A program made the position numbers and the translations under genes. DNA of 64,000 bases from Paramacrobiotus metropolitanus. Taxonomy: Eukaryota; Tardigrada; Eutardigrada; Parachela; Macrobiotidae. The notes below the pieces were generated by a model, which made no database searches, was not told where the DNA came from, and saw only the letters and a program-made list of their open reading frames with translations. The stretch is taken from contig NW_026570279.1 of NCBI RefSeq assembly GCF_019649055.1, forward strand, positions 682,001 to 746,000, given 5' to 3'. Positions 1 to 64,000 of the stretch are shown here, piece after piece (the stretch's first letter is position 1; every line of letters begins with the position of its first letter).

Positions 1-490
1 CAGGTTCGGGAGTTATGGCTGTTAGAAAATTCCTAGAAGTTTAAATGCGTTCAGGTGTACCAAAAGCCTCATTATGGACCGATCTCCCTCGAATTTTGCC
101 TGTAGATGCACATAACCACGAAGAACGTTTTTAAACCGATCCACTGTTCTAGCATGTTTTTCAAATTTTAAAATGAATTTCAAACATTTTAAAATTCATT
201 TTAAAATTTGAAAAAAATCATGGAAGTTTGGATCGATGCAGAAACGATTTTCATGGTTACATGCATTTGGTTGCAAAATTTGAGGGAGATCGGTCGATAA
301 TGAGACTTTTGGTACACCTGAACGCATTTAAACTTGTTGGAATTTTCTAACAGCCATAACTCCCGAACCGGATGTTGCGCGGACAAACGGTTTTCACGCC
401 AGTGTACGCAAATCTTCTGGCTACAAAACGTCATAAAGCGAAGCAAACACGTGTCTGGGGGAGGGAGCGAAAGCGAAAGTCTTCGTGCAT
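1..490. repeat. Foldback repeat, family F1 copy a (left end cut by window)
   Basis: Bases 1-180 and about 195-370 are inverted copies of each other around an AT-rich centre near 190. For example 'gttcgggagttatggctgt' near the left end returns as its complement near 345-365. The right flank to about 490 ('acggttttcacgc', 'cataaagcgaagcaaa') matches the outer arms of copies at 25.35-25.99 kb and 47.6-48.13 kb, so the full element is about 600 bp with arms of about 200-250 bp. No open frame of note; probably a non-autonomous foldback transposon. Confidence 0.8.
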
Positions 491-506
491 GTCCACGAAT
501 TTGGGT

Positions 507-555
507 GGACATGCACGTGCATGTCCTACCGACATGGACATGCACGTGCATGTCC
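507..555. repeat. Two copies of a perfect 20-bp palindrome, 29-bp period
   Basis: GGACATGCACGTGCATGTCC is found at 507-526 and again at 536-555. Each copy is its own reverse complement, and the following 'taccgacat'-like spacer makes a 29-bp period. It differs from the classical p53 consensus palindrome (GGACATGCCCGGGCATGTCC) at two central positions. Whether it binds anything is unknown. Confidence 0.85.
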
Positions 556-1137
556 TACCAAGTTATCAGCTATTAAGTTAGGGCTTAATATTAAATTATG
601 CAGTTCTGCTTGAGATTACTACTGAAATTTATCAATGTTGATTTTAATCTATGAAGAAGTCATGTCATCGTTGTATCACTTGTATGCCAGAGTTACAGTA
701 CTTAATAAACTGTGTGAAGCCAAATTTATTCGACATTGCTATCACCAAAAAGCCAATATTTTGCGACCTTGAGACAAAATAAATGACGTAGGTTACGTAA
801 CAAATTAAAAGTCTCTGAAATAAATACCAAGCACACCAGCACACCACTTCAAAAACGTTCACAAAGTTGCATCAAGCCTACCGCTTCCAGTTTAAGTAGT
901 TGTTGTTGCTGCGATGCTGCGATTTCTGTACTGTGTTGCTCTTCCTCCTCTTCCACGGCAAAATAAACCCGGGTTAATTACATCTGGCGGTAGAAGTGCA
1001 GGAACTCTCGGAGTCCGGCATGCCGTATCTCGTTTAGGTCCACATGCGCTAGTGTAGTATTCTCAGTTTCTTACAGGCAAGATCAACACCAGCTGGTAAC
1101 TAATCTGCCGCCGCTGGTGTCCAGCGCTGGTCCGGGA
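556..1137. other. No gene recognised
   Basis: AT-rich to about 900, then mixed. Only short unremarkable open frames; no repeat or RNA gene could be supported. Confidence 0.5.
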
Positions 1138-1392
1138 TTAAGTTCGCCCATATCCCCATGCGCCGACGGTGCTCGAGGCCGCCGCTACATCGCTGGTGTA
1201 TCCCCAAGCGCCGAGGGTGCTCGAGCTACGATGGCGGCGGCATGAGCGGTCGTTTAATGTCGTTTGGTGGAATCCTATCGCATTCTCGGTAAAAAAGCAT
1301 CGGTGCACCGTATGAATTTGGACAGGAAGGTCAGCGTCACCTTTGAGAGGGTGTACTCCCAGTAGCGTTTCCTGCAATCGGCGATAACTCAC
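1138..1392 (-). CDS. Short open frame with a duplicated 16-codon unit, product unknown
   Basis: The minus strand is open for 84 codons. Its end contains two copies of a 48-bp unit (1151-1177 matches 1199-1225 at 25 of 27 bases) that reads S-S-T-x-G-A-W-G-Y twice. The 48-bp spacing keeps the frame. This could be part of an exon or only a small GC-rich tandem duplication. No family recognised and no splice sites assigned. Confidence 0.2.
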   Translation of the reverse strand: MSYRRLQETLLGVHPLKGDADLPVQIHTVHRCFFTENAIGFHQTTLNDRSCRRHRSSSTLGAWGYTSDVAAASSTVGAWGYGRT

Positions 1393-1807
1393 AAATAAAT
1401 AAGCTGTACTCCAACTGTAGGTTCAATGTTGGTAGCCACTGCGGCAAAGGGTGAGATTTCCGGTTTTACCGGATGAATGAAGTCTTTGGAGGCTGGAGCT
1501 TCACGTAAACGGAGAGCGATGGTGGGGTAGCTTGTTCGGGGCGAAGGCAACCGAGCGAAGCGGCAGCCGTTTGAAACTGCGCTAAATAGAAAAAAACTGT
1601 CACAAGATTAATATTATTATAATTATTTGAAAATTTGTTAGACTTGCTTGATTTGTTGAGGATAGACAGAAAAGTTTCCAAAACAACTCTCGGGTCAAAA
1701 AATTAATGATAACGCATCTATCAGCCAAAGAGAGCTGAAGAGAGTGTAAGCTTTAATTAGCGTATTATCAAAAAGATTGCGAGCCTGGCGATGTGTGATC
1801 GACTTAC

Positions 1808-2530
1808 GTATTCAAGCTGCCGTCCAAGTTGGTGCACAACTCTTCTTCTGGACACCACATCGCATCCGCTTCAGCTAATTTCCCGTAGAAATTCATATTC
1901 ATTGTGACAAAATCCAAACGCGTTAGAACAGCTGCTCGCGCTTTGATAGCGGTTTGCGTGTTTCTCCAGCCTCTCGGCCAAGACTGTGATGATGATGTCC
2001 ATTAGACGCTGCGGTACTATTTCCAGTTCTTTAGCTACCAGCGCTTCCAAGGTTCGGCATTGTTTGGTCTCGGTGCTGCGGCTCGTACAGCAGCGATTCC
2101 TCAGTGGCGGCACATTTCTGCATCAGCTTTTGGTAATGCTGCGTGTATTGTTTGTGTTCTTCCGGCGTATCAGTCCCACCAAAGAAAAATATCTGTGCTA
2201 AAGGTCACAAAAGCCGTCGCAATGATGATAACGTTGAATTGTCGATGTCTTATTACCTGGACCGTAGAAAAAATGCTTGTGCAGTCAACCAGAAGCAGCT
2301 GTATTTTTTCGGCAATCTTTGTTTTAAGGGTGCTGTATATGCCGCTGATACGGGAGCAGGGACTAATGTAGTTCCTTTCCGAGTGACGATGTCGTCTATC
2401 GGCGGATTGCTGCGTGTACCGTCCTGGAACAATGGAATCAGTTTCAGCCGCAGGCACATGTTTTCTTCGTCACGACAGTCCGAGTTCTTTCAGCAGACGT
2501 CGTTGATTAGCGGAAACAGGGATATCCGGG
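1808..2530 (-). pseudogene. Exon pair of an unrecognised host-type gene, frame interrupted
   Basis: Two exon-like stretches are visible on the minus strand. The upstream one ends at 2257 at a donor (CCAG then GTAATA). A 64-bp intron follows, with acceptor 'tttagcacag', and the next exon runs from 2192 to a donor GTAAGT after 1808. Exon ends are phase 0 on both sides of the short intron. The amino acids look coding: a charged helical stretch (LEALVAKELEIVPQRL), an acidic TDTPEEHKQYTQHY segment and LAEADAMWCPEEELC. These lie in different frames, with apparent one-base shifts near 2060, near 1930 and in the upstream exon near 2330. Either this is a decaying gene or the assembly carries small indels. 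No domain recognised. It is not linked to any repeat seen here. Confidence 0.4.
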
Positions 2531-3070
2531 AGTCGGCGATTTGCAGACAACAGGTCAACCACTGGATTTTATAAAATGACGCAGAAGTAAAACAGAAGTC
2601 AGTTGCCCTGACCTTTACTGTTTGGGACAGTCGTTGAGCATCGCCTTCGGGCCAGACTTCGGCAATCATGGTTTCAGTTTCGACAGGCTTGTACTGACTT
2701 GCATATCCCTAACCATTCAGCAAAGTTTGTTTATGATTTTGTGTTCAAACTTTCGGTGCACCAAGACTTAAAACTGCTACGCAAAAGAAAAGGACCACCT
2801 TAATCATAATGTTTAACGAGAAACATGCTTAATTTAATAATAATTTTTTGTCAAACAACGGAATCGATAACCATAAATAAATTCCAGAAAAGGGGTTGGG
2901 TTCCACATTCTTCCGTATCACAGCACTTAGTACGAGTACAGCACTTTCTTCAATATACTTCTTCAGAAGGCATGCTTTTCGGTCCCGGGGCTACTACGTT
3001 GCTAAGGTATTACTTATAACATCTGTTGTGTGTTGTTAATAAAAGCGCTCTTATTGTAACAGGGCGCACA
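2531..3070. other. No gene recognised
   Basis: AT-rich sequence with short open frames only. Nothing beyond the MITE that begins at 3071. Confidence 0.4.
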
Positions 3071-3277
3071 GTATACAGGGGGAAAAACTAAGCGTCTTCC
3101 ACCGTTACCCTGTACTGCTGCCGTCACCCGGCTGGAGTTTGACGTTGTTGCTGAACATGGCGCTTACGGCAGCGCCAGATTTAACCATATGTAATGCCGT
3201 ATTACGTCACACCCCAGGCGGCTGACGGCAGCAGTACAGGGGAACGATGGAAGGCGCTAAGTTTTTCCCCTTATATA
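3071..3277. mobile_element. Short inverted-repeat MITE (about 207 bp) with TA at both ends
   Basis: The ends TACAGGGGGAAAAACTAAGC and, on the other strand, TATAAGGGGAAAAACTTAGC start an inverted repeat of about 60 bp that also includes 'ctgtactgctgccgtca' on both arms. The ends abut TA dinucleotides, as expected for TA-targeting Tc1/mariner-type MITEs. There is no coding capacity. The middle (about 3128-3215) is unique here. Confidence 0.75.
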
Positions 3278-5699
3278 CGGTACATATACCTATTACGGTA
3301 TTACCGACAACTGGCAAGGGTTTGCCGGTAAAAATATATTTCTGTAATAATATTCGGATCTTTAGACACATGCCATACGTTACGTTATAAGTGCTGGACC
3401 GAAAATCATTACAGTACTGTAGTTATGTGGTCAATCTATCCAGAAACTTACGCGTATCAACAATGAAACATACATTAACCATACGAGTACTTACTTAATT
3501 TTGCCGGAAAAAACAATCCCAAGTTCTTATGTTCGAAAACTTAAAATCTCAGGCTGACAACAAAATCGTAAACAGCAGCCATGTATTATCCTGCAAGCGA
3601 GATATGAAGGTGACGCCATAGAACCCAGATTCCCATAATCTCAGATATGAAGGTGTTCAAGGTGTTCTCCAGCAAGATCTTTGTCGTCGCTTTTTTAGCC
3701 AACATTTGTATAATTTTAAATCTGGAAATTATGCATGTGCATTTTTATTTTGGTGGTGGTGAACGCACAGGCACCGCATTTTTTACTAGCGCTTAACACA
3801 GAATACATTCGCTTAACACAGAATACAAAGTTTTATAATTAGAATTATGTACTAGCTTGTCGAGATATTTGACGGCGCCTAAAGAAAGGGAAGAATGCAC
3901 ATTGATGGGTTCGCAGATTTCAGTTACTTACTGTCACGACTTGAAGGTGGCGGCATAATGTATTTATTATGAACCGCCACTGAGGGCGCAAACAACCAAC
4001 TGATTGTTGTCATCAGGACAACAGTGGCACACTGCAACCGCAGTTGCCATGCTGGACAACACACTACATAGAGGTCACAGAGGACACAACATTCTCGTGA
4101 CGTCAGTGCCACTGCACTACGCCACACTTACTGTGCCAGGTCGTGCGCACAGCTGCAGAACGGAACAGACACTCCGTAACCAGTAATCATCGAATGTTGT
4201 GATCGCAACGTCCAGGTGATACTGAAATACGGAGTAGCTACCATAGGAATCATTAGACGGTTACTAGTAACGCTAGAAGGGTATAATAAATTCAGCGATA
4301 TCTGCGTTGCGCGAAATTTTAGATTGAGATATAAAAAACTTCCCTGTTTTACTTGATAAATTTTTATAAACGGCGTTTATAAACGACAACGAATGTACCA
4401 GAGTACTACAACGAATGTACCAAAACAGATTATCTCCGCTGCGCCTATACCGGTGCGTTAGTGGATTGGAATCGGGCGAAACCGAGTTAGCTCCGCATTA
4501 AATAAACAAATTCGATTAAAAATCTAAATTCGAAGTCGAAAGGCCGGGTTTTATAACATGTTTTTATGTTCATTCGCTCCTTTAAATTCTTGCAGAATCC
4601 GAAGTGTTGAAAATGCGCGCCCAGTGCAAGGTTCATCATACTGCAGCAGAGTGTGTCAGGGTGACCGTGTCTTCTACGATAATACGCCATTTTTAATGCT
4701 TAGATATGACTTTCTTCTATCTCTAATGAGCAGCTTCATTTTTCAAAATAAGTGAAGGAAACATGACAGGAATAGTTTTTATGCGAGTTTTCGCCTGAGC
4801 ACATCCTTGCTCAGCTGGTGTAGATTGGAAACTGGACACACGAGCACAAGCATGAATGCAAACCCCTTGAGTACAATTTTGATGCAGTCGTACTTTGAAC
4901 GTGCCGCCATTAACCACGCCGGTGATCCGGAATCGGATTTTTCAAGGGTTTGTTAACACGTAATAATCTCAGGGACTATTAATCCCATACTGACGCAATG
5001 GATTGCAGCAGAAAAAGATCAGGACAATCCAGGGAGGCCGTACACAATGTTGCATTTAGCGCAGAGTTGAGTAGTCTCCGCCCGATAGATATTCAAGATC
5101 TTTACTTTAACGTACTCGAGAAAATTACCGATGTGCGCTAAGGCCGAGGCATTCAGCCATACGCCAGCTTCCGGAGTCGACTGAGCCAGAAGTCAGGCTT
5201 TGTTTCTTTCGTCCTACCTTAAGGTGAATTTCCACTCAAATTAGACCATATTAAACTATACAGGAATCGATAGAGAATTCATTTTTCTATCTACTGATGT
5301 GAATTACGTCTTTGTGAAAAAATTGTACACAAGCAGTTATTTTAAAAACTGTCATAGGGTAGAAATCTTTAACAAGGTTTTAATACTGCGCAGTAGAGGA
5401 GAATATCTCTGTTCAGGATAGCGGCAAGTTTGCTGACCATAAGCCACAAGAAGCTAACAAGCGACAGCCTTGTTTATATAAGAATCAGAATACGCGCACT
5501 CTGTCATAAATGATCAGGTAGAACAATGAGATTTAGTGCCCTGTTAGCATGTGCATCCCCATTCCCTGCTTGCGCTTGACTCACAAATCAGTGCCAGAAA
5601 GCCATTCCTGCTCAGCGGAACAATACGTGACCTGATGAGACCAGGACACAACAGGATACGCAGCAGTCGCACCAAGAATAAGTCTGCTCTCCGGCCTAT
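3278..5699. other. Long intergenic stretch, no gene recognised
   Basis: Only small direct repeats were noticed: 'cgcttaacacagaatac' twice near 3790-3826 and 'caacgaatgtaccaga/aaa' twice near 4386-4426. Open frames are short and look random. No splice-site-bounded exon could be defended. Confidence 0.4.
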
Positions 5700-6070
5700 C
5701 TGGCCCAACACAAAAAGTTGAATTTCTCAAAGTTACAAATACGGATCAAATAACTCAGCGTTTTCTTCGATTTTAAGTCTGACAACTCCATCTTATGGAG
5801 TATATTCCTGTACACATTCTGAACCAAAATAAAGGTTATCCGAAGTAGATTCACCGAGTTATACGAGTTTAAAATATTTGAAAATTCGCTGTACCTTTGT
5901 TTTAAGATTACATCACGATTTTGGTTCAGAATGTCCTTCATATGTGGTTTTGTCATATGGGAAAGTTTCATAAAGTTCGAGTGGATAGCTGAGTTATTTG
6001 ACGCGTTTGATTTTTTAAACTTTTTCCGGTGATAGCACAACACCCGGTTATTGCGCGCACATTTTGAGTT
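5700..6070. repeat. Foldback repeat, probably a diverged F1 copy (b)
   Basis: The arms pair across a centre near 5895: 'caaataactcagc' (about 5749) against 'gctgagttatttg' (about 5989), and 'acattctgaacc' (about 5813) against 'ggttcagaatgt' (about 5923). The right end carries 'ttgcgcgcaca', which is also in the F1 outer arm, so it is probably the same family, though more diverged. The open frame on its minus strand (5696-6100) is a by-product of the AT-rich arms. Confidence 0.6.
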
Positions 6071-9000
6071 TAAATCAGTGTAGTTCAATGTTCTGAGCAT
6101 TGAAAGCAGTAACGTACACTATGGAACTGTTTACGAGCCCTTCGTGGCTTTTTTTCTAGCAAAAGGGGTGCAAACGAGTAGTAACTCCGCTTAATTACAT
6201 ACCGTACTTTTAGAAAGCGCTCACAAGTGGTTGGTAAAATCGAGATGCGCAATAATGAAGCCCACTAACTGGATTTTCCACTGGAAAAGAAAGAAGGCAG
6301 AATTTTAGCGTGCCTGCGAAAGCGACATTCCCTGAAGGTTTCGGGATTTCTGAAAACTCCTTTAGAATTCCATGTGTAGGTGATTCCTTCCTGTATCTAT
6401 CTTTAGTGCTTTGTAGCATTACGGGAAGACCGTTTCATACCTTTTTTCTTGTAGACTGCAGCTTGTCCATTTGAATTTGATGGCCCTCGTAGGCTCTTTC
6501 GCCAGTTTTGCAGTTCGCACTCGCATTTCTTATCGAAATCAGTTTATGGTAACTAAAATGTTCCACTCGACAGTAACACATTTGTTGGGATTATTACATG
6601 GTAGATGTGATTAACTAATGGTTTGCATTGTGCAGAGAATACTGGCCCCGTAGGGCCCCGAACGGGTTTGAGCACACTGAGGCGTAGGTTTGGGTGCTTG
6701 GCGAATATCGGCGTATCGCTTCGTAGTGAAATTTACAGATTCCACTGTCCAAGGCTCTCCTGTTGTCTTTAAGTGTCAGTGTATTTTACGTATGTGGATG
6801 TATGGGAGGAATCACGCTGGTCGTTCAGTTGTCGGAATGGTACAATAAGCAAATCGTTCCCATTATTTGCATTATTTCATTATATTCATTGTGCATTATT
6901 TTATTATTAGCCATTATTTTTTATTATTGTTTTGATCGTTTTCAGTATTTGCTGCTGGTTTACAAGGAGATCTTCCTTCTGGAAAAGCAGAAATTGATTT
7001 ACGATACATGATACATTCATGTAAAAACAATTTACGCGTATGAATTTAAGTAATGTCCAAGAAGCCGACGCCTAGTGCGGGCCGTCTGGGACAATTTTCT
7101 ATCACTTAAAGGGTTAAGCTCGCGCTGGTACAGTACTAAATTTGGTAACAATGGGTTATAACTTGCAGGTGCAAATTTATTCTAGCGAAGCTAAACGGCA
7201 ACCGGGCCCTAGTGTTACGGCAACCGGTTGTACGGTGCACATGGACAGATATCATTTTCGAAAAGTAAAATCCGACACATGTTTTAAAATTACTGTATAT
7301 TCAGCAACATCAGATTTGTTTACTTTTCGGAATACGCAAAATATCTGGAATGGCTTCTCTTCAAAGCGAAGACTGTTGGATCGGTAAAGTATTTTGGTGG
7401 GGAGAAATTTAACTGCAGTCTCCCGCTCGCTCGAATTCGTTTCGCTTGTACAAGAACTCTTCATAACACCATGACTGAAGTTGCTGCCGTTGTGTTAGCT
7501 ATGTAGTATGGCATTTTAATTAATAGAACTGAGAATCTGTGTATTTGAGTCTGCGCAGAAAAAAAAATTCTGCGGTACGAAGTACATATAGTAAATATCC
7601 CTTAACCTGAACACAAACTTTAAAGCAGTAAAGCGATTACGATAACTAAACTCAACTCGGACCTTCTTTTCATGTATTGCCGGTCCAAATAAAACGCTCC
7701 GGGGTACGATACATAAGGCGTACGGGGACAGGCTCACATCTCACCAAAGGCATTAAAATTCTAACATTAAGCTAATGTCCAACAGCGATTGCAGGTTATT
7801 CCCAGCGGAAAAAAGGACCCAGTGAGGCTTTGTTAAAAACGGTAATCGACTTCCGGCGACTACTAATTGTATAATTGTACAACACAGTGCTTAAACGGTT
7901 AAACCAGCGCGAAATTTCCTGTTAACTTCAACATTTACTGATTTACCATTACATGAGTGCAAACCGTTTTCACGCTTTATATTTTTTTAGTTTTGATTTA
8001 CGTGTTTGTCATCAGCTTTCCCAGTTAGATGTCTGACTATAAAATATTCCGAAAAAAGTCAATATTTCCTGCTTTATTCTGCAGGAAACAGCGTGACTAA
8101 CTGTCTCAGTTACAGTTGGTCACACGCTTACGCAAATACAACCTTCAGCAACAAAACAGAAATCAGTCTGCATTTGGAGGCGTGGGCTAAGATACGAAAA
8201 AAGGGAATATCCGTTTCTTGAATGGCAACAGCGGTCAGACTGCTATGTCATTGGGTACCTGTTAATATGACTTTTATGCCAAAGCCACCAGACCAGAAAC
8301 CGCTGTTGTCTTTCTTAAATTGCCACTACAGCCAAACTTACCAAAAAATGATAGATAGTAGTGGCGTATACCAGTCATGACGATCTCTGAATCGGGGAAT
8401 GGTCTACCAATTGTACGGTACAGTGGATTAATATAACTAATAAACTAAAATTGTCCTTTCTTTTAAATTTTCCGTAGGCCATAAATGATTGACAGAAATC
8501 AAGGGCGTAATCAAACGAATGCATCGTCTCGAGCGCAGAAAAAGTGTGTTAAAGCGAGTCACCGAGACGAGTTTACACCATAGCCCAAATAACGGCGAAA
8601 AGTTAGTTGCTTGGTTACCAGATGTACCCATCCGGCTGAACCGGAAGTCCGGGTCGGTGTTTACAGTAGTAAATGTTTTATATGAACAAAATGAGCAGTG
8701 GTGTTACTGTTACCATATTAACGTGGACTAATTACAGTGCATGAAGTAAGTACTTGACAACTCTATCACTGCTAGTACAGTAGTACTTACTACTTAGCAG
8801 TAGGACCTTATGGACCTTATGGAATGTTGCTTTTTATTAAAAAAATATTGATAATATTAGTCGTAAATTGTAGCGCCCTAGTTGTCGAAGAAAACTGCAT
8901 AATGTCCCACGATTCTGCAGTGCATCGAGCCGTTTTGCTGTCTATACATGGCCCTTTTTTATGAAAAATCGTTGAAGTATATCAACCAGGGCATAAAATC

Positions 9001-9299
9001 CCATATGTCGTCTCTTCCTGTATAAACGAGTTGCACCTTTGCATGGATTTTCAATGAGCATTGAATTTTCGACCGTAGCAAAAGGTCTTCTATGTTCAGG
9101 AATTACGGAAATTTGGAAAATGTGGAGTCCGTCCGTCGGTCACCGACATCTGTTATTTTTACAAAGCACGTAGAGCCATTGGACATAAAAAGGGAAAGCG
9201 GACCCGCATATCGACCGCTTAAACTTACAGCTAGCAATAACCGTTACACCGAGGTGTCTTCTTGATTACCCACAAATTTTTATCATTGCTATGGACGTT
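6071..9299. other. Long intergenic stretch, no gene recognised
   Basis: AT-rich with scattered short frames. One plus-strand frame at 6763-7011 encodes a hydrophobic stretch (about residues 30-70), but its composition fits chance in T-rich DNA. No repeat family member or exon was recognised. Confidence 0.35.
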
Positions 9300-12090
9300 T
9301 ACTGCGCATAACAACTACAGTACGCCCAAACAATCAATCAGCGCCAAGGACACCGGCGCCAGTCGAAAATTAACGAGCACGACGGTGTACACCGTCGTAT
9401 TCATGCACTTTCAGCCGGCACCGGTGTCATGCGGTGCAGCCAACACAGAATGAGCTGAAGAGCGTGGGGTTTCCATAATTATGAGATCAGTAACCGCTGT
9501 TTATCAGCTCATACCGCCACGTATGCCACTTTCACCTGCCAAAAGGCCGGGGTAAGTGCGTGTTTGTCACAGACAGTTTTGTCGTGGAAAGAAGCATCTC
9601 TTGATTGTTTATTTAGAGAATGTCGCCAGTTGCAACCAGCAGGGGACCTGGTGGCTGTCAGCCGTGAACATCCGGGGTATCTCCGGCGTCTTGAGTCTCC
9701 GAAGTGACCGGATGCAGTTCTGTGCGGTTCAGGAGGCTGACGGCGGCGTCGTAACGGATCAGACTATTACCCGGTACGCTGGGTATGTCTCCTTGCAGGT
9801 ACGCGTAGCCGTCCGAATTCGCGGTCTGCGTCGGTGCGGCACCTGTGGATTTATTGAAGATATCCCGGGCCGAATGCGGAGGCGTCGTTGTATGTCTCAG
9901 GACTTCCCGTTGACAGCACAGCAGCACCCATCGCCGTCAGCAGGCGGCCTACCGGGCGGACGGCCGTAGCAGGCTGCGCTACGCGAAAGGTCACGTAGGT
10001 GTCCTGCGGTAGGAACTGCAGGCGCTCGTTGTTTTCCATGTCCAAAAGGTTATTCAGTTCTCCCTTGGGATCACCGGACGAGATCACCCCGGGAGATTTC
10101 GAGCTTTGCCTTGCGACGCACTTCCAATCCTCTGCAACTCATCCTGTGGAAACGCCCTGGCCCGTTTAGCTTGCTGTAACCCAGTGTACGTTGTTAGCGA
10201 GACACTGTGCGTTGCGTGTACGTGCGTGCGTGTACGTTGCCTTCATCTGCTGTTACACCGTGCAAGTTGTCCGCCTGAATAACTTTTGTGCACGACTTTG
10301 AACGGCCGCTTCCGCTAAAAATTCGACGTAATCCTGCTGCGCGGTCGATTGCAGTGACCGTCCCACGGTGGGCGGGAGATGAGTTTAGCGCGTTTTGCGG
10401 ACGGCAGAAAGGTCGCTTCTCGAGCTTCCCGCATTTCGGCGTCGCAGAAGCGGAAAAATCCAGGCGACTGATTGCCCCTCCCAGGGCCGCGGCGTGTGGG
10501 GTGTTATCAAACGTCAACGTTAATTGCGGGCGGAATGCGTCCGGGCGTGCTGCTCCATGGCTTCAACGGAATGCGCCGGGTACGCTACCTGCATCCGTGA
10601 CCCTTCTACTCTGCGCTCCCCATTGTCGGCGTCTCCGGTGAAAATACCGGAGAGTTTCTCTGCATGTTCTCTGACGTTAACCGCCCGTACACCCGGGCCA
10701 ACATCTTGGTAAACCTAGATTAAGAAAGCCGCTTGCGATGTCAATTAAGCCAACGCTGGAAAAGCGTCCACTTACCTCTTGAGATGTTGCGCGCCAGCTG
10801 GCCTCATCGCCAGCCGCCCCAAGAAGCGCATCCGCAGAACGCTGCCGGACGGCGTTGGGTCTGGCTACGGCAAGCGAGGCACGATCGAACGGATCAAACT
10901 ACCGAAATGCTGTGGTCGTCGAGGTTTCCGTCGTATTACCGCTGTTCGGTCCAATCAAGCCGGCTCCATCGGCATCGCGCGCCCGGACGGGACACTGAGT
11001 ACGGACAACAACTAGGCCGGTGCCGGCCGGCCCCATAAGCCATAAGCCTCGATGTTGGTGCTCCCAATCATTGCATTGGCTCCCAATGATTGGCGCCGCA
11101 CTGAACGCGCCGTAGGCATCCTGGCTAACGGAATTCCCGGCTACTACAGCCGTCTCGTCGCCGATGCGAGTGAGCACTGCCTCTCTTCGAACCAGCACCG
11201 CTCGCTGGACCTCCGACTGTCCTTGATACGCTTCCTGAGTGACCGACTTGTTGCTCATCGCGTGACTCACTTCTCCGTCTTCACCGATGCACAGTGTGTC
11301 CGCTTGGCGGAAGGGAAGTGGTCGTTCCGCTGTCAACCTGTGTGGTGGGTAGGCTTGCTGGGAAATCGACCTCGACTGTTGTTGACTTTTGGTCATTCCA
11401 GGGTATGGAGAGTTCCCGGTCTTGGCAACGGAGAGACTCCACTCAACGTTCGTGGTGTAGCCTTGATAAGTTGCAGATTTCCGCGCCCAGACTGTCGGAG
11501 CGCGATGTCCGCCGCGAGCGAGCGCTGGTTGGGGCGTGCCGGCTGCCTTCGCTTCTTTGCCCGTGATGGACGTCGAACGCGGCCACCATCCTTTTTCTAC
11601 AGCGCAACATCAAGTATTATGTATATTCCAGCGTCTACATATATAAGCGACCACTTTTCTTCCGACCGGGGCTGGTCGGCGCCTCCACTTGCGTCGCCTG
11701 CGCCGTCGTCTTTTAGTGGTCGGTGGAGGTCTGTCCGTCGGCCACCAGGATCAACCGCGGCAGCTTAATGCGCGCCCGATCACGGCTCGCGGCGCCCGCC
11801 GAAGCCACCCGATCCTTCCCTGTCGGCAGGAGAAGCTTCCCGACTGCCAGGCGCTGCGGTGTTGCTCCAGGGAGTCCAGTGCCTGCCTTCACGCGGCTGC
11901 TGTCCATGGTAGGACTTGCCAAACCGCTCCGCTCCCCGTCTACCAACACAACAATACATATTAACGCACAATAAGGCTTCAGCCTTTTATTCACGCTAGC
12001 CTGCTTTCGATAGGGGAACGTAGCATAGAATATAAAATCACATCAGTATAGTAGAAATCGATCGATGCGCCCATATATGCGCGAGGACGC
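9300..12090 (-). repeat. Copy A, segment alpha, of a large GC-rich repeat family (decayed, origin unassigned)
   Basis: Read on the minus strand, 12090 to about 9660 matches 17980 to about 20150 on the plus strand almost continuously. 9660 to 9300 then matches 21565 to about 21900. The intervening 1.4 kb of copy B is absent here. An open piece at 9851-10087 is nearly identical to one at 19749 and includes ERLQFLPQDTYVTFRVAQ. Base composition is clearly richer in GC than the flanks. The frame is broken in many places in both copies, so this is a fossil. An old virus-like or Polinton-like element, or a duplicated gene cluster, could give this; no hallmark gene was recognised. Confidence 0.7.
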
Positions 12091-12384
12091 ATTGCATATG
12101 TACAATACACGTGGACTGTATGAACATGTATATAAGAAGGATACAGTACACGTTCGGCATTGCATGAGAAAAAGGCTAATCACTAGTGTAAGCAATCGCG
12201 TAAGTACAGTTGTTTTTGACCGACCCTCTCTGACGGGCCAAGCAGCGGCTGTGTGAGTGGCTGGTTGATTGGATGGCTGGCCGGGCGCGGCGCTTGTTGT
12301 GCGAGTGAGCGTCACGGAGTGCATTGATCGGTCCCGCGGCGGCTTCACTCTAGCCTCGTCCTCTATCCGCTGCCAGGAAGGCAA

Positions 12385-12757
12385 TTACTCCGATGTGTAT
12401 ACCGCTGTTCGAATAAGAGGTTAGAACTGCTTAAAGGTCACATATATATGCAGCGGCTCGAGTGAATTAGCTGTTGTTTGACGTAAACATCGGCGCTTCG
12501 ATCTGTATAATTAAGTAGCTAGTGGTGACCTTTATTTTATATATATATACCTACAGGCGAAATAAAAATTAGAGCTGAAACAGGGCGGAGGACGCGCGAA
12601 ATGCATGGGCGGTCAGTGAGCGCGATAGATTGGACGCAGCGGAGCATCAGCGCACGGTGAAACGGCTGCGGGAAGAGCTGGCTAATGTGGGCCAAATGGA
12701 CGCCAATGGTTGCCTGTGGCTTCCCATTTCATCCACCAACGCCGATGCGGAAACGTA
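12385..12757 (+). CDS. Exon-like segment with a short coiled coil (segment beta)
   Basis: The plus-strand frame reads a charged helix (ERDRLDAAEHQRTVKRL, then REELANVGQ) followed by ANGCLWLPISS. It runs into GCGGAAAC then GTAAGG, a good splice donor after 12757. The 300 bp upstream, including 'cggctcgagtgaattag' and 'gtagctagt', is repeated in direct orientation at 17655-17940. There the exon is cut by the start of copy B. It looks like an internal exon of a gene on the plus strand. A terminal exon at 16627-16783 might belong to the same gene, which is inference only. No family recognised. Confidence 0.4.
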
Positions 12758-13619
12758 AGGCTTGCTGCTTGCCTTCTCCTTTCATGATCGGCAGCTACGG
12801 AATTGAGCAATAACAAAAATGTTGCTGCTGCCGGCGTGGGCGATTCGTGAGGCGCTGGCGGCAGCAGCGGAAGACAGACACACGCGCAAAAGGGCGGCTA
12901 GCTTCGGCGGTTCGCCTCCGATGCGTCATTCTCCTCAAACTTGCCCTGACGGCTCAAACAGCTGTCTGTGACCGAGGCCTTCTTCGCCACCTCCTCAGCT
13001 GGGCGGTTGCCTTGGGAGCCCCCATGCGCCTCTCCGCTTCTAGATCTTTTCCAACCGGGAATTGGGGTGCAATTCCTCGTCGTCCTCGTAGCCGAAGACG
13101 TAACCTTGCGTCTGCCGGAATAAGTCGCGCTGCACTGGACGGGCTCGTTCCGTCCCGGCCACAACTGCAAAATCCTGGGAAGCGCTGATGGTCGACGTCG
13201 TCGTCGCCTAGCGCGGAACCGCTGATTAAGCGTGCGCGCAAGCCTCGCCCGGACGTCGAGTAGGCCTGGAGCTGCTCGTGGGTTAGCGAGTCTAGTACCG
13301 CCGGGTCCGAGCCAGAATGTTGTTGTCTGTACGAAAACAAGCACCAAATCAGAATTTCATAATCAATTTTGCCTCACGGTTGTTAACAGTACAGGTCACC
13401 GGCCACTTCCGGTTGACGCAACACTGCACAGAACGCAAGGGAGTGAAGCTGATCGCGGTGGAAATAATTATGCAACAAAGTAAAATCATATGCAGAAGAA
13501 GCAGGTGTACCGTTTGACACCAGGGTTTGATTAACAAAAATCCGTTTTGCCGGTTTGTCGACGAAGAAGCGGTGTTGGACCTTCTCCTCGACTGTCCAAC
13601 TGCTGCTGGCAACGAATTT

Positions 13620-13853
13620 TTAAGGGTCGGCTGCATCGTGTACGTACTGACTTAAGTCGTGCGTCCTATTGATGGTCGGCACGGGACACCGGTGTTTCTT
13701 GCGCTGGTAGTCCAGCTCGTACGTGGTCACCCCGCAAAAATCGCCGCCGCCTGTCAGGGTAACCGCCGGCGTGACGCTGTCTGCCGTTGGTACTGCCTGG
13801 CCCTGGAGGCGCGGCAGGTGCTCGCTGAGGCCGTCAAACTTGTGCGTCGGCAC
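13620..13853 (-). other. Open coding-like piece private to copy A
   Basis: A 77-codon open piece with a balanced, protein-like composition (VPTHKFDGLSEHLPRLQ, then GGGDFCGVTTYELDYQ). It has no counterpart in copy B, where a different open piece occupies the same place (23261-23469). It may be a remnant of the element's own gene. Family not recognised. Confidence 0.3.
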
Positions 13854-14295
13854 CGCCCATGCTTCCTGCGGTAGAACCTTTCATGCCGGGTTGCCGGCTT
13901 TGGGCGAGAAGTCGCTGTAGAGGATGGTGGTGCCTACGACACGGCGCGCGTCATCACAACGCATTGCACACTAGATTTACATATATTTGTGTAATATACC
14001 TGGGCCGTTGGGCCTTGTCCGCTACAAGTCCGCTACAAAGCCATGCGCAAGCAACTCAATCATAAGGCAGCCAGCCAAACATAATTAGGCAACCACACAA
14101 AAACTCAATAGATATTTAGCGAAAGCACGCAATCGCGCAAGACAAAATAACAAATTTATTTCTGATAGCTGAAGACAGCTGAAAGGGAAAAACTGAAATT
14201 AAAAATGATGAAAGAACGCTAAAATCAAATTAATACTAATTAAAAAAAGATATGAAGTAAAATTATTAGTAGATACTGAATAAAATAAAACTTAC

Positions 14296-14374
14296 CGTTA
14301 TAAGTGGGGTCACCGCGGAATTTGCCGCCGCCGGTGCGCCTAGGCTCCGGTTTGTAGGGTTGCGCGCGAGACAT
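14296..14374 (-). other. Small first-exon-like piece conserved in both repeat copies
   Basis: ATG at 14374, then 26 codons (MSRAQPYKPEPRRTGGGKF and seven more), then a GTAAGT donor at phase 1. Copy B has the same piece at 22886-22964 with one or two substitutions and the same donor. Conservation of start, length and donor across two otherwise decayed copies suggests it was once used. The peptide is basic and rich in Gly, Pro and Arg. Confidence 0.4.
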
Positions 14375-15074
14375 TTCTTTGGCAAAACCAAACAAAACGA
14401 AGAGAAATAATTTTACAGCCACAGCCACAGCTCACCTTTTACGCTGAAAAAGCCACAACTTACCTTTTAAAAAAATGTATTACTCACCCGATGATAGCGA
14501 CCAGAGGAAAACTGAGCCATTTCCTGCTACCGTATCAGAACAACACTGAAATATGTCTGCAACGATAAAGTTTGTACACAATTTTTTTTTGTACACAATT
14601 CCATTACCACTATGAATGTACGTTTTCAGGGAATTGCCATTAAAAAGCAACGGAACTGATGGACTTGTGTCGGAACTGATCAAGCCAAAGTAGTCTGCTC
14701 CGTACTGTGTCACTATGTCACTACTTTGCTTAGGGCTTGGTTCTTCCAGAGATTTACCTGGACATGGAGTTGACGGCATCGTCAAAGCTGAGCACGATCA
14801 TCTACGGCACATGCGCCGGATGTAGATCACAGGGAATGCGTGTGCCCTTTAGGCTGCAGAAACCATACCGGCGGCATCGACTGTCCTTCAATCAGCGCCA
14901 ACGACACCGGTGCCAGTCAAAAATTAACGAGCACGACGGTGTACACCGTCGTATTCATGCACTTTCAGCCGACACCGGTGCCACGCGTTGCAGCCGGCAC
15001 AGAATGAGCCGAAGAGAGGGTGGTCCGTATGAGATCAGCTCGAACACCGGTCCGCTCATTTCCAGCCTGATAGA

Positions 15075-15457
15075 TTAAGCGTTGTCGCGTTGACAGTATG
15101 GCTGTGAGTTTTCAAAATTTATGTAGTCTTGGAAACCTGTCAGAACGATTTTATCACTGCCTCCGCCTCCACTCCTTGCTGTTATCTGCACCGGCCCAGA
15201 ATCACACTTGGTCCACTGCTCACTGACCACCGTGACATTTAGCACCTGGCACACCATCCACGTCAAGTACATAGAATTGATAGATCGGACGGGATAAATT
15301 TCATCCGAGCCCATCGCAGCATCAGCGTATATGCTCTTGTGATAATCACCTGCCATATCCTGCCATATCCTGCTTGCCACCTGCCACCTGCCTGCCCTGG
15401 TTACACTGCGCACATAGAACTCGCAGACCACCGTGCGCAGAGTCCCGACCCTGTGGT
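15075..15457 (-). CDS. Terminal exon of an unrecognised protein-coding gene
   Basis: A strong acceptor (T-rich tract then cgcag) lies just above 15457. The exon is open for 126 codons to TAA at 15075-15077 and enters at phase 1. The composition looks like a soluble or secreted domain: RVGTLRTVVCEF, WQVASRIWQDMAG, SINSMYLTWMVCQVLNVTV, a Gly-rich loop, and a Tyr-Cys near the end. Three Cys are visible. No family was recognised. The stop codon coincides almost exactly with the edge of repeat copy A gamma, so the repeat inserted at, or carries over, the end of this gene. Upstream exons (above 15.5 kb) were not identified. Confidence 0.5.
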
Positions 15458-16626
15458 CTGCGAAAAAACATTTTAAAAATGGAATTTCGGTTTGTTTCGA
15501 AAAAGCAGTCGATAAATCGTCAAGTACAAAACTGGGAAACATCTTAAGCAAAATAAACATTTGGTGTTTTCAATTACATGTGTCCTCGGCATAACCACTC
15601 CAGCCAGAACCGTACGAGTACAGTTGAAACAAATATTGCTGTTGTTCAGATCAAACAAATATTGATAATCGGCTCCGAATCAGAAATCAATGGCCACAGT
15701 GAAGTTATTAATCAGAAACCAGCGCGAATCCCTGCCAGAAAATTGGCAAGGAGGATAACGACACGATGCACAATGCGACTGAGAAATAATCACGCCTAGC
15801 AATATTGCATTATGGCTCATCGGCAAATCAAGAACGATGCATAACCAATAAGGGAAGGAGCCCATGGATGGTCGTACATGGATGGCAGCACAAAGGGGTA
15901 CGTGACATTATCTTAGCTACATCGTGGTAAAAGGTGACCTTTACCGAAAAGCCTTCAAATCACTGCCTGCCCTGCGAGAAGCTTTCAAGCTGTTGACTGA
16001 TGATCTTTCAACCAGTATTAGAAGAACTGGTAAAAGAAGAATCGAAACACCAAAAACAGTCAACTAAGTAAGCTATTTGTTTGTCTGTTACTAACAATTT
16101 CGATCCCCACAAAAGCTAGGGATAGTTTGCATCAGTGCCATCTGCACCTCCACATACGAGATATTAGCTGAATCATGCAGTTGCCATGCCATCCATTTCG
16201 AACTGCATTAATTGTGCGGACATAACAAATCTGGTTTTGCAACAGAGACTTTCTAGCATACTTCAAGCATTTGCACATATCTTCAGTACTAAGCAGACAT
16301 CAACACGTTCGGAGTCGAGTTCGGACTGATCGAAACCCTACTGATTTTTGCACAAGATACAATAATAAACGTGCGACATTTACGTAATATTTACGCAGTT
16401 CATTCCAGATCCCCTTCCCTTGCCTGGCTCGCCATAATTGCCCAGTTAGCACACTGTCGATGCTCTTGTGTAATTGTTTTATATTTCAGCCCTTTATTTC
16501 CTCAGCCCGAAAGCTGCGTAGTTCTTAAGTACTTTTCACTACTCCTTTTCTGCTTTTTCAAAGCGATTGCCACTGTGCGACGGGCCATTGTGCCATAATT
16601 TCTGTGATTTCTTTTGTCTGTTAAAG
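15458..16626. other. No gene recognised between two exon-like pieces
   Basis: AT-rich, intron-like sequence. A tiny tandem duplication ('tgccatatcc' twice, 'gccacct' twice) lies just below it, near 15350-15395. No exon could be defended. Confidence 0.35.
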
Positions 16627-16783
16627 GTTGCCGTTACGCAATGGGATGCAGGAGCAGGCGTGCAAAGTTGTCGAATTTATGGAAGACGTCCGTTTCCATT
16701 GGGAAAGTATCACAGCGAATGGACGCGCTGAGCTGCTGGTGAAATTAATTCAGCGGGTTGAAGAACCTGCTGTCGGACTCTGA
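16627..16783 (+). CDS. Possible terminal exon, short helical segment
   Basis: After a possible acceptor (tctgttaaag) the plus strand is open for about 51 codons and stops at TGA 16781-16783. The peptide is amphipathic and acidic (MQEQACKVVEFMEDVRFHW, then LLVKLIQRVEEPAVGL). It looks coding, but the acceptor lacks a long T tract and no domain is recognised. Together with the coiled-coil exon at 12.6 kb it could be one plus-strand gene interrupted by the repeat family. Confidence 0.3.
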
Positions 16784-17289
16784 TCTGCTCCGATCCTTCC
16801 ATGTTTGTTTATCCCTTTATTATGCCATGAATGATTGCTCTACGCAATGGTTTCTCGGCGAATCCACGGCTTCGCCCTGCACTCTGTGGCGCAAAGGCAT
16901 GTACATCCGCTTGCTAATCCCGATTCTTACACGAACATGCCATATTTACGCCACTGCCACCGGCTTTCGTTTCTCTCTATTTCCTTCACGTGTGTTCGGA
17001 ACGACAGTCGCACTGAGGCCTCATCCCGTAAGTTGACCGCTTCCTCTAGCCACTAAAGTGTTGCAAAACTCGTCTACTCGTTAACCAGACTCGTGTACTA
17101 CTCAGGAAGGTGCGCCGAATTTTGTGATTAATGTCAGGCAGTGCGAGATAAACTCTTAGATGACATTGCACGAATACATTAGCGTGTTACGCTGCAGGTG
17201 AAGGTGGTAGCAGCACTGAGCCAAGCGGTTGTAGGAATGAATCAGATTCGGAAAATTCTGAGGATTATGGCAGGATGCGGCTGTGGCGT

Positions 17290-17490
17290 TGACAGACATG
17301 AGTACGGAGCAGACTACGCTGGCTTCATCAGCTCCGACACATCAGTTCACCAGTTCAGTACTTAATTTCTTAATGGCAAATCCATAAAAAAGTACTTTCA
17401 CAGTGGTAACAGGAAATGTTTTTTTAGGAACTGTGTACAAACTTTGTCGTTGCAGTCGTTGCAGACATATTTCAGTGTAGTTCTGATAAG
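17290..17490 (+). repeat. Third, partial copy of a gamma piece
   Basis: 'ggagcagactacgctggctt' at about 17308 begins a stretch matching 22098-22280 (plus) and the minus strand near 14560-14710. It is shorter and more diverged than the other two, and is adjacent to the repeated beta segment. Confidence 0.6.
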
Positions 17491-17654
17491 CTAGCAGAAA
17501 ATGGCTCAGCTTTCCTCTGATCACTATCATCTGCTGAGCGATAACATTTTTTAAAAGAATTTTAGTGTGGCTTTTTAAACAATCAGCGTCAGGACCACGG
17601 TGCATGGTCTCCTCAAACTTTGGGTAGAATGACGCCTTGGAGGCGGAGGATGGC

Positions 17655-17940
17655 AATTACTCCGATGCATACCGCTTTCCAGTAAGAAGTTAGCGCTGCT
17701 TAAAGATACATATATATGCTGCGGCTCGAGTGAATTAGATTTTGTTTGACGTAGCAGCGGCGTTTCGATCTGTGTAATAAAGTAGCTAGTGATGACCTTT
17801 AATATACATACCTACAAGCGAATGGAAAATGAGAGCCGAAACGGGGCGGAGGGCGCGCGATATGCATGGGCGGTCAGCGAGCGCGACAGACTGGACGCAG
17901 CGGAGCATCAGCGCACGGTGAAATGGCTGCGCTATCCATC
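17655..17940 (+). repeat. Direct repeat of segment beta, truncated by copy B
   Basis: It matches 12385-12670 in the same orientation, including 'cagcggagcatcagcgcac'. The match ends near 17940, where the sequence changes to one leading into copy B alpha. The coiled-coil exon is therefore incomplete here. Confidence 0.75.
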
Positions 17941-18659
17941 ACCAACTGCGGTGAACCAACTGCTATCCATCCAAACAGCCCCTCGCGCATATATGGGCCG
18001 CATCGAGCGATTGCGCATCTCGACTTTATGACTTGTTGTGCGTTTATACATATTGTTATGTTGGTAGACGGGGAGTGCGACGACGTGCCAGTCCCTATCC
18101 GGACTCCATGGACAGCAACCGCCTCGGGCAGGCACTGGACCCCCCGGTGCGGGACACCGGCGCCTGGCAGTCGGGAAAGGCTTCCTCTGCCAACCGGGAC
18201 GCCCGGATGGCCTCGGCGGACGCTGTGGGCCGTAATCAGGCGCGCATCCAGCTGCCGCGGTTGATCCCTGTGGCCGACGGATAGACCTCCACCGACCACT
18301 AAGAGGCAACGGCGCAGATGACACAAGTGGAGGCGCCGAACAGCCCCGGTCGGAAGAAAGGTAGTCGCTTATATATATAGACGCTAGAATATACATAATA
18401 CTTGATGGTGCGTTGTACGAAAAGGAAGGGTGTCGCGTTCGACGTCCATCACGGGCAAAGAAGCGGAACCAGCCGGAATGCACAAGCGCTTGCTTGCGGC
18501 GGACATCGCGCACCCGACAGTCTGGGCGCGGAGATCTGCAGTTTCAGTCCGACGGCGAACCCACGCGGTCGCCGACGCATCGGCGTTCAGCAGCCAGCGC
18601 AACCGAAGTCCGCGCCACACGGCGACGCAGAACATCCTGGACCACGGCTTCACCGAGTA

Positions 18660-19120
18660 GACCACCACAAGCCAACAGGCCTACACCGAGACAGGCGCCG
18701 TATCGCAGGCGCCGAGAGCGGCCAACCAGTCCGCTATGCAGGAGGCATATCAAGGCTGCACCACGAACGTTGAGCGAGCCTCTCCGTTGCCGAGACCGGG
18801 CACCCTCAAAACGCTGGCTGAAATGACCAAAGGTCAACAACAGTGGAACTCGGTTTCCCAGGAAGCCTACCAACCACACCAATCGTCAGCGGAGTGATCA
18901 CTTCCCTTCCGCAAAGCGAACACACTTCGTATCGGTGAAGACGGGGCCGTGAGTCAGGCGATGAGCAACAAGTCGGTCCGTCAGGAAGCGTATCAAGGAC
19001 AGTCGGAGGTCCAGCGAGCGGTGCCGGTTCGAAGAGAGAAAGCGCTATCTCGCATCAGCGACGAGACGGCTGTATTAGCCGAGAAATCTGTTAGCCAGGA
19101 TGCCTATGGCGCAACAGCAA
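18660..19120 (+). repeat. Series of degenerate S-x-x-Q-x-A-Y peptide motifs in copy B
   Basis: Read directly, this stretch contains TSQQAYTE, SAMQEAYQG, SVSQEAYQPH, SVRQEAYQGQS and SVSQDAYG, spaced roughly 20-50 residues apart. Copy A (minus, 10.9-11.4 kb) shows SISQQAY, SVTQEAYQGQS and SVSQDAYG. SVTQSAFSGQTAD and SVTQSAFTGQTAD occur further on at about 20.85 and 24.07 kb. This looks like a repeat-built structural or fibrous protein; identity unknown. Confidence 0.5.
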
Positions 19121-20799
19121 GGTTTACCAAGATGTCGGCCCGGGTAAGCGGGTGGTTAGCGTCAGAAAACATGCAGAGAAACTTCGCGGAATTTCCTTCG
19201 GAGACGCCGACAATGGGGAGCGAAAGCAGAAAGGTCACGGATGCAGAAAGCGTACCCGGCGCATTCCTTTGACGCCATGACGCAGACACGCCCTGACGCA
19301 TTCGGTTGACCTTTAATAACACCCCGGACGCCGCTGCCCTGGGAGAGGCAATCAGTCGCCAGGTTATAGCCGCTTCAGGGACGCCGAGATGCGGCAAGCT
19401 CCCCTTTCTGCCGGCCGCCAACCACGCTAATTTCATCTTCCCTCCCACGGTGGGTGGGTCGCTGAAATCGACCGCGCAGCAGGATTACGTCGAATTTTTA
19501 GCGGAAGCGGCCGTTCAAAGTCGTGCACAAAAGTCATTCAGGCGGACAACATGCACGGAGTAACAGCAGAATAAGGCAACGTAGGTCACAGTGTCTCGCT
19601 AACAACGTAAACTGGGTTACAGCAAGCTAAACGGGCCAAGGCGTTTCTTCCACAGGGAGTTGCAGAGGATTGGAAGTGCGTTGCAAGGCGAAACTGACCA
19701 GATGCTAACGACCTCCTAGCAGGATAATGCGGCTCGAAATCTCCCGGGGTGATCTCGTCCGGTGATCCCAAGGGAGAACTGAATAACCTTTTGGACATGG
19801 AAAACAACGAGCGCCTGCAGTTCCTACCGCAGGACACATACGTGACCTTTCGCGTAGCGCAGACCGCTACGGCCGTCCGTCCGGTAGGCCGCCTGCTGAC
19901 GGCGATGGGCGCTGCTGTGCTGTCAACGGGAAGTCCTGAGACATACAACGACGCCTCCGCATTCAGCCCGGGATATCATATCTTCAATAAATCCACAGGT
20001 GCCGCACCGACGCAGACCACGAATCATGACGCTACGCTAACGGCAAGACAACTTACCCAGCGCACCGGGTAATGGACTGATCCGCTACGACACCGCCTAG
20101 ACAACCTCCTGAACCGCGCAGACCTTCCTCCGGTCACTGCGGACAGTCAGGACGCCTTTGCCGGCTACGGTGATACACAGGAACGGCGGATAATCGTCAG
20201 TCATTTGAGTACGGTAACGCAGTCATGACCTTTCCGCAGCAGGGATCCTGCGAGTAAGCGTACACCGTGGCTAATGAGCGACTGTTTGCGGGGTCCACCA
20301 CCAGCCCGACGCCCAATGCTAAACCAGAACTTCCCAGACAACGTCCCCAGCGCGGCTGCATGTGCTCTGGTAGACACAGTCGGGCTAGCAGAACAACAAC
20401 GGAGTCGTCTAACCTGCCGCCATTAGTTAACAGTCAACGTCTGACCTCTGTTCCACGATACGGACAACGCGCAGCAACGGTCCGCGTCCCCGAACGCCTA
20501 CGATTCGCCTGCGGCATTCAACGATGCCAGATCCCAAGCGTCCGCTCGTTAACGCCGCCGTCGTCGCAAGTGGCGGGAGCTGATTTCCGAGCCAAACTTG
20601 GTACGCAGTGCCGGCAGTGGATGGTGCACCTGGCCGTCGGCGCGGACCTCCGACGCCAACCCGCTGCAGCTGCCTCCCATCGAGAACGGCGTCCCCAATC
20701 GAATCAAGTTGACCAGTAGTCAGTCGGCGTACGCGCATCACGGAGCAGTTGGACGCTCTTCGGCTTGCACTCGGGGGCTGAGGACCCGCCAGTCCCGCT

Positions 20800-21400
20800 T
20801 GGGCGTCATCCAGACGACAGGAGGAGGATCGCGGTAGGCGAACCGGCGCGATGAGCGTCACGCAGTCGGCATTCTCGGGGCAGACGGCCGACCGGGTACA
20901 GCTGATCTAACACCTGGAGACCAGCGTCGGTGCCCTATAAGCTGACTTCAGCGCGGACCTGGCCGGTGTCGAACGTTACCGGCAGCGCGCCAGTTCCCAG
21001 CCAACGGCCTTGGTGTATTCGGTGCAATTAGGAGAAGGAGGTGCCGACGACCTCCGTCACCCGGCAAGCCTTTAAGAGGTACGTTCGCACTGTACCGCAA
21101 AGTGACCTTTACTTGACATTTCTTCGTGTGCTACGACGTGTCCGCCATGGATCGCGCCGTACCGGCACCGCGACCGGACCATTTGGCTCGGCTGAAACCC
21201 ATTAGGGGCGACGTGCAGCTCTTCAAGCCACAGCTGCCGGCCGACCGGACCGGCCAACCGGACCGGCGTCCGCCTCGTTCCGATGGAAGGCATGGTGTGT
21301 CCGGCGGCGCTGCTGCTGTCGGGATCGACGGAGACCAACACATATGGAAGTTTCTCGGTCAGGAGTTCGGCCACCACTTCTACCGCGTGGACACGTGATT
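20800..21400 (+). repeat. Direct duplication partner 1 inside copy B
   Basis: The stretch with 'gggcagacggccgaccgggt' (about 20878) and 'tggctcggctgaaacccat' (about 21185) is repeated at 24.0-24.63 kb in the same order and orientation, with few substitutions. Confidence 0.8.
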
Positions 21401-21461
21401 TATCTACATCGTGGAGTTTTGCTTTAATGATCATGGCATCCCGTACGGTAGGCCGCACCAA
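21072..21461 (-). other. Open piece opposite to copy B, coding sense uncertain
   Basis: The minus strand is open for 129 codons with a protein-like stretch (VVAELLTEKLPYVLVSVDPD). The duplicated partner at 24.36-24.60 kb keeps the same peptide with one or two changes. A loosely similar string (VARLLGKHPYVLYVLGP) is readable on the minus strand near 28.46 kb. Either this strand is the coding one here, or the similarity follows from shared DNA ancestry. Confidence 0.3.
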
Positions 21462-21999
21462 TGCCTTGCGAAATTCCCAGGTGGTCTTATTAAAGTTGCA
21501 TATTGAAACGCTGTCGGTCGCTGATTAAGAAATGATCATGATGCGATTTTACTGCACAGATCAATGCGGTCGGATGTTCACGGCTGACAGCCACTTGGTC
21601 CCTTGCTGGTTGCAACCGGCGACATTTTCCACACAAATCAAAAGATGCTCCTTTCCATGACAAAATTGTCTGTGACAAACAAGCACTTACCCCGGCCTAT
21701 TGGCAGGTGAAGGTGGCCATCGTGGCGGCATGAGCTAATAAACAGCGGTTACTGATCTCATATGGAAACCTAACGCTCTTCGCTCATTCTGTGCCGGCCG
21801 CAACGCGTGGCACCGGTGTCGGCTGAAAGTGTATGAATACGACGGTGTACACCGTCGTGCTCGTTAATTTTTGACTGGCACCGGTGTCGTTGGCGCTGAT
21901 TGAAGGACAGCCGATGCCGCCGGTATGGCTTCTGCAGCCTAAAGGGCACACGCAACCCCTGTGATCTGGATCCGCCGCAAGTGAAGTAGATGATCGTGC

Positions 22000-23750
22000 T
22001 CAGCTTTGACGATGCCGTCAACTCCATGTCCAGGTAAATCAAATCTCTATCTAGAAGAAGCAAGCCCTAAGCGAAGTAGTGACATAATGAAACAGTTCGG
22101 AGCAGACTACGCTGGCTTTATCACTTCCGACACAAGTTCATCAGTTCAGTTGCTTTTTAATGGTAATTTCTTGGAAACGTACTTTCGTAGTGGTAAGGGA
22201 ATTGTGTACAAACTAGGATTTGGTCAATTGGGCATAAACTACAAACTTTGTCGTTGCAGATATATTTCAGTGTAGTTCTGATACGCTAGGAGGAAAAGGC
22301 TCAGTTTTCCTCTTGTCACTATCATCGGGTGAGTGGTTTCGTTTTTTTTTTAAAAATTCCAGTTGTCACTTTTTGAGCGTCCAGAGCATATCCCAGCCGA
22401 GATGGCCATTAAACGCTACAGTAGTGCATGTGCAATACATCCGCCGCTGCAGTACCACTGGACGTCGCCCTCGTGATACAGAACCATTCGCATGCACAGT
22501 GGTCAGAAACGTGTTTAATATCCGTCGCTTATTCTGAAGACGTCACCGCTGCCCGAACCAGCCGGCGCCGCGTCTGGCGCCGGACCGCGACATCCCCTGT
22601 CTCCTCAGCGAGTACGGCTCGCGCTACACCGGCCAGCCTGGCAAGCGCGCCCAAACCGTCAAGCCGCCGTCCAGCGACGTCTGCGACGACAGCCTGATGG
22701 AGCACCGCACCACGCACCAGGAGGAGGAAGCAGCTCTAAAAGCAGGCCCCAACGCCCCATGGCCCTCAAGAGCACCACATCTCCTAGTACCTCCGTAGGT
22801 CCCGCACTCCACGCTATCTATATCTTTATGCTGCCAGTGCGCTGTAAAATTATTTCTCTTCGTTTTGTTTGGTTTTGCCAAAGATATGTCTCGCGCGCAA
22901 CCCTACAAACCGGCGCCTAGGCGCACCGGCGGCGGCAAATTCCGCGGTGACCCCACTTATAACGGTAAGTTTTATTTTATTCGGTATCTACTAATAATTT
23001 TACTTCATATCTTTTTTTAATTAGTATTAATTTGATTTTAGCGTTCTATCATAATTTACTTTCAGTTTTTCTCTTTCAGCTGTCTTTTGCTATCAGAAAC
23101 AACCAACTATCAATTTTGTTATTTTCACTTGCGCGATTGCGTGCTTTGCCTGAATATCTACTGACTTTTTGCATTTGCTTAATAATATTATGTTTGGCTG
23201 GCTGCCTTTAGCCTTATGATTGAGTTGCTTGCGCGTGTTTTGTAGTGGACTTTTTAGCAGTGGCCGTTGACGCGGCAGGAAGTCGTGGAGACACCCGCGG
23301 CCATTCCTATGCCCACGGCCACGTTTGGCAACCCCAGCGATGCGCAGTCGCGCACGTTCCCACGGGGCGCACTACGCACCAGAACGACTACGTGCTGGTG
23401 CCGCTTCCCAGCAAGGAGCCCAGGGAACAGGTGTACGCGCCTTGCGACGCCCCCATGAACATGGCCTAGCTTCATGACCCACACCGGCGTCTCCTTCTGG
23501 ATTGACCCCCAGGCCGCGCCTGGGCGTCCTTCCAGGGCGTTCAAATAGCTATGTTGTGTCAACCGGAAGTGACCGGTGACCAGTACTGTAAACACCCGGG
23601 TGGGAAAATTATGAAATTCTAATTTGCTGCTTGTTCTCGTTCAGACAACAAAATTTTAGCTCGGACCCGGCGGTACTGGACTCGCTAACCCACGAGCAGC
23701 TCCAGGCCTACTGTACGTCCGGGCGAGGCTCGCGCGCCCGCTTAATCCGG
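22000..23750 (+). repeat. Copy B, segment gamma, of the large repeat family (decayed)
   Basis: Plus-strand counterpart of 14.78-13.21 kb. In order: the GADYAGFITSDTS piece, a GC-rich open piece (22.53-22.79 kb, with LLSEYGSRYTGQPGKRAQ), a small exon with a GTAAGT donor, an AT-rich intron-like stretch, an open piece ending at 23469, and the SDPAVLDSLTHEQLQAY piece after an acceptor near 23644. Overall broken. Confidence 0.65.
22886..23469 (+). other. Exon-like pair in copy B (first-exon piece and a later open piece)
   Basis: 22886-22964 is the ATG-started 26-codon piece with a GTAAGT donor at phase 1. 23261-23469 is open, follows an acceptor (tttttagcag) and stops at TAG. It is rich in His, Val and Pro (GHSYAHGHVWQP; NDYVLVPLPSKEPREQ). 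The intervening 296 bp are AT-rich like an intron. In copy A the first piece is kept but the later piece is different DNA. No family recognised. Confidence 0.4.
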
Positions 23751-23999
23751 CGCGCTGGCGAGGGCTTCCTGCTCGGGCGCGGGGTGTCCGTTGCGCGCAA
23801 GCGGCCGGTACGGGATCTTTTCACTCTAGCAGTGGGCTGCTTTTTGAAGGCCGCGCCCGCTCAGCGTCGCGCTTTCTGGCTACTTCCCAAACCGCGTGCC
23901 AATCGATACCGGCCGGTGACAGGAACGCTGCCACCGCCGGCCGCAACGTCTTTCAGGAGACCCAAGGTGCTTTCAGTAGGCTGGCAGTCGCGCGCAGAT

Positions 24000-24640
24000 G
24001 ATGCGCCAGTCCAGCTCGAGCGTCTTCCAGACGACAGGAGGAGGGTCGCGGTGAACGGACCGGTGATCAGCGTCACGCAGTCAGCATTCACGGGGCAGAC
24101 GGCCGACCGGGTACAGCTGATCTAACACCTGGAGACCAGCGTCGGCGCCCTATAAGCTGCCGCGGGACCACCCCAAGCAACGAGGCCTTCCGCGACTTCG
24201 GCGCGGACCTGGCCGGTGTCAACGTTACCGGCAGCGCGCCAGTTCCCATCCGCCGGCCTTGGTGGATTCGGTGCAGTTGGGCAGTGGAATGGAGGCGCCG
24301 ACGACCTGCGTCACCCTGCAGGCCTTTAAGAGGTACGTTTGCACTGTATTACCAAGTGACCTTTACTTGCATGTCCGCCACGGATCGCGCCGTATCGGCA
24401 CCGCGACCGGACAGTTGGCTCGGCTGAAACCCATCACGGGCGACGTGCAGCTCTCCAAGCCACAGCTGCCGGCCGACCGGACCGGCCAGACCGGCGTCTG
24501 CCTCGTTCCGGTGGAAGGCATGGTGTGGCCGGCGGCGCTGCTGCTGTCGGGATCGACGGAGACCAACACATATGGAAGTTCCTCGGTCAGGAGTTCGGCC
24601 ACCACTTCTACCGCGTGGACACTTGATTTATCGTTGACTG
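24000..24640 (+). repeat. Direct duplication partner 2, end of copy B
   Basis: It repeats 20.80-21.40 kb in the same orientation, separated by about 3.2 kb. It has a short extra segment (about 24155-24200) absent from the first partner. Similarity ends near 24630, where AT-rich sequence begins, marking the outer edge of the repeat block. Confidence 0.8.
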
Positions 24641-25349
24641 GATGCTATCAACTGAGCGCTGGTTAGCTGTAACTGCGCGAAGGGTGAATATATCGACCAT
24701 ATCTAGTGTAGTTGTGAACTACGTAATGCACATAATCAGATTAGCTGATTTTCGGTCGACTCCTGCGTGTATAAACTGCATTTTACTACTGGTAGCTTAT
24801 ATACACTGTCCACTATATACACTTCTGGCGGCTAAAGAAAGCCGCAGCCAACGGCGCCCATCTCCTCTAGTCTCGCACAGGTAAAGCTAGTCGAAGCTAT
24901 GCGCTCTTTCGCACAGATGTTCCGCGGTCAAAGCTGAAGAAAGCGTTTTTGCAGCGAGCCATAGCGGAAAAAGTGGCGACAGCGTCCATTACGAACTATC
25001 GCATAAAAGTGTTATCTACGCCAAACAGTGTCAGGCTTGGATTTCCTGTGCCATGACGGTTTGGTTCCCAGCCGGGCGAGGGTTGCATTGAATTACCGAA
25101 AATGGGGCTGTTTCTATCTAAATTATGTCATATTTTTTTCTGAATCCTTAAAGTTTTGTCACTTCGAATTAGTTTGCATCGACCTTCCCGTTGACATAAA
25201 CAATTAATTGAATTAACTGAAAAAATTGAAAAAAAAGCGATTAATTGAAAAAAGGGTTTATAATGAGATTGCGGCGGATAAAAAAACAATTGATTGTTCA
25301 GTTATGAAAAGTCCGTACGGAACTAAGGATGCGAACAACTTTAAGAGCA
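24641..25349. other. No gene recognised; AT-rich tract
   Basis: Unique sequence with an A-rich stretch near 25200-25260 ('aattgaattaactg' and A runs). No exon or repeat copy identified. Confidence 0.4.
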
Positions 25350-25985
25350 TCCATTAGGGGTTTGACCTGGTACATGGCTTTAACTTTAGCGCACTCCCAA
25401 ACACATTTTTACTCTTTGTTTTATGACATTCTATAGATAGATGGTCTGTATACATGCGCGTGAAAACCTTTTGTGCGCGCAACATCCGATTCGGTACCTG
25501 TGGTTGTAAGGAGGTTCCGAAAGGTTTAAATGCATCCATGGTACCACAATTACGAACTAAAGAGTGTACGATTATGGACAGATTTTATTCTATTTTGCAC
25601 ATAAATGCAAGCGCGAAGGACGATCTTCTTTACACAGAACCAGAATTGCACTACTTTTTCCAAATTTTTAAAATAAATTTAAAAGTTTTTGTAATTCATT
25701 TTATGATTAGAAAAAAATGTCAGAACGGTGGTTCCGTGTAAATACGATGTGCGTGTTATGCAAAATTTCAACGAGATCGGTCCATAATGAGGCTTTCGGT
25801 GCACTAGAATGCATTTTAAATTTTCGAAATTTTCTTACAGCCATAACTCCGGATTTTGCGCGCACAAACGGTTTTCACGCAAGTGTATACCAGTGTATAC
25901 CAGTATCTGGCTCTGGAATGTCATAAAGCAAAGCAAAAAAGTGGAAGTTTTCTTGCAAGTACAAGAATTTGGTACCATGAACTTC
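25350..25985. repeat. Foldback repeat, family F1 copy c
   Basis: This is the best-preserved whole copy. The left arm (about 25390-25590) contains 'cgtgaaaaccttttgtgcgc' and the right arm (about 25770-25960) contains its complement-like partner 'gcgcacaaacggttttcacg'. The AT-rich centre lies at 25.66-25.71 kb. Arms pair over about 200 bp with many substitutions, so this copy is old. Confidence 0.8.
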
Positions 25986-26314
25986 CCTCCACCACTTATT
26001 AAAATATGCTTGCCATATCAACAAGACTTAAAAATGCTGCGTGGCAGAATTGAGACGACAGATTTTGTCAACTGAAACTGCAATGCTTACTAAAACGTCA
26101 ACGAAATTATCAATAAGAAACGGTTGGTGGTCGGTAAATATGATTCGCATGGTGGCGTATTTGATGTTCAAGGGTGCCGCTATGGCATTGCTGCGGAGGT
26201 GCGTCGGTGTCAGGCTGAGTTCGAGATAAGATACAGTAAAATGAGACGCGCCACGCTTCGTGAAGATACAACACTTGTAGTATAGGAGACCCTATAGATA
26301 GACACTATACAGCT

Positions 26315-26471
26315 TAGGACAAAATGGTCGCATACCCAAAATCTCCACATTCAGTACGCATGCAGCGCAGTGCACCGTACGACTGAGTTCAAAATATCCG
26401 GTTCGTACAAGTGCACTGCACCGCTTGCGTACAGAATGCTGGGTATGGGGCTATGCGACCATTTAGTCCTA
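26315..26471. mobile_element. Small hairpin MITE (157 bp)
   Basis: The ends read TAGGACAAAATGGTCGCATA and, on the other strand, TAGGACTAAATGGTCGCATA. The pairing continues inward for about 60 bp ('cagtacgca', 'gcagtgcac'). No target duplication could be fixed. No coding capacity. Confidence 0.7.
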
Positions 26472-27949
26472 CATTGCACATAAGTACCGTACTCGTAGAC
26501 AGACACAATACATAAGTGCCGTACATAGATTAAAGTTAATAACGACAATGGTATGCGGTGTCTGTTTACTGTAATCATGAATGCAGGTTCATAGCTTCAA
26601 GTTCTGAGCCGTACGCTGCAAATCGCAGCCCAAGGAACAACTATGTAAGCACAGAAATTATCGTTATTATTGCTAAGCAGCGCTTAAGCCATTCAGCGTG
26701 CCCGCTTTCCGGGAAATTACAGAGTACGTACTGTATTGCTCATATTGCCCGAAAGTACTCTGTACTTCCATGGTGTACACATCAGCGTATCTGTTATAAA
26801 CGTGGGAGCTGGATAATATTATGAATTCTGCGGCGGAGTTCCTTGAAGCAAAATGGCTGGCTTTGCGCAAGTATCTGTCGGAGAGTCAGGAAAATTTGGG
26901 AAATGTGTGATAAAAGAGAAGTCTCGCCGCCGGAAGCCTCATCCGCATTTCGACGCCCAATGCAAACGGTAGAACTCCTTCGTGAAACTCGGATATCGGC
27001 ATCATCATTTGCCGACTACCATCATGGCGGCTGTAATCGGTAACGGAATGGGCAAGATCCTTCTGCATTTTCTGTTTCGTTACGCGTGGAATGTGACAGC
27101 TCAAAGGTCACGGGCGACGGAAAGCATGTTCTTTAGTGTATCCACATCCGAGATCTCTGCCCAATCTTTGGTGCACGCATGTCTTAATATTCCGGTGAAT
27201 CGGTGCATTTTGGCGGTGGATTATACCCAAATTTTGGATTATTGCAGAATCTAGTGGGTACGGCGGGAGATGGGGAACTTCCTGACACGGTCGGGTGCTG
27301 AATGGTGAGGGATAAGCAGAGAAGAGTGGAGTGCCGCAATCAGGGATATGTTCTGGACGGATAGTCACCGCCGTACGCATCCACCCAGGAGCGTTGTGGA
27401 CGCAACCGAAACGCAACTGATGGACCAAGCGACAGTTCCAGTGTTCTTGGTATGTACAGTATATGCTCAAGCTACATATGAAAGTTTCATCTTGTTTAAA
27501 GCTGCTTATTAGACCAGTAAAAGACGCGAAATTTTTGAAAATCGGAATAAAAGCAGTACGAGTATTCATAATTACTTGCCAGAAAAGTGCAAGCGCTTTT
27601 TGCGGGCACTGTTTGACCAAAACGTATCAGAAGCACTAGTACACCATGCAGAAATGGGAAAGTAAATCTGCCAAAGCAGTATATGTTATTAATAATTTTC
27701 GTTATTGCTGAATTGTTAATGCTCACTGAGGTTGAATCTATTTTAAACAGTTGTTTCTCTTTTATATGGCTATTTGGACTTTTGCAGATTCCGGTTTCGT
27801 TCTGGAGGCGCCAGTTAAATTCTTAAAAGACGTGAGTCAAATTTCCGCAAACACTTTTAAGAGCGTACAAGCATTTAATTTATGTTATGCTGTATAATTA
27901 TTTTCAGCGGTTTTATTTGATTTTCTAGCCAATTTTAAATAGCTCCGCC
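26472..27949. other. Mostly non-coding, with two weak exon candidates
   Basis: 26821-26910 is an ATG-started 29-codon frame with a helical, protein-like sequence (MNSAAEFLEAKWLALRKYL). 27788-27830 reads DSGFVLEAPVKFLKD between an acceptor (ttttgcag) and a GTGAGT donor. Neither is long enough to call a gene, and no linking exons were found. The open minus-strand frame at 27108-27620 has no protein-like features. Confidence 0.25.
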
Positions 27950-29110
27950 AGACTTCCCGTAAACCTGGTCCCCAGCTCCACGCATACCAACTCCTTAACG
28001 AGGATGAGGACACAGTGTCAGTCTACTTCAGCGCCATAGATTCCTGGACATAAGCCGCAAGGAATCTTTCTCTATGGTGAAATGCTTAACCGTCATGTTC
28101 CGGAAAGAAGGGAACGGGAGGGAGGATTTTTAGGAAAACGATCGGCCCGCCACGCCACCACCTCTTACCACACCCGAGGAGAAATGCCGGGAGCGGCAAA
28201 ACGATGCTGCGTGCCGCTTACAAACAGTAGGTTTGGTTTTGGGCGTGCGCCCTGGTTTTGGGTGATCTACGGCTGAAGAAAGCCGAAGAACGCACCATGG
28301 AATGTCATATCCTATACATTGCCCCGACGAATCCGCCGGCCTCCGACTCTGCGCCGGACAGCAGATCCTTCCGATCGATGAGCAGTTAGCCGCCGTCAGC
28401 AGCGTCGGAGCTGACTATCGGGTTGACGCGGTGCGCCGGCCCCAACACGTACAGCACATATGGATGTTTCCCCAGTAATCTCGCGACCCTCTTCACCGAG
28501 AAATGCGCGGACACGAGATTCTGTGGATGGTCGTCAGTCCGGCCGTTGACGACTCGGGTGCCTTTTCCACGCCAAACGGAAACTACGGACCCTTGTGTAG
28601 TTTCCCATCAATCTGCCTGATCCTGGATTCCTCAGTGATCTCTTTTTCCAAACCGCTGATGGAGGCCGGGCATCCGCGCTTAAAGATCACATGCGTGTGG
28701 TCCCTGGCTCTCCGGGAGACAAACGACGCAATGGGCAGTGCACCAGAGAATGCGGATTAAATCCGTTCTCCACCACGGCGGTGATAGTGTGTGATATTCT
28801 GAAACCCGGGAACGGTCGTCTGCGCAAGTCTGCCCGATCCACGGGAACGGGACCATAGGCCTTAAGCTGGGTTATGTGCTGGGTTTCCTGGCGGTTATCA
28901 CGGAGAACGCGCATTGTCTGCGGCACTTGGAGACCGGAGACTCGGTGCGGTGCTGTCAGATTACATGCGGGTACGATATGTATGGGGCGTTGCAACGGCT
29001 GTCCGGGATGTCGTCAGACTCACTGTGATGTTGGTAGACCGTGGGCGGAGCTATGTCGCCGGGGGAATTTTCGGAGTTGCAGCAGCTGGAGAGCGAGCTG
29101 CGTTCATGTA
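27950..29110. other. GC-rich decayed block, possibly related to the large repeat family
   Basis: A sharp rise in GC against AT-rich flanks, with many broken open pieces on both strands. The minus strand near 28.46 kb reads VARLLGKHPYVLYVLGP, resembling VAELLTEKLPYVLVSVDPD in copy B. Plus-strand pieces include AGQQILPIDEQLAAVSSVGA. No nucleotide-level match to copies A or B was seen, so any relation is distant. Treated as a fossil of unknown origin. Confidence 0.35.
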
Positions 29111-29785
29111 ATGTTCCGTTGTGAAAAGGGATGGCTGTAACTGTAACCTGATTACCCAGCGATTTGATCGTGTTAGCGTAGCCTAGATGACGTAACTCCG
29201 TGATTCAGAACGGGTGTTTTCTTTTTCGTGGTTTTTACACAAGCACTAGAAATACTGGTTTTCATGATTTATTATTTATTTATTTAATTTAAGCCAATAA
29301 AATTACCAAAGGTTGCTGTAAAAATGAGCGCAGAAATCGAGGCAAAACGTTTCAAGTTCATCACACAGCACAATATACTGTAATATCCAAAATCGAAAAG
29401 CGTTGAGCGTGCACTGAACAAATTGTTACCTAATTGCGTTTTCTGTAACCTTTAAAAAAACCCCGTCCCAAGCGGACTGAACACGTCTGGAGGGGGTATC
29501 ATAAATTACTTGTAACAAACGGGTGACGGCTTAAGGTGCAGGCGACTAAGAGCATGGATTTGCAAAACCAATGTCGAAACTCGCCTCGTCGAAACTGCCG
29601 AGAAGACTATCACGACCATGCACAATCGTGTTTTTGAGGGAGATCACTCAACGGAACGTAGGATTTGGGTGCTCCACGAAACACAAGAAACAATCATAAT
29701 TAATTTAATTTATTATATCATTTTATTTACTGAAAACTGAATATCTCGTCAATTAGGTTTATTATCCCTGTACAGTAATTTGTAT
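29111..29785. other. No gene recognised
   Basis: AT-rich. A short ATG-started frame at 29324 (MSAEIEAKRFKFITQHNIL) ends at a stop after 19 codons and is too short to defend. Confidence 0.35.
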
Positions 29786-30053
29786 GCGTACGAGGACAGG
29801 CAGTTAGTATTCGCGATCACCTAAAAAACTAGCGAGAATTCGCGATCACTGTGCCCGGGTTGTGCAGATCAGTCAGTAACCAGCCAGCCACCCAGGAAAT
29901 GCAGTCCAGTGACACTCCACACAGCCATTGTACTGGACTGCCTTCTCCTGGTGGCTGGCTGGTGACTGACTGATCTGCACAACCCGGGCACGGTGATCGC
30001 GAATTCTCGCTAGTTTTTTAGGTAATCGCGAATACTAAGCCTGTCTTCGTACA
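29786..30053. mobile_element. Near-perfect hairpin MITE (268 bp)
   Basis: The two arms (29786-29919 and 29928-30053) are over 90% complementary, with long perfect runs such as 'cccgggttgtgcagatcagt' and 'tagcgagaattcgcgatcac'. The loop is only about 20 bp. Because the arms are so alike, the insertion should be young or under gene conversion. No coding frame. Confidence 0.85.
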
Positions 30054-30362
30054 GACTATTGTGAATCTTCTGTATGATTACTTAGGCACAAAACCCAATT
30101 ATTTAAGCAGAAGAAGACTTTTCTAGACTATTCGAAAAGGAAATTTATAACGGTTTTTTCACTCCTTTTTCTCAGTCATGGATGTTTACTTAAACAGTTC
30201 ACAAGATATCTTCAGAATAGTTTCTCTTACAAAGATTTCCGATGTAATTTCAAAGAGCTTTTCGAAAAGTTTTATATTATGTTTACTACAATGAGAATTA
30301 CTGAATTTATACTCTTATTTTCTGATCGGCGATTTCTCCCCGTTTCTTTCCGAGGACGAATC
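30054..30362. other. No gene recognised
   Basis: AT-rich spacer between the hairpin MITE and a GC-rich open piece. Confidence 0.4.
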
Positions 30363-30560
30363 TCACCATCCACCCTCTGAGACCTGCTCGTTCGCCACCT
30401 CTCCACCTCCAGCCACGTTGACCGCCGGCAGCTGCTGCACCACGAGCGACTGCTCAGGGCCCCAGCCTTCTAGGACAGCGTTGGCCCCTTCCTGCCGGGT
30501 GCGTTGGCCGTATTTACCCCCGCCCCGTTCCCAACCGCTACGGCCTGAACTGCAGCCATG
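30363..30560 (-). CDS. GC-rich exon candidate, Gly/Val/Gln-rich, no ATG
   Basis: An island of GC-rich sequence in AT-rich DNA, open on the minus strand for 65 codons between stops. It reads RTRQEGANAVLEGWGPEQSL followed by VVQQLPAVNVAGGGEVANEQ. There is no ATG in frame, so if real it is an internal or last exon; candidate acceptors (ctgcag) lie near its start. No domain recognised. Confidence 0.3.
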   Translation of the reverse strand, partial: HGCSSGRSGWERGGGKYGQRTRQEGANAVLEGWGPEQSLVVQQLPAVNVAGGGEVANEQVSEGGW

Positions 30561-32297
30561 TCATAATTATTAGAGCGCATGCGATGACAGATTGCCGCTC
30601 GTGGCAAAATTCAGAATACACGGTTAATCGGATTGGTGCCCATCTTTTTACCGGAATTTTCAATATCTAAAATTAAGCATTTTGACATGGCAAAATGCTA
30701 TGCGATTGGAATAGCAGTAGGAGCGGCATAAAAAGCATAAAAAAGCATAAATTCAAAAATTTTTATTCGACTGCTAGACAAGAGGAGGGCGTCATGATAC
30801 CACAGTAAATTTAGAATTTCAAGCACTCTCAGCATCTCCCTGAACATGGGAAAATGCAGATTCTCAAAAGTCGAGTTCCTGGAATTTTCAGAAGATGCCA
30901 GGTTCAGCCAAAATATTATTCAGCCTGACAAATTTCCGATCCTTAGCTGAAACTCAGACCAATCACACACAGCTTTCGCGATGTGAAGTAAAATTACTAG
31001 TAATTTAATTTTGGATAGCACGATCGCTTTCGAATTCCGGTGCATTTTGCTCTTGAGCAAATAGCACTAGATAGATTATTATATAAAACATTGTGTATAT
31101 TAAATTTATTTATCCACCGTACATTCACTGCCCAATTCTTAACTCACACGGCGCTAGAGTAGAATATGCTAACCAGCCTGCTAGCAAAACGTAACTCAGT
31201 ACTTTTTAATGACTCTGTCTGTACTTGCGTGTCTGCGCTTAGCAACGGAAGGACACATTTCGTGTTTCAACTGACACGCAACGCTGTTTTATTTCTCTGA
31301 CGAGATTCCTCGTTCGCCAATTGTCGAGTGTGTTGATCATTTGAGATAGGATTTCGATCCCCTGTTTACAGAACCCGGCGCAGGTCGCGGTGTCCTCTAC
31401 TTGATCATCATTATCTGCTCAGTTAGCATGCTATGTTATACAGTATTATCAGTTGCTGTTGCGATCACTGATCGATGTTTTCCCACCACTCCTGAAGCAA
31501 TACATGCGCAATTCTTTTTATCCCAGTTTTGGTGTAACCTTGATTACTGTCGTCCTTAGTGGGACGGGACTGCTCCCGTAATCGTAACTTCGTCATACCG
31601 CTGAACTAGGAGAGCCTATCTTTTTTGGCAGAGCTGAATGTTAATTAGCTAATATTTTTTTGCAGTCAAATAAAGGTCCTACACCGTGCAGCCGCATCCC
31701 CCAGCTTCTCTATTCCATGTCCTGCACGATTTCACACCATGTTTTGCACGTTACGGTACGTCCGTCTCAAAATTTATACTGTATAAAGCAGACGTCAAAA
31801 GCCGATATGCACGCTCATGCGTGACTGTGCGTTACCACCTCTATGGTCAACACTGTTCATTTATAAAATTTAGATAAATTTATATTTTGTAACTTAGCTG
31901 TTCTGCATTATTCTACGCGTAAGTAAGCAGTATATCTTGGATTTGTCATAAATCGATGAATTATTCTTTCAGGCTGGAAAAACTGTGACGCTTCGTGTTT
32001 AATTTTCACGGGACGCGTACAGAAAGTGTCGCCAACAGGCTGCAGAAGGTACAGGACTGCCCCTCTACGCGAATTCGGCGACTGGCGAGTGGCGACTGTT
32101 TCAGTAAGCTCTGTTGCATTAATTTTATTGAACGTAGTCTCGGTGAAAAATCATAAGATCAGTTAATGCTAAACGAGTTCAGATATCAGTATCAGTTGGC
32201 ATTTTCACAACACAGAGCGCCATTATACGTATATGTAGCTAACAAATCTGAAGATCACCAGTGACAAACAGTATTAAAAAGCCATGCAAGGTCACCG
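30561..32297. other. Long AT-rich stretch, no gene recognised
   Basis: Short frames only; no repeats beyond 'aaaagcataaaaaagcataaa' near 30730-30750. Confidence 0.4.
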
Positions 32298-32667
32298 TCA
32301 CCGGCAGTCGAGCCAAGCCACTGGTGGCAGTAATTTGCGATTGTTTTGCAAAGAGTTTTCCCATGAATCATCTCTTGCAGAATGCTGCTTGGGCTGATTT
32401 GCTTGCTTGCTAACAAAGATGTGCTTTGCACGGCGCTTTAATGCATTGCGAGCTGCTTGCTGATCAAGGCGCTGCACGGCTTCATTACTAAAGAAAGTGG
32501 TGACAGCCAGATGATAACATAATAATAATATGCATTCCGTAGGATGAGAATGGTCTTTGATTAACAGTTTCAACCTGAGAAATCGTTTCCGCTGTGCGGC
32601 GGCTTCCTATGCGGAAATGAAGCAATTCATGCCACAGGAAACAGGCGGATATCGCTGGCGCATCCAT
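32298..32667 (-). CDS. Basic open frame, possible exon with one frame change
   Basis: The minus strand is open from about 32570 to a stop at 32298. It has a helical, Arg/Lys/Gln-rich stretch (FFSNEAVQRLDQQAARNALK) followed by a polar tail ending in WLDCR. An ATG at about 32667 opens an overlapping frame (MDAPAISACFLWHELLHFRI) that would have to change frame near 32590 to continue. It could be a decayed gene or transposon-derived. No domain recognised. Confidence 0.3.
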
Positions 32668-33935
32668 GGCTCGACGTGAAAAACAAGCGGGTACGTCGAC
32701 AATCACTAGGGCGGTATGACGAGATACTTATAATCCAGTGTAACAACTTTGAATCGGTACCGAATTGGTGTTGGAACGGAATTTTTTGTTGGGCTTAATG
32801 ACGGCGAAAATAAGTATTTCTCGGACTTTTATTTCTCTTTTCCTGGATAGTGGTGATCTGGTTTTTAATGGTAATACAGTAAAAGCCATGGTTAACTCCG
32901 CTGTTCTCCCACATTATATGACTGCACTGTACTACCCTTTCTGACTGATTATGCGGATGACCAACGACCCAACGTTATTTACCGATCACTGGTTTACTTG
33001 TTCAGTGTCCACTGTATTATCATGGCGCTCTTTGAGCAATGGAGCTTACAGTTACCGATTTTATCTCAACCCATGGTGCGGCTCATCCAGGTCAGTAAGG
33101 CAATTGGCCCTCATCCGCTCCCGGAGCTATGCTGTGCCTGTCGCTGGGTTTCGGCACACCGGGATGCTTAACCTATTATTGTATTACAACTTTTCCTGTT
33201 GGCTGTTTTTATCTTGCATTGCACAGAGCCCATTAGGTGAAGGATATGTATTATTATAGAGATTCATTTCTGTTGGCTTACCGCAAGGCAGACTTACAAA
33301 AAGCCAAGTGGCAGTGAGTAACAACAAATGACGCGGAAAAAACTACCCAATAGCGAATTTTAGATTTCACAAAACAAGTTACGTCCAGTTCGACGTTCGG
33401 GTAGAAGTTGGCGTTACGGGTTGATTTACGTCCGTTCGCGACGTAAGGCGCCGTAAGCCAACGTCGTTGGCTGACGCGTAAAAACTGTCTGCCGTACGTG
33501 GATCTGTGCAACGGCTCAGCCATATGTTAGAGCGACAAGCCAGCGTTTGCTGCCTGTGGATCTTTTTTGTATGCTCTAACCGCCTCCCCGAGAGCAGGTT
33601 GGTCACGCTCTCCTGAGTCGTCTCGGCACTCTCGATTCGATTTAATTTTCAGCTGTACGTCACTGCAAGTGTGCATCCGTACAAGCATTTTAAACGCTGT
33701 TAAGTCTGCTAACGTACTGTTTACCTACGTACTGACGCGGTAGTTTCTAGTGAACGGAGGCTAAACCATGTGAAATCTAAAATTCCCTAATAATGCGATA
33801 ACATACCAACTGTCACTGCCGCGATAAGTGAATGACCGAACTTACGCTAAGTCAGCCTGTTGATAAACAACCGAGTACATGTACTTTATGCATCTTCACA
33901 TCGCACATGCAAAAAAGAGCTCGAAAGTGTTACTG
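32668..33935. other. No gene recognised
   Basis: Unique sequence up to the left end of the mariner-type element. Short frames only. Confidence 0.4.
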
Positions 33936-33937
33936 TA

Positions 33938-35166
33938 CAGTGCGCGGCACTTGATTAGCATTTTATTGCAATTAAGCTAAGTACATTTTTGATCCTGATA
34001 TGTTCGTATTGATAGCCATTAGCTTTCATTACACACAGAATACGCGATTTCCACGATTTGAGTGCGTTTCGAATTTTAACAGCTTGTGATCTCGCGCGTC
34101 ACAGCACTTCAAAATTCGCTTAAAAATCGAGTTGACCGCGTAGTCCATCGGCGCAGCATCTGGTGAATTCGCTAACCATTCTTCTTTCGGAATGTACTTC
34201 ACTTTTTCATCTTTCAGCCACTGGACAAATCTTTGGCCACATGGGAGGGGGCACTGTCCATGTGCAGGACCACTTTCTTGGCGTCCGATCCGTAAAGTCA
34301 GGGAACGTCTTTCCTGATTATTGGCTTCGGAACTTGGTCGATGAATACTTTGTGATCAACTTTCGTATCGGGAGGAACAACGTACATCGCAGTCTGTCCG
34401 CGCCAGGAGATGCCCATTGCCAGCATCACTTTTTTGGGCCAGTTCTTGCGGGGTAGCTTTTGCCAACTTTCAGGAACGACAACATTTTTCCGTTTGTAGT
34501 AGTAGTCCGTCTGCCCGGATAAATCATCAGTAGTAATCCATATCTCATCATCGTAAGAAGAAATTTCAGTTTTCGTCGCGACAAGTACCTTACAAACGTC
34601 TTGGCGCTCTGGGCCCGTTGTACAGCCTGGGTCGCCGATAGCGCGTGGACCTTCTTCTTTTTCAGCAGCTTCGCGTCCAAATTCTTGGCCAAAATTCGTC
34701 TCACAGATCTATCAGAGATCCGTAAACGTCTCCCAATCTCCCGAATAGAAGGAGGATTCGGAGAATCAATCAATTTGGACACTTTCCGGACGTTCTTCTG
34801 GATGCACACTGTAGGCTCGTTCTGCGGTGGCAAATTTTTCGTCTCTGGAGGGCTCCCGCTTAGTAGAGCTTGATTTTTCTTAACGATCCTTTCAACCGTG
34901 CTCTTACTGAGTGGTTTCTGGAGCTCAGATAATTTTTCTACAATTTTCCGAATAGATAACCCACTTGCATGTAGGGAAATCACTACAGCCTTACGTTCAA
35001 AATCAACTTGTCGAGGCATTTCTAAACATTTCAACGTTAACTACATTTCAATAAACTCAGAATAAAATTCTGTACAACTACACAAGTGAGCAAAACAGCC
35101 CAGACTACAGGGAAATTAGCAGACGCGTTTCGTTTGCACTGTCTTCAACTTGGCTGCCGCGCACTG
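33938..35166 (-). mobile_element. Tc1/mariner-superfamily element with perfect 12-bp ends
   Basis: The ends CAGTGCGCGGCA (33938-33949) and TGCCGCGCACTG (35155-35166) are perfect inverted repeats. Each is directly flanked by TA (33936-33937 and 35167-35168), the standard target duplication of this superfamily. The 1229-bp length is typical. Both ends and the transposase remnant are present, so the insertion is complete, though the gene is not. The terminal inverted repeats are very short, as in mariner rather than many Tc1 relatives. Confidence 0.9.
34163..35019 (-). pseudogene. Mariner-type transposase, frame-broken
   Basis: ATG at 35019 (MPRQVDFERKAVVISLHASG). The first 150 codons hold two helix-turn-helix regions (about residues 8-45, LSIRKIVEKL; about 85-115, SIREIGRRLRISDRSVRRI) for end binding. 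The catalytic half follows in other frames: YDDEIW near 34555, HMDSAPSHVA near 34260, and NSPDAAPMDY near 34165, giving an Asp-Asp-Asp triad as in mariner-like enzymes. The spacing of the last two Asp is about 33-37, not exact because of a frame change. Breaks seen: a frame change near 34565, an in-frame TGA near 34307 and a frame change near 34240. Non-functional as it stands. Confidence 0.85.
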
Positions 35167-35168
35167 TA

Positions 35169-35929
35169 TATCCAGTTATCTTCAATACTGTACATCGGTA
35201 AAGCTTATTACTGCCGTCTTGAATGACTATCGAGTTAGCTTTAATATTGCTAAATTAATTAACGGAATTTATTTCTCAATACGTACAAAGTGAGCTTCGC
35301 TCAGCAGTTATAATTAAATGAAGAATTTGTCCCAATTAACATGAGAAGGGACTGTAAATTAATAATTATTGCGCAAAATTACCACCTAATTAGTAATGAA
35401 TGCCATCTCAAAGTCAATCAATTAATGGTAGCATATATCTCTCTGCGTTGTAATTATGTTAAATCTGAATTTGTTATTACACAGCGTCAATAACACAGTA
35501 TTAACAGCATTAACGTGCAATGCATTGCAGTTGCATTGCACTCGTGTACACCGTGTAACGCGTAACACGCACAATGCACGCATAAGTCAACGATGGCCAA
35601 CGGAAAATCTAGTCGAGACTAGATTTTCCGTTTGGCAATGTTGCCTTAAAGTGGGCATGTGTTGACTGTTGCAAGAAAACAATGCACAACGCTTGCGTTA
35701 TCTCTGAATGACACATAGGACCATGACGCACAGTCCGTTGGGCTGCATTATCATAAGGCAGTCAGAACTGAAAGTACCTATTAAGTATGTCAAGTTGCGG
35801 ATAGTATCGTAATTTGCACCGTACCTTGAAAATTTGTTGAGATTTATTGTCACATGCAACGGGACATTTGACAGTATGGTCCCTCTAGGGTAAAGAATGA
35901 GATCGGTAACCCAATTGATGTAGGGTACG
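35169..35929. other. Spacer with a 34-bp perfect-arm palindrome
   Basis: No gene recognised. At 35599-35632 a 16-bp arm (AACGGAAAATCTAGTC) is followed by two bases and its exact complement; a GGC/GCC extension is possible with a one-base bulge. Near 35518 'tgcaatgcattgca' is a second short palindrome. This could be a hairpin in RNA or a tiny foldback remnant. Confidence 0.7.
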
Positions 35930-37961
35930 CAGTAACCTTTTAATGTGCAAGCGTACGCATTTTTGCTTAGCCTACAGCACTGCCACTTATTACAAACGTT
36001 TTGCACAAATTCATTAATCATGTAATGTCGTCGACCTCAGTTGCGCCCTTGGCGAACGCTGCGAATATGGGGAAACGAGGCTGGCATATGTATTAGTGCT
36101 AGTATTGTTTGTCACGTACTTACTTGTACTACTTTATCAATAATGTGATGGCGGTCATGGCAGACTCCAGGAATGTTGTACATCGTAAACGGCTTATACT
36201 ACGTACGCAAAATATTACTGTATCGCATCAGTCTTTGTCCAACCGCAGTTTCAATATTCGCATGTGTTCGCCAGATTCGCCAAGTTCATGTTCAGGTTAA
36301 AGTGTATCCAGAATATCTTAACATTATTACAGCTTGGAAAGTACCCTTAATAAAACAAGAATTGAATTAGCAGTACGAGGTAGTGTTACTGATGTTTTGC
36401 ATAAGGGAAGGGGACTTTGTTACAAACTTTCTGTTCCGAACAAGCCGAAACCTCACAACAGATTAAATAAACTTAATTAATGTTTTTATTTTGAATTTTT
36501 ACAGGCGGGTGGTCGGAATTTAGATTAAGTATTCAGCCCGTTTCCATTAAATATTTTGCAGTTTACAATTTGCGTGCTTTCTACAACCTACACCAGATTC
36601 AGTATGACTCGCCAACGGTTTTTTTAAAGGCCAGTCTAGGTAAGCATACCCATCAGCATACCCGGTCTCATTTTCCCATATTCGCAGCATTCGCAGCGGT
36701 CGCCAAGGGTACTTTAAAGATCAGCCTAAGAGAAGCATAAGCAACCGCATACCGGGTCTGATTTCCCATATTCGCAGCATTCGCAGTGCTCGCTAATGTT
36801 ACTTTAAAGGTCAGTTTAAGTGATACCCAACGGGATACCGGGTTTGATTTTCCCATATTCGCAGCATTCGCAGCGGTCGCCAAGGGTACTTTAAAGATCA
36901 GCCTAAGAGAAGCATAAGCAACCGCATACCGGGTCTGATTTCCCATATTCGCAGCATTCGCAGTGTTCGCTAATGTTACTTTAAAGGTCAGTTTAAGTGA
37001 TACCCAACGGGATACCGGGTCTTATTTTCCCATATTTGGCAGTGTTCGCCAGTGGTGCTTTAAAAGTCAGCCTAAGTGAGAGTTTTCCATATTGGTTTTA
37101 GAGTATGGTACATCAATGATACTGCCTTTATTGCTCATTCAATATTTAATAATTTTATCATATTTAAATTTACGAAAAAAAATTGCAATACAGTACTGTA
37201 ATGTTATCGTATCCTGGATACGTTGTAATCTTAACATGAACTTGGCGAATCTGGCGAATATGCGCGAAAGACTGAAACTGCAGGTGGGGCACTAACTGAT
37301 GCGAATAACGTACGTACTTACTACGACCACTAAGTAAGTACTGCTAGAAATTATACCTTAAGAGCGTAATACAGAAATGCAAATAAAAAAGCAATCAGCA
37401 ATTATTTTAAAAATAATCTAAGTGGAATACTGCAGAAGAAATCGAAGAAAATATAAAATTTAATGAACCTACAAACTATATTCTTAGCCTACATCTAACC
37501 AGTAAACCCCATTGTATGTGTGCTAAGAGAAGTACACGAACAACAGCCCGCGGTGGTCCCAGGAACGAGTTATTAGTAAAGTAATAACAGTTAGTAATTA
37601 TTAACAATTAATTCATTTGTACGACCAAATCGTATGAAAAACCTGGGGGGTTGGGTTTGCCATGAGCGTCAGTGCAATAATGTGTCCAGCAGACGGCAGC
37701 ACAGATATATAATATTGGAACTAATTATATCCCACCTCGCTTCCCTATATTCGCAGCGTTCGCAGTGTTCGCCAGGGGCACAAAAGGGGTCAACTGCTTT
37801 GCATCCCTTATTCATAATAAGTAATGTTATATAATATATAAATTATAATATTATTTGCTTCGGCTAATTATCAGAGCAGTCCACCCGTTTTCTGGCCTAA
37901 AGTTAAACGTGGCCGCGTTATGCTACGCAAAAATGCGTACGCTTGAACATAAGGGTTACTG
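35930..37961. mobile_element. 2.03-kb nested foldback element
   Basis: Three pairs of arms nest inside each other. Outermost: 35930-35975 against 37915-37961, sharing 'aagcgtacgcatttttgc'. Next: 36034-36080 against 37735-37785, sharing 'ttcgcagcgttcgc'. Innermost: about 36190-36335 against 37192-37340, sharing 'catgaacttggcgaatctgg'. The loop holds a tandem repeat. No open frame supports a transposase. It looks like a non-autonomous foldback element that grew by internal tandem duplication. Confidence 0.7.
36663..37035. repeat. Tandem repeat with alternating 90- and 87-bp units
   Basis: 'cccatattcgcagcattcgc' begins units at 36675, 36765, 36852 and 36942, with a diverged start at 37029. The spacing is 90, 87, 90, 87. 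Unit types alternate: one has 'ggtcgccaagggtacttt', the other 'ctcgctaatgttacttt', so the true period is a 177-bp dimer. Unit lengths are multiples of three, so the minus strand happens to be open. Confidence 0.9.
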
Positions 37962-39156
37962 ATCTCATATGGAGCCACTGTGGTGTTTCCTCTGTTGCTG
38001 TGCTCAAGCTGGTGAACTGATGACAAAAACCATCGTGCTTCTTCTGTTCCTCAACATGAATGTGCAGTGTCCACTTTATTCCTGACATCACGTCGTATCC
38101 CTTCGTGTTCTGTCATGTTTAGCACAGCGTCACAAATGTATTTGGAGCAGTTCAGTACTGGTAACGTGCAACATGTGACTTTCTCTCAGGAAGATTAGTA
38201 TAGTACGTCAGTCCGTTTACCATGTAATGGTGGAAAGATCTCACTTGCTTCTATTAAAAGCGTTATAAGTTTATAATCGTTGCTAAGCAGAAAATACGAT
38301 CCGCTCTGAAAATTCCTCAATTCACCAACACATCGACTACGCGCCGGAAACAACATATCACTTTTTCTATCACTGCTCTATTTATAAGCACCCCTCGTTT
38401 ACTGTGTTGCGAACTTTCCTAGAACATGCTGACTTTACAGGATTTTGTTTCCTTAACATAAAGTGGTTGTTGCCGCTGCTTTCTAAAGTTTTGGAGTTCT
38501 CAAACAGCTTTCGGTGATCCAATGATAACCGACTAGTTTTTACTGTCAAATGCTTACTCTGTTACCTTGGCAATTCTTATAACTTTACATTTGTTGGAGC
38601 AATGGTCCTTGAAAGGACTACGCTGTATGTTAATGCAACAACAACAACAACAACAACATCATCGACTACGCTGTATATTTATGCAACAACAACAACACAT
38701 CGACTAAACTTGCGCTTTCCTTTCTATCCGCTCTTTCCGCAATTTTTTATGCTTGTGACGGATCAGTATACGCACTGCTGAAATAATAATATCAAGGCAG
38801 CCAGACCGATGAACAGACCGGCTAAAATGAGTCCGTATGCTAAATTATTTTCCGATGAACCAAATACAAAGATTACTGAACTGGTAGTCAGAGAAAAAGT
38901 TGTTGGAAACGTACAAGACTTGATAGCGGATACTGCAGCTAGTTCTAACCCATCACACTACCTAAATATTACAATTTCTAGAAAGAAGCATCAGATTTTC
39001 TATTATTTGTTAATGTGTTATCTGAATTACGTCCCATAATTCAACAATTAAATAAATGCGCCATAAATAAGAAATGTAATAAATGCAATTAAATAATTCC
39101 GTTGTTTGCAAATCGATGTGGTAATTAGTACATAAAATTATGATAAACTCTTCGAC
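37962..39156. other. Spacer with a CAA microsatellite
   Basis: CAA runs at 38635-38658 and 38683-38697 sit in two copies of a short unit ('atcgactacgctgtat' recurs). No gene could be defended. A 76-codon plus-strand frame at 38809-39039 (MNRPAKMSPYAKLFSDEPNT) has a protein-like start but no context. Confidence 0.5.
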
Positions 39157-41417
39157 TCAAGGTTCCTCACACACAAAGCCGTCACCAAACCGTCTAGTCA
39201 GCCGCCAGCTTGGACTGAAGCCCGGATGGTAATGCCTAAGTTGAGTATTCATCCATCTTGAAAACGCGAAACTTAACTGAAAAGCGTCCAGTTGCTCCCC
39301 TTGAGAGAAGGCAGCGTTTGTGCGTATCCTTACGGAAGTCGTTACATGGATAATGATTGGATTCCTTCGGTTGACAAGCGCGCCGGGTGCCAAATATATT
39401 AGTTCGATGTGCTCGATGCAGCTAATATCTGCATTCTCGCTGAGGACATAAGATTGTTCCATGACTTTCAGGAACAGGCAGATTTCTTTGCATTTGCTAT
39501 CAACGTCTTTCTTAGAGGCTTTGTTATAATCAATAATTGTCATGTCCGCAAAATGAATAACAGCCCTTCCATTTTCACCGATGCCGATATGGACAATGTC
39601 AAATCCAGGATGATTTTCTTTTATTGGTATTAAGTAATAGTCTCCAGCCCCATTCTTCCCGTTCTGGCGTATAGCGCATCTGAGTTGCTGGAAAACATTT
39701 CTGTATCTGTTTTGTGCCTGAAGTAAATTTTCACGGCTGAAGTAGATATCGTCTTTGGGAGTATTGCCTTCGTCTTGGGGAGTATTGTCTTTGTTTTGGG
39801 GAATATTGCCTTGCTGTTGTTTTTCATCACTGATCGAATAAGGTTTTTCTTGTTTCGGCCATCGCAAGTCGCTTGTACCCAAGTGGCATTGGTACTGCGC
39901 TTGGCCTTCCACTGTTTTAGAAAATTTCTGTCTATCAAGATGAAATTTTTTTTTGAGTTCGAAGTCAAGCGCCTGTACGTCGCCATAAAGGATTTTCAAA
40001 TCAAAGGTTCGATCAGCAGACCCGATCACGATCCTATATACGTACTGTTCCCAGTGCCACCAGAGTGTCGGTGACGTTGCATATACATGCCTCCCCATTC
40101 GGTTGATTTCCGTTAAAGTAAGCGCCAACCTCAATTCCTGTCTGACGTACTCCGACACGTGTTCCATTTGAATGTCAGCACGACGAGAAGAATCACGGGG
40201 TAGATCTCTATCCGGTTTACCGTAGCAAGCATATAACCGATCGAAAAGGTGTAGCCGCTCATCTGCCGTAACATTTTCATCCCGTTCTGTTGCCGCAATC
40301 GATTGTCGATCGTTTAATTCACTCAATGCGCTTAAGAGTTCCGAAAGCACTTTTGTATGACTCAAAAAAGCCGCTCGTGCTGAATATCCTGTGGAGTAGA
40401 ACTGCTCTTCCAGTTTGTCTTTGACTCTGGTAAGCTTGTTTCCGTAGTCCGAGTCACGAAGGGCTGGCATCACGGTATTCAAATCTTCGGGTTCATATTC
40501 CCCTTTAAGTATTCTGCCATGAACTTGAGAAAGAAATGGTTTATATTCCAGAGCTCGTAATACCTCTTCTTTGGTCCACGACAAATAAAAAAATATTTCC
40601 AGTTCGTCGCTTTGATTTTCCAGTAAACTGTTAAAATTCGAAGAAACGTATATAACGCGCCGATTTGCTAAATCATCTTTTCGCCATGTTTTGCACAACA
40701 AGAACAATTTCCCTAGTTCCGCCATATGTCCTTGAGAGTCGCCACCAATATTCAGTTCACCCTTGTGTCGGATTCCGTCCACAAAAAGCAGTATACGTTG
40801 CGGATAACTTTGATTACTCGCCAGACATTCTTCCTTGTTCAAAAGTTTCTCGAATGAATCACTTTTAAAATCGAACATTTTAACGTTCCACGCACGATAA
40901 TCTGATTCGCCCGAATGCCACAGAATTACGCATCTTGCATCTGTCTCAGATTTTTGGAGCCTGATCCAAACAATGGTTATATCATCTTTGCTTCTGAAGA
41001 TGTCAAGAGCTGATGCGTAACACGCGAGTGTTTTGCCCGAGCCAGGTGAGCCGCACACCAGAAGTGATGACTCTTCACTGGGGTTATTTAATTTTCGTTC
41101 AATAGCTCGGTGTAATCTCTGCATTTCGTGTCGCTTCACAAAGATATACCTCCACTTTTGCTTTGGATGGACCACCTGCTCTCCGAGCTCACCTGTTTTG
41201 ACAAGAGCTAAGGGAAACTGGCCATAACGAAAAGCTGTTGCAGCCTCCTTCTCATTGCGCGGGTCCGGAATATAGCGGAATGCTTCCTTGCATTTCAGAT
41301 GAATGTGCTCTTTGGCCATTTGATTGTGAATAAACGGTAAAACAGTTGGTTTTGTCTCCAAATCACTGAATGCGAGTTGATACGTTGGGGTACCCGGGAT
41401 TCTTCGGCGTTCTTCGT
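39157..41417 (-). CDS. P-loop NTPase with C-terminal nuclease-like region (Crinkler/RHS type), last exon
   Basis: The longest non-repetitive open frame in the window: 752 codons from a splice acceptor (ttttgcag, exon from 41417, phase 1) to TGA at 39157. The first exon lies upstream and was not found; there is no ATG in frame before the acceptor, so the protein is N-terminally incomplete here. Numbering from the Leu codon at 41361: Walker A GSPGSGKT at 104-111, Walker B ILLFVDG at 190-196, and an Asn-Pro-Gln-Asp-rich spacer at 518-537 with short repeats (NTPQDEGNTPKD). A C-terminal region has GFDIVHI (587-593) and VIHFADMTI (601-609), placed like the active-site strands of PD-(D/E)XK-type nuclease domains in this family. 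Known relatives are oomycete and fungal Crinklers and trypanosome RHS proteins, plus animal homologues of unclear role. Family assignment is by motif order, not by search. The gene looks intact. Confidence 0.75.
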
Positions 41418-42552
41418 CTGCAAAATTATTAAGGCATTTTCAAAAATTCTGCTGTCTATCACAACTTTTGGCATCATAATCGTACGAAAAAAAACCTAAT
41501 ACGACACTAACTAGAAATAAAGCTATGCCAGTTGCTTCTACTTTATAGAAGGGGGCGGGATTACTGCATAATTATCGTCTATCGCTGTTAATGCACGTTT
41601 TCGTGGGCTGACCGACCATATGTAGCCGATTGTCTTGAACGAAACGTTGATGGGCTTACGATCGAACCGTTGTGCCGGCAAAAGGGTTTTGTTACAATAA
41701 CTTCTTAGACGTTAATGGATTAGGTGAGCGCCTAATCCATGGACGGACGACCATGGGATGGACGACCATGGATCACGCACTTCCGAGCGGCAAAATCTTT
41801 GCTACGACGGCAACGCCATTTTACGTCATTGGCAAGTTTCGCTGCGACCAAGAACTTCTATAGTTTGAACGACTGCGCAACGGTCGGCTACGTCATCACT
41901 GCCGCATACAGAAACTAGAAAGCAACGCTGCGTGCATGCTCACCATAACCTCACAGCTCTATTGCCCCTTCTAAGAGATACCTTGACGAAAAAGCTTTCC
42001 GAGATTTTATTACAGTATATTGAATATAGAAATCCCAGTTCGGGGGGGGGGGGAGGGGGAAGAAACAAAACAGAACAGAAATCTGCTGAGAAACTGATAA
42101 AAAGCGTGAAAACCCGCATCTGACACCATGGCAGCCGCCCTTCCGTTTATGCGGGAGTGATGACGTATAACGGTTGGTTACCAGTCTTTCTCACACTACA
42201 TATAGTAAACACTTGCTACTAATTATGAACGACCGGGACGCATCTGCCGCACGGTCGTTCATATGGCCACCTATAGCGAGTGAATGGTTGATATATAGTC
42301 GTTCATAGCGATAGTGGCTAATCTATATTTTGGTGTAAAGATTTGTCAAAAACGTTTCCAAATATTTTGTCCGGGGGATAATTTACGTGGATGCATTACA
42401 GCACAGCAGTAAACTAGTAAATTTCCACCCCGTAGAGCGTATATTCCACCTGTACGCTCCGAATTTTTTGTTCTTTTGTTAGGACCCCATTATCTAAGCC
42501 GAATGAGGCAGAAAAAATTATGGAGGGGCAATTTTAAGGTATAAATTAAAGT
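41418..42552. other. Spacer upstream of the NTPase exon
   Basis: It should contain the first intron and first exon of the NTPase gene, but no start exon could be fixed; ATGATG at 41477 is out of phase with the acceptor. It contains a small palindrome (GGATTAGG/CCTAATCC, 41717-41738), a repeated 'ggacgaccatgg' just after it, and a G12 run at 42042-42053. Confidence 0.4.
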
Positions 42553-42687
42553 GGGTTCTCGAGTTCGAGGTCGCGGAGACTTGGAGGTGTAAGAGGAGAA
42601 TCCTCTTTACACACAGCAGCCGCCCATCCGCCGCCTACCTGGTTGGCTCAAGCTCAAGCACAAATATCTTGATCTTCGCCAACAGCG

Positions 42688-42757
42688 GCGATGGCATAGT
42701 GGCTGTGCTACGTGGATCTCACTCGGTGAGCCAGCGGTTCGATTCCGCTCCATCGCC
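42688..42757 (+). tRNA. tRNA-like pol III gene, degenerate anticodon arm
   Basis: The acceptor arm GCGATGG pairs perfectly with CCATCGC. The T arm AGCGG-TTCGATT-CCGCT is perfect and directly joins the acceptor. TGGCATAGTGG fits the A box and GGTTCGATTCC the B box exactly. The D stem is short (TAG/CTA). The middle does not form a normal seven-base anticodon loop; instead CTCAC-TCG-GTGAG pairs. No anticodon can be read, so this is more likely a decayed tRNA or the head of a tRNA-derived SINE. Confidence 0.5.
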
Positions 42758-42758
42758 A

Positions 42759-42763
42759 TTTTT
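42759..42763 (+). terminator. T5 pol III terminator
   Basis: Five T directly after the tRNA-like 3' end, the minimal RNA polymerase III stop signal. It supports a short transcript that ends at the tRNA-like fold. Confidence 0.55.
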
Positions 42764-42856
42764 CGGAATTTCCTCAACAGACAGGATCTTCATCTGACCG
42801 CCCTCCCTCGCTGAGATCACCACGGACAGCCGACTTATGGCTGCCTCTGTTATACA

Positions 42857-43055
42857 GGTCGCGGAAACTTGGAGGTCGCAAGCTGTTTCTACGTTGTCCC
42901 AAACAAATTTCGCGCAATAAAAATTGCAGTTTAAAATGCTTTTTCGATAAATTTCGTAGCAGTGCATTGATCCCGAAGAACCTGCAGTTTTTATTGCGCG
43001 AAATTTGTTTGGGACAAAGTAGAAACAGCTGGCGACCTCCAAGTCTCCGCGACCT
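42857..43055. mobile_element. Near-perfect hairpin MITE (199 bp)
   Basis: Arms of about 75 bp match with only a few differences, including 'cccaaacaaatttcgcgcaa' and its complement. The loop is about 45 bp. A small non-autonomous element, apparently young; its tips share sequence with the flanking inverted repeats at 42561 and about 43060. Confidence 0.85.
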
Positions 43056-43070
43056 CGAACTCGAACCTTC

Positions 43071-44090
43071 TTTGTTGTTGTTGTTCCTTCTTTGTTTGTA
43101 CTCTATAAACAGTACTTTAAAATGAAATAAATCTTGAGCCATTTTTTTTCAATTGCGTCGTTAAAAGAACACAGAGAAGATACACTGTAGCCAAGCCACC
43201 CGAGTCATTATACAAGTTTATACTTATACAAGTTTAACTCCTGTTCTTACGGTCGTTCAAATTGCTACATACAGTAAGTGAATGGGTGATGGTCATTCAA
43301 AGTGGCTACCATTTATTACAAACTCCACAAACCGATTCCGATTTTCTTCCGGTTTTTTTCTTTACCCAATTCAGCACAACGTACTCTATACATAGCATTC
43401 GAAATTTTTAAAAATCGTGAACAGTTTACTTGCAAATCCGTTGCTAAAAAAACAGCAACGAGTGACGCAGCACAAGCCAGCCAAGCCATTGCACTACGAC
43501 TTCCCTAGATGATTCAAGTTGGCACGAAATATGTGGGGCTTGCCAAGGCGAAGAAGAGAAGTTTACGTTTAATTTGATTAATCCATAATCTACTGAAAAT
43601 TGTTTGCTAGGCTAATTTACTTTTATTTTCGCATGTGTCATTTACACAGCGACAGCAGAGCCGATATGTGTGGTGGGAACTTCTATGATCATAGTGGTTA
43701 GAGGAGGCAGAAAATCGTCGAAGTGATCGCTTATAAAGCATGGCGAGTTGCAGCACCCGGCTCGGTCGGTTACTGGGGGACTGTTGCTCGCCGCAGCTCA
43801 CAAAGCGTTGGTGAGCAGTTATTTCAGCAGGTAAAGTGTAAGTGAACAATTGTTCAGAAAAGTCGAGTTATTCGTACTAAGCGAAAAAAATTCGGTTAAT
43901 CGGTGATATGAATCACAGGCATACATTGGTATGCTCGGTTTATTTTGTGACGCCTAAATGTACTGGGTTTACTTTCTATACTTTTGCGCTGATTTATCGA
44001 GCTTCTTTGCGCATTTTCTCGTTACTCGACCCAGGTGCAGCTGACCTTTACCATTAAATTCCCAAGTTATAAAATCGGCCTTTAGTGGCA
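43071..44090. other. No gene recognised
   Basis: AT-rich region downstream of the zinc-finger gene's stop codon. Short frames only. Confidence 0.4.
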
Positions 44091-47000
44091 TCAACTGAAA
44101 CTGTCCGATATCACAGTGTGGTCACTTTGGTGTACATAATATGTTAATCTCACACCGTCAGATGTCAATGGTATTGACAGATTGGTGCTGAGATTAACAC
44201 AGTATAACTTACCGCTACTCAAAGCAAGTTCTCTAGGGAGAGTGCTTCTGTTTGACGGCGTAAACTTTGCCGGGGATCTTGCAACACTCATGACGGGATT
44301 TGGGAAAGGAGCCGGGGCTTTTGATATCAATTTGTGCTCCGATATCGGAACCTTGACCGAATGAACTCGGAGATGCGAGGCGAGATCTTGGAAATTATTT
44401 AGAGTAATATTTCTTATAACTTCTGGGCAACCATCGACCAGGCACGTTGCGTCAAATCGCAGTGTTTTCGCTTTACATTGCAGATCCTTGTGATCTGGAT
44501 GCGCCATTAGAGCATAGCTCATATTTTCGTCATGATTTTTTAGAAATTCAGTCGTGCCCGGACAAGAGCTTGGCTTTAACGGGAATCCACACTCAGCGCA
44601 CATGGTTTCTAGACTGAAGAGAGACGCTATGGCCTGCTCGCCCTCAATGATCATCTCGGAATTTCTTCTAATCTGATCTTGCCCACTTGAGGTGCTGCTT
44701 TTGTCTGCAATTTGGAATTTTCTTTTAGCTGATGCAGTAAGTTCCTTGCTGACAAACCAAGTTTTTGATGCAACAATATTAATTTTAGCATAAGAGAAGA
44801 GTAGCGTAACGCTGAAATCAACTGGATGAGGTCTTGCCCTTCTCGCACTACCTGCGTCTGCATTGTAAACTCACAGTGGGAAAATTAAATACTGGCCACT
44901 TTTAACCTATGGCGAAGGTTACAAATCAAACAGTGAGTTCCCGCCGTAAAAAGTGAAAAACGGATCCAATCGTAATTACGAAAGTGCATACGAGTACCAC
45001 ACATTGTCACTGAATATCATCACTGTTTCGGCCTTGAGTACTCACGAGTTGCATTTACAGAGGGGTCATTTTGATGCCTCTCTGCGATTGTTTTCTCAAG
45101 CGTGTTGACCTTCCCCAAGGCAAAATCCAAGTTTTTTTGCGTCTGTTTCATCCGCTCTTTAAACACTGCCTCAGCCTGTTTCATCCGCTCTTTAAACACT
45201 GCTCTAGTTTCCTCAGGGCCGTCGGTTTGAAGCGAATCCTCGTAGTCGCTCTTATGCTTTTCAAGTTCCGTTTGATATTGTATCTGGATTGCTCTGCGAT
45301 CTTCAAGAATAGACTGTAGCCGAAGAACATCATTCTGGCGTTCCACATCTATGGGAAAACGAAGTTATATATCAGCGAATTGTTCTAATAAGGTGCTGTT
45401 ATACTTTATGTTGGTGGCGGAATAATGTTAATATTACTTACTTTTTTTCGCTGTGATTTGATGCGCATCATAGAAAGTCTACTCAGTATTTACCATTGGG
45501 ATTAAGGAACACGAAGTCGTTTTCCCTCTCCGTAAAACGCTCCAAAAGCTTTGTGCGAGTTATTGACTTTTAAAGTTACCAAAGCGAGTTATCGAGTTTT
45601 AACGTAACTATGTAGCGTAACTCGCTACTTAAAAAACTAAACTCTAACATGCCTCCACTAAAATTTGTATATATATTGTTTATGGTATCGTAACTCGCGG
45701 TATAACTCAAAACTCGGTTTTACCTGCACAGATAGCGTAACTCGTAGAGTAACTCTCACGCTACCTGTAACTCGTAACTCTAACGGTGGGTGCATTTTCC
45801 ATAACTGCCCAGGGCTGATGTGTTGTATTACTTGGAAAAAACACAGTAGTAGTGGCCTACAGTATGTCATATGTGCTAAACGTCATTTTATTTTAGGCGT
45901 TGTAATGTTAGATAGAAAATGGTAGTAATGTATGTAAATTTGGTACGAAAGGTCATCTTAATTTAAATCTTCAATTTCGAACATAGCAGCAGTTAATTTC
46001 TTATTTAAGCAAAGTACCGATGCACTTTACTAAAGTATGGAGATACTATAGTTTGTTGAGGTTTGCCGATCGCTTTGGCTGGTTTGCTCTGTTAGAAGGA
46101 GTTTTTAGAAAAAAGTGAAACCGTCTGGCCGGGTTTTGGAATATGGGCTTTCGGATTCTGGGAATGGTTTTTGCTGTTCCTGTACGGTTAAGTTGGGTTG
46201 GCGTATCCCTTTCCATTTTTTGTGATAATAAAGATCTAGATAGAATGTACATAGAATCTAGGTATACTGCGCACGTGCATATATATAACGTATGCTTGCG
46301 TCTGCATTGTAAACTCACAATGGGAAAACTAAATACTGGCCGCTTTTAACCTACGGCGAAGGTTACAATTAATCATGGTTTGTACGAGAGTGAATTCCCG
46401 CCGTAAAAAGTGAAAAACGGATCCAATCGTAATTAGGAAAGTGCATAAGAGTACCGCTTATTGTAAGTACAGTGAAACAGTGAATATCATTACTGTTTCG
46501 GCCTTGTGTACTCACGAGTTGCATTTACAGATGGGTCATCTTGATGTCTATATGCGATTCTCTTCGTGAGCGTGTTGACCTTCCTGGTGGCAAAATCCAG
46601 GTTTTCTTGCGCCTTTTCCTTCCACTCTTCAAGCGCTGCAATAGTTGCTTCAGAGCTCCTGGTGTTAAGCGCATTCTCGTGGTCCCTCGTATACTGTTCA
46701 AGTTCCTTCTGATATTTCATTTGGATTGCTCTGCGATCTTCAAGAATAGCCTCTAGCTGATGATCGCTTTGAACACCGTCCTGGCGTTCCACTTCTATAG
46801 GAAAACGAAGTTATCAGAGAATTGTTCTAATAAGGTACTGTTATACTTTATGTTGGTGGCGGATCAATATTAATATCACTTTTTTTCGCTGTGATTATAT
46901 GCGCATCATAGAAAGTCTACTCACTACGCAGTATTTACCGATGGGATTAAGGCACACGAAGTTGTTGTCCCTCTCCGTAAAATGCTCCACAAGATTTTTG

Positions 47001-48522
47001 CGCTGATAACTCAACCGTTTTTTGCACGCCAAGCATTCAATATAAGGTTCTAACTCATCTAACAATTCTTCTGCCTTATCTTCATCTTTTCGCAATTCAT
47101 ATGCCTCATTTTCATAAATTATATTCGTGAACTTCATCCATCGTAAGAATTCATTTTCTCTTTTAACCATTATCGATTCCAATGGCAACCGATCTTTCAC
47201 TTTGTCCTTGGCTTTAAATCTCACTTGAATGTTTCCCCATAACGGCAAATATTCTCCTTAAAAACAGAGATTCAAAATACCACTTGAGAAATTTTGGATG
47301 AAAGAAAACCGTGAGGTTTTTGCAATGCGACATACGAGGCCTGTACTTTGCGGTTATTTATTAGCCAATACACGGCCAGGGCCCTCATTTTACGGCGACA
47401 GTGAGAACTTTGAATAAGCAGTGCAAATAAAATTTAAAAGATACAGAATACTGTGCCCGCATAATCTCATGCGGTCGAAAAGTTTTAGGTTCAGAGCAAA
47501 CGGGATTTCTGAACTGTTGGGTAGGTCCGGATGACCCAATTCCATCATGACAAAACCCATTTATCGTAGGCTTTCCATTACATATAAAACAAGATTGCGC
47601 TTCCGCCAAACCAGAAAAGCATGGCTGAACTCTCTGACAAAGTTACGCGCGCTCTCAAACACTTTACTGCATTGCTTTATATTTTGTAGACAAAGGATTC
47701 GTATACATTGGCCAAAAAAAACGTTTGTGCGAGCAACATCCGTTTCGGGAGTTCTTAATGAAATAGTATTCCAAAGTTTTAACCCGCGGAAGGGTACCAA
47801 AAGTCTCGTTATGAACCGACGCTCTTCAAATTTGGCATGAAAACGCACATGACGGTAAAGGTGGTTTCCACCATTTTGTTTCAAATTTCAAATGATTTTA
47901 AAAAACTTAAAATTTTTTTTGGAAATTTAAAAAAAATGGTAGAAGGCTAGTTCGGTGTCAAAACGATCTGCATAGTAATGTGCGTTTTCGTGCCAACTTT
48001 GTAGGAGAATCGGTTTTTCCCCTATTTATACCAATTCTTTGTTTACAAAATATCATAAAGCAATGAAAAAAGTTGTTCGGGAGTGCGCGACAGCGAAAGT
48101 TGCCGTGGATGTATACGAATTTCGTGCTATGTACTAAGCCAAATAAAAATGTAAACCAATTTAGATGTAATCATCCGGTCCAATGTAAATGATAATAATG
48201 AATAAGAATCAAGCTTACCAAACTCTGCGGGATTTTGATGGTTTTCAAGGTTATGTCCTTTATTTCGGATGTGTGAGATTACGCTGTCTATGCCGCGTTT
48301 CTGGAAGTGGCAGCTGTTGCATTCGTAATATGCTAAAAGTGTCCCAGAACAAATCTTTGTATGGAACTTCTCCATATCGCCATCCAGACTTTTGTCATTG
48401 TCCAGCTTTTCGTTGGTCCCTGATGCTTTCCTTAACGGAAAAATGTCGCCGCATCGATCGCGGTTCGAGCACGTATACACTCGCGAAATCGAGTAATAGA
48501 TCAACCGGTCGCGTTTGTCCAT
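44091..48522 (-). CDS. Five-exon zinc-finger and coiled-coil protein, 605 residues predicted
   Basis: Exons on the minus strand: 48522-48219, 47256-46939, 46794-46516, 45348-45046, 44704-44091. Donors are GTAAGC, GTAAAT, GTGAGT and GTGAGT; acceptors are tttttaag, tttcctatag, tttcccatag and aaattgcag. All four introns are phase 1 and the exon lengths sum to 1818 bases, exactly 606 codons. Start: ATG 48522 (MDKRDRLIYYSIS). Visible parts: C2H2 finger C68-x2-C71-x12-H84-x5-H90; C2HC-like finger C176-x2-C179-x13-H193-x9-C203; two tandem coiled-coil exons (about 208-300 and 301-401; RAIQIQYQTELEKH); a Cys pair C437/C440; and finger C489-x4-C494-x17-H512-x3-H516. The C-terminal tail is basic and Ser/Pro-rich. 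It is likely a nuclear or RNA/DNA-binding protein that dimerises by the coil, but that is inference and no named family was recognised. The order E3-E3' assumes both coil exons are used. Confidence 0.7.
44651..44863 (-). other. Open frame inside the last intron, probably not used
   Basis: A 70-codon leucine-rich frame overlaps the last intron and the start of the last exon in another frame. Splicing from the conserved GTGAGT donor at 45045 to the acceptor before 44704 keeps the phase and skips it. It could be an alternative exon, but it is not needed for a complete reading frame. Confidence 0.4.
44850..45560 (-). repeat. Partial gene duplication: extra coiled-coil exon and a remnant of the exon before it
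   Basis: 44850-45555 matches 46288-47000 across intron and exon sequence, for example 'aaactcaca(g/a)tgggaaaa' and 'ccctctccgtaaaa'. The copy includes a whole coil exon (45046-45348, eight codons longer through an internal VFKERMKQ duplication). It also has only the 3' end of the preceding exon (45495-45555, donor still GTAAAT), which therefore cannot be spliced in normally. About 730 bp of unique DNA separates the copies. Confidence 0.85.
45540..45795. repeat. Cluster of 'taactcg' motifs
   Basis: In about 250 bp the heptamer-like string gtaactcg or its complement cgagttac/t recurs about ten times with irregular spacing, between the two coil exon copies. It has no fixed period. It could be a decayed short-unit satellite or a binding-site cluster. 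Confidence 0.5.
47600..48130. repeat. Foldback repeat, family F1 copy d, inside intron 1
   Basis: It shares the outer-arm strings ('cataaagcaatgaaaa', 'gtgcgagcaacatccg') and the A/T-rich centre (about 47880-47940) with copies a and c. It lies wholly within the first intron (47257-48218) of the zinc-finger gene and leaves its splice sites intact. Confidence 0.75.
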
Positions 48523-48839
48523 TGTTAACAATCATGGAAGGCACTTTCTGAATTACCAATTATTTTGCTATTGCTGCATTAATATACACCGTAACCCTTA
48601 CAAGGATACACAACAACAACCGGATCCATTGCTGAAGAACACGAAATTAGTACTTATAGTCAAGGTAACAGAGTAAGATCGTAACAGTATAACTTAACAC
48701 ACATTATTAATTAATCGCACATTTTTTCAAAAAGGATAAAACATTTTACAAAATATAAGAACAAAAAATCCGGAACTGAAAAAAACAACAGGTTTTGAAA
48801 TCGGAATTTAAATTTGACTTTTTTGACGACTAACTCACT

Positions 48840-49020
48840 GTATTCACAGTTTCGGTATTTACACCATGGTAATACCTCGAACATATGTAAAATTTTTAAA
48901 TTCTTTAAGGAGTTTGCATTTTCGGTATTTGCACCAAGGCAATACTTCGAGCACATGCAGAACCTATTTTATTTTAGAAATTCGCAGTCTCGGTATTTGC
49001 ATCAAGCAGTGACTCGAGTG
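48840..49020. repeat. Three diverged copies of a ~70-bp unit next to the minisatellite
   Basis: 'cggtattt(a/g)ca' begins units at 48853, 48923 and 48991 (periods 70 and 68). Each is followed by 'cca(t/a)gg(t/c)aata' and 'tcgagcaca'-like strings; the third is the most diverged. No obvious relation to the 42-bp unit that follows. Confidence 0.7.
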
Positions 49021-49024
49021 TGAC

Positions 49025-49056
49025 CGGCAAAAATGTCCCCCCGGACATTTTTGCCG
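49025..49056. repeat. Perfect 14-bp-arm hairpin resembling the minisatellite unit
   Basis: CGGCAAAAATGTCC, four C, then GGACATTTTTGCCG. The right arm differs at one base from GGACATTATTGCCG, the 3' part of the 42-bp unit. It lies 170 bp before the first recognisable unit. Confidence 0.85.
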
Positions 49057-49227
49057 TGTCCCCCCTGCCACCATCTCCAAAACCGTAACCTTTTGGCCAG
49101 AATGTTACATGGGGGACCTAGAACGGAAAGCACATTTTCAGGTCAATCGGTGTCCTTTGCAAAGCTGCCACCAGGGTTACCACAGCGTTACCAGTCTAAA
49201 ACAACTGAGGGACACTGGTTACCGTAC

Positions 49228-52200
49228 GGATATTATTGCCATAACAAACTTCTAGGTCTCCGGCATGGGAAACATTATTGCCGGAATGAAATTACTGGTG
49301 TCCGGCATGGGGGACATTAATGCCGGATTGAAATTACTGGTGTCCGGCATTGTGGACATTATGGCCGGAATGAAATTATTAGTGTCCGGCATGGGGGACA
49401 TTATTTCCGGAATGAAATTACTGGTGTTCGGCATGGGGGACATCATTGCCTAAAAAAATTACTGGTGTCGGGCATGGGGGACATTATTGCCGGAATGCAA
49501 TTATTGGTGTCCGGCATGGGGGACATTATTGCCGGAATGAAATTGTTAGTATCCGGCATGGGGGACATTATTGCCGGAATAAAATTACTGGCTTCCGTTT
49601 GGGGGACATTATTGCCGGAATGAGATTACTGGTGTCCGGCATGGGAGACACTATTGCCGGAATGAAATTATTGGTGCCCGGCATGGGGGACATTATTGCC
49701 GGAATGAAATTACTGGTGTCCGGCATGGGGAATATTATTGCCGGAATGAAATTACTGGTGTCCGGCATTGGGGACATTATTGCCGGAATGAAATTACTGG
49801 TGTCCGGCATTAGGGACATTATGGCCGGAATGAAATTATTAGTGTCCGGCATGGGGGACATTATGGCCGGAATGAAATTATTAGTGTCCGGCAAGGCGGA
49901 CATTATTGCCGGAATGAAATTATTGGCGTCCGGCATGGGGGACATTATTGCCGGAATGAAATTATTGGTGTCCGGCATGGGGGACATTATTGCCGGAATG
50001 AAATTATTAGTGTCCGGCATGGGGGACATTATTGCCGGAATGAAGTTGCTGGTGTCCGGCATCGGTGACATTGTTGCCAGAATGAAATACTGATGTCCGG
50101 CATTAGTGACATTATTGCCGGAATGCAATTATTGGTGTCTGGCATGGGGGACCTTATTGCCGGAATGAAATTACTGGTGCCCGGCATGGGGGACATTATT
50201 TGCCGGAATGAAATTACTGGTGTCCGTCATGGGGGACATTATTGCCGGAATGAAATTACTGGTGTCCGGCATGGGGGACATTATTGCCGGATTGAAATTA
50301 CTGGTGTCCGGCATTGGGGACATTATGGCCGGTATGAAATAACTGGTGCCCGCAATGGGGACATTATTGCCGGAATGCAGATATTGGTGTCCGGCATGGG
50401 GGACATTATTGCCGGAATGAAATTACTGGGGTCCTGCATGGGGGACACTATTGCCGGAATAAAATTACAGGTGTCCGGCATGGGGGACATTATTGCCGGA
50501 ATGAAATTACTGGTGCCTGTCATTGGGGACATTATTGCCGGAATGAAATTACTGATGTCCGGCATGGGGGACATTATTGCTGGATTGAAATTACTGGCTT
50601 TCGTTTGGGGGACATTATTGCCGGAATGAAATTACTGGTGTCCGGCATGGGAAACATTATTGCTGGAATGAAATTATTGGTGTCCGGCATGGGGGACATT
50701 ATTGCCGGAATGAGATTATTGGTGCCTGGCATGGGGGACATTATTGATGGGGGACACTATTGCCAGAAGGAAATTGTTAGTGTCCGGCATGGGGGACATT
50801 AATGCCGGAATGCAATTATTGGTGTCCGGCATGGGGGACATTATTGCCGGAATGAAATTACTGGGGTCCTGCATGGGGGACACTATTGCCGGAATGAAAG
50901 TACTGGTGTCCGGCATGGGGGACATTATTGCCGGAATGAAATTACTGGTGTCCGGCATTGGGGACATTATTGCCGAAATGAAATTACTGACGTCCGGCAT
51001 GGGGGACATTATTGCCGGATTGAAATTATTAGTGTCCGGCATGGGGGACATTATGGCCGGAACGAAATTATTAGTGTCCGGCAAGGGGGACATTACTGCC
51101 GGAATGAAATTATTGGTGTCCGGCATGAGGGACATTATTGCCGGAATGAAATTATTGGTGTCCGGCATGGGGGACATTATTGCCGGAATGAAATTATTAG
51201 TGTCCGGCATGGGGGACATTATTGCCGGAATGAAGTTGCTGGTGTCCGGCATCGGTGACATTGTTGCCAGAATGAAATACTGATTTCCGGCATTAGTGAC
51301 ATTATTGCCGGAATGCAATTATTGGTGTCCGGCATGGGGGACCTTATTGCCGGAATGAAATTACTGGTGCCCAGCATGGGGGACATTATTTGCCGGAATG
51401 AAATTACTGGTGTCCGTCATGGGGGACATTATTGCCGGAATGAAATTACTGGTGTCCGGCATGGGGGACATTATTGCCGGATTAAAATTATTAGTGTCCG
51501 GCATGGGGGACATTATGGCCGGAACGAAATTATTAGTGTCCGGCAAGGGGGACATTACTGCCGGAATGAAATTATTGGTGTCCGGCATGGGGGACATTAT
51601 TGCCGGAATGAAATTATTGGTGTCCGGCATGGGGGACATTATTGCCGGAATGAAATTATTAGTGTCCGGCATTGGGGACATTATTGCCGAAATGAAATTA
51701 CTGACGTCCGGCATGGGGGACATTATTGCCGGATTGAAATTATTAGTGTCCGGCATGGGGGACATTATGGCCGGAACGAAATTATTAGTGTCCGGCAAGG
51801 GGGACATTACTGCCGGAATGAAATTATTGGTGTCCGGCATGGGGGACATTATTGCCGGAATGAAATTATTGGTGTCCGGCATGGGGGACATTATTGCCGG
51901 AATGAAATTATTAGTGTCCGGCATGGGGGACATTATTGCCGGAATGAAGTTGCTGGTGTCCGGCATCGGTGACATTGTTGCCAGAATGAAATACTGATGT
52001 CCGGCATTAGTGACATTATTGCCGGAATGCAATTATTGGTGTCCGGCATGGGGGACCTTATTGCCGGAATGAAATTACTGGTGCCCGGCATGGGGGACAT
52101 TATTTGCCGGAATGAAATTACTGGTGTCCGGCATGGGGGACATTATTGCCGGAATGAAATTACTGGTGTCCGGCATGGGGGACATTATTGCCGGATTGAA

Positions 52201-55200
52201 ATTACTGGTGTCCGGCATTGGGGACATTATGGCCGGAATGAAATTACTGGTGCCCGGCATTGGGGACATTATTGCCGGAATGCAGATATTGGTGTCCGGC
52301 ATGGGGGACATTATTGCCGGAATGAAATTACTGGGGTCCTGCATGGGGGACACTATTGCCGGAATAAAATTACAGGTGTCCGGCATGGGGGACATTATTG
52401 CCGGAATGAAATTACTGGTGCCTGTCATTGGGGACATTATTGCCGGAATGAAATTACTGATGTCCGGCATGGGGGACATTATTGCTGGATTGAAATTACT
52501 GGCTTTCGTTTGGGGGACATTATTGCCGGAATGAAATTACTGGTGTCCGGCATGGGAAACATTATTGCTGGAATGAAATTATTGGTGTCCGGCATGGGGG
52601 ACATTATTGCCGGAATGAGATTATTGGTGCCTGGCATGGGGGACATTATTGATGGGGGACACTATTGCCAGAAGGAAATTGTTAGTGTCCGGCATGGGGG
52701 ACATTAATGCCGGAATGCAATTATTGGTGTCCGGCATGGAGGACATTATTGCCGGAATGAAATTACTGGTGTCCGGCATTGGGGACATTATTGCCGAAAT
52801 GAAATTACTGACGTCCGGCATGGGGGACATTATTGCCGGATTGAAATTATTAGTGTCCGGCATGGGGGACATTATGGCCGGAACGAAATTATTAGTGTCC
52901 GGCAGGGGGACATTATTGCCGGAATGAAATTATTGGTGTCCGGCATGGGGACATTATTGCCGGAATGAAATTATTGGTGTCCGGCATGGGGGACATTATT
53001 GCCGGAATGAAATTATTAGTGTCCGGCATGGGGGACATTATTGCCGGAATGAAGTTGCTGGTGTCCGGCATCGGTGACATTGTTGCCAGAATGAAATACT
53101 GATTTCCGGCATTAGTGACATTATTGCCGGAATGCAATTATTGGTGTCCGGCATGGGGGACATTATTGCCGGAATGAAATTACTGGTGCCCGGCATGGGG
53201 ACATTATTGCCGGAATGAAATTACTGGTGTCCGGCATGGGGGACATTATTGCCGGAATGAAATTACTGGTGTCCGGCATGGGGGACATTATTGCCGGATT
53301 GAAATTATTAGTGTCCGGCATGGGGGACATTATTGCCGGAACGAAATTATTAGTGTCCGGCATGGGGGACATTATTGCCGGAATGAAATTATTGGTGTCC
53401 GGCATGGGGGACATTATTGCCGGAATGAAATTATTGGTGTCCGGCATGGGGGACATTATTGCCGGAATGAAATTATTAGTGTCCGGCATTGGGGACATTA
53501 TTGCCGAAATGAAATTACTGACGTCCGGCATGGGGGACATTATTGCCGGATTGAAATTATTAGTGTCCGGCATGGGGGACATTATTGCCGGAACGAAATT
53601 ATTAGTGTCCGGCATGGGGACATTATTGCCGGAATGAAATTATTGGTGTCCGGCATGGGGACATTATTGCCGGAATGAAATTATTGGTGTCCGGCATGGG
53701 GGACATTATTGCCGGAATGAAATTATTAGTGTCCGGCATGGGGACATTATTGCCGGAATGAAGTTGCTGGTGTCCGGCATCGGTGACATTATTGCCAGAA
53801 TGAAATACTGATGTCCGGCATAGGACATTATTGCCGGAATGAAATTATTGGTGTCCGGCATGGGGGACATTATTGCCGGAATGAAATTACTGGTGTCCGG
53901 CATGGGGGACATTATTGCCGGAATGAAATTACTGGTGTCCGGCATGGGGGACATTATTGCCGGAATGAAATTACTGGTGTCCGGCATGGGGACATTATTG
54001 CCGGAATGAAATTACTGGTGTCCGGCATGGGGACATTATTGCCGGAATGAAATTACTGGTGTCCGGCATGGGGGACATTATTGCCGGAATGCAGATATTG
54101 GTGTCCGGCATGGGGGACATTATTGCCGGAATGAAATTACTGGTGTTCGGCATGGGGGACATCATTGCCTAAAAAAATTACTGGTGTCGGGCATGGGGGA
54201 CATTATTGCCGGAATGCAATTATTGGTGTCCGGCATGGGGGACATTATTGCCGGAATGAAATTGTTAGTATCCGGCATGGGGGACATTATTGCCGGAATG
54301 AAATACTGATATCCGGCATGGGGGACATTATTGCCGGAATGAAATTACTGGCTTCCGTTTGGGGGACATTATTGCCGGAATGAGATTACTGGTGTCCGGC
54401 ATGGGAGACATTATTGCCGGAATGAAATTATTGGTGTCCGGCATGGGGACATTATTGCCGGAATGAAATTACTGGTGTCCGGCATGGGGACATTATTGCC
54501 GGAATGAAATTACTGGTGTCCGGCATGGGGACATTATTGCCGGAATGAAATTACTGGTGTCCGGCATAGGACATTATGGCCGGACTGAAATTATTAGTGT
54601 CCGGCGTGGGGGACATTATTGCCGGAATGAAATTATTGGTGTCCGGCAAGGGGGACATTATTGCCGGAATGAAATTATTGGTGTCCGGCATGGGGGACAT
54701 TATTGCCGGAATGAAATTATTGGTGTCCGGCATGGGGGACATTATTGCCGGAATGAAATTATTGGTGTCCGGCATGGGGACATTATTGCCGGAATGAAAT
54801 TGCTGGTGTCCGGCATCGGTGACATTATTGCCGGAATGAAATACTGATGTCCGGCATTAGTGACATTATTGCCGGAATGCAATTATTGGTGTCCGGCATG
54901 GGGGACATTATTGCCGGAATGAAATTACTGGTGTCCGGCATGGGGGACATTATTGCCGGAATGAAATTACTGGTGTCCGGCATGGGGGACATTATTGCCG
55001 GAATGAAATTACTGGTGTCCGGCATGGGGACATTATTGCCGGAATGAAATTACTGGTGTCCGGCATGAGGACATTATGGCCGGTATGAAATAACTGGTGC
55101 CCGCATTGGGGACATTATTGCCGGAATGCAGATATTGGTGTCCGGCATGGGGGACATTATTGCCGGAATGAAATTACTGGTGTCCGGCATGGGGGACATT

Positions 55201-58200
55201 ATTGCCGGAATAAAATTACAGGTGTCCGGCATGGGGACATTATTGCCGGAATGAAATTACTGGTGCCTGTCATGGGGGACATTATTGCCGGAATGAAATT
55301 ACTGGTGTCCGGCATGGGGGACATTATTGCCGGATTGAAATTACTGGCTTTCGTTTGGGGACATTATTGCCGGAATGAAATTACTGGTGTCCGGCATGGG
55401 GGACATTATTGCCGGAATGAAATTATTGGTGTCCGGCATGGGGGACATTATTGCCGGAATGAGATTATTGGTGCCTGGCATGGGGACATTATTGATGGGG
55501 ACATATTGCCGGAACGAAATTGTTAGTGTCCGGCATGGGGGACATTATTGCCGGAATGCAATTATTGGTGTCCGGCATGGGGACATTATTGCCGGAATGA
55601 AATTACTGGTGTCCTGCATGGGGACATTATTGCCGGAGTGAAAGTACTGGTGTCCGGCATGGGGGACATTATTGCCGGAATGAAATTACTGGTGTCCGGC
55701 ATGGGGGACATTATTGCCGGAATGAAATTACTGACGTCCGGCATGGGGGACATTATTGCCGGATTGAAATTATTAGTGTCCGGCATGGGGGACATTATGG
55801 CCGGAACGAAATTATTAGTTTCCGGCAAGGGGAACATTATTGCCAGAATGCAGTTATTGGTGTCTGGCATGGGAGACATTATTGCCGGAATGAAATAACT
55901 GGTGTCCGGCATGGGGGACATTATTGCCGGAATGAAATTATTAGTGTCCGGCATGGGGGACATTATTGCCGGAATGAAATTACTGACGTCCGGCATTGGG
56001 GACATTATTGCCGGATTGAAATTACTGGCTTTCGTTTGGGGGACATTATTGCCGGAATGAAATTACTGGTGTCCGGCATGGGGGACATTATTGCCGGAAT
56101 GAAATTATTGGTGTCCGGCATGGGGGACATTATTGCCGGAATGAAATTATTGGTGTCCGGCATGGGGGACATTATTGCCGGATTGAAATTATTAGTGTCC
56201 GGCATGGGGGACATTATTGCCGGAATGAAATTATTGGTGTCCGGCATGGGGACATTATTGCCGGAATGAAATTACTGGTGTCCGGCATGGGGGACATTAT
56301 TGCCGGAATGAAATTATTGGTGTCCGGCATGGGGACATTATTGCCGGAATGAAATTATTGGTGTCCGGCATGGGGACATTACTGCCGGAATGAAATTATT
56401 GGTGTCCGGCATGGGGACATTATTGCCGGAATGAAATTATTGGTGTCCGGCATGGGGACATTATTGCCGGAATGAAATTACTGGTGTCCGGCATGGGGGA
56501 CATTATTGCCGGAATGAAATTATTGGTGTCCGGCATGGGGGACATTATTGCCGGAATGAAATTACTGGTGTCCGGCATGGGGACATTATTGCCGGAACGA
56601 AATTACTGGTGTCCGACATGGGGACATTATTGCCGGAACGAATTTACTGGTGTCCGACATGGGGGACATTATTGCCGGAATGCAATTATTGGTGTCCGGC
56701 ATGGGGACATTATTGCCGGAACGAAATTACTGGTGTCCGGCATGGGGAACATTATTGCCGGAATGAAATTATTGGTGTCCGGCATGGGGACATTATTGCC
56801 GGAATGAAATTATCAGTGTCCGGCATGGGGGACATTATTGCCGGAACGAATTTACTGGTGTCCGACATGGGGGACATTATTGCCGGAACGAATTTACTGG
56901 TGTCCGACATGGGGGACATTATTGCCGGAGCGAATTTAATGGTGTCGGACATGGGGGACATTATTGCCGGAACGAATTTACTGGTGTCCGACATGGGGGA
57001 CATTATTGCCGGAACGAAATTAACTGGTGTCCGACATGGGGGACATTATTGCCGGAATGAAATTATTAGTGTCCGGCATGGGGGACATTATTGCCGGAAT
57101 GAAATTACTGACGTCCGGCATTGGGGACATTATTGCCGGATTGAAATTACTGGCGTCCGGCATGGGGACATTATTGCCGGAATGAAATTACTGGTGTCCG
57201 GCATGGGGACATTATTGCCGGAATGAAATTATTGGTGTCCGGCATGGGGACATTATTGCCGGAACGAAATTATGGTGTCCGGCATGGGGGACATTATTGC
57301 CGGAATGAAATTACTGGTGTCCGGCATGGGGACATTATTGCCGGAATGAAATAACAGGTGTGCGGCATGGAGGACATTATTGCCGTAATGAAATTACTGG
57401 TGTCCGGCATGGGGGACATTATTGCCGGAATAAAATTATTGGTGTCCGGCATGGGGGACATTATTGCCGGAATGAAATAACTGGTGTGCGGCATGGAGGA
57501 CATTATTGCCGGAATGAAATTACTGGTGTCCGGCGTGGGGGACATAATTGCCGGAATGCAATTATTGGTGTCCGGCATGGGGGACATTATTGCCGGAACG
57601 AAATTACTGGTGTCCGGCATGGGGGACATTATTGCCGGAATGCAATTACTGGTGTCCGGCATAGGGGACATTATTGCCGGAATGAATTTAGTGGTGTCCG
57701 GCATGGGGGACATTATTGCCGGAATGAAATTACTGGTGTCCGGCATGGGGGACATTATTGCCGGAATGTGAATTATTGGTGTCCGGCATGGGGAACATTA
57801 TTGCCGGAATGCAATTATTGGTGTCCGGCATGGGGGACATTATTGCCGGAATGAAATTACTGGTGTCCGGCATGGGGGACATTATTGCCGGAATGAAATT
57901 ACTGGTGTCCGGCATGGGGACATTATTGCCGGAATGAAATTACTGGTGTCCGGCATGGGGGACATTATTGCCGGAATGAAATTACTGGTGTCCGGCATGG
58001 GGGACATTATTGCCGGAACGAAATTACTGGTGTCCGGCATGGGGGACATTATTGCCGGAATGCAATTATTGGTGTCCGGCATGGGGGACATTATTGCCGG
58101 AATGAAATTACTGGTGTCCGGCATGGGGGACATTATTGCCGGAATGCAATAATTGGTGTCCGGCATAGGACATTATTGCCGGAATGAATTTACTGGTGTC

Positions 58201-61200
58201 CGGCATGGGGACATTATTGCCGGAATGAAATTAACTTGTGTCCGGCATGGGGGACATTATTGCCGGAATAAAATAACTATTGTGCGGCATGGAGGACATT
58301 ATTGCCGGAATGAAATAACTGGTGTCCGGCATGGGGGACATTATTGCCGGAATGAAATTATTGGTGTCCGGCATGAGGGACTTTATTGCCGGAATAAAAT
58401 AACTATTGTGCGGCATGGAGGACATTATTGCCGGATTGAAATTACTGGCTTTCGTTTGGGGGACATTATTGCCGGAATGAAATTACTGGTGTCCGGCATG
58501 GGGGACATTATTGCCGGAATGAAATTACTGGTGTCCGGCATGGGGGACATTATTGCCGGAATGAAATTATTGGTGTCCGGCATGGGGGACATTATTGCCG
58601 GAATGAAATTATTAGTGTCCGGCATGGGGGACATTATTGCCGGAATGCAATTATTGGTGTCCGGCATGGGGGACATTATTGCCGGAATGAAATTACTGGT
58701 GTCCGGCATGGGGGACATTATTGCCGGAATGCAATTATTGGTGTCCGGCATGGGGGACATTATTGCCGGAATGCAATTATTGGTGTCCGGCATGGGGGAC
58801 ATTATTGCCGGAATGAAATTATTGGTGTCCGGCATGGGGGACATTATTGCCGGAATGAAATTATTGGTGTCCGGCATGGGGGACATTATTGCCGGAATGA
58901 AATTACTGGTGTCCGGCATGGGGACATTATTGCCGGAATGAAATTATTGGTGTCCGGCATGGGGGACATTATTGCCGGAATGCAGTTATTGGTGTCCGGC
59001 ATGGGGGACATTATTGCCGGAATGAAATTACTGGTGTCCGGCATGAGGGACATTATTGCCGGAATGAATTTACTGGTGTCTGGCATGGGAGACATTATTG
59101 CCGGAATGCAATTATTGGTGTCCGGCATGGGGGACATTATTGCCGGAACGAAATTACTGGTGTCCGGCATGGGGGACATTATTGCCGGAATGAAATTACT
59201 GGTGTCCGGCATGGGGGACATTATTGCCGGAATGAAATTATCAGGTGTCCGGCATGGGGGACATTATTGCCGGAATGAAATTACTGGTGTCCGGCATGGG
59301 GGACATTATTGCCGGAATGAAATTACTGGTGTCCGGCATGGGGGACATTATTGCCGGAATGAAATTATTGGTGTCCGGCATGGGGGACATTATTGCCGGA
59401 ATGAATTTACTGGTGTCCGGCATGGGGGACATTATTGCCGGAATGAAATTACTGGTGTCCGGCATGGGGGACATTATTGCCGGAATGAAATTATTGGTGT
59501 CCGGCATGGGGGACATTATTGCCGGAATGAAATTGTTGGTGTCCGGCATGGGGGACATTATTGCCGGAATGAAATTACTGGTGTCCGGCATGAGGGACAT
59601 TATTGCCGGAATGAATTTACTGGTGTCTGGCATGGGAGACATTATTGCCGGAATGCAATTATTGGTGTCCGGCATGGGGGACATTATTGCCGGAACGAAA
59701 TTACTGGTGTCCGGCATGGGGGACATTATTGCCGGAATGAAATTACTGGTGTCCGGCATGAGGGACATTATTGCCGGAATGAAATTATCAGTGTCCGGCA
59801 GGGGGACATTATTGCCGAAATGAAATTACTGGTGTCCGGCATGGGGAACATTATTGCCGGAATGAAATTATTGGTGTGCGGCATGGGGGACATTATTGCC
59901 GGAATGAAATTATTGGTGTCCGGCATGGGGGACATTATTGCCGGAATGAATTTACTGGTGTCTGGCATGGGAGACATTATTGCCGGAATGAAATAACTGG
60001 TGTCCGGCATGGGGGACATTATTGCCGGAATGAAATTATTAGTGTCCGGCATGGGGGACATTATTGCCGGAATGAATTTAGTGGTGTCCGGCATGGGGAC
60101 ATTATTGCCGGAATGAAATTAACTGGTGTCCGGCATGGGGGACATTATTGCCGGAATAAAATAACTATTGTGCGGCATGGGGGACATTATTGCCGGAATG
60201 AAATTTAACTGGTGTCCGGCATGGGGGACATTATTGCCGGAATGAAATTATTGGTGTCCGGCATGGGGACATTATTGCCGGAATAAAATAACAATTGTGC
60301 GGCATGGGGGACATTATTGCCGGATTGAAATTACTGGCTTTCGGTTGGGGGACATTATTGCCGGAATGAAATTACTGGTGTCCGGCATGGGAAACATTAT
60401 TGTTGGAATGAAATTATTGGTGTCCGGCATGGGGGACATTATTGCCGGAATGAAATTATTAGTGTCCGGCATGGGGGACATTATTGCCGGATTGAAATTA
60501 TTAGTGTCCGGCATGGGAGACATTATTGCCAGAATGCAATTATTGGTGTCCGGCATGGGGGACATTATTGCCGGAATGAAATTACTGGTGTCCGGCATGG
60601 GGGACATTATTGCCGGAATGCAATTATTGGTGTCCGGCATGGGGGACATTATTGCCGGAATGAAATTATTGGTGTCCGGCATGGGGACATTATTGCCGGA
60701 ATGAAATTATTGGTGTCCGGCATGGGGGACATTATTGCCGGAATGCAATTATTGGTGTCCGGCATGGGGGACATTATTGCCGGAATGAAATTACTGGTGT
60801 CCGGCATGGGGGACATTATTGCCGGAATGAAATTACTGGTGTCCGGCATGGGGGACATTATTGCCGGAATGCATTTATTGGTGTCCGGCATGGGGGACAT
60901 TATTGCCGGAATGAAATTACTGGTGTCCGGCATGGGGGACATTATTGCCGGAACGAAATTAGTGGTGTCCGGCATGGGGACATTATTGCCGGAATGAAAT
61001 TACTGGTGTCCGGCATGGGGGACATTATTGCCGGAATGAAATTACTGGTGTCCGGCATGGGGGACATTATTGCCGGAATGAAATTACTGGTGTCCGGCAT
61101 GGGGGACATTATTGCCGGAATGAAATTATGGGTGTCCGGCATGGGGGACATTATTGCCGGAATGAAATTACTGGTGTCCGGCATGGGGGACATTATTGCC

Positions 61201-64000
61201 GGAATGAAATTATTGGTGTCCGGCATGGGGACATTATTGCCGGAATGCAATTATTGGTGTCCGGCATGGGGGACATTATTGCCGGAATGAATTTACTGGT
61301 GTCTGGCATGGGAGACATTATTGCCGGAATGAAATAACTGGTGTCCGGCATGGGGGACATTATTGCCGGAATGAAATTATTAGTGTCCGGCATGGGGGAC
61401 ATTATTGCCGGAATGAAATTACTGACGTCCGGCATTGGGGACATTATTGCCGGATTGAAATTACTGGCTTTCGTTTGGGGGACATTATTGCCGGAATGAA
61501 ATTACTGGTGTCCGGCATGGGAAACATTATTGCCGGAATGAAATTATTGGTGTCCGGCATGGGGGACATTATTGCCGGAATGAAATTAATGGTGTCCGGC
61601 ATGGGGGACATTATTGCCGGAATGAAATTACTGGTGTCCGGCATGGGGGACATTATTGCCGGAATGAAATAACAGGTGTGCGGCATGGGGGACATTATTG
61701 CCGGAATGAAATTACTGGTGTCCGGCATGGGGGACATTATTGCTGGAATAAAATTATTGGTGTCCGGCATGGGGACATTATTGCCGGAATGAAATTACTG
61801 GTGTCCGGCATGGGGGACATTATTGCCGGAATGAAATTACTGGTGTCCGGCATGGGGGACATTATTGCCGGAATGCAATTATTGGTGTCCGGCATGGGGG
61901 ACATTATTGCCGGAATAAAATAACTGGTGTGCGGCATGGAGGACATTATTGCCGGAATGCAATAATTGGTGTCCGGCATGGGGGACATTATTGCTGGAAT
62001 GAATTTACTGGTGTCTGGCATGGGAGACATTATTGCCGGAATGAAATGACTGGTGTCGGGCATGGGGGACATTATTGCCGGAATGTGAATTATTGGTGTC
62101 CGGCATGGGGAACATTATTGCCGGAATGAAATTATTGGTGTCCGGCATGGGGGACATTATTGCCGGAATGAAATTACTGGTGTCCGGCATGGGGGACATT
62201 ATTGCCGGAATGAAATAACTGGTGTCCGGCATGGGGGACATTATTGCCGGAATGAAATTACTGGTGTCCGGCATGGGGGACATTATTGCCGGAATGAAAT
62301 TATTGGTGTCCGGCATGGGGGACATTATTGCCGGAATAAAATAACTGGTGTGCGGCATGGAGGACATTATTGCCGGAATGCAATAATTGGTGTCCGGCAT
62401 AGGGGACATTATTGCCGGAATGAATTTACTGGTGTCTGGCATGGGAGACATTATTGCCGGAATGAAATAACTTGTGTCCGGCATGGGGGACATTATTGCC
62501 GGAATAAAATAACTATTGTGCGGCATGGAGGACATTATTGCCGGAATGAAATAACTGGTGTCCGGCATGGGGGACATTATTGCCGGAATGAAATTACTGG
62601 TGTCCGGCATGGGGGACATTATTGCCGGAATGAAATAACTGGTGTCCGGCATGGGGGACATTATTGCCGGAATGAAATAACTGGTGTCCGGCATGGGGGA
62701 CATTATTGTCGGAATGAAATAACAGGTGTGCGGCATGGAGGACATTATTGCCGGACTGAAATTACTGGCTTTCGTTTGGGGGACATTATTGCCGGAATGA
62801 AATTACTGGTGTCCGGCATGGGAAACATTATTGTTGGAATGAAATTATTGGTGTCCGACATGGGGGACATTATTGCCGGAATGAAATTAATGGTGTCCGG
62901 CATGGGGGACATTATTGCCGGAATGAAATTACTGGTGTCCGGCATGGGGGACATTATTGCCGGAATGAAATAACAGGTGTGCGGCATGGAGGACATTATT
63001 GCCGGAATGAAATTACTGGTGTCCGGCATTGGGGACATTATTGCCGGAATAAAATTATTAGTGTCCGGCATGGGGGACATTATTGCCGGAATGAAATAAC
63101 TGGTGTGCGGCATGGAGGACATTATTGCCGGAATGAAATTACTGGTGTCCGGCGTGGGGGACATAATTGCCGGAATGCAATTATTGGTGTCCGGCATGGG
63201 GGACATTATTGCCGGAATAAAATAACTGGTGTGCGGCATGGAGGACATTATTGCCAGAATGCAATAATTCGTGTCCGGCATAGGGGACATTATTGCTGGA
63301 ATGAATTTACTGGTGTCTGGCATGGGAGACATTATTGCCGGAATGAAATAACTGGTGTCGGGCATGGGGGACATTATTGCCGGAATGTGAATTATTGGTG
63401 TCCGGCATGGGGAACATTATTGCCGGAAGGCAATTATTGGTGTCCGGCATGGGGGACATCATTGTTGGAATGAAATGACTGGTGTCCGGCATGGGGGACA
63501 TTATTGCCGGAATGAAATAACTGGTGTGCGGCATGGAGGACATTATTGCCGGAATGAAATTACTGGTGTCCGGCGTGGGGGACATAATTGCCGGAATGCA
63601 ATTATTGGTGTCCGGTATGGGGGACATTATTGCCGGAATAAAATAACTGGTGTGCGGCATGGAGGACATTATTGCCGGAATGCAATAATTGGTGTCCGGC
63701 ATAGGGGACATTATTGCCGGAATGAATTTACTGGTGTCTGGCATGGGAGACATTATTGCCGGAATGAAATAACTTGTGTCCGGCATGGGGGACATTATTG
63801 CCGGAATAAAATAACTATTGTGCGGCATGGAGGACATTATTGCCGGAATGAAATAACTGGTGTCCGGCATGGGGGACATTATTGCCGGAATGAAATTATT
63901 GGTGTCCGGCATGGGGGACTTTATTGCCGGAATGAAATAACTGGTGTCCGGCATGGGGGACATTATTGCCGGAATGAAATAACTGGTGTCCGGCATGGGG
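49228..64000. repeat. Minisatellite array, 42-bp unit, about 350 copies, runs off the window
   Basis: The unit contains, in order, GGAATGAAATTACTGG, TGTCCGGCATGGGGG and ACATTATTGCC. The first, degenerate unit is at 49228-49269. The G-rich strand has 14 G and 7 C per unit. Since 42 is 3 x 14, long frames are open on both strands: MKLLVSGMGDIIAG and RNEITGVRHGGHYC on plus, MPDTNNFIPAIMSP on minus. They are shadows of the repeat and are broken wherever the G-run has four bases instead of five, or where a unit has ATGAAATAA. Variants cluster: 'gtccggcaagg' and 'catcggtgac' units in the first 6 kb, 'gtgcggcatggagg' and 'aataaaataac' units in the last 6.7 kb. No gene is supported inside. Confidence 0.97.
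50039..54835. repeat. Higher-order repeats within the 42-bp array
   Basis: A marker unit pair ('aagttgctggtgtccggcat' with 'cggtgacatt' after it) recurs at about 50039, 51229, 51942, 53048 and 53757, with a slightly changed copy at 54793. The steps alternate between about 1190/1106/1036 and 713/709 bp. A shortened unit ('ttattgatgggggacacta') recurs at 50741 and 52646 (1905 bp). A unique junction ('catcattgcctaaaaaaatt') recurs at 49441 and 54160 (4719 bp). The array has thus been copied in blocks as well as unit by unit. Confidence 0.8.

Follow-up and report, generated by a model that had tools for sequence, protein, structure and literature searches.

Foldback transposons in the cited papers carry enzymes of the P type (PMC3573991) or the Mutator type (PMC3169594). 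Galileo, of the P superfamily, has long, internally repetitive terminal inverted repeats (TIRs) of up to ~1.26 kb, with repeats that are proposed to contain secondary transposase-binding sites. It has a P-type transposase and a 7-bp duplication, and matching duplications are missing in some copies (PMC3573991). In Tetris, a foldback element of Drosophila virilis, tandem repeats inside the TIRs share outer TIR sequence and grow to kilobase-size, satellite-like arrays of up to 66 copies of a ~220-bp unit; a Tetris transposase was not found in that study (PMC4079207). Tm1 of root-knot nematodes (Mutator/Foldback) has foldback TIRs with a short tandem repeat, mostly of 14 bp and variable in number, a Mutator/Phantom-type transposase and a 9-bp duplication (PMC3169594). 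Ginger1 elements are 2.6–7 kb long and have TIRs of 40–270 bp, TGTNR ends, CCGG/CCGT targets and a 4-bp duplication. They encode an integrase-type DDE core, a zinc finger, a YP region and a GPY/F site, with a C-terminal OTU or Ulp1 domain and sometimes a PHD domain (PMC2836005). IS3EU/GingerRoot elements share a related integrase-type core; their duplication is 6 bp, as in Polinton, their ends are mostly TA..TA and occasionally TG..CA, and the HHCC motif is absent (PMC10045372).

The DNA analysed here, called the window, is a stretch of 64,000 nucleotides from the tardigrade Paramacrobiotus metropolitanus. Its last quarter was originally predicted to be a free minisatellite with a 42-bp unit. 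This reading is incomplete. The array is very probably the hugely expanded left arm of a foldback-type DNA transposon that is itself non-autonomous and has relatives encoding a transposase of the integrase type, similar to that of Ginger1. The element has sharp TG...CA ends and a 6-bp target-site duplication, its sister copies carry oppositely oriented arrays in their arms, and three copies encode pieces of a transposase. Structurally, the element belongs with foldback transposons such as Tetris or Galileo; the enzyme is Ginger1-like, yet the duplication is 6 bp and not the published 4 bp. With Tetris it shares TIR-internal tandem repeats that contain outer TIR sequence and reach satellite-like size, with Galileo the long repetitive TIRs and the absence of matching duplications in some copies, and with Tm1 the foldback TIRs made of a short tandem repeat in variable number.

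The window element

The window element spans C59:731019-757374 (26.4 kb) and is flanked on both sides by the duplication CTCGAG (Table 1). The outer, non-repetitive part of its left TIR can fold into a long hairpin (72 nt, z -8.05). Its left arm is ~22 kb long overall, its right arm is without a 42-bp array, and no transposase profile matches its core. Past the window, the left arm contains five tandem blocks that carry the inverted right end together with 261 bp of host flank. These blocks are 97.1–98.3% identical to the right end plus flank and 85–87% identical to the left end, and they differ pairwise by 1.5–7%. An Rfam scan of the window gave 0 matches at the gathering threshold.

Table 1. 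Features of the window element, in window positions.
Feature	Position	Strand	Remarks
Target-site duplication CTCGAG, left copy	49013..49018		Right copy after the right end (C59:757374), 11.4 kb beyond the window
Left terminal inverted repeat, outer non-repetitive part	49019..49227	+	Begins TGTGACCGGCAAAAATGTCC
42-bp tandem array, left arm	49228..64000	+	391 units overall, reaching C59:747630 (window position 65630)

The tandem array

Tandem Repeats Finder places the start of the 42-bp array at 49228 and also reports it as a row of trimers (49255-64000, period 126, score 23083). In the wrap-around alignment (49228-65630, in window numbering prolonged into the contig), the array is 16.4 kb long and exceeds the window end by 1.6 kb. 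Exactly 42 nt is the length of 311 of the 391 units, and identity to the consensus is 94.1%. The unit includes the part GGACATTATTGCCGG. The array was predicted to fill the rest of the window with about 350 units, to continue past its end and to have twice as much G as C. All of this is borne out, with ~352 units within the window (14,773/42) and a G:C ratio of 1.9–2.1 to 1 beyond 50 kb (GC skew 0.32–0.36).

The length of the array rests on one assembly, and assemblies can mis-size such arrays; differences in G-run length may also be partly consensus error. That the array length and the five blocks are artefacts made from an ordinary arm of 1–4 kb is nevertheless very unlikely. The array has 173 distinct units among its 391 and is without N in the fetched sequence, it contains 19 exact repeat pairs of at least 150 nt (the longest 479 nt), and the five blocks are not identical.

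As predicted, the array is open on both strands. Three of the six frames of the consensus unit are stop-free, two on the plus strand and one on the minus strand, and the longest open reading frame has 352 aa (58938-59996), in line with the ~350 codons expected. These frames would allow a protein in which a 14-residue peptide such as MPDTSNFIPAIMSP recurs, and one frame does extend from the element core into the array (at least 583 aa in one reading, 667 aa open in another). Against a coding array, open frames occur on both strands, 78 of the 391 units have frame-breaking lengths, and variability by position modulo 3 (0.053, 0.064 and 0.045) is without a clear codon pattern. The frame breaks carry less weight in view of 43 units that are short of exactly one G in the G run, which assembly error could also explain. 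With this caveat, the frame breaks and the missing codon pattern lead us to reject a coding array as extremely improbable, in agreement with the prediction that these frames are not genes. The most plausible reading of the open frames is that they result incidentally from a unit length divisible by three.

Pieces of the array fold better as single-stranded DNA than shuffled sequences do (z -2.6 to -4.3; five folds at three places, one of them on both strands). To this extent the predicted unusual single-strand structure stands. The inverted pair TGTCC/GGACA to which it was attributed forms in one of these folds; the dominant stem mostly pairs TCCGGCA with TGCCGGA.

The transposon family

The elements of the family share the end TGTGACCGGC, and their arrays lie inside this end. 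The terminal 20 letters have 113 genome matches at no more than two mismatches, compared with 1 for the reversed control. Among the matches listed, at least 59 of the 113 have the exact end TGTGACC..., which fits TGTNR, and the first letters are altered in some listed copies (TATGACC, CGTGACC and others). The family end lies outside the array in the right orientation at 22 of the 23 array loci that are separable among the matches listed, cross-read by eye. The exception is C1:4135449, where there is only an opposite-oriented end, 1.4 kb away. Of eight short copies read whole, two are without the unit, and in three the probe matches just 2–5 times, perhaps at the end motif itself.

Twelve other elements, selected because they showed the inverted-array pattern, were read through both arms. 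All 12 have long tandem-repeat TIRs with the arrays inverted between the arms, a feature absent from the window copy's right arm. Their arms are 0.7–4 kb long, beyond the 40–270 bp of Ginger1 TIRs (PMC2836005). It is highly improbable that the array is a self-spreading minisatellite or satellite that adjoins transposon ends by chance or was captured by a transposon. The window array is indeed much longer than those in the sister arms (16.4 kb vs 0.4–3.8 kb), and its block duplications are satellite-like. A free-standing satellite is rejected because the arrays sit within family ends, in both arms of all 12 elements, and the unit and the end motif have 17 of 18 letters in common.

The unit and the terminal motif

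In the 42-bp unit, this 18-letter terminal motif is repeated in inverted orientation; the best of 200 shuffled units matches at 14 of 18 letters. The motif part of the unit (positions 5-18) is less variable than positions 19-42 in all 13 elements, with positions 1-4, the G run, omitted (pooled p 1e-4; p<0.05 singly in only 6 of 13). Since the unit repeats the terminal motif and this is its least variable part, the array looks like a multiplied set of putative transposase-binding sites. We consider it probable, with some reserve, that the terminal motif is such a site and that the arms expanded by end duplication followed by unequal exchange or slippage. Part of the element end would have been duplicated within the arm, and unequal exchange or replication slippage would have raised the number of units, first by single units and later by blocks of 17–45 units.

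For the right end in the left arm, the chances seem evenly balanced that it entered with its flank by template switching, with array loss and core replacement to follow. During repair, a switch of template from one inverted arm to the other may have put the right end and host flank into the left arm; the right arm would afterwards have lost its array, and the interior would have been exchanged for a piece of another high-copy repeat. The window locus also captures a transposon arm on its way to becoming a satellite, with the inverted copies of the other end and host flank recording some of the steps.

Transposase of the relatives

Three copies (C35, C245 and C419) encode pieces of a Ginger1-like transposase with an integrase core and weaker Ulp1 and PHD matches. 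In order of size, these coding copies are 8.9, 10.3 and 12.2 kb long, compared with 2.6–7 kb in Ginger1 (PMC2836005). The integrase core (rve, PF00665) has E 6.8e-8 in C35, above the cut-off, E 1.2e-7 in C245, just under it, and E 1.1e-4 in C419, below it. Ulp1 (PF02902; E 5.8e-4 in C245, 9.7e-4 in C419) and PHD_4 (E 1.4e-4 in C245) are below Pfam cut-offs. By eye, the last E of the DDE triad lies in another frame piece, and the H, H and CxxC of a zinc finger, without a profile match, lie in separate open pieces after the YP region in C245 and C35. The GPY/F site, also read by eye, is GPF in C419 only, GPL in C245 and GPS in C35. In a PDB sequence search, the integrase piece has eight matches, all integrases (best E 0.0074); the single match of the Ulp1-like piece (E 0.73) was not used. 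The enzyme that moves the relatives resembles retrovirus integrase.

The likeness to Ginger1 extends to TGTNR ends, the integrase-type DDE core, the extra Ulp1-like and PHD-like domains and a CG-centred target (PMC2836005); the zinc-finger pieces, the YP region and the GPF of one copy may be further likenesses. Assignment by enzyme to IS3EU/GingerRoot, Polinton or P/Galileo in place of the Ginger1-like group is unlikely. The 6-bp duplication is published for IS3EU/GingerRoot and Polinton (PMC10045372) and long repetitive TIRs for Galileo (PMC3573991). The TG...CA ends, the H-H-C-C pieces and the Ulp1-like and PHD-like matches nevertheless fit Ginger1 (PMC2836005), the ends and H-H-C-C pieces differ from the mostly TA..TA ends and absent HHCC of IS3EU/GingerRoot (PMC10045372), and a P-type transposase is found in none of the 13 scanned pieces of the three coding copies.

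With a Ginger1-like enzyme, an independent further origin of the foldback design can be proposed tentatively, at somewhat below even chances. A Ginger1-like transposon would have built arms from inverted copies of its own putative binding site; the array would recruit transposase and drive the copying of one end and host flank into the opposite arm, and the transposon would thus serve as a nursery of new satellites. An integrase-type enzyme in a foldback design would suggest that multiplied transposase-binding sites evolved convergently, and it makes this idea testable, since binding of the enzyme to the 42-bp unit is predicted. In a search of openly licensed papers, a foldback or repeat-armed Ginger with this combination was not found.

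Target-site duplications

Among the 26 end pairs that were paired by eye within one contig, the 6-bp duplications are exact in 13 and have one mismatch in four (chance 0.0046 per pair). In the 17 matched pairs, at least one flank has a central CG in 15, and both flanks have a CG, TG or CA centre in all 17.

A matching duplication is absent in nine of the 26 pairs. An origin of these nine as chimeric copies gets no support from left/right TIR-end identity, which is about equal in matched and unmatched pairs (mean 0.945 and 0.939), and by eye no swapped duplications between copies were matched. On the other hand, a CG, TG or CA centre is present in 12 of their 18 flanks, although the combined frequency of these dinucleotides in the window is 0.19; the flanks look as if each end had a separate insertion site. 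The 26 pairs do not include single ends, C1a or the closely spaced pair C148:30433/30466. In C1a the right end is truncated, and TACGCA is present on both sides by eye.

The 42-bp array and its distribution

The predicted 42-bp tandem array is recovered by TRF from 49228 to the end of the window. In a wrap-around alignment continued into the contig, it contains 391 units, of which 311 are exactly 42 bp long, with 94.1% identity to GGGGGACATTATTGCCGGAATGAAATTACTGGTGTCCGGCAT. Two further properties of the original prediction also hold, an excess of G over C (approximately 2:1) and a consensus open in both strands, with three of six frames free of stops. The longest ORF in the array is 352 aa. 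Compared with shuffles, folding is moderately better for array pieces (z -2.6 to -4.3; five folds at three places) and strongly better for the terminal 72 nt (z -8.05).

Identical units recur at a lag of 45 units in 9.8% of cases and at lags of 31, 17 and 43 units in approximately 7% each, compared with 3.2% by chance. An exact repeat of 479 nt is present in two copies 1,905 bp apart. The lag peaks and this repeat fit block duplication, by which the arrays would have grown through unequal exchange or slippage.

The window corresponds to C59:682001-746000. The unit matches at least 262 places in the genome (169.8 Mb, 533 contigs). Among the matches listed, a plus-strand array block is followed a few kb on by a minus-strand block at many loci. 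Thirteen elements (30 array blocks) were read, comprising the window element and 12 others chosen for this pattern. The arrays have opposite orientations in the two arms in all 12 elements so chosen and are confined to the left arm in the window copy. Eight shorter copies, whole or nearly whole, have 14, 13, 9, 5, 4, 2, 0 and 0 probe matches; where these numbers are lowest, the probe may simply be matching the end motif. It is very probable that the array is an arm of this transposon, and the mechanistic steps proposed here are each rated as less probable than that assignment.

Termini and target-site duplications

Outside the arrays, the arms terminate in approximately 200 bp of non-repetitive sequence beginning TGTGACCGGCAAAAATGTCC. 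The outer ends of 20 arms were read, those of the two C46 arms from a separate extract, and the C1a right end is missing its outermost stretch. Matches to the 20-letter end number 113 in the genome with two or fewer mismatches, compared with one for the reversed control, and at least 59 are exact among the matches listed. A further exact family end lies on the window contig, C59, 32 kb past the point where the window element stops on the right.

The six bases flanking 26 end pairs are identical in 13, differ by one mismatch in four and do not match in nine. Among the resulting 17 duplications, 15 have CG at the centre of at least one flank, and all 17 have CG, TG or CA at the centre of both. 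All four single-mismatch duplications (contigs C44, C52, C178 and C381) differ at the central CG, which is changed to TG or CA. Despite these mismatches, the window shows no CpG depletion (observed/expected 1.12). In the C10 copy, one flank (12 bases read) is the reverse complement of the other, and this copy may sit within a larger palindrome.

The unit contains GGGGGACATTATTGCCGG, which shares 17 of 18 letters with the inverted terminal motif; the best of 200 shuffled units shares 14. The motif part is less variable than the rest of the unit in 13 of 13 elements (1305 units; pooled 0.022 vs 0.093, p 1e-4), with p<0.05 in only six of 13 individually. Differences between arm consensuses are concentrated at unit positions 19-30 (0.122, vs 0.010 and 0.016 on either side). 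The motif likeness and low variability fit a repeated, putative transposase-binding site. Such repeated sites are proposed for Galileo and Tetris (PMC3573991 and PMC4079207).

Structure of the window element

The window element is bounded by two copies of CTCGAG. Each of its five tandem blocks contains 478 bp that match, in inverted orientation, the right TIR together with 261 bp of the host flank on that side, with 97.1-98.3% identity. The TIR part of the blocks has only 85-87% identity to the left TIR, and divergence among the blocks is 1.5-7%. The closer match to the right TIR and flank indicates that a copy of the right end, including host DNA, sits five times in tandem in the left arm. 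These copies could have arisen by template switching between the inverted arms.

The core contains a long coiled-coil and proline-rich frame with only weak, coiled-coil profile matches. Because this frame matches 114 places in the genome (approximately 50 of them covering 90% or more of the query, by our own count), the core is assigned as a fragment of a different, high-copy repeat; calling it "gag-like" would be a guess.

Coordinates of the window element and other features (window positions unless a contig is named)
Feature	Position	Length	Remarks
Degenerate host repeats	48840-49018	~85 bp each	three, TCGGTATTT.CA.CA..., by eye; transposon inserted in third, at CTCGAG
Window element	49019 to C59:757374	26,356 bp	
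Outer left TIR	first part of element	209 bp	
Array	49228-65630	16.4 kb	after outer left TIR
Five tandem blocks	up to 753.2 kb on C59		after array
Core	C59:753207-757120	~3.9 kb	after blocks
Right TIR		~217 bp	without 42-bp units
Further family end	C59:789633-789652 (-)		exact
C10 copy	C10:169215-170907		
Related integrase cores	C58:172342; C1:3584563; C252:4028; C284:30189		57-64% identity
Separate tandem repeat	36642-37036		period 90/177 bp
P-loop ORF	39157-41361 (-)	734 aa	
Helix-turn-helix ORF	34426-35034 (-)		

Transposase pieces and classification

Transposase pieces are present in three copies with exact duplications, on contigs C419 (10.3 kb), C35 (12.2 kb) and C245 (8.9 kb). The integrase core (PF00665) is matched with E-values of 1.1e-4, 6.8e-8 and 1.2e-7, respectively, and only C35 passes the cut-off. 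Matches to Ulp1 (PF02902) in C419 (E 9.7e-4) and C245 (E 5.8e-4) fall just under the cut-off, and that to PHD_4 in C245 (E 1.4e-4) is below its own. Inspection by eye places a presumptive H-H-C-C, YP region and final E of the DDE, as well as a presumptive GPY/F site, which is GPF in C419, GPL in C245 and GPS in C35. The motif names follow PMC2836005. Among 13 scanned pieces of the three copies, none matches reverse transcriptase. In C245, the first integrase piece and the array are approximately 0.8 kb apart.

An 80% match to the integrase core occurs in C135, a contig that also carries a family end. The next relatives, at four places with 57-64% identity, are perhaps further Ginger-like families. 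Identities then fall to 40-47%, beyond which come many matches within long frames, taken for Gypsy elements.

Structurally, the element is of the foldback type. Its enzyme and ends are similar to those of Ginger1, and it is named Ginger1-like without a claim of membership because Ginger1 is described with a 4-bp duplication, whereas here it is 6 bp, and a short TIR, unlike the one here, and because two motifs gave equivocal readings. The array size as such has precedent in Tetris, for which PMC4079207 gives arrays of up to 66 copies of approximately 220 bp.

Other features of the window

A separate tandem repeat and two minus-strand ORFs lie upstream of the element. The 734-aa ORF has weak P-loop NTPase matches, both below the cut-off (nSTAND_NTPase5, E 4.7e-5; GvpD_P-loop, E 3.2e-4). 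The other ORF has a helix-turn-helix match (PF13384, E 6e-6) and resembles a fragment of a Tc1/mariner-type transposase.
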